In this document: positions 1-64,000 of the stretch, piece after piece | How positions within the stretch are numbered: the first letter of the stretch is position 1 | Layout of the letters: every line of letters begins with the position of its first letter | NCBI GenBank assembly: GCA_014055465.1 | Contig: WIAF01000016.1 | Span: forward strand, 1-64,000 | Length of the DNA stretch: 64,000 nt | Direction: 5' to 3' | DNA from: Nitrospira sp. CR1.1 | Lineage (GTDB): Bacteria > Nitrospirota > Nitrospiria > Nitrospirales > Nitrospiraceae | Position numbers and translations under genes: made by a program | The notes under the pieces: model-generated | The model's input: only the letters and a program-made list of their open reading frames with translations | Told to the model about the DNA's origin: nothing | The model's database searches: none

Positions 1-43
1 AAAAAGAGACCGGCCCGGCGGGGCCACCGCCGGACCGGTCTTC
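1..43 (-). terminator. Rho-independent terminator of groES-groEL
   Basis: Read on the minus strand, arms at 40-27 and 21-8 form a 14-bp G+C-rich stem with one G-U pair and a 5-nt loop, followed directly by CTCTTTTT. It lies 24 bases past the groEL stop, as expected for an intrinsic terminator of the chaperonin operon. Confidence 0.9.
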
Positions 44-67
44 GACAGCGAAGAAGAAACGGAAACC

Positions 68-1720
<1,653 letters not shown>

Positions 1721-1758
1721 TTAGTCGTCAGATAATCGTTAGTCGGGTTCGTGAGAGA

Positions 1759-2061
1759 TTAGTGGGTGAAGATGCCCAGGATATCTTCTTCTTTGAGGAT
1801 GAGGCATTCTTCGTCTTCGATGCGGAGCTTGCTGCCGGAGTACTTGTCGAACAACACCTGGTCGCCGACCTTGATGTTCTCCACTTTCTTTCCGATGGCC
1901 TGCACAATGCCTCGCTGCGGCTTTTCCTTCGCGGAGTCAGGGACATAGATTCCCCCCGAGGTCCGTTCCATTTCCTCAGTGTAGGTGACGAACAGGCGAT
2001 CACCGAGCGGCTGGAAATTCTTCGCCGCCGTGGATTTCTTCTCTTTCGATTCCGTAGCCAT
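1759..2061 (-). CDS. groES: 10-kDa co-chaperonin GroES
   Basis: Lid of the GroEL chamber. The 100-residue protein contains the typical FQPLGDRLFV start of the fold, an EMERTSGGIYVPDSAKEKPQ mobile-loop region and the GDQVLFDKYSG strand. A TTG six bases further upstream is open in the same frame, but AGGAGG (2069-2074) is 7 bases from the ATG at 2061 and only 1 base from the TTG, so the ATG is chosen. First gene of the groES-groEL operon; the leader is about 110 nt if the promoter at 2178-2205 is used. Confidence 0.96.
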   Translation of the reverse strand: MATESKEKKSTAAKNFQPLGDRLFVTYTEEMERTSGGIYVPDSAKEKPQRGIVQAIGKKVENIKVGDQVLFDKYSGSKLRIEDEECLILKEEDILGIFTH

Positions 2062-2376
2062 ACCCAATCCTCCTTCTAGATTAGTGAGCGCCGAGGCCCT
2101 GATGTACAGTTGTGTGAAAGCTGGAAATTCAGCTCTGACGTGTTACTGCAAGGGCTACCTGCAGAAAACTCGAGTCATAGATAGCGCTATGACGAGGGAA
2201 GTCAATGGATGGACTATAAAATTATTCTTCCGCGAGATGCAATGGGAAAGTATCACGCAAGTCGTTGATTCTACGAATTACGCACCTGAGTCTAGCCCAT
2301 AAGATTCTGAGAAACGCGTAGATGCGGCTCACCGGAGCGGCAGTCTGGTGCACACCGTAGAAGGCCCCCGGCCTGA
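2062..2376. other. Intergenic region between groES and the dimethylformamidase-like gene
   Basis: No convincing gene. It holds the groES ribosome site (2069-2074), a short inverted repeat AGCTG-N6-CAGCT near 2119-2134 that would fall in the groES leader, and the candidate promoter at 2174-2205. The distal part (2220-2376) shows nothing recognisable. Confidence 0.6.
2174..2205 (-). promoter_or_regulatory. Candidate groESL promoter with inverted repeat
   Basis: On the minus strand TTGACT (2205-2200) and TATCTA (2183-2178) are separated by 16 bp, a fair housekeeping-type promoter. A 7-bp inverted repeat, GTCATAG (2174-2180) and CTATGAC (2187-2193), overlaps the -10 element and spacer and could be an operator. 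The CIRCE sequence recognised by HrcA is not present. Assignment rests on sequence resemblance only. Confidence 0.5.
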
Positions 2377-3936
2377 TTAGTGAACGGGGGTGGAGGCCTT
2401 GGACGCCAGCAATCTCAATACGTTGATGGTCATTCGTTGCACTGCCTCGCTGGAACGGGCGGTCCGCAATGCCGGCGCATTGTAGTCGTCGAGCCCCCAA
2501 CTCCATTGAATCGTCCCGGCGGCGAATACGGACGCCCCGCTCGGGGCCTCGTAGATGGTCATGTCGCCATAGATCACCTGGCCATCCCTCGGGTAGGGGG
2601 AATGCGCCAGGATGACCAAGCCGGCTGGTCCGCCGGGAAACGCCTGGTCGATTTCGTACCCCAGCAGGCCTGGGAGACGATGGTCGGGTGGCAGGTCAAC
2701 ACCGTCAAAGAGCGGGTGCGAGGGATTGGTGACGAGAATGTCTCCATCAACCGGGACGGTCCCGTACATGACGCCCAGCAGCGCATCTTCCGGTCGTTGA
2801 ACAGGGGGCTCGCGCCATTGGACGGTGATCAGGTGATCGTTCGAGGGATCGCCATCCAGCGCCAGGGGATCTTCCTGGAGGGCGACCTCCTTATAGCTCA
2901 CCATGGTCCGGTTCGGCTCGCCGGTGAGGAGGCTTGGCCCGAGCCTGATCTGCCAGTAGCAGGTATTGGCGGAAAAAAACCCCAGGCCGATGCCCTGGTT
3001 GCGAGCGGCCTCTACATGCCGTCGCATCTCCTGGGACCAGTATTCGTCATGTCCGACAGAGAGCCAGGCCCTGCGGCCTTTCCAGAATTCCGCCTGCGTA
3101 TGGGTATCGATGTCCGTGCTATAGGTCACGTCATAGCCATTTCGCTCCAGCCAACGCACCATGTTGTACTCCCAGCCAGCGGTCGAGAGCGTGCGGGTCG
3201 GATGAATCGACATGGCGGTGAGGAACTCTCCCGCACCTACGCCGCTGCCCCCTTGAGGATGTTGGCTCCTGGCATAGGGACGGTTGAAAGACACTTTGCG
3301 TGCCCATTGCTCATCCCGGCTGTTGGAGGGATAGGTCGATTTGCCGCCCCAGTTGTTGTAGGCCTGAAAGGTTGTGACGCTTGATTGGAAGAGGAACTCC
3401 GACGGCCGATCGTCCTCTCTGACCACGAAGATGATATAACTCTGTTTGCCGCTGGCCGAGCCGGTCAGTTTCACGAGATAGATCCCGCTGAGCCAGTCAG
3501 AGTGGTCGGTCGATTCCGTGGTCAGGGTGTATGAGACCTGCCAGTGGCATTCGATGAGGCCGGTCACGGGATCCGCGGTTGGCATGGGCTGCCGAATGCC
3601 CGGCAGAGTAATGCCGCCCCGCACCAGGCGGGCCCCGGCCCCGCCATACCATCCCATCCTATAGATCGCGAGCGTCACCCTGGGATCGATGCTGTGAATA
3701 TACAAGCGAAGAGGCTCGCCGCGCTGGATGCTCGTGGCCGAGGCATAACCCTCAACTTCATGGTCGGCGGAATCGGTCAAGACCCAGTCGGATTGGCCAG
3801 GCCGGGAATTTTCCACGGTGATGGGCGAGGCGGCGTGAGAAGGGAGCGTACAGGCGGATTCAAGGACGGTCCCCAGCACCAGAACGGTGAGGGCGATCCT
3901 GACACCAGGCGCCGCCTTACATCCGAAGACGGTCAA
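2377..3936 (-). CDS. Secreted N,N-dimethylformamidase-like protein
   Basis: About 519 residues. The N-terminus has a basic start, a hydrophobic stretch (about residues 12-26) and a possible signal-peptidase site after SHA, so export is likely. The mature part resembles the C-terminal domain of the N,N-dimethylformamidase large subunit family, with YRMGWYGGAGARLVRGG and LSVGHDEYWSQEMRRHVEAA, motifs typical of these proteins in genomes that do not use dimethylformamide; the substrate is unknown. The chosen start is a TTG at 3936 inside the end of the sigma factor gene (20-base overlap); no in-frame ATG or GTG before the hydrophobic segment was found, so translational coupling is plausible. Family assignment is fairly good, function unknown. 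Confidence 0.75.
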   Translation of the reverse strand: MTVFGCKAAPGVRIALTVLVLGTVLESACTLPSHAASPITVENSRPGQSDWVLTDSADHEVEGYASATSIQRGEPLRLYIHSIDPRVTLAIYRMGWYGGAGARLVRGGITLPGIRQPMPTADPVTGLIECHWQVSYTLTTESTDHSDWLSGIYLVKLTGSASGKQSYIIFVVREDDRPSEFLFQSSVTTFQAYNNWGGKSTYPSNSRDEQWARKVSFNRPYARSQHPQGGSGVGAGEFLTAMSIHPTRTLSTAGWEYNMVRWLERNGYDVTYSTDIDTHTQAEFWKGRRAWLSVGHDEYWSQEMRRHVEAARNQGIGLGFFSANTCYWQIRLGPSLLTGEPNRTMVSYKEVALQEDPLALDGDPSNDHLITVQWREPPVQRPEDALLGVMYGTVPVDGDILVTNPSHPLFDGVDLPPDHRLPGLLGYEIDQAFPGGPAGLVILAHSPYPRDGQVIYGDMTIYEAPSGASVFAAGTIQWSWGLDDYNAPALRTARSSEAVQRMTINVLRLLASKASTPVH

Positions 3937-4936
3937 AGTCCTTCACATCCTTCTTGATGAAATCACGAAGTCGTTTGATGATTCGGGCCTCCAGTTGCCT
4001 GGTCCGTTCCTTCGTGATGCCATACTTGGCGCCCATGTCTTCGAGGGTCAAGGGGGTTTCGGACAGAATGCGGTTGCGAAGAATGTCCTCCTCGCGCTCG
4101 TCCAGCGTCTTGGTGAACTCCGCCAGCTTGCGCCGAAACAGCGCCTTCAGTTGCGTGTCGGCCAGTTTTTCATCCGCCGGCTGTTCGTGCGCAGGCAACA
4201 CGTCCATCAAGGTGCCGTCGTGTTCCTGGCCGATGGGTTGGTCGAGGGATAACTCCCAACTGCCTAGCCGCTGATCCATCTCGATGACATCGCGTTCGCG
4301 CACGTTGAGCCGGTCAGCCAACAGTTTGCTGTCCGGAGCGAAGCCTTCGCGTTCGAGCTTGGCCTTTTCCTTCTTCAGATTGTAGAAGAGCTTGCGCTGA
4401 TCCTGAGTGGTGCCGACCTTGATCAGGCGATAGGTGTTCAGCAGGTAGCGGAGGATGTACGCCCTGGACCACCAGGCTGCGTAGGCGTAAAAGCGCACGT
4501 TCTTCGTCGGATCGAACTTCTTGATCGCCTGCAGCAGGCCGACGTTCCCTTCCTGAATCAGGTCCATGTGGTCAGCGCCCGTATGCAGGTATTCGGAGGC
4601 GATGGAGACGGAGACCCGGAGATTGGCAAGAATAAGTTTCATCGCCGCATCACGGCTCCCGCGAAGCTGATACTCCTCGAAGAGGCGCAACTCTTCTTCT
4701 TTGCTGAGGTAGGGATACCGGCGAATCTCCGTCAGATATTGCTGCAGGGTGGTGACGGGGACCAGGGACGTGGAAAGCGGGGCATCCTGCGTCTCTTTTG
4801 ACGGCTGCTGCTCGGCCGCCTCATGTTCCTCCGACACCTCATCGTCCGTTGGCTCCAGGGCCTCCGGTTCTAGGACGTCTTCTTCGTCCAGGACCGCGTC
4901 TGAATCGGAATCGTGTTTTGGTTTACGCTGCGCCAT
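3917..4936 (-). CDS. rpoH: RNA polymerase sigma factor, RpoH-like
   Basis: A 339-residue sigma-70-family protein. An acidic N-terminal extension (residues 1-55) precedes region 1.2/2 (LQQYLTEIRRYPYLSKEEE, then LIQEGNVGLLQAIKKFDP and FYAYAAWWSRAYILRYLLN, about 126-166), region 3 and region 4 (TLEDMGAKYGITKERTRQLE, about 297-316). The segment QRKLFYNLKK (180-189) matches the RpoH box of heat-shock sigma factors, so this is probably sigma-32-like rather than the primary sigma. The ATG at 4936 is taken because the upstream open frame (to 5278) is not sigma-like. A candidate promoter lies at 4968-4995. Heat-shock role is inference from the box and proximity to groESL. Confidence 0.82.
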   Translation of the reverse strand: MAQRKPKHDSDSDAVLDEEDVLEPEALEPTDDEVSEEHEAAEQQPSKETQDAPLSTSLVPVTTLQQYLTEIRRYPYLSKEEELRLFEEYQLRGSRDAAMKLILANLRVSVSIASEYLHTGADHMDLIQEGNVGLLQAIKKFDPTKNVRFYAYAAWWSRAYILRYLLNTYRLIKVGTTQDQRKLFYNLKKEKAKLEREGFAPDSKLLADRLNVRERDVIEMDQRLGSWELSLDQPIGQEHDGTLMDVLPAHEQPADEKLADTQLKALFRRKLAEFTKTLDEREEDILRNRILSETPLTLEDMGAKYGITKERTRQLEARIIKRLRDFIKKDVKDFDRLRM

Positions 4937-4967
4937 GCCAATCGAACCTATAGGGATGTAGGGGCTG

Positions 4968-4995
4968 ACTATACCAGATGTCGGGCGCCGGGCAA
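4968..4995 (-). promoter_or_regulatory. Candidate promoter of the RpoH-like gene
   Basis: On the minus strand TTGCCC (4995-4990), 16-bp spacer, TATAGT (4973-4968). It lies about 30 bases upstream of the ATG at 4936. Confidence 0.45.
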
Positions 4996-5110
4996 CAATG
5001 AGCCGGGCGGACGCGCTCCCGCCTCGCTTGCGTCTCTGAAATCGCGCCTCGTATAGTGCGTGGGTGATGCTGAAAGACCAATTGGATGGTAACGGATTAA
5101 ATCGCGCAGG

Positions 5111-6352
5111 ATGAAGTCGTTGGGGAGTCTCAGCACCTTGGGAATGGCCCTGCGTAGCGGGCATTGGCCGACCCTGGCAGGCGCCTGGCTGCATCTCACC
5201 GTGAGTTTCATGGTATGGCTGATCTTCGGGGCCCTGGCCGTGGCGATCGGCGAGGATCTGCACCTGACGGCGACGCAACAGAGCCTGTTGGTCGCGCTCC
5301 CGCTTCTCAGTGGTGCCCTGCTGCGTATTGTGGCCGGTTGGGCCTGCGATTGGTATGGGGCCAGGCGAACCGGTCTATTGGTGTTGGGGCTGCAACTGAT
5401 TGCGGTCATCTGGGCGGCTCTCAACGGGACACAGTATGTAGAGTTGCTGGGAATGGCGATACTCCTTGGAGCCGGAGGCGCAAGTTTTGCCGTGGCCATG
5501 CCTGTTGCCAGTCGGGCCTATCCTGCCGCCCATCAAGGCCTCGTATTGGGGTTGGTCGCGTCCGGCAATATCGGAACGGTGTTGGTCCTTTTGCTGGCGC
5601 CACGATGGGAGGGACAGTGGGGATGGCATGGCGCCTGCGGCGTCATGGCGATTCCGATTCTGGTGGCCATCGGCCTGTTCGCCCGGGTGGTGCGGGAAGA
5701 GCTTCCTGCTCGTTCCGCCGGAGGGGGCGCCTGGTGGCAGCAAGCGTGGGGGATGGTGCATGTGCCGTCCGTCTATTGGCTGTGCCTCGTCTATGGTATT
5801 ACGTTCGGCGGATTTGTCGGCCTCACGAGTTTTCTTCCGGTGCTGCTGCATGATCAGTACGGCAGCGACCCGATTGTCGGCGGCGCAATAGCCGCGCTCT
5901 GCGGATTGACCGGCAGCCTGATCCGTCCGGTGGGCGGGTATGTGGCGGATCGCTGGGGAGGTCTGCCGGTCTTGGCTGGTGTGTTGATCGCACTCGCTCT
6001 CATGACGGCATTTGCGGGGTCGCTTCCCGCACTGCCCTGGTTGGCGAGCCTGCTGATGGTGACGATTGCTGTCATGGGATTCGGCAACGGCGTGATCTTT
6101 CAAATTGTCTCCGAGTGGTTTCCCAAGGATATCGGTCTGGCGTCGGGTCTGGTGGGGGCCGCCGGAGGGATCGGCGGATTCTTTGTGCCGATCGGGTTCG
6201 GCCTGCTACGGGAGGGTACGGGGACGTTCGTGCCGGGGTTTCTCGGATTGGCGCTGGTGAGCGCTGCCGCCGCGATGACGGTAAGTTCCGCCCTGCGGTG
6301 GCGGCCCCGGGTGGTCGCGGAAGCTCCGAGTGCCGAAGGGTTTTCCCGTTGA
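5111..6352 (+). CDS. NarK-type nitrate/nitrite transporter (MFS)
   Basis: A 413-residue major-facilitator protein with about 12 hydrophobic segments. Both family signatures are visible: [12 protein letters not shown] (120-131) and [16 protein letters not shown] in the second half. The two arginines that bind the anion in NarK have counterparts at R72 (LLRIVAGW) and R272 (LIRPVGGY). In a nitrite oxidiser such a carrier could import nitrite, export nitrate or exchange the two; direction cannot be read from sequence. An alternative ATG at 5144 is possible. It is divergent from the sigma factor gene, so regulation may be shared over the 174-bp gap. Confidence 0.85.
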
Positions 6353-6416
6353 CAGGTATGGTTTGAAAAGAGTTAGCTGGGCACCCACGCAGGCCGGTCT
6401 GTACAATAGAGGGACT

Positions 6417-7625
6417 ATGGCGACACCGTTTAACTCAATCGAAGAGGCCATTCGGGACATCAAGAAGGGGAAGTTCGTCATCCTCGTCGATGATGAGGAT
6501 CGCGAGAACGAAGGTGATCTCGTGATGGCGGCCAGCAAGGTTACCCCGCAGGCGGTCAACTTCATGGCCAAGCATGCACGTGGGTTGATCTGCCTGGCCC
6601 TCACGCCGGAGCGGGTGGAGGAGTTGCAGCTGACGCCGCAGGCCGCGGAGAACACGGCTACCTTTGGCACCGCGTTCACGGTGTCAATTGATGCCCGGAA
6701 AGGTATCACGACAGGCATTTCTGCGGCAGATCGCGCCACGACGATCCATGTCGCGATCGATCCCCGTTGTTCTCCGGCCGATCTGGCGCGACCCGGTCAT
6801 ATTTTCCCCTTGAAGTCGCAAGTCGGAGGGGTGCTCCGGCGCGCGGGACAGACCGAAGGGTCGGTGGACCTGGCGCGATTGGCCGGACTCTATCCCGCGG
6901 GAGTTATTTGCGAAATCATGAATGAAGACGGGACGATGGCGCGCGTGGCCGAGTTGACCAAGTTCGCCAAGCGTCACAAATTAAAAATGGTGACGATCAA
7001 GGCCTTGATCGAATACCGGATGCACCGTGAGACGTTTGTGCGACGGGCGGCGAGTGCGTTTTTGCCCACCATGTTTGGTGATTTTGAGGCGATTGCGTTC
7101 GAGAACGACATCGACGGAGCGACTCATATTGCTTTGGTAAAGGGGCAGGTTGATGCCGAGACACCCATGCTCGTCCGGGTTCATTCCGGCTGCTTGACGG
7201 CGGATGTGCTGGGCTCGCTGCGGTGCGACTGCCGCGAGCAACTCCATCGGGCCATGGAGATCATCCAGAAGGATGGCCGCGGAGTGTTGCTCTATCTCAA
7301 TCAGGAAGGGCGAGGAATCGGCCTGCTGAACAAGATAAGAGCTTATGGCCTTCAGGATTCCGGCAGCGATACGGTCGAAGCGAATCTTCAACTCGGCTTC
7401 AAGGCTGATTTACGCGACTATGGCGTCGGCGCGCAGATCTTGGTCCAGCTCGGGCTGCATAAGATCCGCTTGATCACCAACAATCCGCGCAAGATTGTCG
7501 GGATTGAAGGGTATGGGTTGAAAGTGGTTGAGCGCGTGCCGATCGAAATCCCGCCCCGCGCCGACAATGAAAAATATCTTCGCACGAAAAAAGCCAAGCT
7601 CGGTCACCTGTTGAAAAAGGTCTGA
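6417..7625 (+). CDS. ribBA: Bifunctional DHBP synthase / GTP cyclohydrolase II (RibBA)
   Basis: Makes both precursors of the lumazine ring in riboflavin synthesis. The N-terminal half (1-205) is the 3,4-dihydroxy-2-butanone 4-phosphate synthase, with [15 protein letters not shown] (about 22-36). The C-terminal half is GTP cyclohydrolase II with the zinc site [17 protein letters not shown] and the [17 protein letters not shown] motif. The 402-residue length is standard. The ATG at 6417 is preferred over an upstream in-frame ATG at 6330, which adds 29 unrelated residues; a GAGGG precedes it. No FMN riboswitch was recognised upstream. Confidence 0.96.
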
Positions 7626-7777
7626 TTCACACTGCTGCGCCCTCATTGCGAGCGCCCTCGTAAGAGAAACAGGCGCACCTGAAACGTATAGCCATTTGGG
7701 GGAGTTTCCAGGTATGATCCCTCTCTTTCTTCGGCGTACGCGCAATCCATGAAACGTGTGAATCGGTATCTCACTGC

Positions 7778-8317
7778 ATGAAGCTTCGCAAAGGCTCCCA
7801 AGACGCCAGGGGGCTGACTGTCGGGATCGTGGCGAGCAAATTTAATCAGTTCGTCACCAGCCGCCTGTTGACCGAGTGCGTCAAGGCGCTGACCAAGGCC
7901 GGAGCGTCCGACGAGGCGATCGAGGTCGTGCGAGTGCCCGGTGCATTTGAAATTCCCCTCGTGGCCCGCCAGCTCGCCCGGTCAGGTCGATTCGATGCGG
8001 TCATCTGTCTCGGCGCCGTCATTCGAGGCGACACCCCCCATTTTGAATACATCAGCGCTGAGGTGAGCCGGGGCATCCTGCAAGCGTCGATGGAATCGAA
8101 TCTGCCGGTGATCTTTGGCGTGCTCACGACCGACACGGTGGCGCAGGCAATTGAACGCGCGGATCCGGCGAAGCTCAATCGTGGCGCCGATGCCGCGAAA
8201 ACGGCCATTGAAATGGTCAATGTCATGCGACAACTCAAAAAAGACGAGAGCGAGGACGTGTCGCCGTCCGCCTCCTCACGAAGAGCCGGACGAACGGCCG
8301 CGAGGTCGAAACGCTGA
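7778..8317 (+). CDS. ribH: 6,7-dimethyl-8-ribityllumazine synthase
   Basis: Condenses the RibBA products into lumazine, the penultimate step of riboflavin synthesis. Conserved segments are [33 protein letters not shown] and [17 protein letters not shown], the last containing the catalytic His region. At 179 residues it is about 20 longer than usual because of a basic Ser/Arg-rich C-terminal tail. It follows ribBA after 152 bases and precedes nusB by 13 bases, a common ribH-nusB pairing. Confidence 0.96.
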
Positions 8318-8330
8318 CCGGCGTTGTCTT

Positions 8331-8804
8331 ATGGCCTCTCGACACCAAGCCCGTGAACGGGCAGTACAAATTCTTTTCCAATACGATATTCATGGCCAGG
8401 CGGGTCCGTGGCTGGACGATTTTTGGCTGCACTATCCCCTTACCGAAGAGCTGCGGGTCTTCGCGGAGCGCCTTGTCGCCGGAGTCAGAGAACAGAAAAA
8501 AGAGCTGGATGCGTTAATCGGCACGTATGCCACCAATTGGAAAGTCGGCCGCATGCCGATCATCGATCGGAACATTTTGCGGCTGGGATGCTTCGAGTTG
8601 CTGTATGTGCCGGAAGTGCCGGCGAAGGTGACGCTGAATGAAGCAATCGAGCTCGCGAAAAGTTTCGGCGATGAAGAAGCCTCCAAGTTTGTCAACGGTA
8701 TTCTCGACAAGGTGCTTGGATCGGACGGCCGTTTGGAGCGGAAACGCGCGTTTCCGGAATTGCCGGTCGTGGGCTCCGACCCTCACGTGACACGTGAGAC
8801 GTGA
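8331..8804 (+). CDS. nusB: Transcription antitermination protein NusB
   Basis: Binds boxA RNA with NusE in rRNA antitermination. The 157-residue protein begins [19 protein letters not shown] and carries [19 protein letters not shown] and [23 protein letters not shown], all typical of NusB. The ATG at 8331 is chosen because the upstream extension in frame lies within ribH. The last residues (about DPHVTRET) are encoded by a palindromic repeat (8782-8810) and look like an appended tail, not family sequence. Confidence 0.94.
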
Positions 8805-8810
8805 CACGTC
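8782..8810. repeat. Overlapping short palindromes at the nusB 3' end
   Basis: Two perfect palindromes abut: CTCACGTG-A-CACGTGAG (8782-8798) and GACGTG-A-CACGTC (8798-8810), the second followed by TTT. They include the nusB stop codon. They could act as a weak terminator or be a member of a dispersed palindromic repeat family; only one clear copy was seen here. Confidence 0.55.
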
Positions 8811-8879
8811 TTTCGCAGGGATTCCCGTTCGGATGCCTGAACGAACGACGCTTCACGAGCGGCGAATAACGAGGAAGAG

Positions 8880-10214
8880 ATGATCGACCGTTACACCAGG
8901 CCGCGCATGGCGGCCATCTGGGATTTGACACACAAGTACGAGATCTGGTTGGAAGTTGAGCTTCAGGCTTGCGCGGCGTTTGAACGGGCCGGACAGATTC
9001 CGCGCGGTACGAGCGCAAAGATTCGCAAAAAAGCGAAAATCGATGTGGCGCGCATTGCCGAAATTGAAAAGGTGACGAAGCACGATGTGATCGCGTTTCT
9101 TGAATCGCTCATGGCGTCCGTGGGGCCCGAGCATCGCTTTCTCCACATGGGGCTCACCTCATCGGATATCGTCGATACGTCTCTGGCGGTGCAGATGACC
9201 GAGGCGCTCGATCTGATCCTTGAAGATCTCAACGAGTTGATCGCCGTCTTGAAGGCGCGCGCGCTCGAGCATCGCCATACGGTGATGGTCGGCCGTTCGC
9301 ATGGTATCCATGGCGAACCGGTGTCCTTCGGGTTCAAACTGGCCATTTGGTACGAAGAGGCCTGCCGTCACCGGACACGGCTTCAAGCGGCCCGGGCAGA
9401 CATTGCGGTGGGCAAACTCTCCGGCGCGATGGGGACATTCGCGCATCAAGGGCCGGAAATCGAAGAATACGTGTGTGCCAGGATGGGGCTGGCCTCGGAT
9501 CCGGTTTCGAATCAGATTGTGCAACGCGATCGGCATGCGGCTTATGCGTCCGCCCTGGCGTTGCTGGCTGCCACCATCGAAAAGATCGCCACGGAAATCC
9601 GCCATCTGCAGCGGACGGAAGTGCTGGAGGCGGAAGAATATTTTTCAGAAGGGCAAAAGGGTTCCTCGGCGATGCCGCATAAGCGCAATCCGATTGCCTC
9701 GGAAAATCTCTGCGGTCTTGCGCGCCTCGTGCGTGCTAATAGCCTGGCGGCGATGGAAAACGTCGCGCTCTGGCATGAACGAGATATCAGCCATTCTTCG
9801 GTCGAGCGGGTGATCATGCCCGACAGCACCATTCTCGTGGATTACATGTTGGCCCGTGTGACCGATCTGATCAAGAACCTGGTGGTGTATCCTGAGCGGA
9901 TGCAGCGGAATTTGGATTTGACCGGGGGGCTGGTGTATTCGCAGCGGCTGCTGCTCGCGTTGATCGATAAGGGCGCCCAGCGCAAGGAGTCCTATGAGGC
10001 GGTGCAACGCAATGCCATGACGGCCTGGAAAGGCGGGATTGGATTTCAGGAACTCGTCACTCGAGATCCGTTCATTACTACTCATCTTAAGCCGGGCGAG
10101 ATTACGGCCTGTTTCGACCCCCTGTATTATCTGCGGCATTTGGATCAGGTGTTCCGCCGGGTCTTCGGCGCCCGTGCGATTCCGGCGAAGCGACGCCGGA
10201 AGAGGCGCGCCTGA
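8880..10214 (+). CDS. purB: Adenylosuccinate lyase
   Basis: Catalyses two fumarate-releasing steps in purine synthesis (SAICAR to AICAR, and adenylosuccinate to AMP). The 444-residue protein has the family signature GSSAMPHKRNPIASEN (about residues 261-276) with the flexible catalytic serine loop, plus the HMGLTSSDIVDTSLA and GRSHGIHGEPVSFG segments. A GAGGAAGAG ribosome site precedes the ATG. Its TGA overlaps the ATG of the chlorite dismutase gene (TGATG), so the two are probably translated together. Confidence 0.96.
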   Translation: MIDRYTRPRMAAIWDLTHKYEIWLEVELQACAAFERAGQIPRGTSAKIRKKAKIDVARIAEIEKVTKHDVIAFLESLMASVGPEHRFLHMGLTSSDIVDTSLAVQMTEALDLILEDLNELIAVLKARALEHRHTVMVGRSHGIHGEPVSFGFKLAIWYEEACRHRTRLQAARADIAVGKLSGAMGTFAHQGPEIEEYVCARMGLASDPVSNQIVQRDRHAAYASALALLAATIEKIATEIRHLQRTEVLEAEEYFSEGQKGSSAMPHKRNPIASENLCGLARLVRANSLAAMENVALWHERDISHSSVERVIMPDSTILVDYMLARVTDLIKNLVVYPERMQRNLDLTGGLVYSQRLLLALIDKGAQRKESYEAVQRNAMTAWKGGIGFQELVTRDPFITTHLKPGEITACFDPLYYLRHLDQVFRRVFGARAIPAKRRRKRRA

Positions 10215-11005
10215 TGGCTGCATTAATAATGAGGATCGTGCTGATGGTGGCGGTGTTGTTCGGGGCGGTGGTTGTGCCGGCCCGGGCAGTCGATCGAGAG
10301 GTCCTGCTGACCCAGCCCGGCGTCTACGGCACCTTCGCTGCGTTCCAAATGGATCATGACTGGTGGGATCTCACTGGCGAAGCGCGCGTCATTGCCGTGT
10401 CTGAGGTCAAGGGGCTGATCGAGCAATTCTCGAATAAGATTGTGATCGAATCGTATCTGCTTCGCGGGCTTTCGGACCATGCTGACTTCATGTTCCGCAT
10501 CCATGCCCACGCCTTGTCTGATACGCAACAGTTTCTCACCTCGTTGCTGGGCACTCGGTTGGGGCGCCATCTGGTGGCGACGAGTTATTTGCATGGTCTG
10601 ACCAAGAAGGCGGCCTACGCACCTGGATTTCCCGATTCCATGAAGAAAGAGTTGCAGCTGTCGACTGACGCGGGAATGAAATCCTATGCCATCGTTATTC
10701 CGATCAGAAAAGATGCCGAGTGGTGGGCGTTGGATCTGGACACGCGCGCTGCGCTCATGCAGGAGCACACGCAAGCGGCGCTGCCTTACATGAATACTGT
10801 GAAACGGAAACTGTATCATTCGAGCGGCCTGGACGACTTTGACTTCATCACCTATTTCGAGACGGACAAGCTGGAGGACTTTCACGGTTTGATCCGCGCA
10901 CTTGAACAGGTGAAAGAATATCGCCATGACCGACGGTTCGGACACCCCACGTTGCTGGGAACCATCAGACCGCTGGACGACATTCTGGAATTGTTCGCAC
11001 GGTAG
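10214..11005 (+). CDS. cld: Chlorite dismutase, periplasmic
   Basis: Haem b enzyme that converts chlorite to chloride and dioxygen. A 25-residue signal peptide ending ARA precedes a 238-residue mature protein. From memory of the N. defluvii enzyme, the key residues are conserved: proximal haem ligand H185 (mature 160) in QEHTQ, distal arginine R198 (173) in VKRKL, and supporting K166 (141) and E235 (210). The length marks it as the long pentameric lineage (clade 1), expected to be active. It sits between purB and purC, overlapping the purB stop, which is an odd neighbourhood for a periplasmic detoxification enzyme. Its role in nitrite oxidisers remains debated. Confidence 0.95.
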   Translation: MAALIMRIVLMVAVLFGAVVVPARAVDREVLLTQPGVYGTFAAFQMDHDWWDLTGEARVIAVSEVKGLIEQFSNKIVIESYLLRGLSDHADFMFRIHAHALSDTQQFLTSLLGTRLGRHLVATSYLHGLTKKAAYAPGFPDSMKKELQLSTDAGMKSYAIVIPIRKDAEWWALDLDTRAALMQEHTQAALPYMNTVKRKLYHSSGLDDFDFITYFETDKLEDFHGLIRALEQVKEYRHDRRFGHPTLLGTIRPLDDILELFAR

Positions 11006-11019
11006 TTGGAGGATTGAGG

Positions 11020-11733
11020 ATGACTGGCGAACCGGCTGGCACAATGTTGTACGAGGGCAAGGCCAAAAAAATTTTCACGACCCAACGCCCGGATCAGGTG
11101 TTGCAGTATTTCAAAGACGACGCCACCGCGTTTAATGCGCAAAAGCGCGGGACCATCGTCGACAAGGGCGTGGTCAACAACCGGGTGTCGGAGAGGCTGT
11201 TTCGACTTCTCGAGCAGCAGGGAATCCAGACCCACTTTATTGAACGCGTGAGCGATCGCGAGATGCTCACCAAGAAGGTGACGATTGTGCCGGTGGAAGT
11301 GGTGGTCCGGAACGTGGTGGCGGGGAGTCTCGCCAAGCGATTGGGTCTTGCAGAAGGTGCCGCCATCGACCCCGCCATCATCGAGTTTTATTATAAAGAC
11401 GACGCACTGGGCGATCCGTTGGTGAATGACGACCATTTGCGTATGTTGAACGTCGCAACGCCGGCGGTGTTGCGTGAAATGCGCGAGCTGGGCCACAAGA
11501 TCAATGCGGTCTTGGCACCCTTCTTCAAGCAGCGACGTATGCTGTTGGTGGATTTTAAGCTGGAGTTCGGCGTCTTTCACAATCGACTCATTCTCGCCGA
11601 CGAGATTTCTCCCGACACTTGCCGGTTCTGGGATCAGACAACGAAGGAGTCGATGGACAAAGACCGGTTCCGCAAAGATCTCGGCAAAATCGAAGAGGCC
11701 TATCAAGAAGTCTTGAAGCGGGTTTGTGAATAG
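11020..11733 (+). CDS. purC: SAICAR synthase
   Basis: Phosphoribosylaminoimidazole-succinocarboxamide synthase, which ligates aspartate to CAIR. The 237-residue protein has LYEGKAKKIF near the start, VEVVVRNVVAGSLAKRLG in the middle and LVDFKLEFGVF and LADEISPDTCRFWD later, all diagnostic. The ATG at 11020 has GGAGG 7 bases upstream; a TTG at 11014 is less likely. It follows cld by 14 bases. Confidence 0.96.
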   Translation: MTGEPAGTMLYEGKAKKIFTTQRPDQVLQYFKDDATAFNAQKRGTIVDKGVVNNRVSERLFRLLEQQGIQTHFIERVSDREMLTKKVTIVPVEVVVRNVVAGSLAKRLGLAEGAAIDPAIIEFYYKDDALGDPLVNDDHLRMLNVATPAVLREMRELGHKINAVLAPFFKQRRMLLVDFKLEFGVFHNRLILADEISPDTCRFWDQTTKESMDKDRFRKDLGKIEEAYQEVLKRVCE

Positions 11734-11740
11734 GATCGGC

Positions 11741-11968
11741 ATGAACCGGTTTCTCCAGTTGTTTTTGAACTACGGCTTGGTCGCGGCGATCCTGGTGTGG
11801 GCCGCTACCGTGGCGTTGATGGCCTATCACCTCAAGGAATCACCCTGGCGCTGGGCATTCGTCCTGATGTCGCTGGCAGGGCTTGGGACGGTCGGCGTGA
11901 TCTTTTGGATCAGGAAGTACGTGCAGCGGGTCGGCAAAGCACAGCAAGAAGTGGGAAAGGCACAATGA
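11741..11968 (+). CDS. Small two-helix membrane protein in the pur operon
   Basis: About 75 residues with two hydrophobic segments (about 8-27 and 38-57) joined by a short polar loop and ended by a basic, Gln-rich tail. No family recognised. The ATG at 11741 has AGGA upstream; a GTG at 11726 would overlap purC. Its TGA overlaps the purS ATG (ATGA), so it is cotranscribed with the purine genes. Confidence 0.7.
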   Translation: MNRFLQLFLNYGLVAAILVWAATVALMAYHLKESPWRWAFVLMSLAGLGTVGVIFWIRKYVQRVGKAQQEVGKAQ

Positions 11969-12204
11969 AAGCCAAGATTCATGTGACGCTGAAGCAGGGA
12001 ATTCTCGATCCGCAGGGAAAGGCGATTGAACATGCGCTGGACTCCCTGGGGTTCAAGAATGCGGCGAATGTGCGAGTGGGCAAGTACATGGAAGTAGACG
12101 TGAACGAACCAGATCGCGTCAAGGCGGATGCCCAGGTGAAGCAGATGTGTGAAAAGTTGCTGGCGAACACGGTGATCGAGGATTATCGGTACGAGTTGCA
12201 GTGA
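11965..12204 (+). CDS. purS: FGAM synthase subunit PurS
   Basis: Small structural subunit of the three-part PurSQL formylglycinamidine ribonucleotide synthase. The 79 residues include VTLKQGILDPQGKAIEHAL and the C-terminal ANTVIEDYRYEL strand, both typical. It overlaps the preceding small membrane protein gene by 4 bases; 123 non-coding bases separate it from purQ. Confidence 0.94.
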   Translation: MKAKIHVTLKQGILDPQGKAIEHALDSLGFKNAANVRVGKYMEVDVNEPDRVKADAQVKQMCEKLLANTVIEDYRYELQ

Positions 12205-12327
12205 GGCAGCGCGACGGCAGGACCTGCTTTGTGCTCGCGCAACGCGTAGCCTTGGAATGCCCTCGTTGGACGCGCGCAGTCAAACCAGATCCTACCATCG
12301 CACCGCGATGAGGTGAGGGTGAGTGAA

Positions 12328-13050
12328 ATGAACATCGGCGTGGTGGTGTTTCCAGGCAGTAATTGCGATCACGACTGCGAATACATCTTTCAGGATGTGC
12401 TCGGGCAGTCTGTGAAGATGATCTGGCATAAGGACACCTTGCCGGCAGGGTTGGATGCCGTGGTCCTGCCGGGAGGGTTTTCTTATGGAGATTATCTGCG
12501 GACGGGCGCGATCGCCAGATTTTCTCCGGTCATGGGCGCGCTCAAAGCGTTCGCGCGCGAGGGCGGGCTGGTCATCGGCATCTGCAACGGCTTTCAAATT
12601 CTTCTGGAGGCGGGCTTGTTACCCGGCGTGATGTTGAGAAATACCTCGCTGAACTTCATTTGCAAGGATGTGTATGTGAAGGTGGAGAATGCCGCCACTC
12701 GATTCACCAATCGTTGCGAGTCCGGCCAGGTGCTGAAGATTCCCATTGCGCACGCGGATGGCAACTATTACACCGATCCGGTTACGCTGGGCGGCATCAA
12801 GGCCAATGCGCAAGTGATCTTCCGGTATTGTACGGCAGAGGGCAAGGTGACGCCTGAGGCGAATCCGAACGGTTCTCTGGACAATATTGCGGGGATCATG
12901 AATGCTGACGGGAATGTGTTGGGGATGATGCCACACCCCGAACGAAGCGCGGAAACGGTGCTGGGCAACGAAGACGGCCGGTTGATTTTCCTGTCCATGT
13001 TGAGCGCGTTCGGCAAATCGGAACAGCAATCCCGATTGGTCGGCGTGTGA
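12328..13050 (+). CDS. purQ: FGAM synthase glutaminase subunit PurQ
   Basis: Class I glutamine amidotransferase supplying ammonia to PurL. The 240-residue protein starts [17 protein letters not shown] and holds the nucleophile motif GICNGFQ and the His-Glu part of the triad in [10 protein letters not shown]. The ATG at 12328 is preferred to a GTG five codons upstream. Encoded separately from PurL, as in Gram-positive-type systems that need PurS. Confidence 0.96.
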
Positions 13051-13117
13051 AGGCGGCGCGCGTGAACAAAAGTGCCGGATGTATCGGCGCTCATCCACGA
13101 TAGAGAATGTGCAACGC

Positions 13118-15364
13118 ATGAAATCACTGGTCATTACCCAAGCCATCCTTGAGCAGCACAAGCTGAGCGAGGCTGAATACAAGAAGATTCTGGAAATTCT
13201 GGGACGGGAGCCGAACTGGACCGAACTGGGCATGTTCTCGGCCATGTGGAGCGAACATTGCTCCTACAAAAGCTCTCGCATCCATCTGAAGAAATTACCG
13301 ACGACAGGTCCGCGAGTCGTCCAGGGGCCCGGTGAGAATGCCGGGGCCGTGGATATCGGCGACGGCCTGTGCGCGGTCTTCAAGATGGAGTCCCATAACC
13401 ATCCGTCCTTCATAGAGCCGTACCAGGGGGCCGCAACGGGGGTCGGCGGAATTCTTCGAGACATCTTCACCATGGGAGCGCGGCCGATCGCCCTGTTGAA
13501 CTCGTTGCGGTTCGGCGGCTTGGACAATGCGAATACACGCCATCTTCTCAAGGGTGTCGTGTCGGGCATTGCCGGTTACGGCAATTGTATGGGGGTGCCG
13601 ACGGTTGGTGGGGAGATCGTCTTCAATGACATCTATGCGCTCAATCCGCTGGTCAATGTGTTCTGCCTCGGGATTGCCAGAAAAGACAAGATTTTTCTGG
13701 GCAAAGCGGCAGGGGTCGGCAATCCGGTGATCTACTTCGGCTCGAAGACCGGACGGGACGGGATTCACGGCGCGACGATGGCCTCGGATTCGTTCGATGA
13801 GGAGGCGGCTCAAAAACGTCCGACGGTTCAGGTCGGTGATCCGTTCACGGAAAAACTCCTGCTCGAGGCCTGTTTGGAATTGATGGCCGGCGATTGTCTG
13901 GTGGGCATTCAAGACATGGGCGCCGCTGGTTTGACGAGTTCGGCTTGTGAGATGGCTTCGCGGGAGGGGACTGGTGTGGAGCTGGAATTGGTGGATGTCC
14001 CACGTCGCGAGCCCGGCATGACGCCGTATGAAATCATGCTGTCCGAATCACAGGAGCGCATGTTGATGGTGGCCAAGGCCGGTCGAGAGGACGAAGTCAT
14101 CAAGATTTGCCGCAAATGGGATCTGGATGTCGCGGTCATCGGGCGGGTAACGGATACCGGCAAGGTTGTTCTCAAGGAGAACGGTCAAATCGTGGCGGAG
14201 ATTCCAGCCAAGGCCCTGGCAGATGATGGTCCGCGATATGACCGGCCTAGCTCGCCGCCGGCCTATCAAGAGATGTTGCAGGCGTTGAATTATGACGCCT
14301 TGCCGGACGTGAAGGACGCGGATGCGGCCCTGCTCCAGCTCTTAGGTTCACCGACGATTGCGAGTAAACGCTGGGTGTATGAGCAATACGATCACATGGT
14401 GCGGACGAACACAATGGTGCGGCCGGGGTCGGATGCGGCGGTGCTGCGAGTGAAAGGCACCAACAAGGCTCTAGCGGTATCGGTCGATTGTAATGGACGG
14501 TATTGTCTGCTGAATCCCTATGAAGGGGCCAAGATTGCTATTGCGGAATGCGCGCGCAATCTCGCCTGTTCTGGCGCGGAACCGATCGGCGTGACCGACT
14601 GTTTAAACTTCGGCAATCCGCAGCGGCCAGAAGTCATGTGGCAATTCGTGCTGGCCATCGAAGGGCTGAAAGATGCCTGTGAGGCGTTGAGCGTGCCCAT
14701 CGTCAGCGGGAACGTAAGTTTGTACAATGAGACGAATGACCTGTCGATTTACCCCACCCCGATGATCGGGATGGTGGGATTGGTCGAGGAGGCTGATCGC
14801 ACGGCCACGCAGTGGTTTAAGCAGGACGGCGACGTCATTATTCTGCTGGGCCGAACACGTGAGGATCTTGGGGGAACAGAATATCTCAAGATCGTGCATC
14901 ATCGCGAGCAGGGATCGCCGCCGTTGTTGAATCTGGAGGACGAGCAGGCAGTGCAGGCCTGTACGATTCGACTGATTCGTGAGGGCTTGGTTCAATCTGC
15001 ACACGATTGCTCTGATGGAGGATTGGCCGTGGCCCTGGCGGAGTGTTGCGTCTCGGGGCCGGATGGGCGACTCGGCGCTGTGGTACAATTGGCGCTTGAT
15101 AGTTTGCGTCGCGATGCGCTGCTTTTCGGAGAAAGCCAATCGCGCATTGTATTGTCGGTGAAGCAGGAACAGGCAGCCAAGGTGTTGAATGCAGCCAGGA
15201 GCGCCGGCGTGCATGCGTCACGCATCGGCACGGTTGGAGGCAGCCGGTTGGTGATTCAAGTGGATGGCGATAAGCGTGCCTCGGGGTGCGTGATCGATCT
15301 CGATGTGACCACCGTACATGAGCATTGGGCCCTGGCGATTCCGCGGGCACTCGGTCAGGACTAG
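13118..15364 (+). CDS. purL: FGAM synthase subunit PurL (small type)
   Basis: ATP-dependent synthetase subunit of PurSQL. The 748-residue length is that of the small PurL. Visible hallmarks are [20 protein letters not shown] near the N-terminus, [20 protein letters not shown] (ATP/substrate site) and [16 protein letters not shown]. The ATG at 13118 matches the usual family start; the upstream in-frame ATG at 13079 adds 13 unlikely residues. It lies between purQ and purF. Confidence 0.96.
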
Positions 15365-15376
15365 AGTCCATACGTC

Positions 15377-16807
15377 ATGGCCAACGAATTACCCCTCATT
15401 TCTTCCGATAGATTTCATGACGAGTGTGCCGTTTTCGGCATTTACGGCCATAAAGAAGCTGCGAATCTCGCCTATCTTGGTCTCTACGCGCTGCAACACC
15501 GTGGGCAGGAAGCCTCCGGCATTGTCTCCAACGATGGGGAGCAGTTTTATGTCGAGAAGGGCCAGGGCCACGTTGCCGATATCTTCTCGCAGCAGGCGTT
15601 AGCGCGGCTCCCCGGCACCATGGCCATCGGACACAATCGTTATTCCACTGCGGGCGGCGCCGGCCTTAAAAATGTGCAGCCGCTGACTGTGAACTTTGCG
15701 TTCGGGAATTTGGCTGTGGCCCATAACGGAAATCTGATCAATGCCACCATGCTTCGCAGCGAATTGGAAGCCTATGGCGCCATTTTTCAATCGACTTCCG
15801 ATACGGAAGTCATCATTCACCTGATTGCCCATTCGCGGGCCGATACGCTGCTCGATCGAGTGATTGATTCGCTCACCCAGGTTCGTGGTGCCTTTTCGGT
15901 TGTGCTCATGACTGATCAGGGGGTCATTGCGGCTCGTGACCCACATGGATTCCGTCCGCTCTGTCTGGGACGTTTGCGAGATGCGTGGATTGTGGCCTCA
16001 GAAAGTTGCGCATTTGACTTGCTCGACGCCGAATATGTGCGGGAAATTGAACCGGGAGAGATGGTCGTCCTGGATCATCGGGGCGCGACCAGTTATAAGC
16101 CTTTTGCCCCGACTCAGCCCGCAATGTGTGTGTTCGAGTATGTATATTTTTCACGCCCCGACAGTCGTATTTTTGGCGGGGGCGCGGTCTACTCGATCCG
16201 AAAGGCGTTTGGCCGACAATTGGCGCAGGAATCCCCGGTGGAAGCGGACATCGTGATTCCAGTGCCGGATTCAGGGGTGCCGGCGGCTTTAGGTTATTCC
16301 GAGGGCTCTGGCGTTCGGTTTGAAAGCGGGCTAATCCGCAATCATTATGTCGGCCGTACGTTCATTGAGCCTGAGCAATCGATTCGCCACTTCGGTGTTA
16401 AGGTCAAGCTCAATGCCGTTCCGGAAGTCCTAGAAGGAAAGCGTGTCGTCGTGGTGGATGACTCGTTGGTTCGAGGGACTACGAGTCGGAAAATTGTCAA
16501 AATGTTGCGGCACGCCGGCGCCAAAGAAGTGCATATGCGGATTAGTTCTCCTCCCATCGTTTCGCCCTGCTTCTATGGTATTGATACGCCGACGAAGAAG
16601 GAACTGATCGCCTCCAGTCATACCACCGACGAAATTCGCAAATACATTACCGCGGATAGCCTCGCCTATTTGAGTCTTGAGGGCATGGTCAAGGCTGCGC
16701 CTGGTAGGCCCGGTCAATATTGCGATGCCTGCTTCACTGAACAATATCCTATCTCGTTTACTCGAGCGGAAGAACTTCAACTCGGGCTCTTCGAGCTGCC
16801 ACGCTGA
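15377..16807 (+). CDS. purF: Amidophosphoribosyltransferase
   Basis: First committed enzyme of purine synthesis, producing phosphoribosylamine. A 16-residue propeptide precedes the catalytic cysteine C17 (HDECAVFG), with [13 protein letters not shown] following. The PRPP-binding loop is [18 protein letters not shown]. Four cysteines in AMCVFEY, SPCFYG and YCDACF fit the 4Fe-4S ligands of the Bacillus-type enzyme, so oxygen-sensitive cluster regulation is possible. It is the last pur gene of the run. Confidence 0.96.
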
Positions 16808-16837
16808 CCCTGATCTTTCGCTGCTTCATCGGATCGT

Positions 16838-16866
16838 CTGGACTTCCGCACGCGCCTTGCTAGACT
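16838..16866 (+). promoter_or_regulatory. Candidate promoter immediately before the B2 protease gene
   Basis: CTGGAC (16838-16843), 17-bp spacer, extended -10 TGC-TAGACT (TAGACT at 16861-16866). The ATG at 16872 is only 5 bases past the -10, so transcription would start at about the first codon (leaderless). The same TAGACT-ATG arrangement occurs at 59338-59350. Confidence 0.45.
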
Positions 16867-16871
16867 GAGGC

Positions 16872-17297
16872 ATGTCATGGGTCCGGAAATATCGCCTGAT
16901 TGCTGGCACAGGGCTTGTGGTGCTAGGGGTCCGGATAGCTTTGCGCGTCGTGAGTCTCCGACGCCTACTCCGCTGGTTGTGCTGCAGGTCTGCGTCTGGG
17001 GGTGAGGAGAAAACAGTCACGGAAGATATGGTCTATTACGTGGATCGATGGCTGGCGTTATTTCCCTACAACCCTAAAGGTAATTGTTTTCCACGCGCGC
17101 TGACGCTGTTTTTGTTCGCTCGGCGAGCAGGGCTTCCTGTTCAATTTAATTGTGGCGTTAGAAAAGTCCAGCAGCACCTGGAAGGCCATGCTTGGTTAAC
17201 ACTGAACGGGCGTGAGTTCCTCGAACCTTCTTCCTATTGGCAAGCGTTCACTGTGACCCTCAGGTTTCCCCAGCCGCCGGTAATGTCCTCCGAGTAG
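16872..17297 (+). CDS. Lasso peptide biosynthesis B2 protein (leader peptidase-like)
   Basis: 141 residues. An N-terminal basic and hydrophobic segment (about 5-37) could associate with the membrane. The rest matches the transglutaminase-like cysteine protease domain that removes leaders from lasso precursors: nucleophile C72 in GNCFPRAL, H106 in GHAWL, and an acidic residue at the spacing of the family Asp, here E118. The C72-H106-E118 spacing is close to that of McjB. It lies about 370 bases before the recognition-element gene on the same strand, so the split B1/B2 type is inferred. Good family match; substrate presumably the mini-genes at 17996-18291. Confidence 0.8.
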   Translation: MSWVRKYRLIAGTGLVVLGVRIALRVVSLRRLLRWLCCRSASGGEEKTVTEDMVYYVDRWLALFPYNPKGNCFPRALTLFLFARRAGLPVQFNCGVRKVQQHLEGHAWLTLNGREFLEPSSYWQAFTVTLRFPQPPVMSSE

Positions 17298-17671
17298 TCG
17301 TCGAACCCTCTCTTCCGATAGTTCCATAGCGGGGCTCAATTTCTCGTTCTTCGAAATCTCTGCACAATAGATCTCCGTTTTGTCGACAGCCTGCCTGACT
17401 GTCTGATTAACTCGGGTCTCCACACTCGCATGAAGCGGCTCATTGCTGCCTCCACTGCTCGCCAATTTCCTCGTGGAGGCGTTCTGCCCCTCCAAAGAGA
17501 GCTCTCACCAGCCTCATTGGGAATAGATAGAACCACTGCCCAATGCTACCTTTTTGGATATGCAGTATCCAGCGGCATCATTCTCAGACCCATGGCGTCG
17601 CAAGTGACTCATGACAAGCCCAAAACAGTTTCTGCGTAATCGGGATGTTCTTCGAATGCCAGGAGGTGGTT
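17298..17671. other. Gap between B2 and PqqD-like genes
   Basis: About 370 bases without a convincing gene. A 69-codon open frame (17430-17639) shows no family features and has no good ribosome site. No remnant of an asparagine-synthetase-type lasso cyclase could be recognised. A promoter for the downstream PqqD-precursor-kinase genes probably lies here but is not clear. Confidence 0.5.
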
Positions 17672-17989
17672 ATGCCCGCTATGACACCGGTTTTGACGGA
17701 GCACAAGGTTGATCTTTCTCACATTTTTCCGAAACAAAATGAGGACGTCCACAGTACCGTCTTGGATGGGGAGAGCGTATTACTCAATCTGAGTACCGGC
17801 CGTTATTACAGCCTGAATGCCGTGGGATCCATGGTCTGGGAGCAGTGCGTTGGAGCGCTTTCTCTTGCGGCAATTTGTTCGACTATTTGCGACAGATTCG
17901 ACGTGACGTCTCAAGACGCTCAATCAGACCTGCTTGATCTGATAGATCAGTTCCGCCAGGAGGGGTTACTTCACACTGAAAGGAGGTGA
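17672..17989 (+). CDS. PqqD-like RiPP recognition element (lasso B1-type)
   Basis: 105-residue PqqD-fold protein expected to bind a precursor leader and present it to modifying enzymes. The pattern VLLNLSTGRYYSLNAVGSMVW followed in family order by an Ala/Ile-rich helix and a C-terminal helix (DLIDQFRQEGLL) is characteristic. The ATG at 17672 has AGGAGG about 5 bases upstream; an earlier ATG at 17645 lacks one. The gene ends 6 bases before the first precursor, and its last codons form that gene's ribosome site (AAAGGAGGTGA), so the two are coupled. Confidence 0.85.
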   Translation: MPAMTPVLTEHKVDLSHIFPKQNEDVHSTVLDGESVLLNLSTGRYYSLNAVGSMVWEQCVGALSLAAICSTICDRFDVTSQDAQSDLLDLIDQFRQEGLLHTERR

Positions 17990-17995
17990 GTAAGG

Positions 17996-18109
17996 ATGGA
18001 GCAACGGAAGAAAGCCGAGTACGCGAAGCCGGAACTCGTGAAGCACGAGTTGTTGCGCGATGTAACGGCTATTCAGCTGTCCCGTGTCATCACGCAAAAC
18101 AGGGCCTAA
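17996..18109 (+). CDS. Putative lasso-like RiPP precursor peptide 1
   Basis: A 37-residue peptide. AGGAGG at 17981-17986, 9 bases before the ATG, is an excellent ribosome site. Residues 9-14 (YAKPEL) fit the YxxPxL motif by which lasso leaders bind the PqqD-like protein, and T24 is followed by A25, resembling the Thr at the penultimate leader position. Residues 11-30, KPELVKHELLRDVTAIQLSR, are identical to the second peptide; the C-terminus VITQNRA is unique. If cleaved after A25 the core is 12 residues and has no Asp or Glu, so a normal lasso macrolactam is not possible. Product and modification unknown. Confidence 0.8.
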   Translation: MEQRKKAEYAKPELVKHELLRDVTAIQLSRVITQNRA

Positions 18110-18189
18110 CAAGGGCTGGTAGTCCGGCAATTGGGGCTCGAACAGGTCTTCGGTGTTTTCTAATTCTAGTCTGAAAAGGAGTCAGCCCG

Positions 18190-18291
18190 ATGGAACAAAA
18201 ACCCAAGCGCGAATATGTGAAGCCTGAGCTTGTGAAGCACGAGTTGTTGCGCGATGTGACGGCTATTCAGCTGTCTCGCACCATGAAGTAG
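18190..18291 (+). CDS. Putative lasso-like RiPP precursor peptide 2
   Basis: A 33-residue paralogue of the preceding peptide, 80 bases downstream, with AAGGAG (18176-18181) 8 bases before the ATG. Residues 9-14 (YVKPEL) carry the same leader motif. Over codons 11-30 the two genes differ at six positions, all third-base and all synonymous, which argues strongly that the peptide is translated and selected. The C-terminus is only TMK after the shared block, so either it is a truncated copy or the conserved block itself is the functional part. Confidence 0.8.
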   Translation: MEQKPKREYVKPELVKHELLRDVTAIQLSRTMK

Positions 18292-18326
18292 AGGCCCCTG
18301 GTAACAGACTCAACGTTCCGCGAATC

Positions 18327-18397
18327 AGCGGGCTGGCCGGTCTACGGCCGGCGAGCCCGCTCTAAGTGGAACGATGATAATACCCGCTGAGCGGGCT
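18327..18397 (+). promoter_or_regulatory. Hairpins with alternative pairing between precursors and kinase
   Basis: AGCGGGCT (18327-18334) pairs with AGCCCGCT (18354-18361), extended inside by GGCCG/CGGCC. A second copy of AGCGGGCT occurs at 18390-18397, where a short CCCGC-TGA-GCGGG hairpin (18383-18395) also forms. The middle arm can pair with either copy, so exclusive structures are possible just before the kinase ribosome site. There is no T-run. An attenuator or processing site that favours precursor expression is inference. Confidence 0.5.
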
Positions 18398-18414
18398 TGT
18401 ACAAAGAGGTGGTA

Positions 18415-19437
18415 ATGTCCGTCATGTCGACGACGAGTGAACTTCTACTCTCTATCCATGGCATAGAAATAAGGTTTGCCACCAACTCGCCCGAGTTGAT
18501 GGATTCCGTTGAGACATTGCTGCACCACTTTTTATCCAGCGTCACGGCGCCCCGTCCGACGCTGATGCAATTTGATGCAGTTGACGACCGTCGAGATATC
18601 CCTTTCCTAATCCCCAGTACGGCACTATTGCTCTATAGCGGTTCGGGACTCGCAATCGGACCAGATCGGCAAACAACATGGCGTTGCGATATGTACTCGG
18701 ACAAGGGACTGTTGATTGCGGACTTTCACGACGAAGGTCTGGTAGTCGTCGATGGCGCCCTGCATACCGCACAGGGGTACCTTGTGCGGCCGGAATCTAT
18801 GGCGCCCGATATTCGTGTGAGCTTCGTTCATTTCGCGATGACCGAACTGCTGAAACGTCGCGGTCTCTATACCTTTCATGCCACGGCCCTCGAACACAAC
18901 GGGAGAGGAGTGTTGATTCCGGGGTTTAGTGGGCGTGGAAAAACCACATCCTTTCTGTCCTTGTTGAGATCCGGATATCGCTATCTCTCCGATGACCACC
19001 CATTTTTCCGATTGAATGGCACAAGAGTAGAGATTCTCCCATACCCGCTAAAAATTAATGTCACCAACCAAACCATCTCTTTCTTCCCTGAATTGCGCAC
19101 TGCGCCGCCCTCTGTTCTTCACCCAGGGACGCCCAAACACTATTTCTATGCCGAAGATCTCTATCCGGGCCCACTCGGGGCTCCCTGTGAGCCCGCCGTG
19201 ATTATTTTTCCTTTTGTCGTCGATTCTTCCCACAGCTGCCTGGAACCGCTGTCGAAAAAAGTGGCCCTGGAAATGATTCTTCCGCATTCGTTGCTCGTGT
19301 ACGACCCGGAGGTAGCTCGTCGAGAATTTCAAGCACTTGCGCGGCTGATTGAGCAAACAGATTGCTATCGGCTGCACTTTGGCCGTGACGTCATGGACCT
19401 GCCGTGGTTGGTGACGCCTCTTTTGGAAAAGCGTTAG
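18415..19437 (+). CDS. HPr kinase-like protein of the RiPP locus
   Basis: 340 residues. The C-terminal half resembles HPr kinase/phosphorylase: FHATAL, a P-loop GFSGRGKTT (170-178) and the acidic LSDDH (191-195). The N-terminal half is poorly conserved. Such kinases occur in lasso gene clusters, for example PadeK, which phosphorylates the C-terminal serine of the paeninodin precursor. Here conserved Ser29 or Thr residues of the mini-peptides are conceivable targets, but this is inference. AGAGGTGG precedes the ATG at 18415; a TTG at 18397 is less likely. Confidence 0.78.
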   Translation: MSVMSTTSELLLSIHGIEIRFATNSPELMDSVETLLHHFLSSVTAPRPTLMQFDAVDDRRDIPFLIPSTALLLYSGSGLAIGPDRQTTWRCDMYSDKGLLIADFHDEGLVVVDGALHTAQGYLVRPESMAPDIRVSFVHFAMTELLKRRGLYTFHATALEHNGRGVLIPGFSGRGKTTSFLSLLRSGYRYLSDDHPFFRLNGTRVEILPYPLKINVTNQTISFFPELRTAPPSVLHPGTPKHYFYAEDLYPGPLGAPCEPAVIIFPFVVDSSHSCLEPLSKKVALEMILPHSLLVYDPEVARREFQALARLIEQTDCYRLHFGRDVMDLPWLVTPLLEKR

Positions 19438-19455
19438 GCAGGAGAAAGAACTGAG

Positions 19456-20748
19456 ATGGCACAGCAGGCAGGACCCACGATCGCTAGGTGGACACCGTCC
19501 CAAGTGGCTGAAGGGTTGCGTAAACCGAAGGTATTGTCGCCAGGCCTCTCACTCATGTCTTCGGAGGGACGTTTACTCGTGCTTTGTGCGCGAACGGCGG
19601 TGAGTGAATTTGTTCGAGTCGAAATTGCGGACCTGGTGTGTCACGGTATGAATTGGGATGTAGTCTGGGAATTGTCGAAGACGCACGGGGTCGCGCCCCT
19701 GGTCTACCGCAATCTTGCCATGATCTGTCCTGCGGCGATGCCCTCGATGATTCATGAAGCCTACCGTCGGCACAATCAGGCCAATGCGCTCTTAAATACG
19801 TTACTCTCCAAGGAGCTTGTGACGCTGCTTGACGCGTTGGCGGCGAAGGGCATCACGGCGATTCCTTTCAAAGGCGTGACACTTGCGCAGGTTGCCTATG
19901 GCGACCTCAGTTTGCGCGAATGTGCGGACATTGATTTGATCGTTGAGCAGGAGGCGATTCCTCAGGCGAGAAAGATCTTGTGGTCGCAGGGTTACCAACT
20001 CACCAGTCAGGATGAAGGGGCGGATGATGAGTCCGCTGAACCCTATCACTTCTTCCAGAAAAGGAATGGAATTGTAGCTGTTGACCTGCAATGGGTCATG
20101 GCTCGCCGTCACTTTGGGTTCCGGCTAGACCGGAGTGTATTCTGGAGCAGGCTGAAACCGATCAACCTGCCAACCAAATCGGTGCAGGGGCTTTGTCCTG
20201 AGGATCTGCTAATTCTGCTCTGCGTACATGGATCCAAACACGCCTGGGAACAACTCAAATGGATTTGTGATGTGGCCGAACTCGTGCGCCGGCGGCCGAC
20301 ATTGGATTGGAGTCGAGTGCTATTTCAGTCGAACGAATGGCATTGTCGGAGGATGGTCCTGCTGGGATTAGCCATGGCGCAGAGTCTGTTTGACACGGTG
20401 TTACCACGCACGGTTCTTCATGAAATCCAAGCAGATGTAGATATACCAGTGCTGGTGCGGAGGATGCCGAAGCAGTTACTCAAGAATCCCAGCCATGGCA
20501 TCGATGAGGACTGTGCTGATGCGTTGTATGTGACGATCAAAGACTTCTCGTGGGAGCAATGGAAACTGGGGGTGACACTCTGTCGAGCCGAGGCAGATGT
20601 CATTACTCGTCCCTTGCCGTGGTTTCGCTTTCAACGAAAACTTCGTATGTTGGCAGCTTGTCTCAGACCGCTCCATCGAGTGATAGCCAAGGGGATTCTT
20701 TCCGTTCGAATGCGCGGAAGAATTGTGCGTTGGTTGCAAAGTTCCTGA
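19456..20748 (+). CDS. Nucleotidyltransferase family protein of the RiPP locus
   Basis: 430 residues. The central part carries the motif of the NTP_transf_5-type nucleotidyltransferases: PFKGVTLAQVAYGD (137-150) followed by LRECADIDLIV with the DxD pair D158/D160. These proteins recur next to PqqD-like and HPr-kinase-like genes in lasso clusters. It begins 18 bases after the kinase stop and ends the locus. A nucleotidyl group might be added to the peptide or to a phosphorylated intermediate; there is no direct evidence for the substrate. Confidence 0.78.
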   Translation: MAQQAGPTIARWTPSQVAEGLRKPKVLSPGLSLMSSEGRLLVLCARTAVSEFVRVEIADLVCHGMNWDVVWELSKTHGVAPLVYRNLAMICPAAMPSMIHEAYRRHNQANALLNTLLSKELVTLLDALAAKGITAIPFKGVTLAQVAYGDLSLRECADIDLIVEQEAIPQARKILWSQGYQLTSQDEGADDESAEPYHFFQKRNGIVAVDLQWVMARRHFGFRLDRSVFWSRLKPINLPTKSVQGLCPEDLLILLCVHGSKHAWEQLKWICDVAELVRRRPTLDWSRVLFQSNEWHCRRMVLLGLAMAQSLFDTVLPRTVLHEIQADVDIPVLVRRMPKQLLKNPSHGIDEDCADALYVTIKDFSWEQWKLGVTLCRAEADVITRPLPWFRFQRKLRMLAACLRPLHRVIAKGILSVRMRGRIVRWLQSS

Positions 20749-20818
20749 AAGTTGCCCGTCACCGTTCTTGCCGAGCTTCCCCGCTCACAACCCAGCCAAA
20801 CCTTCCCTGCCTATGTGG

Positions 20819-20848
20819 TTGCTCCTGAAAAAATTCGCGTGCTAGGAT
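20819..20848 (+). promoter_or_regulatory. Candidate promoter of the redoxin operon
   Basis: TTGCTC (20819-20824), 18-bp spacer, extended -10 region ending in TAGGAT (20843-20848), about 85 bases before the redoxin ATG. The same TTG-N18-TAG layout is seen at several other genes in this window. Confidence 0.4.
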
Positions 20849-20933
20849 GCCAGAATGATTAGCATGATAGATCATGCCATGATTTAGAGCAGTTGGTATT
20901 CCTCTCTGGCTTGCCTTGTGGAAGGAGGCGCTG

Positions 20934-21476
20934 ATGAAACGGGTCCTGACCATAATTGCCCTTGTCCTAGTTCCTCTATGGGCGGCTCACGTTGCCATTG
21001 CGGCCGGATTCTTTAAGGTGGGGGAACCCGCCCCGGCTTTCGCCCTCACGTCGATTACCGGAGACGCCGTTTCGCTTGAACAGTTAAAGGGGAAGGTAGT
21101 CGTCCTGGGCCTCTTCCATATTTGCGATCCCTGCATGATGCAAGGAACAAATCTCCAAAAGGTTCACGAAGCGGTGGTCGGGAAAAATGTTGCTGTCGTC
21201 GGTATTAATTCGTCGGGCAATTCCAAGCGAGACGTGGGCGAATTTCTGAGCGCGTTCCCCGTGAAAGTCACGTACCCGTATCTCCTCGATCCGAATAAGA
21301 TCACGGACAAGCTCTACGGCGGCGGTAAATTTATACCCAATGTGTATGTGATCGATCAGCGCGGTGTCATCCGGTGGCAGCGGGTGGGCAATATGGAACT
21401 GGCCGGTGCCGAGGTCATTATCCAGGAAGTGGAGAAACTACTGGCTTCCGCGCCTGCCGCGTCAGGTGCTATGTAG
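20934..21476 (+). CDS. Periplasmic thiol-disulfide redoxin (TlpA/AhpC-TSA type)
   Basis: 180 residues with a signal peptide (hydrophobic 5-22, cleavage near AIAA at 24). The redoxin fold starts GEPAPAFALTSITGD and carries a CxxC pair C64-D-P-C67 (FHICDPC) after VVVLGLFH. The cis-Pro region is GKFIPNVYVIDQRGVIRW. Probably a membrane-side disulfide reductase or resistance protein. AAGGAGG precedes the ATG at 20934. First gene of a five-gene run. Confidence 0.85.
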   Translation: MKRVLTIIALVLVPLWAAHVAIAAGFFKVGEPAPAFALTSITGDAVSLEQLKGKVVVLGLFHICDPCMMQGTNLQKVHEAVVGKNVAVVGINSSGNSKRDVGEFLSAFPVKVTYPYLLDPNKITDKLYGGGKFIPNVYVIDQRGVIRWQRVGNMELAGAEVIIQEVEKLLASAPAASGAM

Positions 21477-21493
21477 CAGGGAGAAAAGGATCC

Positions 21494-21733
21494 ATGGACG
21501 AATGGGAAGAGGGTAAACGTAAGTTTCTCGAAGTAGTCAAAGGCATTGACCAAGGTGTCGAGGTGGTCATTCCGACGAAGCCAACCAACAGCATGTTCCT
21601 TATCTCCCTGACCAAAGGTGCGAATCGGAAATTCATTACGGTGTCAGAGGACGATATCATTGATCTTCCGACGGAAGCCGGCATCCGCGCGAAGATGACG
21701 AAGACCCTGCAGGACGCGGTTTCAACCTTGTAA
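21494..21733 (+). CDS. Conserved-looking 79-residue protein, unknown
   Basis: Small acidic-to-neutral cytoplasmic protein with no signal or membrane segment; contains VEVVIPTKPTNSMFLISLTK and a C-terminal helix. No family recognised. A GAAAAGGA ribosome site is 6 bases before the ATG, and it lies 17 bases after the redoxin stop and 24 bases before the metallo-beta-lactamase-like gene, so it is part of that operon. Confidence 0.75.
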   Translation: MDEWEEGKRKFLEVVKGIDQGVEVVIPTKPTNSMFLISLTKGANRKFITVSEDDIIDLPTEAGIRAKMTKTLQDAVSTL

Positions 21734-21757
21734 CTCTGGCAGAGTGAGGCGAAGCGC

Positions 21758-22354
21758 GTGAAACAGTTACTCCCCGGAATTTGGCAGTGGTCCTGGTTTT
21801 CCGAAGAAAAACAGCTCGATTTTAATGGGCTATTTCTTACGGTCGGGGAACATAAGATTGTCATCGATCCTCCTCCGATGACTGCCGAAGCCAGCACCCT
21901 TATTCGGCGCCAGGGGGCGCTCGACTACATTATCGTCACGAATCGTGACCATATGCGCGAGGCGGTCACTTACCAGGCGGAATTTCGCTGTCAATTGCAG
22001 GTGCCCGAGGCTGATGCGCCGCAGATGGATGTGAAGCCGTCGAAGACCTATAGGGACGGAGAGCTCTTGCCTGGAGGTATTTGGGCGATTCAGCTGAAAG
22101 ATCAGAAGTCTCCGGGGGAGTCGGCCCTTTATATTCAGCAGGGAAAAGGCGTACTGATTGTCGGGGATGCATTGATTGGGAAGCCGGCAGGAGCGTTGAA
22201 CCTCCTGCCTTCCGAGCGATATGGCGATATTGCGAAGGCCAAGGAAGGGCTTCGTCGGTTGTTGAAATATAACTTCGACTCGATTCTCGTTGGGGATGGA
22301 GCTAGCATCATATTCGGAGCCAAGCAGGCGGTGGAGCATGTGCTCCAGGCATAA
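21758..22354 (+). CDS. Metallo-beta-lactamase-fold protein with degenerate metal site
   Basis: 198 residues, GTG start. The early strands (FNGLFLTVGEHKIVIDPPP) and VLIVGDALIGK near 128-138 follow the metallo-beta-lactamase fold. The metal motif HxHxDH is replaced by TNRDHMREA, so most zinc ligands are missing and hydrolase activity is doubtful. It could be a sensor or scaffold. Neighbours are the redoxin, a 79-residue protein and a TPR protein. Confidence 0.7.
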   Translation: MKQLLPGIWQWSWFSEEKQLDFNGLFLTVGEHKIVIDPPPMTAEASTLIRRQGALDYIIVTNRDHMREAVTYQAEFRCQLQVPEADAPQMDVKPSKTYRDGELLPGGIWAIQLKDQKSPGESALYIQQGKGVLIVGDALIGKPAGALNLLPSERYGDIAKAKEGLRRLLKYNFDSILVGDGASIIFGAKQAVEHVLQA

Positions 22355-22360
22355 AGAATC

Positions 22361-23185
22361 ATGGCGCTTCGAAACGGACTTTCAGAAGAACTGAATCGCC
22401 AGGGCAACGAACATTTTGCTCGCGGGCATTACACGGATGCCTATGCCTGTTATGCAAAAGCGTTGGAGTGTGACCGTTTGACAGGTGACCACCGGGCGCT
22501 GAGTGCCACTTTGGGGAACCTCGGAAATATTTGCGCCGTTAGTGGACGCCGTGACTCGGCTCAAAATTATTACCAAGAAGTACTGGAACTGCAAAAAGTT
22601 TTGGGGGACGACAAAGGCATCGGCACAACATTGGCCAACCTGGGGAATCTCCGCGCGGACGCCGGTGAATGGGATCGTGCCCGAGCGTACTATCTCGAAG
22701 CGCTCGATATTATGACGCGCGTGCATGATGAGCTGGGTAAGGCCGTCCTGTTTTCCGATCTCGGGTTGGTGTCCAGAGAAACCGGGCAATGCGATGACGC
22801 ACTTCGATATTATGAGCAATCGCTGGTCCTGATGCGTCGCCTCAACAATCAAGGCGGCGTTGCCGATGCCTGGCGGATGATAGGCCGGACCTTCGTTATC
22901 CAAAAACGATACGAAGACGCCATTGCCTGTTGTCATACCAGCCAATCAATTGCCGAACGAAGCCGTGACGAACTCCGGGCCGGCGGGGCGCGGTACGTGT
23001 TAGCTCAGTGTTATGAAGATCTGGGACAGTTGCCCATTGCTATTGAATTGCTGGAGCAAGTTGTGCGGATGGATCGTAAATATGATCTTCCGAAATTAGC
23101 TGAAAACATTGCCCGGCTTGAACGTCTTCGCGCCCGTCTGACTGCTGAAGATCCCACTCCTCAACCCCGGCGGTCGCGCGCATGA
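22361..23185 (+). CDS. TPR-repeat protein
   Basis: 274 residues made of about six tetratricopeptide-type helical repeats (for example GNEHFARGHYTDAYACYAKA and LANLGNLRADAGEWDRARAY), followed by a short Pro/Arg-rich tail. No signal peptide, so a cytoplasmic protein-protein adaptor is likely. It starts 6 bases after the previous stop and overlaps the next gene by ATGA, so it belongs to the redoxin operon. Partner unknown. Confidence 0.85.
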   Translation: MALRNGLSEELNRQGNEHFARGHYTDAYACYAKALECDRLTGDHRALSATLGNLGNICAVSGRRDSAQNYYQEVLELQKVLGDDKGIGTTLANLGNLRADAGEWDRARAYYLEALDIMTRVHDELGKAVLFSDLGLVSRETGQCDDALRYYEQSLVLMRRLNNQGGVADAWRMIGRTFVIQKRYEDAIACCHTSQSIAERSRDELRAGGARYVLAQCYEDLGQLPIAIELLEQVVRMDRKYDLPKLAENIARLERLRARLTAEDPTPQPRRSRA

Positions 23186-23613
23186 GTACTGTGGCTCTTC
23201 CTGCATGGGAGGCGGCTCGTGCAAAGCTTCGCACCCATATCCCTCAATTCTATGAGCTGGAGCCTGGCGGCCCCCTCATTCTTGATTTGGGCGATGATGG
23301 ATGGATCTTGGAGCTGAGGTCGGACGGGCAATGCCTCTGTCAGCATGGAATTGCCATGGACGACGTCAAAAGTTTGATGTGTGACGGGACAACCGAGGAT
23401 TTAGGAACCGATGAAGTGGCCAAACAGGCCAAGTATTTTCTAGGCCCTGCGGTGTCCAAGAAACGCCCTGCCCTCCTCAAGGCTGGTTTCACTGAACAGA
23501 CCGATATAAACGACGAATATGTCGCCATTATTTTCCTCAAGGCGGTTGATTTTGAACGCTACGAGGAGGTGCTGGCCGCCGTGCGTTGGTGTCAGAACCT
23601 GTTCAAGACGTAG
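23182..23613 (+). CDS. Hypothetical protein, 143 residues
   Basis: Soluble, mixed alpha/beta protein without signal or membrane segments; no family recognised. Its ATGA overlap with the TPR gene indicates coupled translation, which is the main support. The sequence has DLGDDGWILELRSDGQCLC and a C-terminal VDFERYEEVLAAVRWCQNLF helix. Last gene of the run. Confidence 0.75.
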   Translation: MSTVALPAWEAARAKLRTHIPQFYELEPGGPLILDLGDDGWILELRSDGQCLCQHGIAMDDVKSLMCDGTTEDLGTDEVAKQAKYFLGPAVSKKRPALLKAGFTEQTDINDEYVAIIFLKAVDFERYEEVLAAVRWCQNLFKT

Positions 23614-23921
23614 TCCTCTCATCTCATAAGGGATACGAGTTCCTCGTGACGCCTTCCTGCAATTCGGGCATTGAATCCATCCATTCCGTGCTCTCCGCCT
23701 TTGAATTCCGTTGGGTATTGTGCCTGCGCTCACGCTGAACACCTTTCAGTCATGGGAACTGGTGGCGGTCTCGTCAGTGGCTGACACATGTCCTTGAGTA
23801 ACACTTGCAGGTTTGTGATTCTCTGCCGAAACTTTGCCACGGGCGGACTTTGCCCAAGGGTGGAGAAGGAACGGATAGGCGAGTTCGAGCTGCGAGCTAT
23901 TGAAGATCGGTCTGACTCAGA
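23614..23921. other. Intergenic region with no recognised gene
   Basis: About 300 bases between convergent genes. No convincing open frame, RNA gene or T-tailed hairpin was seen. Confidence 0.5.
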
Positions 23922-24332
23922 TCACGAAGGCAACTGAGGTTTGGGATGGTGGCACCCTGGCGGCCGTTCGCCAGGGTGGAAGCTGAGCAGGCAACGTCCG
24001 CCCAGGATCATGATAAGGAAGTTGATCAGGCTGCTTCCCAGGATGAGCATGAGGACGATCACGTGTGGGGTGGCTTGGCTGGCTTCTTGAACGATTGTTG
24101 CGAGGTCCAGCGCGAGGGCGATTGTGCTGTAAATGACGGCTCCCATTACGGTCCATGGTTGACGGATCACGATCATCGCACCTGCGAGCAGCGCGGGCAA
24201 TCCGAAAAGAAATCCCAATAAGACGCCGTCTTTGATCGTTGTTAGGGGAGAACCAGATTCAATGCCGAAGAGGACACCTTCCAGGATAATCAGGGCAATC
24301 AAAAGAACGACGACCGGACGCGCATTGTGCAT
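23922..24332 (-). CDS. Predicted four-helix membrane protein
   Basis: 136 residues with four hydrophobic segments (about 6-24, 38-58, 65-85, 90-112) and a Pro/His-rich C-terminal tail. No family recognised. It stands alone between two convergent or divergent stretches. Support comes from the regular helix pattern rather than from homology. Confidence 0.6.
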   Translation of the reverse strand: MHNARPVVVLLIALIILEGVLFGIESGSPLTTIKDGVLLGFLFGLPALLAGAMIVIRQPWTVMGAVIYSTIALALDLATIVQEASQATPHVIVLMLILGSSLINFLIMILGGRCLLSFHPGERPPGCHHPKPQLPS

Positions 24333-24796
24333 ACCAGCACTATAACCGTGGCGTAGGTCTGTCGCAACATGCCGTGATCCTTCTTGGCCACCGTGCTACG
24401 GCAGCATCATAGAGAACCATCCAAGCCCGGTTTATTCATGAGCACTTCTGCGGCACTCGCCGATTCACTGCTGCGACGGGCCTTCGGCCGGCGGGCTCAC
24501 TCCTCGGCCCCTCAACGTCCTGCATGAGGACGCCACGGGTCCTCCCGGCTCCGTGCGCCGGTCTCGCAACGTGACTCGGCGATTTCATGACGAACCGTCA
24601 TGAATTAGGCGGGCTGGATACCGAGGGCAACGCGGGCAAGGCCGATGGACACGCATCTATGATGGCGAACGCTGATAGGGCGTGAGACCTCGATTCGTTG
24701 CCCGCCCCATCCTTCGAGGGGACAACCAGGTCAGTCGAGTCATTTACCTCGGGTTCGTCTTCACGTGAAAATCCGCCTCTCATAAGGGAGGCACAC
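24333..24796. other. Intergenic region with structured repeat-like element
   Basis: No gene recognised. About 24455-24605 holds several inverted repeats: GGCC-TTC-GGCC, CGTCCT-GCATG-AGGACG, and a perfect 9-bp repeat TTCATGACG-AAC-CGTCATGAA (24585-24605). Short TCGCCGA and TCGGCGA arms bracket most of it. It looks like a dispersed palindromic element of the kind common between genes in Nitrospira, but only one copy is in the window. Confidence 0.5.
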
Positions 24797-25753
24797 GTGG
24801 CCCTACACATACATCGAGAAAGACTCCGATATCGGGTTGCAGGACCATGGCTGACTGCGACATCGGTCCAATCGAGCTATGGGGTTACCAGGCGATTGTT
24901 ATCTCTGATGCTATGGTTAATGGTAGGGATAAGTTCTATGTCGGCGTTTGCCTTGGCCGCTCCCTATCATTTGGCGGAAAGTGAAATGATACGTGGGGCG
25001 ATGGTTGCATCAGTGGCGCAAACACCGGCCGATCATTCGCCGGTGTTAGCCGCGGGGTTCGGCTTTCAGGCCGCTGGATCGTCTCTGATTACGGTTCGAA
25101 CGTATAATGTTCCGACAGGCGCCATTCTCTCGGAGGATTCATTCGACGTGAGCGTAAAGGAGGAGGGCGCCGCTGAATACGATGGGAACAGGGGGCGCGT
25201 GTTTGCCGGAGGAATTGGCGCCGACATCCAGGGAAAATCTGCATTTATGCTGAGAGTGTATGACGCGGAAACGGGAAGGTTTCTCTGGGAGGGACAATTA
25301 AACTTGCTGAACGTGAGTGAAGACGGGGTGAGCACAGTAAAGGCAACGATTACTCCAAAACCTGCTTCCGCCGTGCCCGCCGCTGACCGCGCTCCTCAAG
25401 CATTCCAATCCCTCTTTTCGGTGCGAGCAGTCAATCCTCTTACCGGAAGGCTTGTGTGGCAGGATCAGTTTGTTCCGGGAACTCGAAAACGACCAAGGAG
25501 TGCGGGGGTGGTATGGAGGAACTTCTCGGGAAAACCGGTCAATGAGCCCATCGGGCACATTTTCGATTTGGTGGTGCGCACCTACGATCGCGCATCAGGC
25601 ATTCTGTTGTGGGAAGACTCGTTCGAGGAAATTGATCGCATAGAGGAGCTGGGCTCCGCACCGGAGACGAATGCCTATCCTCAAGCAATTCCATTCTGGC
25701 ATCCGGCCGGTGCGAACGAGGCCGACGTTTATGAAGCGGCTCTCCCATGGTAG
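24797..25753 (+). CDS. Secreted protein with four VRxYDxxTGxxLWEDxF repeats
   Basis: About 318 residues from a GTG at 24797 that has GGGAGG 5 bases upstream; the frame is open further up. A hydrophobic segment (about 37-55) ending SAFALAA suggests export after a long N-region. The mature part has four copies of one motif: VRTYNVPTGAILSEDSF, LRVYDAETGRFLWEGQL, VRAVNPLTGRLVWQDQF and VRTYDRASGILLWEDSF. They recall single blades of PQQ-type propellers, though four are too few for a closed eight-bladed one. Function unknown. Confidence 0.75.
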   Translation: MALHIHRERLRYRVAGPWLTATSVQSSYGVTRRLLSLMLWLMVGISSMSAFALAAPYHLAESEMIRGAMVASVAQTPADHSPVLAAGFGFQAAGSSLITVRTYNVPTGAILSEDSFDVSVKEEGAAEYDGNRGRVFAGGIGADIQGKSAFMLRVYDAETGRFLWEGQLNLLNVSEDGVSTVKATITPKPASAVPAADRAPQAFQSLFSVRAVNPLTGRLVWQDQFVPGTRKRPRSAGVVWRNFSGKPVNEPIGHIFDLVVRTYDRASGILLWEDSFEEIDRIEELGSAPETNAYPQAIPFWHPAGANEADVYEAALPW

Positions 25754-27193
25754 TTACGATTTGGGTGCGGATACGGTAGCGCCCAGACTTTCTGCCCACT
25801 GTTGCTGGAAGGTCTCATAGGAGAGCAGAAGGCGATCCTGCATTGCGGCTGCGATTGTCTGGCGGGCCTTCAGGTGAAGAAGCAACTCATGAACCTTGTG
25901 CATGCCAAAGCGTTCGATGAGGTAGCGGGTAGCGGCATTCGCTTCCATGTATGCGGCGCCCACCTTTTCAGCAGGTAAACCCTCCCAACTCTCCTCAAGA
26001 GCGGCCAGGGGGAGCAGATTATGCTCTCCAGGGTGCATGCTCGCGACGTCCTGCCAAGAATCACTGGCCAGCTGCATGGCTAGTCCTTCATTGAGCCAGG
26101 TGGGTATCGCTCCGCCGGTAGCTCCCAGTTGCTCATGAAGCAGCGCATGAACAAACTCATGCCGGAGGACGCGTGTCAACCAAGCGCGATCTGTCGCGGC
26201 GCCTTGACTGGGGATCTGGATGCGTCCGAGGACAGGGTCGAATAACCCATCCGCCCAAAGGGGACTTCCTGTGGCTCCTTGGAACTGAGTTTTGGTGTGC
26301 AGCACGACCATAATCGGTTTCGAGGGAAAGAAATTGAACTTCTGGCCGATTTCCCGATAGGCCGTTTCAAGAATATCGAGTACGGCCGTCCAAGTCTCCG
26401 GATCCTCACTCCCGTCGTATTTGACTGTGAAGTGGACGCTATTGTGTGTCGAAAACTTATCTTCCACTTTCTCCGCGCGATGCACCTTGGCGGTGACTGC
26501 TTTCACATAAGACTGAAGCCCCGGGTCTTTTTTCATGCGATCCTTGGCCTGCGCAAGATGTTTTGCCGCTTCCGTGAGGCGATCTTTTTCCTGAAGGAGA
26601 TCTGCCAGAGCAACGTGCGGGAACGGCTCATCCGGAGATAGGGTCACCACCTTTCGCAGGAAGTCTTCCGTCAGAGCCGGGTCCCGCAGACCCCAGTACG
26701 CATGGGCGAGATTGAGATGGGCCACCGGGTTTTGGGGATCGAGCATCACCGCTTTTTTAAAAGATTTGACGGAAACTTCTGTTCCACCGGCGGTTTCCTG
26801 AAGGATTCCGAGGTTATTCCATAAAATGGCCACATGGCGTTTGGTGGCGGATTCCGAGAGAATTGACGCGGGAAGTTCTTCAAGTTTGGCTTCTGCCAAA
26901 GCAATATTGTGTTTCTCCAACTCGTCGTGAATGGTGCCGAGCAGTTCAGAATGCCGGGGAACTGGAATGCTGACAGGATCGATGGTTCTGGATCGTTTCA
27001 CCTCCGGAGTGACAGCCTGTGGGGGCGGCGCCACGGGGCCTTTGGAGGCAGGGACTTCTTCTGCAATGACTTGCGGCGGAGGAGCAGGGACTTCGTGGAA
27101 ATAGTGCGGCTTGAGCCATGACTGATAGAAGATGAAGATGGCAATCAGAACGGCCAATAGCCCGAGAATATGCTTGATATTGCGTCGATACAT
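25754..27193 (-). CDS. TPR protein with gluzincin-type peptidase domain
   Basis: 479 residues. An N-terminal anchor (about 8-23) is followed by a Pro-rich linker, TPR-like repeats (about 100-230) and a peptidase-MA-like domain with zinc motif HEFVH (in VLRHEFVHALLHE) and a downstream NEGLA glutamate. It is probably tethered to the inner membrane facing the periplasm. The ATG at 27193 has AAGGA 6 bases upstream; the open frame extends to 27265 without a better start. Divergent from recG. Confidence 0.82.
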   Translation of the reverse strand: MYRRNIKHILGLLAVLIAIFIFYQSWLKPHYFHEVPAPPPQVIAEEVPASKGPVAPPPQAVTPEVKRSRTIDPVSIPVPRHSELLGTIHDELEKHNIALAEAKLEELPASILSESATKRHVAILWNNLGILQETAGGTEVSVKSFKKAVMLDPQNPVAHLNLAHAYWGLRDPALTEDFLRKVVTLSPDEPFPHVALADLLQEKDRLTEAAKHLAQAKDRMKKDPGLQSYVKAVTAKVHRAEKVEDKFSTHNSVHFTVKYDGSEDPETWTAVLDILETAYREIGQKFNFFPSKPIMVVLHTKTQFQGATGSPLWADGLFDPVLGRIQIPSQGAATDRAWLTRVLRHEFVHALLHEQLGATGGAIPTWLNEGLAMQLASDSWQDVASMHPGEHNLLPLAALEESWEGLPAEKVGAAYMEANAATRYLIERFGMHKVHELLLHLKARQTIAAAMQDRLLLSYETFQQQWAESLGATVSAPKS

Positions 27194-27316
27194 ACGCGTC
27201 CTTCCGTGAGTCCTACACGAAATTACTCTAGCATCGAGGTGGTGGAGGTCCAAGGAAAGTCGCAAAAGCCAGCGTCGTTGGTCCTGGGACGGTTGATTCC
27301 TGGTGCCGGCCCTTCA

Positions 27317-27345
27317 TTGAGCCGCCAGGAAGCCTATGGTACGAT
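27317..27345 (+). promoter_or_regulatory. Candidate recG promoter
   Basis: TTGAGC (27317-27322), 17-bp spacer, TACGAT (27340-27345). If used, transcription starts near 27352 and translation would begin at the ATG at 27357 rather than 27336. Confidence 0.35.
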
Positions 27346-29897
27346 CCCGTCCCAGGATGTCACGTCCTGATTCCTCTGATCCCCACGGGTCTTTTCAAGC
27401 ATTCCTGCAGCGAGTGGCCAGACCCATCGAATTCGCGTGCCGTGATGCCTATGCCCATCTTCCGACGGTAAAGAACCTTGATCGTTTTATATCGGAACAG
27501 GTGATTAGCACGCTCGGCGAGCGACTCTATCCTCGCGCGCTTGAAATTGAGCTGCTTTCCTTGCGTAGTTTGTTTGTCGATTTCCATGCCGGACTCACCA
27601 CTTCCGAACAGAAAAATCGATTGACGCAGGCGCTCCAACTCCTTCGCCGCCTGCAAGAGGGGTCGTTTGCCATTCATCTACCCGTGAATACCGCAGAGGC
27701 AAGCCTACCGATTCACACAGCGACAACGATTGTTCCCACACGGCCTGCTTTAGAGGTCTCGATTCAATTTGCCAAGGGGGTTGGTCCGAAACGAACCCTG
27801 CTTTTGAAACGTCTCGGAATCCAGACGATCGAAGAGGCGTTGTGGACCTTGCCTTGGCGGTATGACGACCGATCGATCATCACGCCGGTAGCCAAGCTGG
27901 TGCCAGGCAGTACGCCGTGCATCTGTGGAGTGATTACGCAAGCGAAAACCACGCGTGCACGGTCCCGACGGCTGTCGATTCTTGACGTGGCCGTTCAGGA
28001 CGAAACCGGAACGGTGCGTGCGGTGTTTTTTAATCAATCCTATCTGGAAGGCGTGTTGAAGGAGGGAACGCGGGTTATGATGGCCGGACGTGTGCTTGCC
28101 GGTCGGCGTGGATGGATGGATCTACGGCTGGAGCCGATGCAATTTGAAGTGTTGAGCGGGCAGGAGGATGAATTGCTGCACGTGGGGCGGATCGTTCCCG
28201 TCTATCACGAGACGAGGGGATGGACCTCTCGCCAGATGCGAATCCTGGTGCAGGGCTTGCTGGCCGACCACGGAGGAGAGTTGCAGGAAGTATTGCCCCT
28301 GTCCATTCGCGCGCGGCACCGGTTGTCGCCGATCAGTGAGGCGATTCAGCAGGTGCACTTCCCGCCGCCGAAAACGGACCTGGCGGCGCTTGACCGCGGT
28401 GTGACGGCCGCCCACCGTCGGTTGGCCTTCGAAGAATTGTTCCTGCTCCAGTCGACCATGGTGCTTCGGCAACAGGAGGTGAAGGCAGAGCACAAACCGT
28501 TTCGATTCAATCCCCGTGTGAGCCAATTAAAAGAGCTGGCACAGATTCTGCCGTTTGCCTTGACGGCTGCGCAGGAACGGGTATGGCGCCAGGTTCAGGC
28601 CGATATGGCGACTTCGCGACCCATGAACCGGTTGGTGCAGGGAGATGTCGGGTCTGGGAAAACGATTGTCGCCGTGCATGCCCTGGTGATGGCCTGTGGC
28701 TCCGGTTGTCAAGCTGCCCTGATGGTTCCCACTGAAATCCTGGCCGAACAGCACTATCTCAATCTCAGGCCGCTGCTAGAGGCGGTTGGGGTAAATGCGG
28801 TGCTGCTCACGAGTGGTGGCAAGGCTAAGGAGCGCCATGCCGTCCTGGCGCAGTTGGCGTCTGGTGAGGCGCAGGTGGCCATTGGCACGCATGCGCTGCT
28901 TCAGAAAAAAGTCACGTTCGCCAAGCTTGGCTTGGTGGTGGTCGATGAACAGCATAAGTTCGGCGTGCTGCAACGAAAAACGCTGCTGGACAAAGGCTAC
29001 CGGCCTGATGTGCTGGTGATGACGGCGACGCCGATTCCGCGCACCTTGGCCATGACCGTCTATGGAGATCTAGACGTCTCGGTCATCGATATGTTGCCGC
29101 CGGGACGCAAGCCGGTGCGGACCATGCTCTATTCGGAAGGCCAGCGCCGCAAGACATGGCAGTTGGTAGGAGATGAGCTGAAGGCCGGACGTCAGGTGTA
29201 TATCGTCTATCCCTTGGTGGAGGAGTCTGAGAAAAGTGATCTCAAGGCGGCGATACAGGGAGCTGAACAGTTACAACGCGAAGTCTTTCCGCAGGCACAG
29301 ATCGGGCTGCTGCATGGCAGGATGCCGACGGCTGACAAAGAGCATACGATGGCGGCCTTCAAGGCCGGCACGATCCAGATTCTAGTAGCCACGACGGTCA
29401 TTGAAGTGGGGGTGGATGTGCCCAATGCGACGGTCATGGTCATCGAACATGCCGAACGGTTCGGGCTAGCGCAACTCCATCAATTACGCGGGCGTGTCGG
29501 GCGAGGGACGCATCAATCCTTGTGCATCTTAATGGCATCGTATCTTCCGCGAGAGGCCAGGCCGAAAGTCAGTCGTGACGGAAGGTCTGAGGCCAATGCC
29601 TCCAATGCCCAGCAACGATTGGCGGCGCTTGTGCAGTCGCACGACGGGTTTGTCATTGCCGAGGAAGATCTTCGCATCAGAGGGCCCGGCGAGTTCTTGG
29701 GGTTGCGGCAATGGGGGCTGCCGGAGTTTCGCGCGGCCAATCTGGTGCGCGACGCGCAATTGCTGGAGTTGGCGAGACAAGAGGCGTTCGCGATGGTGAC
29801 CCAGGATCCGGGCTTGATGCTGCCTCAGCATCAGGCGCTCAAGGCGGAGATATTTCGCCGTTGGAAGGGGAAGCTGTCTTTGGGGGATGTGAGTTAG
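27336..29897 (+). CDS. recG: ATP-dependent DNA helicase RecG
   Basis: Reverses stalled replication forks and migrates branched DNA. The order is an N-terminal extension (about 1-140), the wedge/OB domain after a GVGPKRTLLLKRLGI helix-hairpin element, then two helicase lobes with Walker A GDVGSGKT, DEQHKFGVLQR (motif II) and QLRGRVGRGTHQSLC (motif VI). At 853 residues it is longer than the E. coli enzyme because of the N-terminal extension, as in many phyla. Start at 27336 (AGGAAG upstream) or 27357. Confidence 0.95.
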   Translation: MVRSRPRMSRPDSSDPHGSFQAFLQRVARPIEFACRDAYAHLPTVKNLDRFISEQVISTLGERLYPRALEIELLSLRSLFVDFHAGLTTSEQKNRLTQALQLLRRLQEGSFAIHLPVNTAEASLPIHTATTIVPTRPALEVSIQFAKGVGPKRTLLLKRLGIQTIEEALWTLPWRYDDRSIITPVAKLVPGSTPCICGVITQAKTTRARSRRLSILDVAVQDETGTVRAVFFNQSYLEGVLKEGTRVMMAGRVLAGRRGWMDLRLEPMQFEVLSGQEDELLHVGRIVPVYHETRGWTSRQMRILVQGLLADHGGELQEVLPLSIRARHRLSPISEAIQQVHFPPPKTDLAALDRGVTAAHRRLAFEELFLLQSTMVLRQQEVKAEHKPFRFNPRVSQLKELAQILPFALTAAQERVWRQVQADMATSRPMNRLVQGDVGSGKTIVAVHALVMACGSGCQAALMVPTEILAEQHYLNLRPLLEAVGVNAVLLTSGGKAKERHAVLAQLASGEAQVAIGTHALLQKKVTFAKLGLVVVDEQHKFGVLQRKTLLDKGYRPDVLVMTATPIPRTLAMTVYGDLDVSVIDMLPPGRKPVRTMLYSEGQRRKTWQLVGDELKAGRQVYIVYPLVEESEKSDLKAAIQGAEQLQREVFPQAQIGLLHGRMPTADKEHTMAAFKAGTIQILVATTVIEVGVDVPNATVMVIEHAERFGLAQLHQLRGRVGRGTHQSLCILMASYLPREARPKVSRDGRSEANASNAQQRLAALVQSHDGFVIAEEDLRIRGPGEFLGLRQWGLPEFRAANLVRDAQLLELARQEAFAMVTQDPGLMLPQHQALKAEIFRRWKGKLSLGDVS

Positions 29898-29934
29898 CAC
29901 CGTGCGAACTGCCGACGTGGCGGAGGGCTGATTG

Positions 29935-30261
29935 ATGGGAATGTTGCAACGCTTGAGTCACGATCTTCGTGCCGGCTGGGTGACATTACGACACGGTACG
30001 GCTAAGGCCGCGACCAGGGCGCTGGAGGAGGGTGAGCTGCTTCGTTACCGTTTGGAATTACGAAAGGTGGAGCAGCAGCTGGACGATCTGCATGCGGACA
30101 TCGGTGAGCGCACGATCGCATTGCATGATCGCGGTGAAGCGCCGGATCGTATTCTGACCGATGCTGAAATTACACGCCTGATGAAGCACGTGCACACGGT
30201 GCAGGACGAACGGACCAAGCTGTTACTGGAAATGAATGACATCACGGTAGAAGAGGCCTAA
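29935..30261 (+). CDS. Small coiled-coil protein, unknown
   Basis: 108 residues, largely helical and charged, with a probable coiled coil from about 35 to 60 (RLELRKVEQQLDDLHADIGE) and another near the C-terminus. No family recognised. It lies 37 bases after recG and 8 bases before the Ppx/GppA gene, so it is probably cotranscribed. GGAGGG precedes the ATG. Confidence 0.75.
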   Translation: MGMLQRLSHDLRAGWVTLRHGTAKAATRALEEGELLRYRLELRKVEQQLDDLHADIGERTIALHDRGEAPDRILTDAEITRLMKHVHTVQDERTKLLLEMNDITVEEA

Positions 30262-30269
30262 GCGATTTC

Positions 30270-31223
30270 ATGACGGGCGCAACGACGGTTTCCCCACGAA
30301 TCTTCGCGGGCATAGACATCGGGACGCTCACCTGTCGTTTGCTGATCGCAGAATGTTCTCCGGCCGGGCGGCTTCGAGAGCTTCGATCTGACCGGCGCAT
30401 TCTTCGGCTGGGCCAAGGGGTCGATCGAGATCGTCTGCTCCGGGCCGACGCCATGGGGCGTGTCGTGGCGACGCTCAAAGAATGGCGCCAGCTCATCGAT
30501 AAGTACCAGGTCGAGGCGGCGGCGGTTGTGGCGACAAGTGCCGTGCGTGATGCCCGGAACCGGGACGCATTTTTAGACCTGGTCACGCGTGAAACGGGGT
30601 TGCAGGTGGAAATCATCTCCGGTGAGGAAGAAGCGCGACGAACCATGCTCGGTATCCGCTCCGGTCTGCCTGCTGGTGTCATCGACATGCTGGCGATCGA
30701 TATCGGCGGTGGAAGCACGGAATGTATTCTGGATCGACCTGGACAGTCGCCGATCGTGCGATCGATCGATATCGGTGTGGTGCGCCTGAGTGAACGCATT
30801 CTGCAGAGCGATCCGCCTACCGCCGAAGAACTTCGGCAGGCGGGTGAATGGATACGAAACGAGACGGAAGCCGCCGTCGCAACCATGCCTGTGCCGGGCG
30901 GTCTGACATGTGTCGGCACAGCGGGAACGATCACAGCGTTGGCTGCGATGGCCCAGCAGTTATCCACTTATGACCCGGCGAGAATCCACAACTATGTCTT
31001 GACGCTAGAGGTGGTGAAACGTCTGGAAGTGGAGCTTCTTCGCCGATCGAAACAGCAACGAGAGGGGCTGCCGGGATTGGAACGAGGGCGAGAGGATGTC
31101 ATCGTCGCCGGTGCGATCGTCCTCAGGACGATGATGGAGACGCTGGGCATGTTGAAGGTTCTCGTCAGCGATCTGGGATTGCGGGAGGGTGTGCTGTTGC
31201 ACTTGGCGAGCCGTGTGAACTGA
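30270..31223 (+). CDS. Exopolyphosphatase / pppGpp phosphohydrolase family protein
   Basis: Member of the Ppx/GppA group of the ASKHA ATPase fold. The phosphate-1 motif is GIDIGTLTCRLLIAE, phosphate-2 is AIDIGGGSTECIL, and GLTCVGTAGTITALAAM is typical. At 317 residues it is the short form containing only domains I and II, so it could act on polyphosphate or on pppGpp; sequence alone does not decide. Confidence 0.88.
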   Translation: MTGATTVSPRIFAGIDIGTLTCRLLIAECSPAGRLRELRSDRRILRLGQGVDRDRLLRADAMGRVVATLKEWRQLIDKYQVEAAAVVATSAVRDARNRDAFLDLVTRETGLQVEIISGEEEARRTMLGIRSGLPAGVIDMLAIDIGGGSTECILDRPGQSPIVRSIDIGVVRLSERILQSDPPTAEELRQAGEWIRNETEAAVATMPVPGGLTCVGTAGTITALAAMAQQLSTYDPARIHNYVLTLEVVKRLEVELLRRSKQQREGLPGLERGREDVIVAGAIVLRTMMETLGMLKVLVSDLGLREGVLLHLASRVN

Positions 31224-31300
31224 GGCTTGTTTCGGCAACAAGTGGTGCAGCGGAGACACAATCGGTTCGGCCATTGCTGGGAGTATGCTGCAGGAAATTA

Positions 31301-32794
31301 TTACCGCTGGGAATACCACCGCAGGCCGCTCTTTTGCTCGGTGAATGTTGCTTGGGGGATGCCGCCTGGCTTTTCCAGGAGCAGGACCTTGAAGTCGATT
31401 AGACCGAACCAGGCCGGATCGGCGATGTCGTGGTAGTGGCAACCTTGGAGCTTCGGAAGGACGTCGCCTAGCGCTTTGGTGAGCTCAGGTTCGGTGTATG
31501 CCCTCACGGAGAAATGTTGCCCGAGTCCCTGACAAAAGCGCTGAATCGTATAGGCCGCGCCGGTACAGAGGACTTTCGTGTCCGGTTTGAGCTGCAGAAA
31601 TTGTGGAAGTGACAGATAGCGCTCCTGAAAGCCCAGCCATCGCACAGCCTGCCGCAAATGGCCGTACTGCACTTCGTATTCGGTGTGATGGGGAAGTTTC
31701 ACCGCGGCAGGCCAGCCTTCCTCAATGCCGAATTCCGTCAAAAATGCACGGCCTCCAGGTTTGAGGACTCGCCACACCTCCGCGACGAATCGCATCGGTC
31801 CCAGGTTGAAGATGACTTCCTCAGGCGGGTCTTTTTCGAGCGGCAGCCGCAGCCGCCTGATCCAGTCCAACGCTTCCTGATGGTGCGCGGTCGCGCCCTT
31901 TCCTTCCGTGAGTTCCTTCCGGCTCAGTTTCACCGGGGTCATGTCCGCCATGTTCTCATTGTCGATGATGAGGTCGACGGAGTTATCCTTAAAGGGCAGC
32001 CATTCGCCATTGGCATGGGTGCCAGTGCCGGTCCAGCCACCGGCCTTGGCGCGCTTGGTCTGGAGTTGGAGGAATGGGCGAGTGACATCCAGCGAAATAT
32101 ACTGAATCCCCTGCTTTTCGAACGGCAAGAGCTCCTGTCCGAGTTCCCGGGCGACGTAGCCCAGTCCGCCGCCGATCTCAACTATGACTTTTGGCTTCGG
32201 TTTGAACCAACCCAGCCGGCGCAGCTGGCGCATGAGGAGACGTCCATAGGTGGCGCCACCCAGCGCCTCACAGGGCTCACGGAAGAGGTGCGAGACAGTG
32301 GTTTCAATCAGATCGAAGTGGCCATCTTCCAGATCGCTCTCTTTCAGCTCATGAACATGGAAATCCTCGAGATGTTCTTCGCCTTCGAAGTCCTGTTGTC
32401 CGGACCAGCTCTCTCGTATCTGCTGGAGCAGGAGATCCCATTTGGCTTTGTGCCGGTGGCCCCCCGGCGGTTCGATCCCAAAATAACAGAGGGAATAGTT
32501 GGGAATCGACCAGCGTGCCAGGTGCCACGAACCAGGCTGGCCGTCCGGGCCGCAGATCTTATTACCGTACTTCTCCACGAGCGCACCGACCGTAATGTGG
32601 CCGTTCATGGAGGTGAGCATTTCAATGCCGACGGCGTTGAGGCGAACGAGTGGAAAATCGTCGTCCAGCGGCGCCAACCACCATTCATCAAAGGCATGCT
32701 GGTACGCGACCAGGTCGGGAATCCGCCAGGCGAGCAGGTCGAGGATTTCGCCGCTCAGCCTGAGCGGTTCTTGTATGGCTGCGGCAGCTTTCAT
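31301..32794 (-). CDS. SAM-dependent methyltransferase with N-terminal PqqD-like segment
   Basis: 497 residues. The SAM motif I is VIVEIGGGLGYVARELG (about 203-219), followed by an acidic strand end (YISLDV) and VDLIIDNENMADM; LKPGGRAFLTEFG is the usual later strand. Before this, residues about 43-80 (FPLVRLNAVGIEMLTS, then a GHITVGALVEKYG helix) look like a PqqD-type recognition element, suggesting a fused peptide-modifying methyltransferase. No precursor candidate was found beside it. Convergent with the ppx/gppA-type gene. Confidence 0.75.
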   Translation of the reverse strand: MKAAAAIQEPLRLSGEILDLLAWRIPDLVAYQHAFDEWWLAPLDDDFPLVRLNAVGIEMLTSMNGHITVGALVEKYGNKICGPDGQPGSWHLARWSIPNYSLCYFGIEPPGGHRHKAKWDLLLQQIRESWSGQQDFEGEEHLEDFHVHELKESDLEDGHFDLIETTVSHLFREPCEALGGATYGRLLMRQLRRLGWFKPKPKVIVEIGGGLGYVARELGQELLPFEKQGIQYISLDVTRPFLQLQTKRAKAGGWTGTGTHANGEWLPFKDNSVDLIIDNENMADMTPVKLSRKELTEGKGATAHHQEALDWIRRLRLPLEKDPPEEVIFNLGPMRFVAEVWRVLKPGGRAFLTEFGIEEGWPAAVKLPHHTEYEVQYGHLRQAVRWLGFQERYLSLPQFLQLKPDTKVLCTGAAYTIQRFCQGLGQHFSVRAYTEPELTKALGDVLPKLQGCHYHDIADPAWFGLIDFKVLLLEKPGGIPQATFTEQKSGLRWYSQR

Positions 32795-32878
32795 CGCGTC
32801 AGGTGGTCCAGGATCACAAGACGCCGCAGCCTACACGAGGCTCATGCCCACCTGCAAGAACCCAGGAGCATGGGTGGC

Positions 32879-33253
32879 CTAAGTTTGTGATGGGAGGAGC
32901 GGGGAATCGGTCACGATGATGATCCCTCGCATAATGGGATGGATGCGGCATTGGTAGGGGTACCGGCCTGGGGGCAGGCTGGGAATGGTGTAGGTGCCAC
33001 CAGGCTCGACGGCGCCGGAGTCGAAGGCGCAACGCCCGCTTTCCTCAAAACAGCCGTCGTGGGTGACGGTGTGGTGGGTCGGGGTTGGATTGTCCCATCT
33101 GATGGCGCCCCCTGCGGTCACGGTTGCGGCAGCGGGCACATAGTAGGGGGAGCCGCTATCCATGAGCACGTGGACCGCCGGAGGGGTTGCGGAGGAAGGC
33201 CAGGCCATCAGAATGCCTACTGCAAGGCTCAGGATCACAGCGCGCCAGCTCAT
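32879..33253 (-). CDS. Secreted cupredoxin (plastocyanin-like)
   Basis: 124 residues with a signal peptide (hydrophobic 5-16, cleavage near SSA). The mature part has the type 1 copper pattern: a first histidine in THHTV, and C, H and M in YQCRIHPIMRG. It probably carries electrons or copper in the periplasm. The ATG at 33253 fits the signal peptide; the open frame extends further up without a credible start. Confidence 0.85.
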   Translation of the reverse strand: MSWRAVILSLAVGILMAWPSSATPPAVHVLMDSGSPYYVPAAATVTAGGAIRWDNPTPTHHTVTHDGCFEESGRCAFDSGAVEPGGTYTIPSLPPGRYPYQCRIHPIMRGIIIVTDSPLLPSQT

Positions 33254-33469
33254 GAGATTCGTGACTCCAGTGAGTATCGGTTTCCTTATTATACATAGAG
33301 ACAGGCGGTATGCGGAAGGATTCACCAGGCTGCTCGTAGAGTGGTGCCGAATCCGCAATCAAGTGAACATGCGCGTGGCGGATCGACGGCCGACGAGCGA
33401 GTGTGTTTGCCATGAAAGTTATGGCATGGCGTTGCATGGCGACACAGTTTCGGCGCGGATGTGTGATGG

Positions 33470-33499
33470 TTGCAAGAACCTGGTGGTTCATGCTAGATG
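33470..33499 (+). promoter_or_regulatory. Candidate promoter of the histone-like gene
   Basis: TTGCAA (33470-33475), 18-bp spacer, TGC-TAGATG (33494-33499), giving a leader of about 48 nt before the ATG at 33554. Confidence 0.45.
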
Positions 33500-33553
33500 G
33501 AGGCCGCTTTACCACCGACGTGCCATGTTGAAGACCTGAGAGGAGGACGTGGA

Positions 33554-34165
33554 ATGGCGAAGACAATCATGAAGAAGAAACGCTCTGCTGTGAAGGCTGC
33601 GCGGCCGAAAAAGACCGCGGCAAAGAAGGCGAGCAAGCTGAAGAAAGTTGTGAAAGCCAAGAAGGCTGCGACAGCAAAAAAGCCGGTGAAGTCGAAGAAG
33701 GCGGCACGACCGAAGGCGACGCCTAAAAAGCCGGTCAAAAAGACCGCCAAAAAGAGTGTCAGGAAGCAGGCTCCGGCGAAAGCTGTCCGTGTCTCCAAGG
33801 CGAGAACGGCAACGAAAGCCTCAAAGCCCGCGCCGAAACCGACGTCCAAACCCAAGACCAAGCCGGCTCCGCCAAAGGCAAAGATGCCTGCGGAAGTTCC
33901 TGCAGCCGTTCCCGAGTCAAAGCCGGTGAAACCAGCCGTGCCCGAGGTTCAGAAGGCGCCTAAGGCAGAGTTGGAGCCACCGCAGCTTGATCTCGAGGAT
34001 GACGAGGAAGAGATGGCCGAGGATTTGGAGGACGTGTCGGAAGAAATCGAAGAAGAGCTCGAAGAGGAAGAAGAGCTCGGCATTGACGCTGAAGATGACG
34101 ATGTAGATTATCTCGAAAAGTCTGAAGATCTGCTCGACGACGCAGACGAGTATCGCAACAATTAG
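33554..34165 (+). CDS. Histone H1-like protein with acidic C-terminal tail
   Basis: 203 residues of low complexity. Residues about 1-125 are Lys/Ala/Pro-rich with AKKA and KKPVK repeats, like bacterial histone H1 homologues that bind DNA without sequence preference. Residues about 150-203 are almost all Glu, Asp and Leu. The two halves have opposite charge. GAGGAGG precedes the ATG. Nucleoid binding is likely; the acidic tail could limit it by folding back or contact a basic partner. Confidence 0.8.
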   Translation: MAKTIMKKKRSAVKAARPKKTAAKKASKLKKVVKAKKAATAKKPVKSKKAARPKATPKKPVKKTAKKSVRKQAPAKAVRVSKARTATKASKPAPKPTSKPKTKPAPPKAKMPAEVPAAVPESKPVKPAVPEVQKAPKAELEPPQLDLEDDEEEMAEDLEDVSEEIEEELEEEEELGIDAEDDDVDYLEKSEDLLDDADEYRNN

Positions 34166-34378
34166 GCTGGGCTGATGCGGTACTGTACCGGGTGGGCCCG
34201 GTTGATGCCTCTGCGTGCCTAGTTTCTTCTAGTCAGTGAAGGTTCCACTGAACATGCCTGATGCCATGGTGTTTTCCGGTGCGCGTGGTGTGGAGTGTCG
34301 GTGCGCCGCCCGGTTGCGTGGCGCCGGCGCTGTGTTGTTCGCTGGGACGGCCGCCAATTCCGACTGGTCAGCCCTCAC

Positions 34379-34831
34379 ATGAGTCACTTCCTGTTTATCG
34401 CCGGCGCCTTGCGCGAACGGAGTTCTCCGGAGAGTGCCGAGCTGCAGCTCGGCGCAGGAGTCTGGGGCCTGTGCACGTCGTTAATTCGCGACAATCTTCA
34501 GAAGTTCTTGACGCCGGATTCGCATGGTCTGGTGTATGTGTTGAAAGAAGGCATTCGAGCGGAGTTTTCGATCGTCTCGCCGGTTCAGCCGTTTCAGGCC
34601 TTGGACGAACTGCTGAAAGATGAGCTGCGGACGGAAGCCCGCTATGGATTTGTACGGGTCACACCGATTCGACGTTGGGAGGGGAGCGCGCCCGATTGCC
34701 AGGTACTGCTTCAGCGAGTCCTGGGCATCGAGGAACAGTCTGAATTGTCCAGGCGGCTTAGCCTTGGGATGCACCGTCTTTCAGATGAAGAGTATCGGGC
34801 GGTTGTCGAGGGCTTGGGGGCGGAGTCCTAA
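34379..34831 (+). CDS. Hypothetical protein, about 150 residues
   Basis: Soluble mixed alpha/beta protein (MSHFLFIAGALRERSSP, then GLVYVLKEGIRAEFSIVSP), no family recognised. The ATG at 34379 gives a compact protein; the frame is also open from a GTG at 34295, which would add 28 basic residues. No clear ribosome site at either. Convergent with the Lon-like gene, 28 bases away. Confidence 0.6.
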   Translation: MSHFLFIAGALRERSSPESAELQLGAGVWGLCTSLIRDNLQKFLTPDSHGLVYVLKEGIRAEFSIVSPVQPFQALDELLKDELRTEARYGFVRVTPIRRWEGSAPDCQVLLQRVLGIEEQSELSRRLSLGMHRLSDEEYRAVVEGLGAES

Positions 34832-34859
34832 CCGGCGTGCGGTTTCTTTGTTCGGCCTG

Positions 34860-35540
34860 CTAGTCGAGCGTGCCCCCCGTCATGAGATGATAGGCGTCTT
34901 CAACCCTGTAAACCTCCTTGACTTCGACATTAAGATCCCAGGCAAGCTGGGTGATGTTCCAACGTGGATCGTCTCGCTGACCCTGGGGAATCAGAATCGT
35001 GCGATAGCCCTCGCGAGCCGCCGCGCGGATTTTATCGGGGATACCTCCTACCGGACCGATCGTGCCGTCCTTGGAGATAGTCCCGGTGAGCGCAATGCCG
35101 CGCCGGATCCGATCACCTTTGAGCAGTGCGGCAAATCCCACAGTCATGACTCCTCCGGCGCTCGGGCCGTCGGTGCCGGTTGCGGCATAAGCAATACCAA
35201 TGACACTGATGGTCCCGGTATGGTCGACCGTCGGCGTATGCTCGAGCGCATACTGAAAGGCGAGGACCATGGAGCTCAGGTTGGTCTGCCCTGGCTTGAT
35301 GTTGCCGCCTTGCCATTGCAGCATGATTGGAGAAGGGCTTGGCTGGTGATCCCAGCGCAACAGGAGTACTTCGAAGACGCCGAGGTGGTTCGCCTGAATG
35401 GCAGCCAACATGGGAACCTCAACAGCGGACTCCGCATTGGCCGGCCGGAGGTTTCCGAACAACAAACAGGGGCAAAGGCAGAACAGGCAGAGAATCCGCA
35501 GATCCATGCGGAAGAGAGTTTGACGCCTGGTAGCTGGCAT
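34860..35540 (-). CDS. Secreted Lon-type (S16) serine protease domain protein
   Basis: 226 residues. An N-terminal signal sequence (hydrophobic about 15-30, cleavage near PANA at 36) precedes a lone S16 domain without an ATPase. The catalytic serine S127 lies in GTDGPSAGGVM and the lysine K170 in GPVGGIPDKIRAA, 43 residues apart as in Lon. An exported, ATP-independent Lon-like domain is unusual in bacteria outside membrane-anchored PDZ-Lon proteins. A second ATG at 35507 is possible. Substrate unknown. Confidence 0.83.
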   Translation of the reverse strand: MPATRRQTLFRMDLRILCLFCLCPCLLFGNLRPANAESAVEVPMLAAIQANHLGVFEVLLLRWDHQPSPSPIMLQWQGGNIKPGQTNLSSMVLAFQYALEHTPTVDHTGTISVIGIAYAATGTDGPSAGGVMTVGFAALLKGDRIRRGIALTGTISKDGTIGPVGGIPDKIRAAAREGYRTILIPQGQRDDPRWNITQLAWDLNVEVKEVYRVEDAYHLMTGGTLD

Positions 35541-35621
35541 ATGAGAGCGAGTGTAGCAAAGCTCGTGATGGTGTAAAGTGTCGCGGCGATTTTCTGCCTG
35601 CAGGTCTGAACGAAAGTTTCT

Positions 35622-36722
35622 ATGAAATTACTGCCTCAGGGGAAAGTTCCATGTCGAGTGCCCCTCTGCATTTGGGGGTTGGCCTGGGCGTTCGTGATCT
35701 CCCCCGGAATGTTATTCGCCGAATGTACGAGTGAGGGAAGCGGGCAGAGTGAGGTCGCCGTGTTCACGCTGCATTTGCACCATGCCTGCACGGAGGCGGA
35801 ACGGGAGGCGCGTGCCATTTCTGCGCAGGACCTCATGCGGGCTTTGGTGGCCGGGAAGGGAATTGATCTGTCGGGAGTAGTGATCCAGGGGGACATTGTG
35901 CTCGACGAGGTGCCGGCGCAAAAGGTCGCCGCGGTACAGGGATTGTCTCTGGAGGATCGCCGGGTGCTCGAAGGTCTCAATGATGAAGAGGTGCATGTCA
36001 TCCGAGGGCCATTCGCGATCAAGCATTCCCGGGTGAAGGGGCGGATCGTCAATCGGCTCAAACGAGGATTTTTGCTGATGACCGGGCCGGTGGTGTTGGT
36101 GCACACCGATTTTGTCGGCCTCGTCGATTTGTCGCGCACGGTATTTCTCGGCCTGGTGGATGGGTCGAATGCGAGATTCGAGCAGGAAAGTTATTTCGTG
36201 CAGGATCGCTTCACACAAGGGGCCATGTTTACCGATGGCCGGTTCGGGCCGCATGCGAGATTTCACCGATCGATGTTTAGCGGTCCGGCCATCTTTCGCG
36301 GGGCCGATTTTCCCGGCCTGACAGAGTTTCTGGAAGTGGTGTTCGAGCAGGATGCAAATTTTTCTCGAACGGCATTTCATATGGGAACTGGGTTTTCCGG
36401 TGCGCACTGTCGGGGCAAATGCGATTTCTCGTCGGCGCAGTTCGATCGAGAGGCATTCTTCCTGTTTGCACGGTTTGACCGAACGGTCACCTTTGCCGCC
36501 GCGCGATTCAATTCCCAAGCCGACTTTTCTGACGCCTCCTTCAAGGAGTCCGATGACCTGACAAAGGCCACCTTCGCTCGCGCTCCGGTCATGACCAGAA
36601 CCGCCCGAGTCGTCTCGGCTGTGCCTGCTGGCCCGGAAGCGGCACCCTTCTCACAGGCGCTGACGGTCGGGATGTTCGTTGCAGCAGTGGGGATCTTGAT
36701 CTATATCCTTAAGGCGAAGTAA
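35622..36722 (+). CDS. Exported pentapeptide-repeat-like membrane protein
   Basis: 366 residues. A signal sequence (about 12-33), a region of repeated F-x4-F and A-x-F spacings from about 180 to 320 (ARFHRSMFSGPAIFRGADF, FDRTVTFAAARFNSQADF) typical of a pentapeptide-repeat beta-helix, then a C-terminal transmembrane helix (about 345-362). Probably anchored with the helix in the periplasm. Function unknown. Confidence 0.78.
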   Translation: MKLLPQGKVPCRVPLCIWGLAWAFVISPGMLFAECTSEGSGQSEVAVFTLHLHHACTEAEREARAISAQDLMRALVAGKGIDLSGVVIQGDIVLDEVPAQKVAAVQGLSLEDRRVLEGLNDEEVHVIRGPFAIKHSRVKGRIVNRLKRGFLLMTGPVVLVHTDFVGLVDLSRTVFLGLVDGSNARFEQESYFVQDRFTQGAMFTDGRFGPHARFHRSMFSGPAIFRGADFPGLTEFLEVVFEQDANFSRTAFHMGTGFSGAHCRGKCDFSSAQFDREAFFLFARFDRTVTFAAARFNSQADFSDASFKESDDLTKATFARAPVMTRTARVVSAVPAGPEAAPFSQALTVGMFVAAVGILIYILKAK

Positions 36723-36752
36723 CCCTCACAACCCCAACATATAGTTTTGGTC

Positions 36753-36782
36753 TTGCCCCATCCCACCATAAATTGGTATAAG
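36753..36782 (+). promoter_or_regulatory. Candidate promoter of scpA-scpB
   Basis: TTGCCC (36753-36758), 18-bp spacer, TATAAG (36777-36782), about 35 bases before the scpA ATG. Confidence 0.5.
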
Positions 36783-36817
36783 ATTAAAAATTTGTCGAAG
36801 AGAGCGTCTGGTACCTG

Positions 36818-37597
36818 ATGGACCAACCTGAATTGCCCTACCAAGTCAAGATCGAAAATTTTGAAGGGCCGCTCGATCTCCTGTTGCATCTCATCAAGAA
36901 AAACGAAATCAACATCTACGATATTCCAATTGCGCTGATCGCTCAGCAATATTTGGACTATCTGTCGGTGATGAAAGAATTAAACCTCGCGGTGGCCGGC
37001 GAATTTTTAGTGATGGCGGCGACGCTGCTGCACATAAAGTCGCGCATGTTATTGCCGGCGGACGAGGTGGCGGTGGATGAGGAAGAGGGACCCGATCCCC
37101 GCGAAGAACTTGTGCGGCGATTGCTTGAATACAAGCAGTTCAAGGAGGCCGCTTCCCAGCTGGATTATAAAGAACGACTGTGGCGTGATACGTTTGGCCG
37201 TGAGCCCGGTCCACCGGTCGAAGTCGCCAAAGATGAGAGTCTTCTGGACGAGATTTCTCTTTTTGATCTGGTCGACGCATTGCAGGGCGTGCTCTCACGC
37301 CATCCCGGAACACGGCTGGTCGAAATCATCCCTGACAACCTGACGGTTCGTACGCGCATGAGTGCGATTCTCGAGGCGCTGGAGGTCCATGAGTCCATGG
37401 CGTTCACGGCGCTGTTCGAGGAGTCGAGTCATCGGCTGGTCGTGATTGTGACCTTTCTGGCGTTACTCGAACTGATCCGCATCAGGGTCGTGCGGGTGTT
37501 TCAAAGCGAAACCTTCGGGGCAATTCTTGTCTCCCGTGCCTTTACGGCGGTGGCAGAAGGCGATCTAGTGGAGGAGTCTGAATGGAAGAGCCTATGA
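36818..37597 (+). CDS. scpA: Segregation and condensation protein ScpA
   Basis: Kleisin subunit that bridges SMC heads in the SMC-ScpAB complex. The N-terminal helix region VKIENFEGPLDLLLHLIKK with NEINIYDIPIALIAQQYLDYL is highly typical, and the C-terminal winged helix (VTFLALLELIRIRVVRVFQ) is present. 259 residues is normal. It overlaps scpB by 16 bases. Confidence 0.95.
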   Translation: MDQPELPYQVKIENFEGPLDLLLHLIKKNEINIYDIPIALIAQQYLDYLSVMKELNLAVAGEFLVMAATLLHIKSRMLLPADEVAVDEEEGPDPREELVRRLLEYKQFKEAASQLDYKERLWRDTFGREPGPPVEVAKDESLLDEISLFDLVDALQGVLSRHPGTRLVEIIPDNLTVRTRMSAILEALEVHESMAFTALFEESSHRLVVIVTFLALLELIRIRVVRVFQSETFGAILVSRAFTAVAEGDLVEESEWKSL

Positions 37598-38508
37598 GTC
37601 TCAGCGCGGAGGACGCAGTCGAACAGTCTGCCGAGCCCGGTGAGAGCGAGGCGGTCGTTTCGGAAGGGCCGATGACTGTACCCGAGGTAGAGGCTCAGGT
37701 CGGGGAATCTGCCGTCACCGAGATGGCTGCGGCGGCGCCCTCCTCTGATCCTGCCCTTTCCGACCTGCGAGCCTTGAAGGGGATTCTAGAGGCATTGCTG
37801 TTTGTAACGGCCGAGCCGATTCCTGTCACCCGGTTTTTGGCGTTACTCGGCGCCGTGACGAAGCAGGAGGTGGATCAGGCGCTGGCCAGTCTCAGTCATG
37901 ATTACGAGCAGGAGGGGCGGGGCCTGCAATTGGCGGAGGTGGCCGGAGGCTACCGCATCGTGACCAAGGCCGAATTTGCTCCCTGGCTCAAGCGGCTGGA
38001 GAAGGTGAAAGCTCCCTCGAAATTGTCGCGCTCCGCGCTTGAATCCCTGGCGATTATTGCCTACAAACAGCCGATCGTCCGCGGGGAAGTTGAACAGATT
38101 CGAGGGGTTGAAACATCGGGGGTGATCCGGACGCTTTTGGAGCGGAAACTCGTGCGGATCGTCGGGAGGAAAGAGGAGCCCGGACGGCCGATCATGTATG
38201 GAACAACCAAGGTGTTTCTCGAACATTTTGGTCTTCGCGACTTGTCGCAGCTGCCGCCGCTCCGTGAGTTTAAAGAGTTGGGCGAATCCGAGCAGGCGAT
38301 GCTCCCTATCGACGAGTCTGAGCCTGTGGGGCAGGACGCCTTGTCACCAACTGCTGAGTTTGCCGCTGAGGCCAATGGTGAGGAATCGAACGGGTCGGCG
38401 GAACATCTAGAGATGAACGGTGCCGGCAAAATACTGTCCGAGACGAACTCGATTGAATTAAATCCCGATAACGAGCTGATGACGGCTGAGGTGGCAGAGG
38501 AATCCTGA
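37582..38508 (+). CDS. scpB: Segregation and condensation protein ScpB
   Basis: Dimeric winged-helix partner of ScpA. The core (about residues 60-225) has LKGILEALLFVTAEPIP, LSRSALESLAIIAYKQPIVRGEVEQIRG and LIRIVGRKEEPGRPIMYGTT-like features of the family. It is flanked by acidic low-complexity extensions at both ends, making it 308 residues rather than about 200. GGAGGAG precedes the ATG at 37582. Confidence 0.94.
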   Translation: MEEPMSLSAEDAVEQSAEPGESEAVVSEGPMTVPEVEAQVGESAVTEMAAAAPSSDPALSDLRALKGILEALLFVTAEPIPVTRFLALLGAVTKQEVDQALASLSHDYEQEGRGLQLAEVAGGYRIVTKAEFAPWLKRLEKVKAPSKLSRSALESLAIIAYKQPIVRGEVEQIRGVETSGVIRTLLERKLVRIVGRKEEPGRPIMYGTTKVFLEHFGLRDLSQLPPLREFKELGESEQAMLPIDESEPVGQDALSPTAEFAAEANGEESNGSAEHLEMNGAGKILSETNSIELNPDNELMTAEVAEES

Positions 38509-38599
38509 TAGCCGCTCTCACCACCAGTGGGATCTGTCTCATCGCTGCTAGATATCTCCCTCCACGCTGTTCCCCGTTCTTCCTCTCACGTGCTTCAAT

Positions 38600-38657
38600 A
38601 CACAAAAGGCCCTCGGGATGCTCCGGCGAGGAGCGTATGCCCTGAGGCCTCTTGTGT
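38600..38657. terminator. Bidirectional hairpin between convergent genes
   Basis: A long imperfect inverted repeat: ACACAAAAGGCC (from 38600) pairs with GGCCTCTTGTGT (to 38657) with one mismatch, continuing inside with CTCGGG and GCTCC arms around a GGCGA loop. On the minus strand the stem includes TTTTGTGT. It sits between scpB and the DUF4124-type gene and probably terminates both. Confidence 0.6.
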
Positions 38658-38676
38658 GCGAGTGGAGCGCGCTGAT

Positions 38677-39246
38677 TTAGCGACAGCCGATTGGAATGAA
38701 GCCGGCGCCGAAGATCCGTGACAATGTGACATACCGGGCATTGTCGTAAAACGAATAGCTCGGGGCATACCAGTTCTGAGCCGTAGGGTTTCCGCCATAG
38801 GATGGATCTGTTCCGAAGAAATGCCCGCCACGGCTATTCTGATTGAGATGGATCCACTCCATATACATGGAACAGACCTCTCCCTGTACCGATCCGCCGG
38901 CAGTGTTGCCGGCATACCAATCACGTCCGGAATCCGGTATCTGCGATAAATTGCGCAATGCGCCGATCGGGGTGTCGTACGAAAAGTCCTTCGCGCGGGG
39001 GGCCGGCTGAGAGGAGAAGCCGTTGGGAGAGGGCGGGAAGACGGTGTCGGGCAGCGAGGGTATGACGGAGAGCGCCTTCAAGGCTTTGGGCTGGCAGTCC
39101 GGTCGTTCCTTGTTGGTATACAGTGTCGTTCCTTCAGGGCCTGGGCATTCCCACATTTCTACCGGGGAGGATTCAATCGCCTGCACGCCGGGGGCGAGAA
39201 TGGAACTCGCGGCGAGCATTGCAAGGATAAATCGTGTTGGCCGCAT
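38677..39246 (-). CDS. Secreted DUF4124-type protein
   Basis: 189 residues with a clear signal peptide (about 1-23, ending VQA). The segment VEMWECPGPEGTTLYTNKER is a DUF4124-like motif seen in many exported proteins; a Gly/Tyr/Asn-rich C-terminal half contains four cysteines over the mature chain. GGAGGTG lies 5 bases before the ATG at 39246. Function unknown. Confidence 0.78.
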   Translation of the reverse strand: MRPTRFILAMLAASSILAPGVQAIESSPVEMWECPGPEGTTLYTNKERPDCQPKALKALSVIPSLPDTVFPPSPNGFSSQPAPRAKDFSYDTPIGALRNLSQIPDSGRDWYAGNTAGGSVQGEVCSMYMEWIHLNQNSRGGHFFGTDPSYGGNPTAQNWYAPSYSFYDNARYVTLSRIFGAGFIPIGCR

Positions 39247-39547
39247 GATGCACCTCCGATTAATGTGTCTTTCCGGCTGACGCGCGTTGTCTTCTACAGT
39301 TACAGTCGAGAATGCTGAGCCTATGCTATTCAAAAGAAACGCGTCCATCCAGCTTTGGGGGGATGGATGCCTACCAGGCTTTCGACACGGTTGTCGATCA
39401 AGCAGACCGGGAGAGAACAACCGTGGAAATCGTTGCAAGCCGCGCTGGTCTTGCCTTGACTCCCTTCTTTTCGCTTTGCTAGACTGCCCGATCTAAGTTA
39501 TTGAAACATCCGCCAATCTTCACCAATCTCGTACCACGAGGAACACC
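39247..39547. other. Intergenic region upstream of the NHL protein
   Basis: No gene recognised. It contains the divergent start regions, including the strong candidate promoter at 39456-39485. Confidence 0.6.
39456..39485 (+). promoter_or_regulatory. Promoter of the NHL-repeat gene
   Basis: TTGACT (39456-39461), 18-bp spacer, extended -10 TGC-TAGACT (39480-39485). The best promoter match in the window; it leaves a leader of about 55 nt. Confidence 0.65.
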
Positions 39548-42517
39548 ATGATCAAGGCTTGGCTACTCGACGAAATGTTTCGGTTTGACCGTCGGTATCT
39601 CACTGCGGAAGGAAGTCAAAGCGAGTGGGGCGCCGGGGACTCCGTTGCAGAAGAGGAAGATCTGCCTCCTGCCCCGACGGGAGTGGCCGCCAAAGCCGGT
39701 AATGGCCGGGTAATGATTACCTGGGATGCCGTCCCGGACGCCATGTATTACAACTTGTACTTCATGACGACGAAGGGCGTGCAGATCAAGTTTTCAGAGC
39801 TCACCCGTCCCATCGCCAGCGCCGAGGATTTTAAGACCGTCATCGGCGTGACGAAGGAAAAAGGGACCTGTATTGAAGGGGCTCAGTCGCCGTTCATGCA
39901 TGACGATCTGGCGAACGGAACGTGTTACCACTATGTGGTGACAGTGGTGACGCAGAAAGGCGAAAGCCCTGAGTCTCAGGAAGTCATGGCGATTCCGGCT
40001 CCCTACCTGATTGCGAAAATAATCGGCCAGGAAGGTGTGGACGAGGGGGAGTTCAGCTCTCCGACAGGCATCGCGGTGGACAAGGACGGCAATTTGTACA
40101 TCGCCGATACAGACAATCATTCCATTCAAAAATTCGACAAAGACGGCAAGTTCCTGGGACGTTGGGGTGGAGAGGCTGGCAGCGCGGAAGGTAATTATTA
40201 TTATCCCCGCGGCCTCACTACCAACAACGACGGGCAGGTCTATGTCGCCGATACCGGCAACAACCGCGTTCAGCGGCTCGATACCGACGGCAATCCCATG
40301 AAGTCCTGGGGAAAGTTCGGATTCGCCTGGCGCGGGGCCGATATGAATAAGTTCGATGCGCCCTGGGGTGTCACAACCGACCAGGAGGGCAATATCTACG
40401 TCACCGACACCAACAATGCCCGCATTCAAAAGTTTAAAGGCGACGGCACACCGTTATTGAAATGGGGACGGGACGGAAGCTTCGACGGCGCGTTTTTCTT
40501 TCCCCGTGGAGTGGCGGTGGACTTCGTTGGAAATACGTATGTGGCCGATGAGGGGAACAACCGCATTCAGAAGTTTGATACCCGCGGCAGCTTTTTGACC
40601 AAGTGGGGACGGGAGGGCAGCGGGCCGGGCCAGTTCAAGGCGCCCTGGGGCGTCACCTGCGATGCCTTGGGCAATGTGTATGTCGTGGATCAGGGCAATC
40701 ACCGCATTCAGAAGTTCGATGGGAACGGCACATTCCTCTGTGCCTGGGGAAATCGCGGAAAAACCGAGGGGCAGTTGAATTTTCCGTCGGGTGTCGCGGT
40801 CGACAAAGAAGGCGCGGTCTATGTCGTCGATAGCGGCAATCACCGTGTGATCAAGTACGTGCCGACGGACGAAGAGTTGAATCGCGGCAAAGAAGAGCGC
40901 GAGCGGGCTCAGGCTGTCAGCGAATATCCTGCTCCCGGCAATCTGGCGATCAAGCCTGGCGATACGGAAACGTTCCTGAGCTGGATGGATGTACCGAAGG
41001 CCACCTCCTACAATCTCTACTTTCACACATCGCCACACGTCACCCTGGAGGGCGGGACGAAGATCGAGGGAGTAACCAGTCCCTATAATCATACCGGATT
41101 GACCAATGACCAAGGGTACTTCTATGCGCTGACGGCGGTCTACGAAAACGGCACGGAGAGCGCGTTGTCGGAGGAGGTCTCGGCGACGCCGGTGCTGATC
41201 GACATTACGGCTCCGCAAACGCCCTATGCCGTCATCAATCATGGCGCATTCATGACGAACTCGCCGGAAATTGTTGTGACGATTTCCGCGACCGACCTCG
41301 ATACGGGAGTTGCCGCGTACTATGTTTCCGAAAACCCGATGACGCCGATGGCGGGAACGCCCGGTTGGGTCGAGGTTCCACCGGCCATCAAGTTCGGTGC
41401 GACGATTCCCTTCATTCTTTCTCCGGGCGACGGGCAGAAAACTGTCATCGTCTGGTTCAAAGATCTCGGGAACAACATTTCGACCCCGGCGAGCGCCACC
41501 ATCCTGGTCAACACGTCCGGCTACCTCTGCGTTTCCAAATGGGGCAAGCCGGGCCGCGGCGCCTCGTTGTTGCACGGCGGCGAGTTCATGGCCCCGATGT
41601 ACGGTCTGGCTATCGATCAACAAGGGTCCATCTTTGTCGTCGACAACGGAAACAACCGCATTCAGAAGTTCGACCGCAATGGAAATTTCATCATTCTCTG
41701 GGGAAATTTCGGCGCAGCCAACGCGAACTTCCACAATCCGACCGGTATTGCCTGCGATGCCAAGGGTGATGTGTTTGTGGTCGATACGAACAATCACCGC
41801 GTGCAGAAATTCGACGGCAAATTGGGCGGCTACATCATGAAGTTCGGTTCGCGGGGGAACGGCGAAGGTCAGTTTAATGCGCCGTGGGGCATCGCCATCG
41901 ATCGGGTGCGGGGGTATATCTATGTCGTCGATAGTGCGAACTTCAGGGTGCAGAAATTCGACATGACCGGTGAATTCATCATGTCGTGGGGGAGTTTCGG
42001 CAATGGCGACGGACAATTCTATTTCCCGCGCGGAATCGCCGTAGACCAGGCCGACGGTACTGTCTATGTCGTTGATATGGGCAACCATCGCGTGCAGAAA
42101 TTCGACACCAGCACGAACGTCTTGCCTCAGCTGCTGACCAAATGGGGCGGGAGTTCCGAGGCCGGCCATGCCAGCAGCCCGTTGGCGCAGGAAGCGGGAC
42201 AACTTCGCTCTCCCTGGGGAATCGCCGTCGATGGCCAGGGTGACGTGTATGTCACGGACACCGGCAACCATCGTCTCGAAAAGTTCGATCGTGAGGGCAA
42301 CTTTATTTCTCAGTGGGGCGGCTTCGGTGGCGGTGACGGTCAATTCAATTTCCCCTACGGCATTGTGGTTGATTCACGGGGCAGTGTGTTTGCGGTCGAC
42401 AGCGGCAACACCCGGGTGCAGCAGTTTATGCCGGCCGAAGAAGGCAGCGAGCGGTTGCAGGAAGAAGCGGATGCCGCAGCCGAGCTGGGGCAGATCGATA
42501 AAACCACGAGAGTCTAA
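39548..42517 (+). CDS. Two-propeller NHL-repeat protein with fibronectin III domains
   Basis: 989 residues. Order: an N-terminal acidic segment, a fibronectin-III-like domain (about 40-150), six NHL repeats (about 160-440), a second fibronectin-III-like domain (about 455-560), an Ig-like domain (about 565-650) and six more NHL repeats (about 670-970). Each repeat follows PxGIAVDxxGxVYVxDxGN followed by HRIQKFD, so two six-bladed beta-propellers are expected. No signal peptide was seen, which is odd for this architecture. Probably a large interaction scaffold. Confidence 0.85.
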
Positions 42518-42555
42518 GGGCAGCGGGCAAAAAGCCCGGGAGAGGGTGGCCACGG

Positions 42556-44022
42556 ATGTTAGAGAAGGAGATTCGGCTCGGGCTGACCTATGACGACGTC
42601 GTCCTGGTTCCGGCTAAATCACAGGTTCTCCCGACTGAAGTCGATACCCGCACTCGCCTCTCCCGAAACATCCATCTGAATATTCCCATCGTGAGCGCCG
42701 CCATGGACACCGTGACTGAAGCGCGGCTAGCCATTGCGATGGCTCAGGAGGGCGGCATCGGCATTGTGCATCGTGTGTTGTCGCCAGCCGACCAGGCGGC
42801 TGAGATTGACCGGGTCAAGAAATCAGAAAGCGGAATGATTCTTGATCCCATCACCATCTCGCCTGATCAAACCATCCGCGATGCACACGACTTGATGGCC
42901 AAGTACCGGATCTCTGGCATTCCTGTCACCAAGGGCAGCAAGTTGGTTGGCATCCTGACAAATCGCGATCTGCGGTTTGAGACGAGAATGGACCTGAAGG
43001 TCTCGCAGGTGATGAAGCGTGACAAGCTCATCACCGCACCCGAAGGGACCAGCCTGGAAAAAGCCCGCGAGATCCTACACGAGCACCGGATTGAGAAATT
43101 GCCGGTGGTGAATAAACAATTCGAGCTCAAGGGCCTGATCACGATCAAGGATATTGAAAAGCGGATTAAGTACCCCAACGCCTGCAAGGACGCCCACGGG
43201 CGTTTGCGAGTCGGTGCGGCGCTGGGCGTGGGCCCTGACACGAGAGACCGAGTGGACCTGCTTGTAAAGGCCGGAGTGGATGTTGTCGTGGTCGATACCG
43301 CGCACGGGCATTCGCAGGCGGTGCTTGATACGGTCAAAATGGTCCGGAAAGCCCACCCCAACCTGGATATCATTGCTGGCAACATTGCGACCGCACAGGC
43401 AGCCAAGGATCTGGTGAAGGCGGGTGTCGATGCCGTGAAAGTCGGCGTCGGGCCAGGCTCGATTTGCACCACGCGAATGGTCTCGGGTGCCGGCATGCCG
43501 CAATTGACGGCCATTGCCGACTGCGCGAGGGTATTGGCCGGATCAGGAATTCCCGTGATCGCCGACGGCGGTATCAAATATTCGGGCGATATCACGAAAG
43601 CCTTGGCGGCGGGCGCCTCGGTCGTCATGCTCGGAAGTTTATTGGCCGGTACGGAAGAAGCTCCCGGCGAAACGGTGTTGTTCCAGGCGCGAACGTACAA
43701 GGTGTATCGTGGAATGGGATCTATCGGCGCCATGGAGCGCGGTGGCGGCGATCGATATGGGCAAGGCGGGCGCCCGACACCCAAACTGGTTCCCGAGGGA
43801 ATCGAGGGCCGCGTCCCATACAAAGGCCTCTTGGCGCCGCACATTTACCAGATGGTAGGGGGAGTGAAGTCCGGCATGGGCTATTGCGGCTGCAAGACCA
43901 TTCCGGACCTGCAGCAGAAAGCCACGTTCATTCGCCAGACGTTAGCGGGGCTCCGCGAAGGCCATGTCCACGACGTCATCATCACCAAAGAAGCTCCCAA
44001 CTATCGTACCGATTGGGAATAA
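42556..44022 (+). CDS. guaB: Inosine-5'-monophosphate dehydrogenase
   Basis: NAD-dependent oxidation of IMP to XMP, the first step to GMP. 488 residues with the TIM barrel interrupted by two CBS domains (about 95-205). The catalytic cysteine lies in [15 protein letters not shown], and the flap contains [16 protein letters not shown]. Followed by guaA, forming a guaB-guaA pair 87 bases apart. Confidence 0.97.
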
Positions 44023-44109
44023 CAAGCGCAAAGCGGGAAGAGCCAGCCATTCTTTCCATTTTCTTCATCCTCCGCATTGAACCTCTAACGTTCTACATCC
44101 CGCACACTC

Positions 44110-45666
44110 ATGGAACTTTGGCACGATAGAATCCTCGTCCTCGATTTCGGGTCTCAGTACACGCAACTGATTGCACGACGTATTCGGGAAGCGCAGGTCT
44201 ACTCGCAGATCCTGCCGTGCACGGTGCCTCTCGCTACAGTGTTGGCGTATCGGCCGAAAGGCATCGTGCTCTCCGGCGGGCCGTCGAGTGTCTACGACAA
44301 GAAGGCGCCCAAGGTGCCCAAGCAGCTCTTTGAGCAGGGCATCCCCATTCTCGGGATCTGCTATGGCATGCAGTTGGTGACGCATTTGCAGGGCGGTGAA
44401 GTAGAAAAGGCTCCGCATCGTGAATTTGGTCGGGCCGAACTGCAACTGGACGATCGATCGGACCTGTTCAAGGGGATTGGACGTGGCGGATCCACCGTTG
44501 TGTGGATGTCGCACGGGGATCGCATTGAGCGCATGCCGCCCGGGTTCCGCTCCATCGCCCATACGGACAATTCTCCTATAGCGGCGATGAAGCGGCATGA
44601 TGCCAAACAGCGGATTTATTGCCTGCAGTTCCATCCCGAGGTAGCCCATACCGCCGAAGGTGCCACGATTCTCAAGAACTTCGTCTACGACATTTGCGGC
44701 TGCAAACCGACGTGGACGATGCGTTCCTATGTCGAAACAGCCGTGGAGCAAATCCGCCAACAGGTCGGAACGGAGCGCGTGATCTGTGCCTTGAGCGGCG
44801 GGGTGGATTCGTCGGTAGCGGCGGCCCTGACGCATCGGGCGGTCGGCGATCAACTGACCTGTATCTTCGTCGATAACGGGGTGTTGCGCGCCGGTGAACG
44901 GGAGCAGGTGGAGAAGACCTTCGCGTCGCAACTCCATCTGAACATGCGGATTCTCGATCGTACGAGTCAGTTCATGACGGCTCTGAAAAACGTGACTGAT
45001 CCGGAACGAAAGCGAAAAATTATCGGCCGCCTGTTCATTAAGAACTTTGAAGTCGAATCCAAGAAGCTTAAGGGGATTAGGTATCTCGTGCAGGGTACGC
45101 TCTATCCCGATGTGATCGAAAGCGTCAGCTTTAAAGGCCCCTCGGCGACGATCAAGACACACCATAACGTCGGTGGGCTGCCGACCAGAATGAAGCTGAA
45201 GCTGGTTGAACCCCTTCGCGAATTGTTCAAGGACGAAGTGCGCGTCTTGGGTCAGGAGCTGGGTTTGCCGGATGAGATTATTTGGCGGCAGCCGTTTCCC
45301 GGTCCCGGTTTGGCAATCCGGGTGCTCGGCGCGGTAACCAAGGAGCGGTTGGCTATCTTGCGCGGGGCCGAAACGATCGTCGATCAGGAAATTCGCGCCG
45401 CCGGACTCTACCGGGAAATTTGGCAGGCGTTTGCGGTCTTGTTGCCTATCCGGACCGTCGGCGTGATGGGCGATCAGCGGACCTACGAGCATGTGATTGC
45501 GATTCGCGCCGTGACCAGTCTCGACGGCATGACGGCCGACTGGGCCAAGATTCCGAATGAGGTGTTGGGCAGAATGTCGAGTCGAATCATCAATGAAGTG
45601 AAGGGCGTCAACCGGGTTGTCTATGACATCAGCTCTAAACCTCCGAGTACGATTGAGTGGGAATAA
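44110..45666 (+). CDS. guaA: GMP synthase (glutamine-hydrolysing)
   Basis: Converts XMP to GMP. The glutaminase domain (about 1-200) has GICYGMQ with the nucleophile cysteine and the FHPEVAHT triad segment. The ATP-pyrophosphatase domain begins with [15 protein letters not shown], and the C-terminal dimerisation domain ends KPPSTIEWE, the family's invariant end. 518 residues is standard. Confidence 0.97.
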
Positions 45667-45738
45667 CGCCGTTACCCCTGACACGTACCAGGTGAAAAGG
45701 GGATCCTTGAATTCATTGCGTTCTATCGTTCACGCCAT

Positions 45739-47001
45739 ATGACTGTTCGTCTTCAAAAGCTGATTGCGGGTACGGGGATTGCGTCGCGTCGCAAAGCCGA
45801 GGAATTGATTGTGTCCGGACGGGTGACCGTGAACGGCAATGTGGTCACGGAGCTTGGCACCAAAGTCGATCCAAACCGAGACCACGTCAAGGTCGACGGC
45901 AAACATTTGCGGGCTGTACAGCCCTATGTCTATCTAATCCTGAACAAGCCTAAGAACGTCATGTCCACGCTTGATGATCCCGAAGGTCGTCCGACCGTGA
46001 AAGATTATTTGCGTGGAGTGACCGTCCGCGTGTTCCCGGTCGGCCGATTGGATTTCGATAGCGAAGGACTCATGTTGCTCACGAATCATGGTGATTTGGC
46101 CCAGGCGCTGCTTCATCCTCGCTACCATGTGCCCAAGACCTATCTGATTAAAGTGAAGGGCGTGCTCGACGACGCCAAAATCGAAGCGCTCGAACGGGGC
46201 GTCAAACTCGAAGATGGCTTTACTGCCCCGGCGAAGGTCCAGAAGGTCAGCAGGGCCGAAAGCAACTCCTGGCTTGAAGTCACGATCCATGAAGGCCGAA
46301 AACACCAGGTCAAGCGGATGATCGAGGCCGTCGGCCATTCGGTCATCAAGCTGACGCGTGTCCGTATGGGGCCGTTGCTACTGGGCGACTTGGCGTCAGG
46401 GGAATATCGATTTTTAACCGACCGTGAGGCGAACCGGTTACGGGAACTCGTCGAGGATCGGGTGGCCAGGGCCGAACATCCGCAGTTGGATGCCTCAGGA
46501 AAACCGGTGCGTTGGACGCCGCCGACGGAGCCGGCGCCGCCGCGGGCGCCCAAGCCTGAACGTTCAGGGCGAGGCCCGAAATCTCAGCGCCAGGAATCCG
46601 GACCTCGGTCATCGCGGTCGCGGGAGGATGCGAAATCCGGACGTCCTAATCGTGGCGGCTTGAAACGGCCTCTCAGCCCTGGCGCGAAGTTCCGACGTCC
46701 GGCGAAGACACAAGGATTTCAACGTTCTCAGCCAGGCGTCATGCCTCAAGGAGACGATCGAAGCTCCACGACGCGTCCTGCCGCTTCCGTCCGGAAGCCT
46801 CGCCAGTCTCCATCGGGGACAGCATTTAAGCGGGGTACATTCAATCGAAAGCCTCAAGGCTCCGGACCAGGCACGTCAGCGGGCCGGTCTGGATCAGGAC
46901 AGAAGTTTCAACAGGACCGGCGTAGCGGATCGTCGTCGTCACGCCCGGGTCAGCGGGGCCCTGCGAGGCAGTCGCGGTACTCAACGCGGAGAAGAGCATG
47001 A
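45739..47001 (+). CDS. rluB: Pseudouridine synthase RluB/RsuA family with disordered tail
   Basis: Modifies a uridine in 23S rRNA (RluB-type by best resemblance). An S4 RNA-binding domain ([20 protein letters not shown], 1-60) is followed by the catalytic domain with [17 protein letters not shown], where the first Asp of LDFDSE is catalytic, and [10 protein letters not shown]. From about residue 245 to 420 there is a Ser/Arg/Gly/Pro-rich basic tail not found in the E. coli enzyme, probably disordered and RNA-binding. Its stop overlaps the aspS ATG (ATGA). Confidence 0.85.
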
Positions 47002-48761
47002 AGATCAGAACCCATCGGTGCGGGGAGTTGACCAAAGCGCAGGTTGGCCAGCACGTGGTATTAAACGGCTGGGTGCAACGGCGTCGGGATCACGGCATGG
47101 TGCTGTTCATCGATCTGCGTGATCGGACCGGATTGACACAAGTTGTGTTCAATGCCGAGCGGAATGCCGCCGTTCATCAGGCCGCACATACCTTGCGGAG
47201 TGAATGCGTCGTGTCGGTCACCGGTCAGGTCATGGCCCGTCCCGAGGAGTCCCGCAATCCACATTTGCCGACGGGCGAGATTGAAATTTTCGTCGATGCG
47301 GTGGAGATTCTGAACGAGGCGAAGACGCCACCGTTCATGATCGAAGACGACATTGAAATCACCGAGTCGCTACGGTTGAAATACCGTTATCTCGACCTCA
47401 GACGACCACGGATGCAACGGTTGCTGGGATTACGCCACGGAATCATGCAGGCTGTGCGCGCGTTTTTGAATGCGGAGCAGTTTCTCGAAGTGGAAACACC
47501 CGTCCTAACGAAGAGCACCCCGGAAGGCGCGCGAGATTATTTGGTGCCGAGCCGCGTCAATCCGGGCATGTTCTACGCGCTACCGCAGTCGCCGCAGTTG
47601 TTCAAGCAGGTGTTGATGGTCAGCGGCGTCGATCGGTATTACCAGATTGCCCGCTGCTTCCGTGACGAAGACTTGCGTAATGACCGCCAGCCAGAGTTTA
47701 CCCAGATCGACCTCGAGATGTCGTTTGTGGATCGCGAGCAGGTCATGTCCCTCATGGAACGGATGATTGTCTCCGTGTTCAAGGATGCCGGCAGCGTGCA
47801 ATTGCCTACGCCGTTCCCACGGATGACCTATGCCGAGGCTATGGGGCGTTACGGTTCCGACAAGCCGGACCTACGCTTCGACATGCCGTTGCATGATGTG
47901 ACCGCGTTTGCCGCCAAGAGCGACTTCAAAGTCTTTAAAGACGCGGCGGCCAAGGGTGGCTTGGTCAAGGCATTGATCGTGTCTGGCGGTGCCACCATTG
48001 CGCGGAGCCGTATCGATGCGCTCGGTGAAACCGCGAAGAGCTTTGGGGCCAAAGGGTTAGCCTGGTTGAAGGTGACCGCGGAGGGACAGTTGGAATCCGT
48101 GATTGCCAAGTTTCTCGATGCCCAGGCTTTTGCGGCAGCCTTGCCGGAAGCGAAGCCCGGTGATCTGGTTCTCTTCGGCGCGGACAAGCCGGCCATCGTG
48201 CACGACGTCCTGGGACGGATTCGCCTGCTGCTTGGCGAAGAACTGAATCTGATCGATAAGGCCGCCTGGAAGCCGCTCTGGGTGACGGAGTTTCCACTCC
48301 TGGACTATTCACCGGAGGAAAAGCGCTATGTCTTCATGCACAATCCCTTTGCGGCGCCGATGGATGAAGACCTCCCATTCCTGGATACCGAGCCGTTGAA
48401 GGCCAGGGCCAAGGCCTACGACATGGTGCTCAATGGCAGCGAGATCGGTGGCGGCAGCATTCGCAATCACCGCAGCGATATTCAGTTTCGAATTCTCGAT
48501 CTGCTCGGCATCGGGAAGGATCAGGCGCAGGCGAAGTTCGGTTTCCTGCTGGAGGCGCTGGAATATGGCGCTCCTCCACACGGTGGAATCGCCTTCGGCC
48601 TCGATCGGCTGATCATGCTTCTGGGTAGTGCCGATTCGATTCGGGATGTGATTGCATTCCCCAAGACCCAACGCGCGCAGTGTCCCATGACCGAAGCTCC
48701 ATCGGCTGTCAGCGCCGATCAGTTGAAGGAGCTGCGCATCAAGCTTGATCTTGTCGAATAG
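46998..48761 (+). CDS. aspS: Aspartyl-tRNA synthetase
   Basis: Class II synthetase of 587 residues, bacterial type with an insertion (GAD) domain. The N-terminal OB-fold (about 1-105) has [14 protein letters not shown]. Motif 2 is [19 protein letters not shown] and motif 3 is [19 protein letters not shown]. Whether it also charges tRNA-Asn cannot be judged here. It overlaps the preceding pseudouridine synthase gene by 4 bases. Confidence 0.97.
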
Positions 48762-48855
48762 CTCGATGTGGATGACATCGTGTGCAGGCCGCGCCGGTAT
48801 GTCTACGGCCGTTCCGCACAATGATCCGCTGAGCTCCTGAGGAGTCTGCTACCCC

Positions 48856-49983
48856 ATGGCCGGCAATACGTTGGGCCGAGTTTTCACCGTCACATCATTC
48901 GGCGAGAGCCATGGACCGGCGATTGGCTGCGTTGTGGATGGTTGTCCGCCTGGCCTGGCACTCTCCGCCGAAGACATTCAGGAGGACCTCGACCGGCGCA
49001 AGCCCGGCACGTCCCGTCATGTCACACAGCGGCAGGAATCCGATCGCGTTGAAATTCTCTCCGGCGTGTTCGAAGGCAAGACCACCGGAACTCCCATCGC
49101 TCTCCTGATCAGGAACGAAGATCAACGCAGCCGTGATTACGGCAACCTGATCGATACCTTTCGCCCTGGTCACGCCGACTACACCTACTGGCAGAAATAC
49201 GGCATCCGTGACCACCGCGGCGGGGGACGATCCTCCGCTCGTGAAACAGCGGTACGCGTGGCGGCGGCGGCCATCGCTCGGAAATGGTTGCATGAGAAAC
49301 ATGGCGTCGTCATCCGCGGTTACTTGAGTCAACTTGGGCCGATCGAAGTGCCGTTTGAGAGTTGGGATACGGTCGGGACAAATCCGTTTTTTTCCGCTAA
49401 TGACGCGGTGGTGGGGAAGCTCGAAACCTTCATGGATGAATTGCGGAAGGCGGGCGATTCTGTCGGTGCGAAGATTACGACCGTCGCGGAGCATGTGCCA
49501 GTCGGGTGGGGCGCGCCGGTCTATGCCAAGCTGGATGCCGACCTTGCCGCAGCCATGATGAGCATCAACGCTGTGAAGGCGGTTGAAATCGGGGCAGGCT
49601 TTGCTTCGGTCGCCCAGCGGGGATCCGAGCATGGCGACGAACTCACGCCTGAAGGTTTCGTCACCAACCATGCGGGCGGAATTCTCGGCGGCATCTCCAC
49701 CGGCCAGGATGTGGTGGCGACCATCGCCATCAAGCCCACCTCGAGCATTCGAGTTCCGCGGCGCTCGATCGATAAGGCCGGCAAGGCCGTCACGGTAGAG
49801 ACCAACGGCCGCCATGATCCCTGCGTCGGCATTCGTGCGACCCCCATTGCCGAAGCCATGATGGCCCTGGTGCTGATGGATCACGCCCTCTTGCATCGCG
49901 CGCAAAACGCGGATGTCACGACCAAGACCCCGAAGATTCCGGGGTCATCAAAGTGTGGCTCGAGCCAGAGACAGTCAACGTAG
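48856..49983 (+). CDS. aroC: Chorismate synthase
   Basis: Last step of the shikimate pathway, an FMN-dependent elimination from EPSP. The 375-residue protein has [18 protein letters not shown] at the N-terminus, the [14 protein letters not shown] region and [18 protein letters not shown], all family signatures. The C-terminal [17 protein letters not shown] helix is normal. Downstream genes change in character. Confidence 0.96.
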
Positions 49984-50067
49984 ATCAATTCTTATCCCGC
50001 CGAACCCCAATCTCAAGGGAAGCAGGAAACCTTTCTTGGCTGTATTCTCGTTCAGTAGGTGGAAGAC

Positions 50068-50808
50068 ATGGATTCCATCATAATCCACATTCCAGGCAAA
50101 CCCAGAGTCAGTCCAGAATTGGACGATCAAGACGTTCTCTGGCGTTACCTTGACGCCGCCAAGTTTCTTGATTTCCTTCATCACCAAACACTTTTCTTTA
50201 CCCGTGGTGACCGATTTGAGGATAAGTTTGAGGGTGCGTTCACCAAGTCTCTCAAGCACTCGATTGAACGATCCTACCGGGACAACAACATTGACTACAC
50301 ATTTGATCAGTTTCGTCGCCGATTGCGTGAATGTGTTTTTGTGAATTGTTGGCATCGGGGACAAGATGACAGCATGGCGATGTGGCAGATTTACGGAAGA
50401 TCTTCATGCTCTCTGGCACTTACAACGACCATAGGTCAACTGAGACAATCGCTACAGGAGCAAGACCTTCCATATGACCTTGCAATCGAAAAAGTTCAGT
50501 ATGTGAAGCACTGGGATGATCCAGCATTGGACATCGCGCCATATTCGAGAGTGTTTGCTTACAAAACCAATGCCTATGAGTATGAAAACGAAGTGCGAGT
50601 GCTCATAGATCGCTTTGCTGGAGAGTTTGATAATGAAATTCTTGAGGTGGGAATGCCAATCAAGGTGGCTCATAAGACTCTCTTGCGCAGCATCGTGGTT
50701 GCTCCGGAAGCACCGGTATGGTTTGAGTTACTTGTGAGAGAGGTGGTGCGGCGATATGGAATTACCGTATCGGTGAGCCGATCTATGCTGGCATCTCAAC
50801 CGCTATAA
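50068..50808 (+). CDS. DUF2971 domain protein
   Basis: 246 residues. LWRYLDAAKFLDFLHHQTLFF with a DRFEDKFEGAF segment, then CVFVNCWHRGQDDSMAMWQIYG and a C-terminal KTNAYEYENEVRVLID, are characteristic of DUF2971. The function of this family is unknown; members often lie in variable regions. The ATG at 50068 has AGGTGG upstream. The gene is visibly more A+T-rich than its neighbours, which suggests acquisition by transfer. Confidence 0.8.
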   Translation: MDSIIIHIPGKPRVSPELDDQDVLWRYLDAAKFLDFLHHQTLFFTRGDRFEDKFEGAFTKSLKHSIERSYRDNNIDYTFDQFRRRLRECVFVNCWHRGQDDSMAMWQIYGRSSCSLALTTTIGQLRQSLQEQDLPYDLAIEKVQYVKHWDDPALDIAPYSRVFAYKTNAYEYENEVRVLIDRFAGEFDNEILEVGMPIKVAHKTLLRSIVVAPEAPVWFELLVREVVRRYGITVSVSRSMLASQPL

Positions 50809-50930
50809 CGGATTGCCGCAAATTACTTTTGCAGGCGGCGAATATTTATAAGCAGTGTCTAGTCGTACGCAATCAAAGTCCTCGGGACTTGTAGTGATGC
50901 ATTCGCAAACCAAACGAAAGAAGAAGCTGA

Positions 50931-52217
50931 GTGATCGAAATCTATACAGATGGCGCCTGCAGTGGAAACCCTGGTCCAGGAGGCTGGGGGGTGTTGCTGC
51001 GCATTGACGGAGAGGAAACGGAACTCTGTGGCGGCGAGCCGGCAACGACCAACAATCGCATGGAGTTGCTCGCGGTGATAGAGGCGTTGCAGTGGTTCAC
51101 GCAACCGGTGAAAGCCCGCGTCTACACAGATTCTCAGTATGTACAAAAGGGCATCAGCGAATGGATCCACAGCTGGAAGCGCCGGGGCTGGAAAACCGCC
51201 GGTAAGGAGCCGGTCAAGAATGAAGATTTATGGCGGCGTCTGGACGCACTGGCTTCCGGCCATACCATTGAGTGGCATTGGGTCAGAGGACACAACGGCC
51301 ATGTGGACAATGAACGTGTAGACGCATTGGCTCGTGCCGGACTTGAGCAATCGCGTCGTGCTGGAAAGCCGATTACACATCCGGTTGCGACATCTGTTCC
51401 CGCTCCGCCTAAGAATCTTCGACCTACGGTCACCTCCCGCCCTATTCTCGATATTCAACATGCGACTGTCTATCGAGGAGAGACCCGCGTTTTTTCCGAT
51501 CTCTCCTTCGCTCTTCATGAAGGGGAGCATGCGGCGATTGTGGGGCCCAATGGAGCCGGGAAGTCGACGCTTCTGAAGCTGTTATCCGGCGAGGTTCATC
51601 CCCTGGCACTGGATGGCACCAAGGTCAATCTATTCGGTCAGGAGCGTTGGAACGTCTGGGATGTGCGGAAGCAGTTGGGGATGGTGTCTCACGACTTGCA
51701 GCGGGACTACCTGATCTGTGCCGAAGGCATGAATGTCATTCTGTCCGGCTTCTATGCCAGCAACGATACCTATGAACACCAGACTTTCAGCCGTGATCAG
51801 ATTGCTCGTGCGCAAGAAGTGATGCGAGAATTACGGATTGATCACTTAGCCGGCCGCACCTTTGGCCATCTTTCGACAGGCGAGCAACGGCGGTTCTTGT
51901 TGGGGCGTGCTCTCGTGCATGATCCGTCTGTGCTCGTGCTGGATGAGCCGACGAGCGGGCTCGACCTGAAGGCCTGCGTTCAATATCTCGACCTTCTTCG
52001 CGCGCAGATCCGCAAAGGGAAAACGATTTTGCTGGTGACGCATCATTTGCACGAAATTCCACCGGAGATCGAACGCGTGGTTCTGCTCAAAGATGGCGAA
52101 GTCGTCGCCGATGGTGCCAAAGCAAATCTGCTCACGGATGTGAATCTCAGCCGGCTCTTCGACCAGCCAGTGACGCTGGTGAGAGCCAACGGCTGGTATC
52201 AAGCGCTGCCAGGATAA
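50931..52217 (+). CDS. Fusion of RNase HI and ABC-type ATPase
   Basis: A single 428-codon frame from a GTG start. Residues 1-145 are a complete RNase [19 protein letters not shown] with D7, E45, D67, D131 (equivalent to E. coli D10, E48, D70, D134) and H121. A Pro/Thr linker (about 146-170) leads to a complete ABC ATPase: Walker [10 protein letters not shown] (205-213), signature LSTGEQ (314-319), Walker B VLVLDEP with E339, and switch H371. The ATPase half is like single-domain ModF/YlmA proteins without a membrane partner. RNase H cleaves RNA in RNA-DNA hybrids; the role of the fused ATPase is unknown. Confidence 0.85.
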
Positions 52218-52428
52218 GAAAACACTCCAAGTTCTCCCTTAGGCGTGCGAACGTAGAATTGCCACTCTGCGCGCTTAGTGAGTCGGTTCTTGCCAGCAAA
52301 GATCTCGTGTGCGGGTCTAGGCATTCAAAGCCATTCAGGGACGAATATCGTTCTTAATCTTCCTGATAAATCCAGTCCAAAACTGCTTTCTCCTAGGGCG
52401 GTCTTTCTGGCTGTTGTATAGTTTTGTC

Positions 52429-53127
52429 ATGCAGTCCACTGAGAGGAACTTGGTTCAGGAAGATGTCCCGAAGCCTCTTCTTGAAGGTCGCGGCGACCGG
52501 ATGTCGCGGATGGGCTTATTCGCCATTACACTTGGTCTACTGGCAGTGGTGGGATTGGGGGTCGAGCGGTTTACGGGACTCGTTGGAATTTTCCCAGGCA
52601 CGGAGGTTGATCAGGTCAACGAACAACAGTCAGCCGAACGCCGCCGAACATTTTTAGCACTAGGGCCGATCCAGTTGACACGCGTGGCTCTTACGGAGCT
52701 ACAGGATGCGCTCAGGTCTCTGAACCTTCCACCCGCAGAGCAAGATCGCTTGATGGAGCAAGTCATGCCGTCCCATATTCCTAAGTCGGAATCGGAAGCA
52801 GGACCGCCACCGGCCATGATGCCGAAGCAGCTGGTTCAGGAAGACGCCCAGACAATCCCCCTCGCATGGATCACGTTGTGGGACACCGACGCGATGGATT
52901 CGGATATGGTCCGTCTCGACAGTGAAGGCTACTCCCGCACGATCACGTTGTCCAAGTCGCCGGTCACCTTCGCCGTTCCGGTTCCGCAACGCGGAGTCGT
53001 GAATATTGCCGGAATACGGGATGGCGGTGGAGGAATTACGGTGGGAGTCGCGTCTGGCACAAGCCCGGTGGCGTTACCTATTATGAGCGAGGGGCAAGTA
53101 ATCGGAATTCCCGTCAGCATTCCTTAG
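52429..53127 (+). CDS. Single-pass membrane protein of the AAA-SPRY operon
   Basis: 232 residues. One hydrophobic helix (about 28-50) is preceded by a cytoplasmic tail and followed by a periplasmic part with Pro-rich linker (about 115-140) and a beta-rich domain ending GIPVSIP. No family recognised. A TATAGT at 52417-52422 lies 6 bases before the ATG. It is followed 8 bases later by the membrane AAA+ gene. Confidence 0.72.
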   Translation: MQSTERNLVQEDVPKPLLEGRGDRMSRMGLFAITLGLLAVVGLGVERFTGLVGIFPGTEVDQVNEQQSAERRRTFLALGPIQLTRVALTELQDALRSLNLPPAEQDRLMEQVMPSHIPKSESEAGPPPAMMPKQLVQEDAQTIPLAWITLWDTDAMDSDMVRLDSEGYSRTITLSKSPVTFAVPVPQRGVVNIAGIRDGGGGITVGVASGTSPVALPIMSEGQVIGIPVSIP

Positions 53128-53135
53128 GACCATCG

Positions 53136-54395
53136 ATGCAACGTGTCCTCTCCATTCTCAATCGCTACGTGCCGCTCATGTTCTTTTTCATGCTGGTGGC
53201 GGCGGTCTTTCAGCTGTGGGCCCAGTTCGGTCCGTCTCCGGTCACAATTAAGCAGGCCTTCGCGACGGGAAGCGGCTATCTTGAAGCGCATGTCTGGTAT
53301 CTGTTTGCATCGGCCGTTGCCTTTTGGGGTTTGTTCCTGCTGGGAATTTTTCATGAGGCCGGGCGATTACCACCATCTCTGCTAACAAGGAAACGACTGA
53401 TGGATATTCTCGATCGTCTGACCAATAAGGAGACGCTACAACAGAAACTTGCAGAAGAGGTCGAGCCGACATTTATCGATGCGAAGCGGCTTGGCCGGTC
53501 GCTGAAGCAGGCGATCATCGGACAGGATCAGGTCTGTGAGGATCTTGCGGCGCAGATCAGGCGGCGATCGGCATTGAAGCAACGCGGGAAGCCCGTCGGG
53601 GTGTTTCTGCTCGCCGGACCTCCAGGAACAGGGAAAACCTATTTGGGAAAACGACTGGCCGCCGAGTTAGGGCGCAAGCTGCTCCATCTCGACATGAGCC
53701 AGTTTTCTCGTGGCAGTGCGGCATCGACGCAATTGTTCGGCTCGACAAAGGGTTATGTTGGTTCCGATTCTTATGGGCGATTGACCGCGGCCTTGCGCGA
53801 TGTGCCCGACACCGTCGTACTCCTGGATGAGTTTGAAAAGGCGCATCCGGAGGTTCACAAGAATTTCCTTACGGCATGGAACGATGGATTTATTACGGAA
53901 GCGTCTGACGGGAAGCAGATTCCGACGACATTATCAATTTTTCTATTGACCACCAATGCGGCGACCGAATCGCTGCAGGAGTTGTCGGCTCAGTTCGAGC
54001 ATGATTCGGACGAACTGCGTCGCGTGGCGACGCATGCTCTGCGAGAAGCAGGGTTTGCGCCGGAGGTATTGAACCGGATCGACCGAATCTTCGTCTTTAA
54101 ACCCATCTCCGGTCTTGACGTAGCTCGGGTGGGTGCATTGGAAATCGAGCGCATGATACAGGGATATGGCCTAAAAGTAGCGGAGAGAGGAATTGATCCG
54201 ACCGTGCTCCTGGATCTGATGAAGCGGCACGGAAAATTGGGGGCTGCGGGGTCGTCGCGGGACCTTGTTCGCGCCCTCGAGGAAATGATTGCCGACTCCT
54301 TGATTAGCGCTCGTCAGAAGGGCGTGACTTGTATAAGCCTGGTTGAACGAAATGGTGCGGTGGTGGCGGTGCCGTCCAAACAGCACGCGGCGTAA
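53136..54395 (+). CDS. Membrane-anchored Clp-type AAA+ ATPase
   Basis: 419 residues. Two N-terminal transmembrane helices (about 11-29 and 52-72) precede a single AAA+ module resembling the second ring of ClpA/ClpB: Walker A GPPGTGKT (161-168), Walker B VVLLDEFEKAHPEV (226-239), sensor 1 IFLLTTNAA, and NRIDRIFVF with the arginine finger region. A Clp-D2-like small domain follows. It would be held at the inner membrane with the ATPase in the cytoplasm. The next gene begins at the base where this one ends (TAATG). Confidence 0.82.
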   Translation: MQRVLSILNRYVPLMFFFMLVAAVFQLWAQFGPSPVTIKQAFATGSGYLEAHVWYLFASAVAFWGLFLLGIFHEAGRLPPSLLTRKRLMDILDRLTNKETLQQKLAEEVEPTFIDAKRLGRSLKQAIIGQDQVCEDLAAQIRRRSALKQRGKPVGVFLLAGPPGTGKTYLGKRLAAELGRKLLHLDMSQFSRGSAASTQLFGSTKGYVGSDSYGRLTAALRDVPDTVVLLDEFEKAHPEVHKNFLTAWNDGFITEASDGKQIPTTLSIFLLTTNAATESLQELSAQFEHDSDELRRVATHALREAGFAPEVLNRIDRIFVFKPISGLDVARVGALEIERMIQGYGLKVAERGIDPTVLLDLMKRHGKLGAAGSSRDLVRALEEMIADSLISARQKGVTCISLVERNGAVVAVPSKQHAA

Positions 54396-56089
54396 TGATG
54401 GCAGGCCGCACCTCCTCCACGAGTCAGATGCCTTTCTCTGTGAGGAGCAATCGGCAGTCATACTTGGGCGCCTCTCATGCATTGTGGAAGCGAGCGGCGC
54501 TGTGGCGTCTTTCTGCCTATGGAGGGGTCTTCTGTACGGCATTACTCGTTTTGTTTTCCCTGCCGGCAACTCGTCGAACCATACAGCACGCAGAAACAAC
54601 TGCTCACTATACTGTTCCACCTGTCAAAGCGCCCGAGGCACGTTCTCTTGGTCCTGATCGAGAACAAGCCACCGTGCCGGTGCCTAAGTCTAACGGCCCC
54701 CTGACGCAGATTGCCGCTGATGCCCATTCACCTGCGAATCCTTCCGAGCCTCAGACGGCCTCTGTCATATTTCGTTCCAGCTTAGGTGGGACCATCAAGG
54801 GAGATGGATTGACCGCCACCTACTGTTGCGCCGGGGCGATGTCCACGTTTCGAGCGTCGCAATCCTACGCAGCTGGAAAATATTATTATGAGGTGCGCCT
54901 CCAAACAGCCGTTGGCGCAGCCTATCCCGGGACATGGACCAACGCCGGAATTGTTCAGGTTGGCGCAGAAGTCACAACTGCTCGCGAAAGGGTGAGTATG
55001 CAGGTTCAGGCGATCGGATGGGGCCAACAGAAAAGCTTTAAAGATGGTGATCTCATAGGGTTCGCTGTCGATCTCGATAAGGGGCAGTTCTACTTTCATG
55101 TAAACGGGGATTGGGTATCAGGTCCTCCGGAGCGAGGCTCAGGCCTTCGACTTGATGTGGGAAAGGAGTATGTCCCGTTTGTGACTGTGGCTTCTCCGTC
55201 CCTTGGAGCGAGTGGAGAGTCTGATTCGTGGGTGGCCAACTTCGGACGGTCGCAGTTCATGTTTTCATTACCTGAAGGATATGTTCGCTATGACCATGTT
55301 CATAGCGAAAGAGATCCTCCTCAGAAGATGTTTGCAGGTGGAGCAGGCTCAAGTTTGAAACAAACTTCCGAGCAAGTGATTGTCCCCGTGATGCCTAATG
55401 CTTCACTGGTATCGCCATCTCCAGCTGGTATGAGTGTGGCTGGGAGAATGGTGGGACGAACCTATTCAGGTACGGTCCCGTTCAAGGGACGGCAAATGCC
55501 GTTACCCAGCGGCGAATGGGTTGTGTCGGCCTATACCATGGCTGGAGTCGGAGGGGATGGTGCAGATGCGATCTTTCTTGCGCATATCGTGGGGCAGCAG
55601 TTGGCAGGGGCGGTGGTATTCATTGGCACCGAATCGACGAGAAAAGTTGGGACCGGCTATCGTCAGTACGGTCACTGTCTGCGGAAGAATCTTGTGCATA
55701 TTGAGACTCGGTCGAATGAAGAGTTTGGTTTCCAAGAATGTTGGTCGATCAATCATAACGATGTGAAGGCCTGGCACCAGTCGGCTGAGCATCCTTTGTT
55801 GCGTGCGGCAATAGGTGATTTGGCGATACGTCACGTGCAGCTTCCGCACACCCTCGTTTCGGCTCACTTTCGGTTGGCCGATAAGAATGGCTATCTCAAC
55901 GCGATCTATTACTTCAATCCAGAGGAAGAGGGAATCTCGACGCCTCCGGTTGCAAGTTGGCGAGAAAGTGATTGGTTTGTTGGATATATCAATAGGTATC
56001 CCGAAAAAGTCGCGTATGTCCAGCAACTCAAGGTATGGGGAAGCGGATGGTTTCAAAAATTGAAGGCGAGTTTCCTTGAAAAGTCCTGA
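54395..56089 (+). CDS. Exported or anchored SPRY-domain protein
   Basis: 564 residues. A hydrophobic segment (about 38-57) suggests a membrane anchor with the rest outside. After a Pro-rich linker comes a SPRY-like domain (about 120-290), seen in AGKYYYEVRLQTA, LIGFAVDLDKGQFYFHVNGD and its flanks. A second domain (about 340-560) has no recognised family. SPRY domains are mostly eukaryotic and uncommon in bacteria. The gene overlaps the AAA+ stop by one base. Confidence 0.78.
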   Translation: MMAGRTSSTSQMPFSVRSNRQSYLGASHALWKRAALWRLSAYGGVFCTALLVLFSLPATRRTIQHAETTAHYTVPPVKAPEARSLGPDREQATVPVPKSNGPLTQIAADAHSPANPSEPQTASVIFRSSLGGTIKGDGLTATYCCAGAMSTFRASQSYAAGKYYYEVRLQTAVGAAYPGTWTNAGIVQVGAEVTTARERVSMQVQAIGWGQQKSFKDGDLIGFAVDLDKGQFYFHVNGDWVSGPPERGSGLRLDVGKEYVPFVTVASPSLGASGESDSWVANFGRSQFMFSLPEGYVRYDHVHSERDPPQKMFAGGAGSSLKQTSEQVIVPVMPNASLVSPSPAGMSVAGRMVGRTYSGTVPFKGRQMPLPSGEWVVSAYTMAGVGGDGADAIFLAHIVGQQLAGAVVFIGTESTRKVGTGYRQYGHCLRKNLVHIETRSNEEFGFQECWSINHNDVKAWHQSAEHPLLRAAIGDLAIRHVQLPHTLVSAHFRLADKNGYLNAIYYFNPEEEGISTPPVASWRESDWFVGYINRYPEKVAYVQQLKVWGSGWFQKLKASFLEKS

Positions 56090-56419
56090 TAGCGCTCGCT
56101 GTAGGTGACGTCTTCAGCAATTCGAAGACATGTATGCCAAAGCCGATGGAAGCGAATCCAGAGCGATGTGAGCCCTGCTGCGACTATGCGGGAGCGGGAC
56201 AGAGGACGAAGCCCCGTTCGGTTGCTCGCTACGCATCATCCGCACAAAATTCTGCCTGAGACCAATCGCGTGACCTCCTTGGAGGGGCAGGATTTCCCAG
56301 CCGAGAACTCTGATCTGCTCACCGACGACTACAAGAGCCCCTTCTTCGACAGCCCATCGTGTTCGCTTAGGCCGACGGTCGGTACCGCATGCTATCTGGG
56401 TATCCCGTCTAAGATCTGG
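56090..56419. other. Intergenic region between convergent genes
   Basis: No gene recognised. A small inverted repeat GTCTTC-N8-GAAGAC at 56110-56129 could be part of a terminator but has no T-run. Confidence 0.5.
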
Positions 56420-57454
56420 CTACCCGCCACCCAACGTCACCGTAAACGTCAGATTGGTGTCGATGCGGCGGACCTTCACGCTCACTTGTTGGCCGGGCTT
56501 GGTCCGTTCGATCAAGTAGTTCTTCAAGTGCGCGGCGTCCTGAATGTCGGTGTCGTCCACGGCGATAATGATGTCGTGCTTCTGAATGCCGGCGGCCTTG
56601 GCAGGTTCCATGACGTCTTTTACCGCCATGCGCCACCGGGTGCCGTCCTTGACTGCGACCATATGAATGCCCATTTTGGAGAAGGTGAGCGGTTTGCCGT
56701 CCAGGGCGGCCGTGACGATGCGTTCAGCCAGGAGCGCCGGAATCGCAAACGCCATGCGACTGCAATGGGCAGTGGAATCGTCGCGTTCCGTTTGTATGAT
56801 GGCATGCATGATACCCACGACCTCACCTTTGCTGTTGAAGAGTCCCCCGCCGGAGTTGCCGCTGCAAGCAGCGACATCTGCTTGAATCAGGCGGGTATCA
56901 ACCGTCTGGAGGAATGTGTTGGTATTGCCCAGGTGACCGAACGACATGGTCGGCCCCCAGCCCATGGGATACCCGACAGTGAACACGTCCTGGCCTGGCT
57001 GCACCTCACCGGGAGCGAATGAGACGGTGGCGAGGAGCTTGGCACGATGCGCTTCGGCAACGCGGTAGACGACGACGTCCATGAAGGCGCTATCACCGAC
57101 GAGATCCGCAGGAATCTCGTGGAGGTCGGTCGTCAACACATGGATTTGTTTCTGGATAACGGTTCCAGTCGTCACGTCCTGTTTTTCAGCCGCATGGCGG
57201 GCGGTGACGATGTAGCCGTCGCGCAGGTGAAAGCCGGTGCCGCGCACCAGAATCTTGCCCGGTTTGTCCGGCGTGCGCTGATCTTGCGTATCTTCAAGAA
57301 CTCCGATGGTCGCCAGTTTGGCGCGATCCAGTGCCGTAGCATCAAACGCCGAGGCCTGGGTGGTGAAAAGACCTGTAAGGAATGAGATGGATGCGATCGT
57401 CAGGACTGTGTAACGCGTGAGTTGGTTGGCGTAACGAAGCGGGAAGCGTGACAT
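56420..57454 (-). CDS. Trypsin-like serine protease with PDZ domain
   Basis: 344 residues with a signal peptide (about 1-36, cleavage near SAFA). A trypsin-fold protease domain carries H in VTARHAAE, D in FMDVVVYR and S in ACSGNSGGGLF. A single PDZ domain follows (about 255-340, PAKAAGIQKHDIIIAVDDT). The architecture is like a one-PDZ DegP/DegS protein acting in the periplasm. The ATG at 57454 has AAAGGAAC upstream. Confidence 0.87.
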   Translation of the reverse strand: MSRFPLRYANQLTRYTVLTIASISFLTGLFTTQASAFDATALDRAKLATIGVLEDTQDQRTPDKPGKILVRGTGFHLRDGYIVTARHAAEKQDVTTGTVIQKQIHVLTTDLHEIPADLVGDSAFMDVVVYRVAEAHRAKLLATVSFAPGEVQPGQDVFTVGYPMGWGPTMSFGHLGNTNTFLQTVDTRLIQADVAACSGNSGGGLFNSKGEVVGIMHAIIQTERDDSTAHCSRMAFAIPALLAERIVTAALDGKPLTFSKMGIHMVAVKDGTRWRMAVKDVMEPAKAAGIQKHDIIIAVDDTDIQDAAHLKNYLIERTKPGQQVSVKVRRIDTNLTFTVTLGGG

Positions 57455-57580
57455 ACAAACCGTTCCTTTCGTGTAGATGCCGTCAGGTCTGTGCAGTATA
57501 AACCAGTGGCGAGGCAGGAAGAAATCGGGTTTCGGCCCTGTGTGATAGCATCGCCGATCGAGGCGGGCTATACTGACTTT

Positions 57581-58135
57581 ATGATGAAGCGCTGTTTTCA
57601 GAGGGTGATCATTGGAATGGTGGTCGTGTTTGCCGGTTGTGCGACGCCGGTCGTTCCAGAGGCACTCCAACCGCAGGTTGATAAGACGGTTACGTTCAGT
57701 GAGATCGTGGAAGCACCGGATTCACATCGCGGGAAGGTGATCGTTGTCGGAGGAGAAGTCCTGAGGGCCAAGGCGTTGAAAGGTGGAACACAGCTGGAAG
57801 TGTTGCAGCTGCCTCTGGATGGCGATCAGGAACCCGTCACCAATCGGATGGAATCCAAAGGCCGGTTTCTTGCTTTACAGAAGGAGTTTCTCGATCCAGC
57901 CACGATTGCTGAAGGCGCCAGGGTGACGATTATTGGAGAAGTCACGGGAAGCTCAATCGAAAAAATGGATGAGGCAGACTATCGTTTTCCCACGCTGGAC
58001 GTGAAGCATCTTCATCGGTGGGATGCCAAACGGGCAGATGAGCATCCGGTGTCTGGTCCCTGGTGGAACGTATTCGGTGGTGTTGGATTCGGCGGCGGCA
58101 GCCGCAGTGGCGGTGGCATCAGTATCGGATTTTAG
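57581..58135 (+). CDS. Slp-family outer membrane lipoprotein
   Basis: 184 residues. A signal peptide with lipobox VFAGC gives a lipid-anchored protein. VTFSEIVEAPDSHRGKVIVVGGEVL and LDGDQEP with FLALQKEFLDPA match the Slp/YeaY family. The C-terminus is Gly/Ser-rich. A TATACT (57569-57574) stands only 6 bases before the first ATG (57581); a second ATG follows at once. Divergent from the serine protease gene. Confidence 0.82.
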   Translation: MMKRCFQRVIIGMVVVFAGCATPVVPEALQPQVDKTVTFSEIVEAPDSHRGKVIVVGGEVLRAKALKGGTQLEVLQLPLDGDQEPVTNRMESKGRFLALQKEFLDPATIAEGARVTIIGEVTGSSIEKMDEADYRFPTLDVKHLHRWDAKRADEHPVSGPWWNVFGGVGFGGGSRSGGGISIGF

Positions 58136-58260
58136 TTCCCTCGCGGGTAAGTATTCCGGAATTTCCCGATAGACCGCGGCGGTGGCAGCAGCCGCTGGCG
58201 CCTTCCCGCAGGCGTGCCAGGGTATCGATGGCTCGCGAACGGCCAGCGCCTCGCATTCCC

Positions 58261-59127
58261 CTAGGATCGCCCGCCTGCAAAGGTATCGCATACCTGAGGA
58301 TCGCCTGACTGGAGACCGCGCCGGAGCCATGCCACCCGTTGCTCGGATGATCCGTGCGTCCAGCTCTCCGGTTGCACGTGACCTTGCCCCATTTGCTGAA
58401 GGCGATCGTCGCCAATAGCCGCGGCGGCGTGCAGCCCGTCCTCAAAATCGCCGGGTTCGATGAGCTGGCGATTCTGTCTGGCATGGTATCCCCACACACC
58501 CGCAAAACAATCGGCTTGTAATTCCATCCGGACAGACAGTGCATTGCGTTCAGCAGGGGAGCTGCGTTGTTGCGCACGAGTCACCTGGCCGGCGATGCCG
58601 AGCAGATTCTGAACATGGTGTCCGATCTCATGTGCGATCACATAGGCCTGGGCAAAGTCGCCCGGCGCACCGAGCCGCCGGGCCAATTCCTGAAAAAACG
58701 AGAGATCCAGATAGACCTTGTGATCGCCGGGACAGTAGAAGGGGCCCACGGCGGCGGAGGCGGTCCCGCAGGCGGACCGCACGGCCCCCGTGAAGAGCAC
58801 CAGCTGCGGGTCTTCATAGGCGCTGCCCATTTGCGGGAGCAGCGCGCGCCAGGTGTCTTCCGTATCGGCCAGGACTACGGAGGCGAACTTCCCCAGGCTG
58901 TCGCTTGGCGCACCGGTTGGTCCCTGGCGGTCTGGTTCAGCCGGACCGGTGATCTCCTGCACGCCGGTGAGGAGATTGAGGAGGGAGAGTGGATTGGTCC
59001 CCGTGAGAAAGCTGACGGCCAGGACTAACACGAGCCCGCCCAACCCTATGCCCGCGCCTGAACGAGCCGCACCCATGCCTCGACGATCCTCGATGTTCTG
59101 ACTCTCCCGCTGGCCTTGCCATCGCAT
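58261..59127 (-). CDS. Neutral zinc metallopeptidase (YpfJ type)
   Basis: 288 residues. One transmembrane helix (about 25-45) anchors a domain with AVRSACGTASAAVGPFYCPGD, the zinc motif AHEIGHHVQN and MELQADCFAGVWG, all diagnostic of the YpfJ/PF04228 family. The ATG at 59127 has AAGGAG 8 bases upstream. Biological role poorly known. Confidence 0.88.
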   Translation of the reverse strand: MRWQGQRESQNIEDRRGMGAARSGAGIGLGGLVLVLAVSFLTGTNPLSLLNLLTGVQEITGPAEPDRQGPTGAPSDSLGKFASVVLADTEDTWRALLPQMGSAYEDPQLVLFTGAVRSACGTASAAVGPFYCPGDHKVYLDLSFFQELARRLGAPGDFAQAYVIAHEIGHHVQNLLGIAGQVTRAQQRSSPAERNALSVRMELQADCFAGVWGYHARQNRQLIEPGDFEDGLHAAAAIGDDRLQQMGQGHVQPESWTHGSSEQRVAWLRRGLQSGDPQVCDTFAGGRS

Positions 59128-59313
59128 GGTTGGACTCCTTGGTTGCGACTGAGGACGGACGATTGTAGGGGAATCAGGAGATGCCCCAGCCGATGGAACC
59201 ACATTTGCGGCCGTTCATCAAGGCATAAGCGGCAGTGCACGGATGTTGCTGTCTGAGTGTAACGCTTGAATGTGGACAATTCGGAACAGCCTCCCGTTCT
59301 GCCATCTTCTGAC

Positions 59314-59343
59314 TAGACAGGCCTGGGAGCGCTTCGCTAGACT
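59314..59343 (+). promoter_or_regulatory. Candidate promoter of the lipoprotein gene
   Basis: TAGACA (59314-59319), 18-bp spacer, TAGACT (59338-59343). The ATG at 59350 is 6 bases past the -10; either the mRNA is leaderless or translation begins at the ATG at 59395. Confidence 0.45.
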
Positions 59344-59349
59344 GAAATC

Positions 59350-59970
59350 ATGTTGTCGCGTCTCTCTATCGATCGTCACCGGAATTCGAAGCTGATGCCG
59401 CGGTTCTCAGTGGCGTTGATTGTCCTATTGAGTCTGTCCGGATGCCGGCCGGCGCCGGTTACGACTCTGCCGCCTACCTTGAAGCCCAGCCTCGCCTGGC
59501 CGGAATGTCCCAAGATCGGTGGAATGTATGAACTGCAAGGAGAGGCTCTCCCCGGGTCGATGAGTTTTTATCGGAACCGGGATAATAAACTCACGCTGAA
59601 TGCGATGTTGGGCGTGGCCGCGCCCGCGGATCTGACGCAGGAGTCCGTACGCGTAGAATTGGTGCATGACGACACGCTGGAGCTGGTCAACCGCTATGAT
59701 GGCGCCATTACCGCCCATCAGTTGGATTTGCAGCCGGAGGACCGGGTGGTGTGTGAGCACAACCGGATCCGGATTCATCGAACCCGCGCGGAGGGCGGCG
59801 TGGCCGAAGAACCGCTTCGCAATATTTCCGAATTCGCCCAGGAATTGACCGTGGAGGGAGACGGGAGCCTGCTCGTCAAAACCCGAATCCTCAACCAGAG
59901 CAAGTCTGCGTTTTGGAGCACTTCGGTCCCTCCCGAGGAATATGCGGCCCGGTTTAGGCGACTCGATTAG
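59350..59970 (+). CDS. Lipoprotein of unknown function
   Basis: About 206 residues from 59350, or 191 from the ATG at 59395, which would place the lipobox cysteine (LSLSGC) at position 17, the usual length for a lipoprotein signal. The mature part is beta-rich with no recognised family. Stands alone downstream of the divergent zinc protease gene. Confidence 0.75.
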   Translation: MLSRLSIDRHRNSKLMPRFSVALIVLLSLSGCRPAPVTTLPPTLKPSLAWPECPKIGGMYELQGEALPGSMSFYRNRDNKLTLNAMLGVAAPADLTQESVRVELVHDDTLELVNRYDGAITAHQLDLQPEDRVVCEHNRIRIHRTRAEGGVAEEPLRNISEFAQELTVEGDGSLLVKTRILNQSKSAFWSTSVPPEEYAARFRRLD

Positions 59971-60090
59971 TTCGAGGATTGAAGCATCGCGTCAGTATCT
60001 CTCCCCAGTCACGCGCCGTGCTGTGCCTTTCCTTTCCCCACACCCTGTGCCATGGCCGCGAATCAGTCGTGACGGGCAGGTGGATCATCC

Positions 60091-60681
60091 ATGGGCATGA
60101 CCCTGTCCCGCGTCGGTCGAGCCCTTGCCTTGTACAAACCCTACGGCGTGTTGCCCTGTTTTACCGATCCTGAGGGGCGGCCTACGTTGAGCGCGTATGT
60201 GGATGTGCCCGACGTCTACCCCGCGGGTCGATTGGACTTGGACAGCGAAGGGTTACTGTTATTGACTTCAGACGGCCGCTTGGCCCATCACATTACCGAT
60301 CCTCGACACCATCTTCCCAAAATCTACGTGGTGCAGGTTGAGCGCGTGCCTGGCCCCGCTGCCTTGGCGCAGCTGGAGAATGGGGTGGTGATTGCCGGAA
60401 CCCGCACGCGGCCCGCGCGAGCCCGGTTGCTGCCCGCTCCTCCCTGTCTACCTGATCGGCCTGTTCCGATTCGATTCCGCAAGCATGTGCCGACCGCGTG
60501 GCTGGAACTCACGTTGCGTGAAGGGATGAACCGGCAGGTCAGGCGCATGACGGCTGTGGTCGGTCATCCGACGTTACGGCTTGTGCGTGTGGCGATCGGA
60601 CCGATTACCGTGGGAGATCTCCAGCCCGGTCACTGGCGGGATCTTACCGCGCAGGAAATGGCGGAACTTGCCGGTTCATAA
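60091..60681 (+). CDS. rluE: Pseudouridine synthase, RluE type
   Basis: 196 residues without an S4 domain. LYKPYGVLPCF, the catalytic segment PAGRLDLDSEGLLLLTSDG and LREGMNRQVRRMTAVVGHPTL match the small RluE class that modifies U2457 of 23S rRNA. Ribosome-site-like AGGTGG lies upstream of the ATG at 60091; a second ATG at 60097 is possible. Confidence 0.85.
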   Translation: MGMTLSRVGRALALYKPYGVLPCFTDPEGRPTLSAYVDVPDVYPAGRLDLDSEGLLLLTSDGRLAHHITDPRHHLPKIYVVQVERVPGPAALAQLENGVVIAGTRTRPARARLLPAPPCLPDRPVPIRFRKHVPTAWLELTLREGMNRQVRRMTAVVGHPTLRLVRVAIGPITVGDLQPGHWRDLTAQEMAELAGS

Positions 60682-60869
60682 GAGCAAACATGGGCACTGA
60701 GGGCCGAAGGGTCAACCTATGAGATTTCAACGAAGCGGGACGTGATGAGCGGTCACGGGTAAGGGGCAGGCAGTCGCGCACTGAGACGACGTGAGAGCCT
60801 ATGTGCCTGCTGATGGCTCATCAAGGAGCTGACCGTGGTTACCATGATTGTCATAGGATAGGAGAAGCC

Positions 60870-61400
60870 ATGTTCGATGAAGACGGCCTGGCGGCAGACC
60901 GGCGTAGGCAGGAGCGGTCGTTCAACCAGGAATTGACTGAGCAGATGATGCGGAGAGCCATCGAATTGAGTCGCCACGGGATGAGGGCTGGAGACGGCGG
61001 TCCCTTCGGGGCGGTTATCGCGATGGGGGGAAGGATCGTCGGAGAAGGGTGGAATCGTGTGGTAGGCGCCAAGGACCCCACGGCTCATGCCGAGATGGAG
61101 GCGATACGCGCCGCAGCCCGGTCATTGGGCTCATTCACTCTCACAGGTTGTGACCTCTACGCCAGCGCTCAACCGTGCCCGATGTGTTTGGGCGCGACCT
61201 ATTGGGCGCGTCTCGATCGTGTGTTTTATGGGAACAGCGTCAAGGATACGGCTGCGATCGGCTTTGACGATGAGGTCTTTTACCGACAGTTGACCTGCTC
61301 CCCGCACCAACGCGAGATTCCCGAGGCACAGGTGCTGGCGGAGGAGGCTCGGCGCGTGTTTCGCGAGTATGACGCCATGCCCGGAACCATTCGGTACTGA
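60870..61400 (+). CDS. guaD: Guanine deaminase-like nucleoside deaminase
   Basis: 176 residues of the CDA fold: zinc ligands in DPTAHAEMEAI (His with catalytic Glu) and QPCPMCLGATYWAR (two Cys). The later segments RVFYGNSVKDTAAIGFDDEVFY and the C-terminal end resemble Bacillus GuaD, which converts guanine to xanthine. tRNA adenosine deaminase is a less likely alternative. AGGAG precedes the ATG at 60870. Confidence 0.8.
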   Translation: MFDEDGLAADRRRQERSFNQELTEQMMRRAIELSRHGMRAGDGGPFGAVIAMGGRIVGEGWNRVVGAKDPTAHAEMEAIRAAARSLGSFTLTGCDLYASAQPCPMCLGATYWARLDRVFYGNSVKDTAAIGFDDEVFYRQLTCSPHQREIPEAQVLAEEARRVFREYDAMPGTIRY

Positions 61401-61575
61401 CCCGGGCTTGTGAAACCTGGAGCGGTTTCCGGATCCGTCCTGCGTAGTCTTCCCACTGCGTATTGGGACCGATCCGAGCGGCGAACTGGATATGGAGAGC
61501 CGAGCTGAGGTATATCAGGCGAGTGAACCGGGAGCTTGACCGGTTGAATCGCTCTGGCGGATGGGGGGATTGATC

Positions 61576-62118
61576 ATGCGGGATTGTGCGAGTGTGAGGG
61601 GTCGTTGGTCCGTTCTTCTGCTGCTGGGTATCGGCCTCTTGCCTTCAACGCCGGTGCTGGGTGCGAATCCGGAGTCCGTTGCCCTCGCCGACATGCGGCA
61701 CATCAAAAAGTTTGTCGCGGTCGAGGTGCAGACGCAAGGAACGGCTGAGAAGCTCGGTATCAGCGCGGCTGAATTAACCGATGTGACCAGGGTGACACTT
61801 CTGAACAAGGTGCCGGGAATTGCTCTTGAAGGATCAAGCGGTCCGTCTTCCGATGCGTCCGAACGACTCAATCAACTGGGTTTTTTTACCTGCGAAGTGT
61901 GGACGGTGGGTGACCAGTATATCGCTGCCTATCATGTGGATTGCAATGCGGGTTCCTATACGGCGCAGAAGATACCCGGGAGCTTGTGGAACCAGGCGAT
62001 TCTCGGATATGGACCGAAGGATGAAGTGTCCGACGCGGTCCGAAAAGGCGTGCGAGCCATGGTGGAATTGTTTGCCGCTACTTTTTCCAGTGTCCGCGCG
62101 GATGGGGGAGGTCGGTAG
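61576..62118 (+). CDS. Exported hypothetical protein
   Basis: 180 residues with a signal peptide (about 1-29, ending VLGA). The mature protein is mixed alpha/beta with two cysteines; DVTRVTLLNKVPGIALEG is reminiscent of small periplasmic ligand-binding folds, but no family is recognised. A G-rich stretch precedes the ATG at 61576. Confidence 0.72.
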   Translation: MRDCASVRGRWSVLLLLGIGLLPSTPVLGANPESVALADMRHIKKFVAVEVQTQGTAEKLGISAAELTDVTRVTLLNKVPGIALEGSSGPSSDASERLNQLGFFTCEVWTVGDQYIAAYHVDCNAGSYTAQKIPGSLWNQAILGYGPKDEVSDAVRKGVRAMVELFAATFSSVRADGGGR

Positions 62119-62272
62119 AGGATGATGTCCGCCGCACCCGCTTTCCGCCAATAATCTAAACGTTCCCGCCATGGTCCGAACTCCTTCCGACTCATCCGAA
62201 GTCGCCCGTTGAATACTTGAAGAATCCCTTTTTTCTTGTCTGCACTTGGATGCGACATAGAATAAGGGGGCT

Positions 62273-62752
62273 ATGGCTGATACAAGTTCCTGTCGGCGCG
62301 GCTCTCGGCCCTATGGTTGGTTGCTTCTAGGACTGTTGCTCCTGTTTCTCTTCCGTGTGGTGGCGCAGCTTGTTCAAGCGTTCTCGCCGGTTACCGCTCT
62401 TCCATCATTTGAAATCTGGCAGAGCGGGGCCATCCCGTATCCGCTGCTGGTTGTATTCCAGATCATCATTCTCATCGCCTGCGCTCGTGTGGTGTGGAGT
62501 TTTCTGTCCGGAACCGTTGTTCCTTCTGGCAAGAAGGGGCGGCTCCTTCTGATCTTTGGTTGGATTTATTTCATCGCAATGGGGCTACGGCTGTTGATCG
62601 GGCTCACCATGGCTCCGGATCACTATTGGTTTGGCGCCATCGTTCCGGCGCTGTTTCATCTGGTGTTGGCCGGATTCGTGGTCGTCTGCGGCTTCTTTCA
62701 TTCGGCAAGAGGCGGAGAGTCGGTCGCTGTTCCACCGGGAGATCCTGCGTGA
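62273..62752 (+). CDS. Four-helix membrane protein of the hydroxylase-GH3 operon
   Basis: 159 residues with four hydrophobic segments (about 15-35, 53-76, 90-110, 120-143) and basic residues flanking the first. No family recognised. Its TGA overlaps the GTG start of the next gene (GTGA), so it is part of a three-gene operon. Confidence 0.75.
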   Translation: MADTSSCRRGSRPYGWLLLGLLLLFLFRVVAQLVQAFSPVTALPSFEIWQSGAIPYPLLVVFQIIILIACARVVWSFLSGTVVPSGKKGRLLLIFGWIYFIAMGLRLLIGLTMAPDHYWFGAIVPALFHLVLAGFVVVCGFFHSARGGESVAVPPGDPA

Positions 62753-63624
62753 TCACGCTGCTTCGATATGGGGCGTATCCCGCGCTGTTGCTGGCCTGCA
62801 TGATCGGCAACATGGCGCTGCTCCGGCAGGGAGCGGGAGTCCTACTGGCTACCTATGTGCCGGTTACCCTGGGGACGTTGGTGGTCATGGCGCTTGAGGG
62901 TAGGTTGCCGTATCGATCCGGCTGGCGACCCTCGCGGACTGAGGTCCTTCAGGATTCAACGTTCCTGGCGCTTGTACATGTTGTTCTGCCGAAGGCGTTG
63001 GCCATGGCGTCGGCATTCGTGATCTTTGAAGTCTTTGACGGACGGGGTTGGGGCCTCTCTTCGTGGTGGCCCAAAGGCTGGCCGGTGCCGGCCCAGACGG
63101 TGTTGATGGTGCTGACGGTCGACGCCATGCGGTATTGGCTGCATCGCATCAGTCATGAGTGGGAGCGCCTCTGGCGCTTTCATGCGGTGCATCATTCCCC
63201 GCAGAGGCTCTACACGCTCAACGTAGGCCGGTTTCATCCCGTCGATAAGAGTCTTCAATTCGTATTGGATGCGCTGCCGTTCATCGCGCTCAGTGTTCAG
63301 GAGGATGTGTTGAGTCTGTACTTTGTGTGGTATGCCGTGAACGGGTTTTTTCAACATTCCAACGTGGATGTACGGCTGGGATGGCTGAACTATGTGGTCA
63401 GCGGGCCGGAACTACACCGATGGCACCACTCCAGGCTCAAAGAGGAGTCGAATCATAATTACGGCAATCATCTGATTGTTTGGGATGTCGTCTTCGGGTC
63501 CCGTTACCTGCCGCCGAACCGGGAAGTCGAAACGCTGGGATTAGTGAACCGGCGGTACCCGGGCGGCTTCGTGGCACAGATGAGTGCGCCCTTCACTCCT
63601 GGCCTTGATAAGCAGACCCTATGA
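62749..63624 (+). CDS. Fatty acid hydroxylase / sterol desaturase family protein
   Basis: 291 residues from a GTG overlapping the previous stop. Several membrane helices and the di-iron histidine clusters HRISH, HAVHH and HRWHHS with HNYGNH mark the membrane-bound hydroxylase family that hydroxylates or desaturates lipids. An upstream in-frame ATG at 62494 would lie inside the previous gene and is rejected. Substrate unknown. Its TGA overlaps the next ATG (ATGA). Confidence 0.87.
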   Translation: MITLLRYGAYPALLLACMIGNMALLRQGAGVLLATYVPVTLGTLVVMALEGRLPYRSGWRPSRTEVLQDSTFLALVHVVLPKALAMASAFVIFEVFDGRGWGLSSWWPKGWPVPAQTVLMVLTVDAMRYWLHRISHEWERLWRFHAVHHSPQRLYTLNVGRFHPVDKSLQFVLDALPFIALSVQEDVLSLYFVWYAVNGFFQHSNVDVRLGWLNYVVSGPELHRWHHSRLKEESNHNYGNHLIVWDVVFGSRYLPPNREVETLGLVNRRYPGGFVAQMSAPFTPGLDKQTL

Positions 63625-64000
63625 GCGCCGGGATGTTCAGATTCCTCAATGATCCTGCCTTGTCGCTGTCACTGACCCTCGCGAAGTATCGCGATTGGAA
63701 TCCGTTTATTGCCCAGACCTATTGCCCGGAACTGACTCAGCAGGCTGTTCTTCGGGATATTCTGACCCGACAGGCAGGCGCGGCGTTCGGGCTTACGCAT
63801 CGGTTTGGCACGTTGCGTACCTACGAGGAGTTTGCCCGAGAGGTGCCGGTGTGTACGTATGAAGACCTGCGGCCTGCCATTGAGGCGCAGGAGAAGAACA
63901 GGGAGCCGCTTCTCACCACCGGCCAGCCTATCCTCTTTACTCAAACCAGCGGGACGACGGGGGTGCCGAAGCACATCCCGATCCTCAAGGAAACCGTCGG
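63621..64000 (+). CDS. GH3-family acyl/amino acid adenylating enzyme (partial, 5' end)
   Basis: Runs off the window end. The first 126 residues include LFTQTSGTTGVPKHIPI, the phosphate-binding loop of the adenylate-forming GH3 family (acyl-acid amido synthetases). It starts within the overlap ATGA with the hydroxylase gene. The family is named for plant auxin-responsive enzymes; bacterial homologues have unknown substrates, here probably a lipid acid. Confidence 0.85.
   Translation, partial: MSAGMFRFLNDPALSLSLTLAKYRDWNPFIAQTYCPELTQQAVLRDILTRQAGAAFGLTHRFGTLRTYEEFAREVPVCTYEDLRPAIEAQEKNREPLLTTGQPILFTQTSGTTGVPKHIPILKETV

Follow-up and report, generated by a model that had tools for sequence, protein, structure and literature searches.

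A cyclase-free locus with a lasso-type leader, kinase and nucleotidyltransferase in Nitrospira, putatively for linear phosphorylated peptides

INTRODUCTION

Popov et al. first described, in May 2026, the "linear polyphosphorylated peptides" (LPP) of Bacillota as the products of a gene set that comprises a discrete RRE, an HprK-like kinase, an NTP transferase and an exporter, with no cyclase (PMC13381572). The product is linear and carries multiple phosphates on core Ser3 of LppA, LppN was inactive in its heterologous test, and LPPs are, according to the same report, restricted to Bacillota (PMC13381572). Core Ser3 is also the residue phosphorylated in BsfA, the precursor of the Bsf-type phosphorylated lasso peptides of Bradymonas sediminis (PMC10368454), and a Tyr at position 3 is phosphorylated by neither LppK nor BsfK (PMC13381572; PMC10368454). 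Regarding the nucleotidyltransferases (NTases), the pseudomycoidin enzyme adds a hexose to the phosphate and is the sole lasso NTase with in vivo data (PMC8498205).

Here we analysed a window of 64,000 nt, that is the whole stretch of DNA under study, taken from the forward strand of contig WIAF01000016.1 of Nitrospira sp. CR1.1 (GCA_014055465.1). A preliminary description had read the locus at 16872-20748 as encoding a lasso-leader RiPP without cyclase but with kinase and NTase tailoring genes, a reading that the profile matches and the genome-wide cyclase test reported below support.

RESULTS

Six genes on one strand

As previously described, the plus strand carries in succession a B2 peptidase, a PqqD-type RRE and two precursors, then an HprK-like kinase and an NTase, here assigned to PF14907. 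All six ORFs were found in place, flanked by purF on one side and a TlpA-like gene on the other. The features are as follows.

16872..17297, + strand, B2-type leader peptidase, 141 aa (NF033537, PF13471)
17487..17570, + strand, conserved cis element (CCCCTCCAAAG...CCA..CTCA.TGGGAATAG...GCTACCTTT), about 165 nt upstream of pqqD
17672..17989, + strand, PqqD-type discrete RRE (B1), 105 aa (PF05402, 65.3 bits)
17996..18109, + strand, precursor 1, leader MEQRKKAEYAKPELVKHELLRDVTA, core IQLSRVITQNRA, predicted phospho-Ser codon 18080-18082
18190..18291, + strand, precursor 2, leader MEQKPKREYVKPELVKHELLRDVTA, core IQLSRTMK, predicted phospho-Ser codon 18274-18276
18327..18361, + strand, GC-rich hairpin (AGCGGGCTGGCCGG TCTA CGGCCGGCGAGCCCGCT) with no T run, between the last precursor and the kinase
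18415..19437, + strand, HprK-like peptide kinase, 340 aa (TIGR04352, 63.6 bits, below the cut-off of 200)
19456..20748, + strand, PF14907 NTase, 430 aa (224.7 bits), with DxD...DLQW catalytic carboxylates

A genome-wide search showed that the locus holds the only Transglut_core3 gene of the genome and is the sole site with precursors. The product of the former gene scored 55.2 bits against NF033537 (cut-off 33) and 68 bits against PF13471. It has a Cys in GNCFPRAL, a His in GHAWL and a Glu 12 residues past this His, where lasso B2 enzymes usually carry an Asp; the three residues are kept in the relatives examined. Comparison of this protein with PDB sequences gave nothing meaningful. The pqqD ORF is open from 17645, but ATG 17672 is the likelier start, with a strong RBS and a 105-aa product as in the orthologues. 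The solved chains nearest to PqqD were TbiB1 (35 bits), PbaB1 (30 bits) and LppB (19 bits), placing the window RRE nearer to lasso RREs than to LppB of LPP by pairwise scores only.

The kinase carries the P-loop GFSGRGKT and an SDD motif. Its His, its P-loop Gly-Lys-Thr and its Asp-Asp are invariant among 17 homologues, and its AlphaFold model (pLDDT 89) has a PEPCK/HprK-type fold. Membership of the HPr-rel-A system was not indicated, as both the kinase (TIGR04352) and PqqD (TIGR04353, 17.6 bits, cut-off 35) fall below the family cut-offs. The NTase model (pLDDT 85) has a nucleotidyltransferase fold and matches MenT1, LnuA, ANT(2'') and FKRP.

The precursors are under selection and lack the residues of a macrolactam

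The precursors are 33-37 aa long and only two copies are present in the whole genome. Over 25 peptides of the genus, dN/dS was 0.05 in the leader and 0.10 in the proximal core AIQLSR, against 0.57 in the C-terminal tail, and loci that keep both precursor and kinase show strong purifying selection on the two, including on the core. Judged from this selection, the precursors are real genes. Such selection, together with the synteny of the locus in the genus, shows that the gene arrangement is not due to chance.

The leader shows the lasso-type YxxPxL motif and penultimate Thr, and accompanies B1 and B2 genes. When aligned with the LPP consensus YxxPxVLxHQxIxFET, its Y, P, H and T stand in the same register, an Asp replacing the Phe near the end; 64 of the 66 peptides share the Y0-P3-H8-T15 spacing of that consensus (His present in 64/66). 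The core Ser at position 4 (IQLS-R) is invariant in all 25 genus precursors, so that the predicted phospho-Ser of the window lies one residue off that of BsfA and LppA. In sister genera, core position 3, which is the target of BsfK and LppK, holds Ser in 29 of 41 cores and Tyr in 11 of 41; since LppK and BsfK leave Tyr3 unphosphorylated, the Tyr cores may be handled differently. The absence of Asp and Glu from the cores, noted in the preliminary description, holds for both IQLSRVITQNRA and IQLSRTMK, in which Gly1 is missing too. None of the 25 genus precursors combines Gly1 with an Asp/Glu at positions 7-9.

No lasso cyclase is encoded elsewhere in the genome

A lasso cyclase gene elsewhere in the genome had been named beforehand as the finding that would overturn the proposal, and none was detected with NF033535 or among all Asn_synthase proteins. 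Four full-length Asn_synthase proteins are encoded; all pass TIGR01536 (381-456 bits, cut-off 267) and score 182-317 bits with NF033535, under its cut-off of 525, whereas a true lasso cyclase of the same family (L076), used as a positive control, reached 539 bits. On these scores, the four homologues are ordinary glutamine-dependent enzymes. No protein with lasso-like NF033535 scores was found in the genus genomes, and no lasso cyclase lies within reach of any cyclase-free locus. In a comparison by hand of the family genomes with the kinase, 69 of 76 lack any lasso-cyclase-like protein, and in the remaining seven it lies on another contig. A weak match to a cyclase (28%) beside the cyclase-free locus L173 was rejected, the best NF033535 score of that genome (253 bits) being in the asparagine-synthase range.

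Other enzymes were searched for in the same way. The ABC transporter reported missing is indeed not present at the locus, and nothing in the window genome is orthologous to the exporter of the sister genera (best identity 29%, versus 73-100%). An exported product would consequently need another pump, or the peptide remains inside. The window genome gave no match to the ATP-grasp RiPP maturase TIGR04187, and the best genome-wide score for an SpI-type peptidase (TIGR02228) was 25.5 bits, below the cut-off of 51.85 and away from the locus.

Spread, variants and loss of the locus

The precursor-PqqD-kinase-NTase order, whose recurrence in relatives had been named beforehand as a test, does recur, the locus being syntenic in the genus, with a full-length kinase at the same place in 20 of 29 genomes. 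Locus-bearing genomes include Candidatus Nitrospira defluvii and many nitrite oxidisers from wastewater and groundwater. Broken copies (L048, L065 and L055) and copies reduced to PqqD and NTase (L056, L060 and L062) or to NTase only (L061 and L063) were found within the genus, and 4-5 independent changes of locus state were placed on the species tree. The locus is therefore dispensable. All loci whose precursor and kinase are intact retain the NTase carboxylates. Precursor and kinase are gone from the clade L056/L060/L061/L062, and there the NTase is without catalytic carboxylates as well, DxD having become DxE and DLQW having become N/KLQW. We count this joint decay of precursor, kinase and NTase carboxylates in favour of the pathway proposed below.

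Sister genera carry the same locus, also without cyclase, many with an ABC exporter and some with a pair of ATP-grasp genes. The latter track TG-type precursors, and TA-type loci, to which the window belongs, are mostly without them even when complete. The ATP-grasp enzyme of the sister TG-type loci is RimK/MvdD-like, with a score under the family cut-off. In sister loci L172 and L174-L176, only PqqD and kinase stand between purF and the TlpA gene. Conventional lasso clusters (L076-L078) lie in other Nitrospiraceae genera, and a search of their genomes at 1e-10 with the profile of the cyclase-free kinase gave no hit.

Noncoding elements

The cis element upstream of pqqD is conserved, with little change in spacing, in most loci of the genus and is probably regulatory. 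In four further genomes of the genus, a consensus search matched once per genome, each time at the locus; the copy in the window has diverged too far to be matched by that pattern. It had no Rfam match and no useful covariation, and a known or structured RNA was consequently rejected. A strong hairpin of varying sequence occupies the precursor-kinase gap in 23 of 23 other loci tested, and probably acts in transcript processing or attenuation.

DISCUSSION

We consider it fairly probable that the locus encodes a lasso-derived, cyclase-free RiPP pathway, putatively making a linear phosphorylated mini-peptide. By analogy with solved RRE-leader complexes, the PqqD-type protein would bind the YxxPxL part of the leader and hand the precursor on to the kinase. 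This HprK-like enzyme would phosphorylate the invariant core Ser (at core position 4 in this genus and 3 in its sister genera), and perhaps do so repeatedly, as suggested by BsfK and LppK. The PF14907 enzyme would then probably add a sugar or a nucleotide to the phosphate, the weakest step of the scheme; the tailoring genes are those of the preliminary description, but its nucleotidylation becomes one option, the pseudomycoidin NTase adding a hexose (PMC8498205). Cleavage by B2 after Thr-Ala would yield a linear peptide of 8-12 residues, IQL(pS)R..., with no macrolactam. A class without cyclisation, as initially proposed, is thus supported by the genome-wide lack of a lasso cyclase and by the recurrence of the gene order. 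With AIQLSR nearly fixed and the tail drifting, a conserved signal or cell-associated factor is likelier than a diversifying antibiotic, and a signalling or structural role is suggested. In favour of the scheme, each gene fits a RiPP role; points against it are the missing exporter, the shift of the predicted phospho-Ser by one residue relative to BsfA and LppA, the Tyr cores of sister genera, the repeated loss or breakage of the locus in the genus and the inactivity of LppN (PMC13381572).

Other readings of the locus must be weighed. The genus may have inherited a larger pathway, with exporter and ATP-grasp ligases, of which the locus would be a decaying remnant without defined product: sister loci at the same place do carry these genes, and the broken and reduced copies with their independent changes fit such a history. 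We nevertheless hold it unlikely, because precursor and kinase remain under strong purifying selection, the kinase is full-length in most genus genomes, and the usual absence of ATP-grasp genes from complete TA-type loci means that the set is perhaps not a truncated one. The nearly fixed core, the missing exporter, the single vertically inherited locus and the sister loci reduced to PqqD and kinase would also suit a small phospho-carrier or regulator that is not released, B2 cleavage serving its turnover. Exporter linkage in most sister loci and the B2-NTase set point instead to a matured product, and we give this role rather little credence.

Closure of a lasso or other macrocycle by an unlinked enzyme appears very improbable: the leader and three enzymes are of lasso type and four Asn-synthase homologues are available, but these are of the glutamine-dependent asparagine-synthase type and fail the lasso-cyclase model, no genus core pairs Gly1 with an acidic residue at 7-9, and no ATP-grasp maturase was matched. 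Within the favoured linear phosphorylated pathway, a bolder combination is possible but doubtful as a whole, namely that the family is independent of Bacillota LPP and arose in Nitrospirota from lasso machinery without cyclase, that its nearly invariant product, IQL-pSer-Arg..., is a decorated signal or factor of nitrite oxidisers, and that the sister ATP-grasp loci are lasso-leader/graspetide hybrids.

Among known systems, the lasso peptides share parts of this locus. The Bsf system has B1, B2, kinase K and NTase N in common with it, as well as a YxxPxL leader with equal spacing to the penultimate residue, but it is set apart by its lasso cyclase, the Gly1/Asp8 pair and its ABC transporter, all missing here. 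Paeninodin and pseudomycoidin of Bacilli likewise have HprK-like kinase and NTase tailoring genes; there, however, the C-terminal Ser is phosphorylated, a cyclase is present, and paeninodin leaders are of the WxxP type (PMC8498205). The lasso clusters L076-L078 resemble the locus in PqqD, B2, YxxPxL leader and an NTase-family protein, and differ by an MSGI-type cyclase (that of L076 passes NF033535) and a Gly at leader position 9. Judged from its genes, the lasso leader-RRE-B2-kinase-NTase module can occur without cyclase, a loss that may have happened repeatedly. Likeness to graspetides is confined to the sister TG-type loci, the window genome being without ATP-grasp; joining lasso leaders with ATP-grasp ligases, these loci would be a further hybrid.

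The closest likeness is to the LPPs, whose publication means that the combination can no longer be called undescribed (PMC13381572). Both sets contain a discrete RRE, an HprK-like kinase and an NTP transferase without cyclase, and the leader pattern Y..P....H[QE]......T at identical spacing, though with the Asp in place of Phe, a hydroxyl near the core start and a variable C terminus are shared. LPP precursors are cleaved by an SpI-type signal peptidase, whereas the window locus has a B2 cysteine peptidase; LPP clusters have longer cores and an MsbA-like exporter, the latter missing from the window genus but present in many sister-genus loci. The nearly fixed core of the window genus is a further difference. 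On its genes, the window locus is classed as an LPP-like variant in Nitrospirota, which would putatively extend linear phosphorylated RiPPs from Bacillota to this phylum.

Gene content of the locus

The source genome, which is Nitrospira-like, 4.44 Mb and 99.99% complete, carries a RiPP locus flanked by purF on one side and a TlpA-like gene on the other, all on the + strand.

16872-20748, + strand: B2-type leader peptidase, PqqD-type RRE, two short precursor genes, HprK-like kinase and PF14907 nucleotidyltransferase (NTase)
Precursor, one of two: leader MEQRKKAEYAKPELVKHELLRDVTA, core IQLSRVITQNRA (predicted cleavage site)
Precursor, other of two: leader MEQKPKREYVKPELVKHELLRDVTA, core IQLSRTMK (predicted cleavage site)
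17487-17570: conserved element of ~60 nt upstream of pqqD, at near-constant distance in most genus loci
18327-18361: strong hairpin between the last precursor and the kinase

The B2 peptidase scored 55.2 bits with NF033537 (cut-off 33) and 68 with PF13471, the RRE 65.3 bits with PF05402 and the NTase 224.7 bits with PF14907. The pqqD start at 17672 is preferred over 17645 (RBS AGGAGG; 105 aa, matching orthologues). The kinase reached 63.6 bits with TIGR04352 (cut-off 200) and 20.7 with PF07475 (cut-off 33.3); given the TIGR04352 score, it is related to HprK_rel_A and not a member. Its profile retrieved HprK structures, its AlphaFold model (pLDDT 89) matched the PEPCK/HprK-type fold. For the NTase model the match was to the nucleotidyltransferase fold seen in MenT1, LnuA, ANT(2'') and FKRP, a ribitol-phosphate transferase.

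The NTase occupies the same place in all 28 genus-mates and the kinase is full-length in 20/29 genus genomes. Across 25 genus precursors, approximate dN/dS values (pairwise counts, without phylogenetic correction) were 0.05 for the leader, 0.10 for the proximal core AIQLSR and 0.57 for the tail; the core Ser is invariant (25/25) and the next Arg nearly so (24/25). Judged by sequence, these precursors are real genes. The hairpin was present at 23/23 other loci tested, its stem preserved and its sequence varying. The element upstream of pqqD, confined to this locus in four other genomes searched, is kept even at loci that lost precursor and kinase; it had no match in Rfam, and useful covariation was not found.

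Absence of a lasso cyclase and of an exporter

The preliminary description of a lasso-like locus without cyclase or exporter was upheld on both absences. A genome-wide PF00733 search returned four full-length asparagine-synthase homologues, which start with MCGI and pass TIGR01536; all failed NF033535 (182-317 versus 525 bits), a model that gave 539 bits for the cyclase of L076, a conventional lasso cluster from within Nitrospiraceae. Weaker matches were QueC, LarE and GuaA. Among 175 Nitrospiraceae genomes, 21 had a lasso-like cyclase score (>350 bits for the genome's best piece), none of them in the window's genus. The sister-genus exporter has no orthologue in the window genome (29% versus 73-100%), and the RiPP ATP-grasp model TIGR04187 had zero matches across it.

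Locus variants in the family

The kinase profile matched 76/175 family genomes in 7/22 genera; outside Nitrospiraceae matches were mostly weak, except in two genomes of the same order. The loci examined, some reaching contig ends, share a modular set of PqqD, precursor(s), kinase, NTase and B2, to which an MsbA-like exporter is often added, and no lasso cyclase was found at loci with this set. When the two genome lists were compared by hand, a lasso-like cyclase co-occurred with the kinase in only 7/76 kinase-bearing genomes, each time on a different contig.

A subset of loci with an ATP-grasp-type gene pair and fatty-acid-hydroxylase genes has precursors ending ...DITG/QKYREK or /GTSGVKTSDK (leader/core). 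The ATP-grasp gene was present in all scored loci with TG-type precursors (leader ending Thr-Gly) and mostly absent where only the TA type (Thr-Ala), that of the window, occurred (counts 7/0/2/28; Fisher p = 3.5e-6, relatedness ignored). The search patterns are biased towards R[DN][VI]T leaders, which leaves divergent precursors undercounted; at L168, for instance, a TG-type precursor went unrecognised by the pattern behind these counts. At L119 (6535-8068), L118, L068-L071, L158-L162, L168 and L169, lasso-type leaders and B2 stand alongside fatty-acid-hydroxylase genes and two genes of ATP-grasp type, of which the second is related to both TIGR04187 and MvdD. These loci, associated with leaders ending in T-G and with the cores KYREK or GTSGVKTSDK, are possible lasso-leader/graspetide hybrids.

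Other loci (L164, L165, L167, L170, L171, L126) combine the same leader and an exporter with Gly-rich cores bearing Asn/Trp/Tyr repeats, e.g. TRSGYGNGHGYGYGNGPRGNWGNWGNWGRH, and would yield another product type from the same machinery. Between purF and TlpA, L172, L174, L175 and L176 are reduced to the kinase (plus PqqD in some), B2, NTase and precursor not being recognised there. Conventional lasso clusters occur in other Nitrospiraceae genera (L075-L078), with YxxPxLxEYGxxxxLT precursors and cores that are Met-rich or end in Cys-Leu, e.g. GMMGNMMGMNPMMMCL.

Predicted modification and comparison with known systems

The window-genus core has Ser at position 4 (25/25 precursors); in sister genera, counting from after T-A or T-G, position 3 is Ser in 29/41 and Tyr in 11/41. 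BsfK, the kinase of the Bradymonas sediminis lasso system, phosphorylates Ser3 of the BsfA core with the aid of its RRE (PMC10368454), and LppK phosphorylates LppA core Ser3 several times (PMC13381572). By analogy, modification probably falls at this core position (4 in the window genus, 3 in sister genera). The 15 residues from RRE-binding Tyr to leader Thr equal the spacing in the consensus of linear polyphosphorylated peptides (LPPs) and that between Tyr(-17) and residue -2 of BsfA; the His 8 residues past Tyr in LPP leaders is also present in 64/66 of the precursors compared here.

The NTase homologue of pseudomycoidin adds a hexose to the phosphate in vivo (PMC8498205), whereas LppN was inactive in its test (PMC13381572); the NTase step is accordingly a weak inference. 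Kinase loss or breakage amounts to ~4-5 changes within the set (purF+TlpA tree). NTase catalytic carboxylates are retained wherever the precursor and the kinase are both intact. L056, L060, L061 and L062, a single clade, lost both, and their carboxylates are altered (DxD to DxE, DLQW to NLQW or KLQW), which is one evolutionary event; such decay would be expected if the NTase substrate were the kinase's product. The altered genes still have intact reading frames.

The combination of genes had been thought undescribed, but cyclase-free LPP clusters were reported in May 2026 by Popov et al., who state them to be confined to Bacillota, with a discrete RRE, HprK-like kinase, NTP transferase, exporter and SpI-type peptidase (PMC13381572). 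Our literature search, with subscription journals mostly outside its coverage, returned no paper tying Nitrospira to such a system. The window locus, known from its genes, is alike in gene logic; however, it lacks the SpI peptidase and exporter, and its RRE is nearer in sequence to the lasso RREs TbiB1 and PbaB1 than to LppB. On these comparisons we regard it as an LPP-like Nitrospirota variant that depends on B2 and may have arisen independently; we file it neither as LPP nor as lasso peptide.
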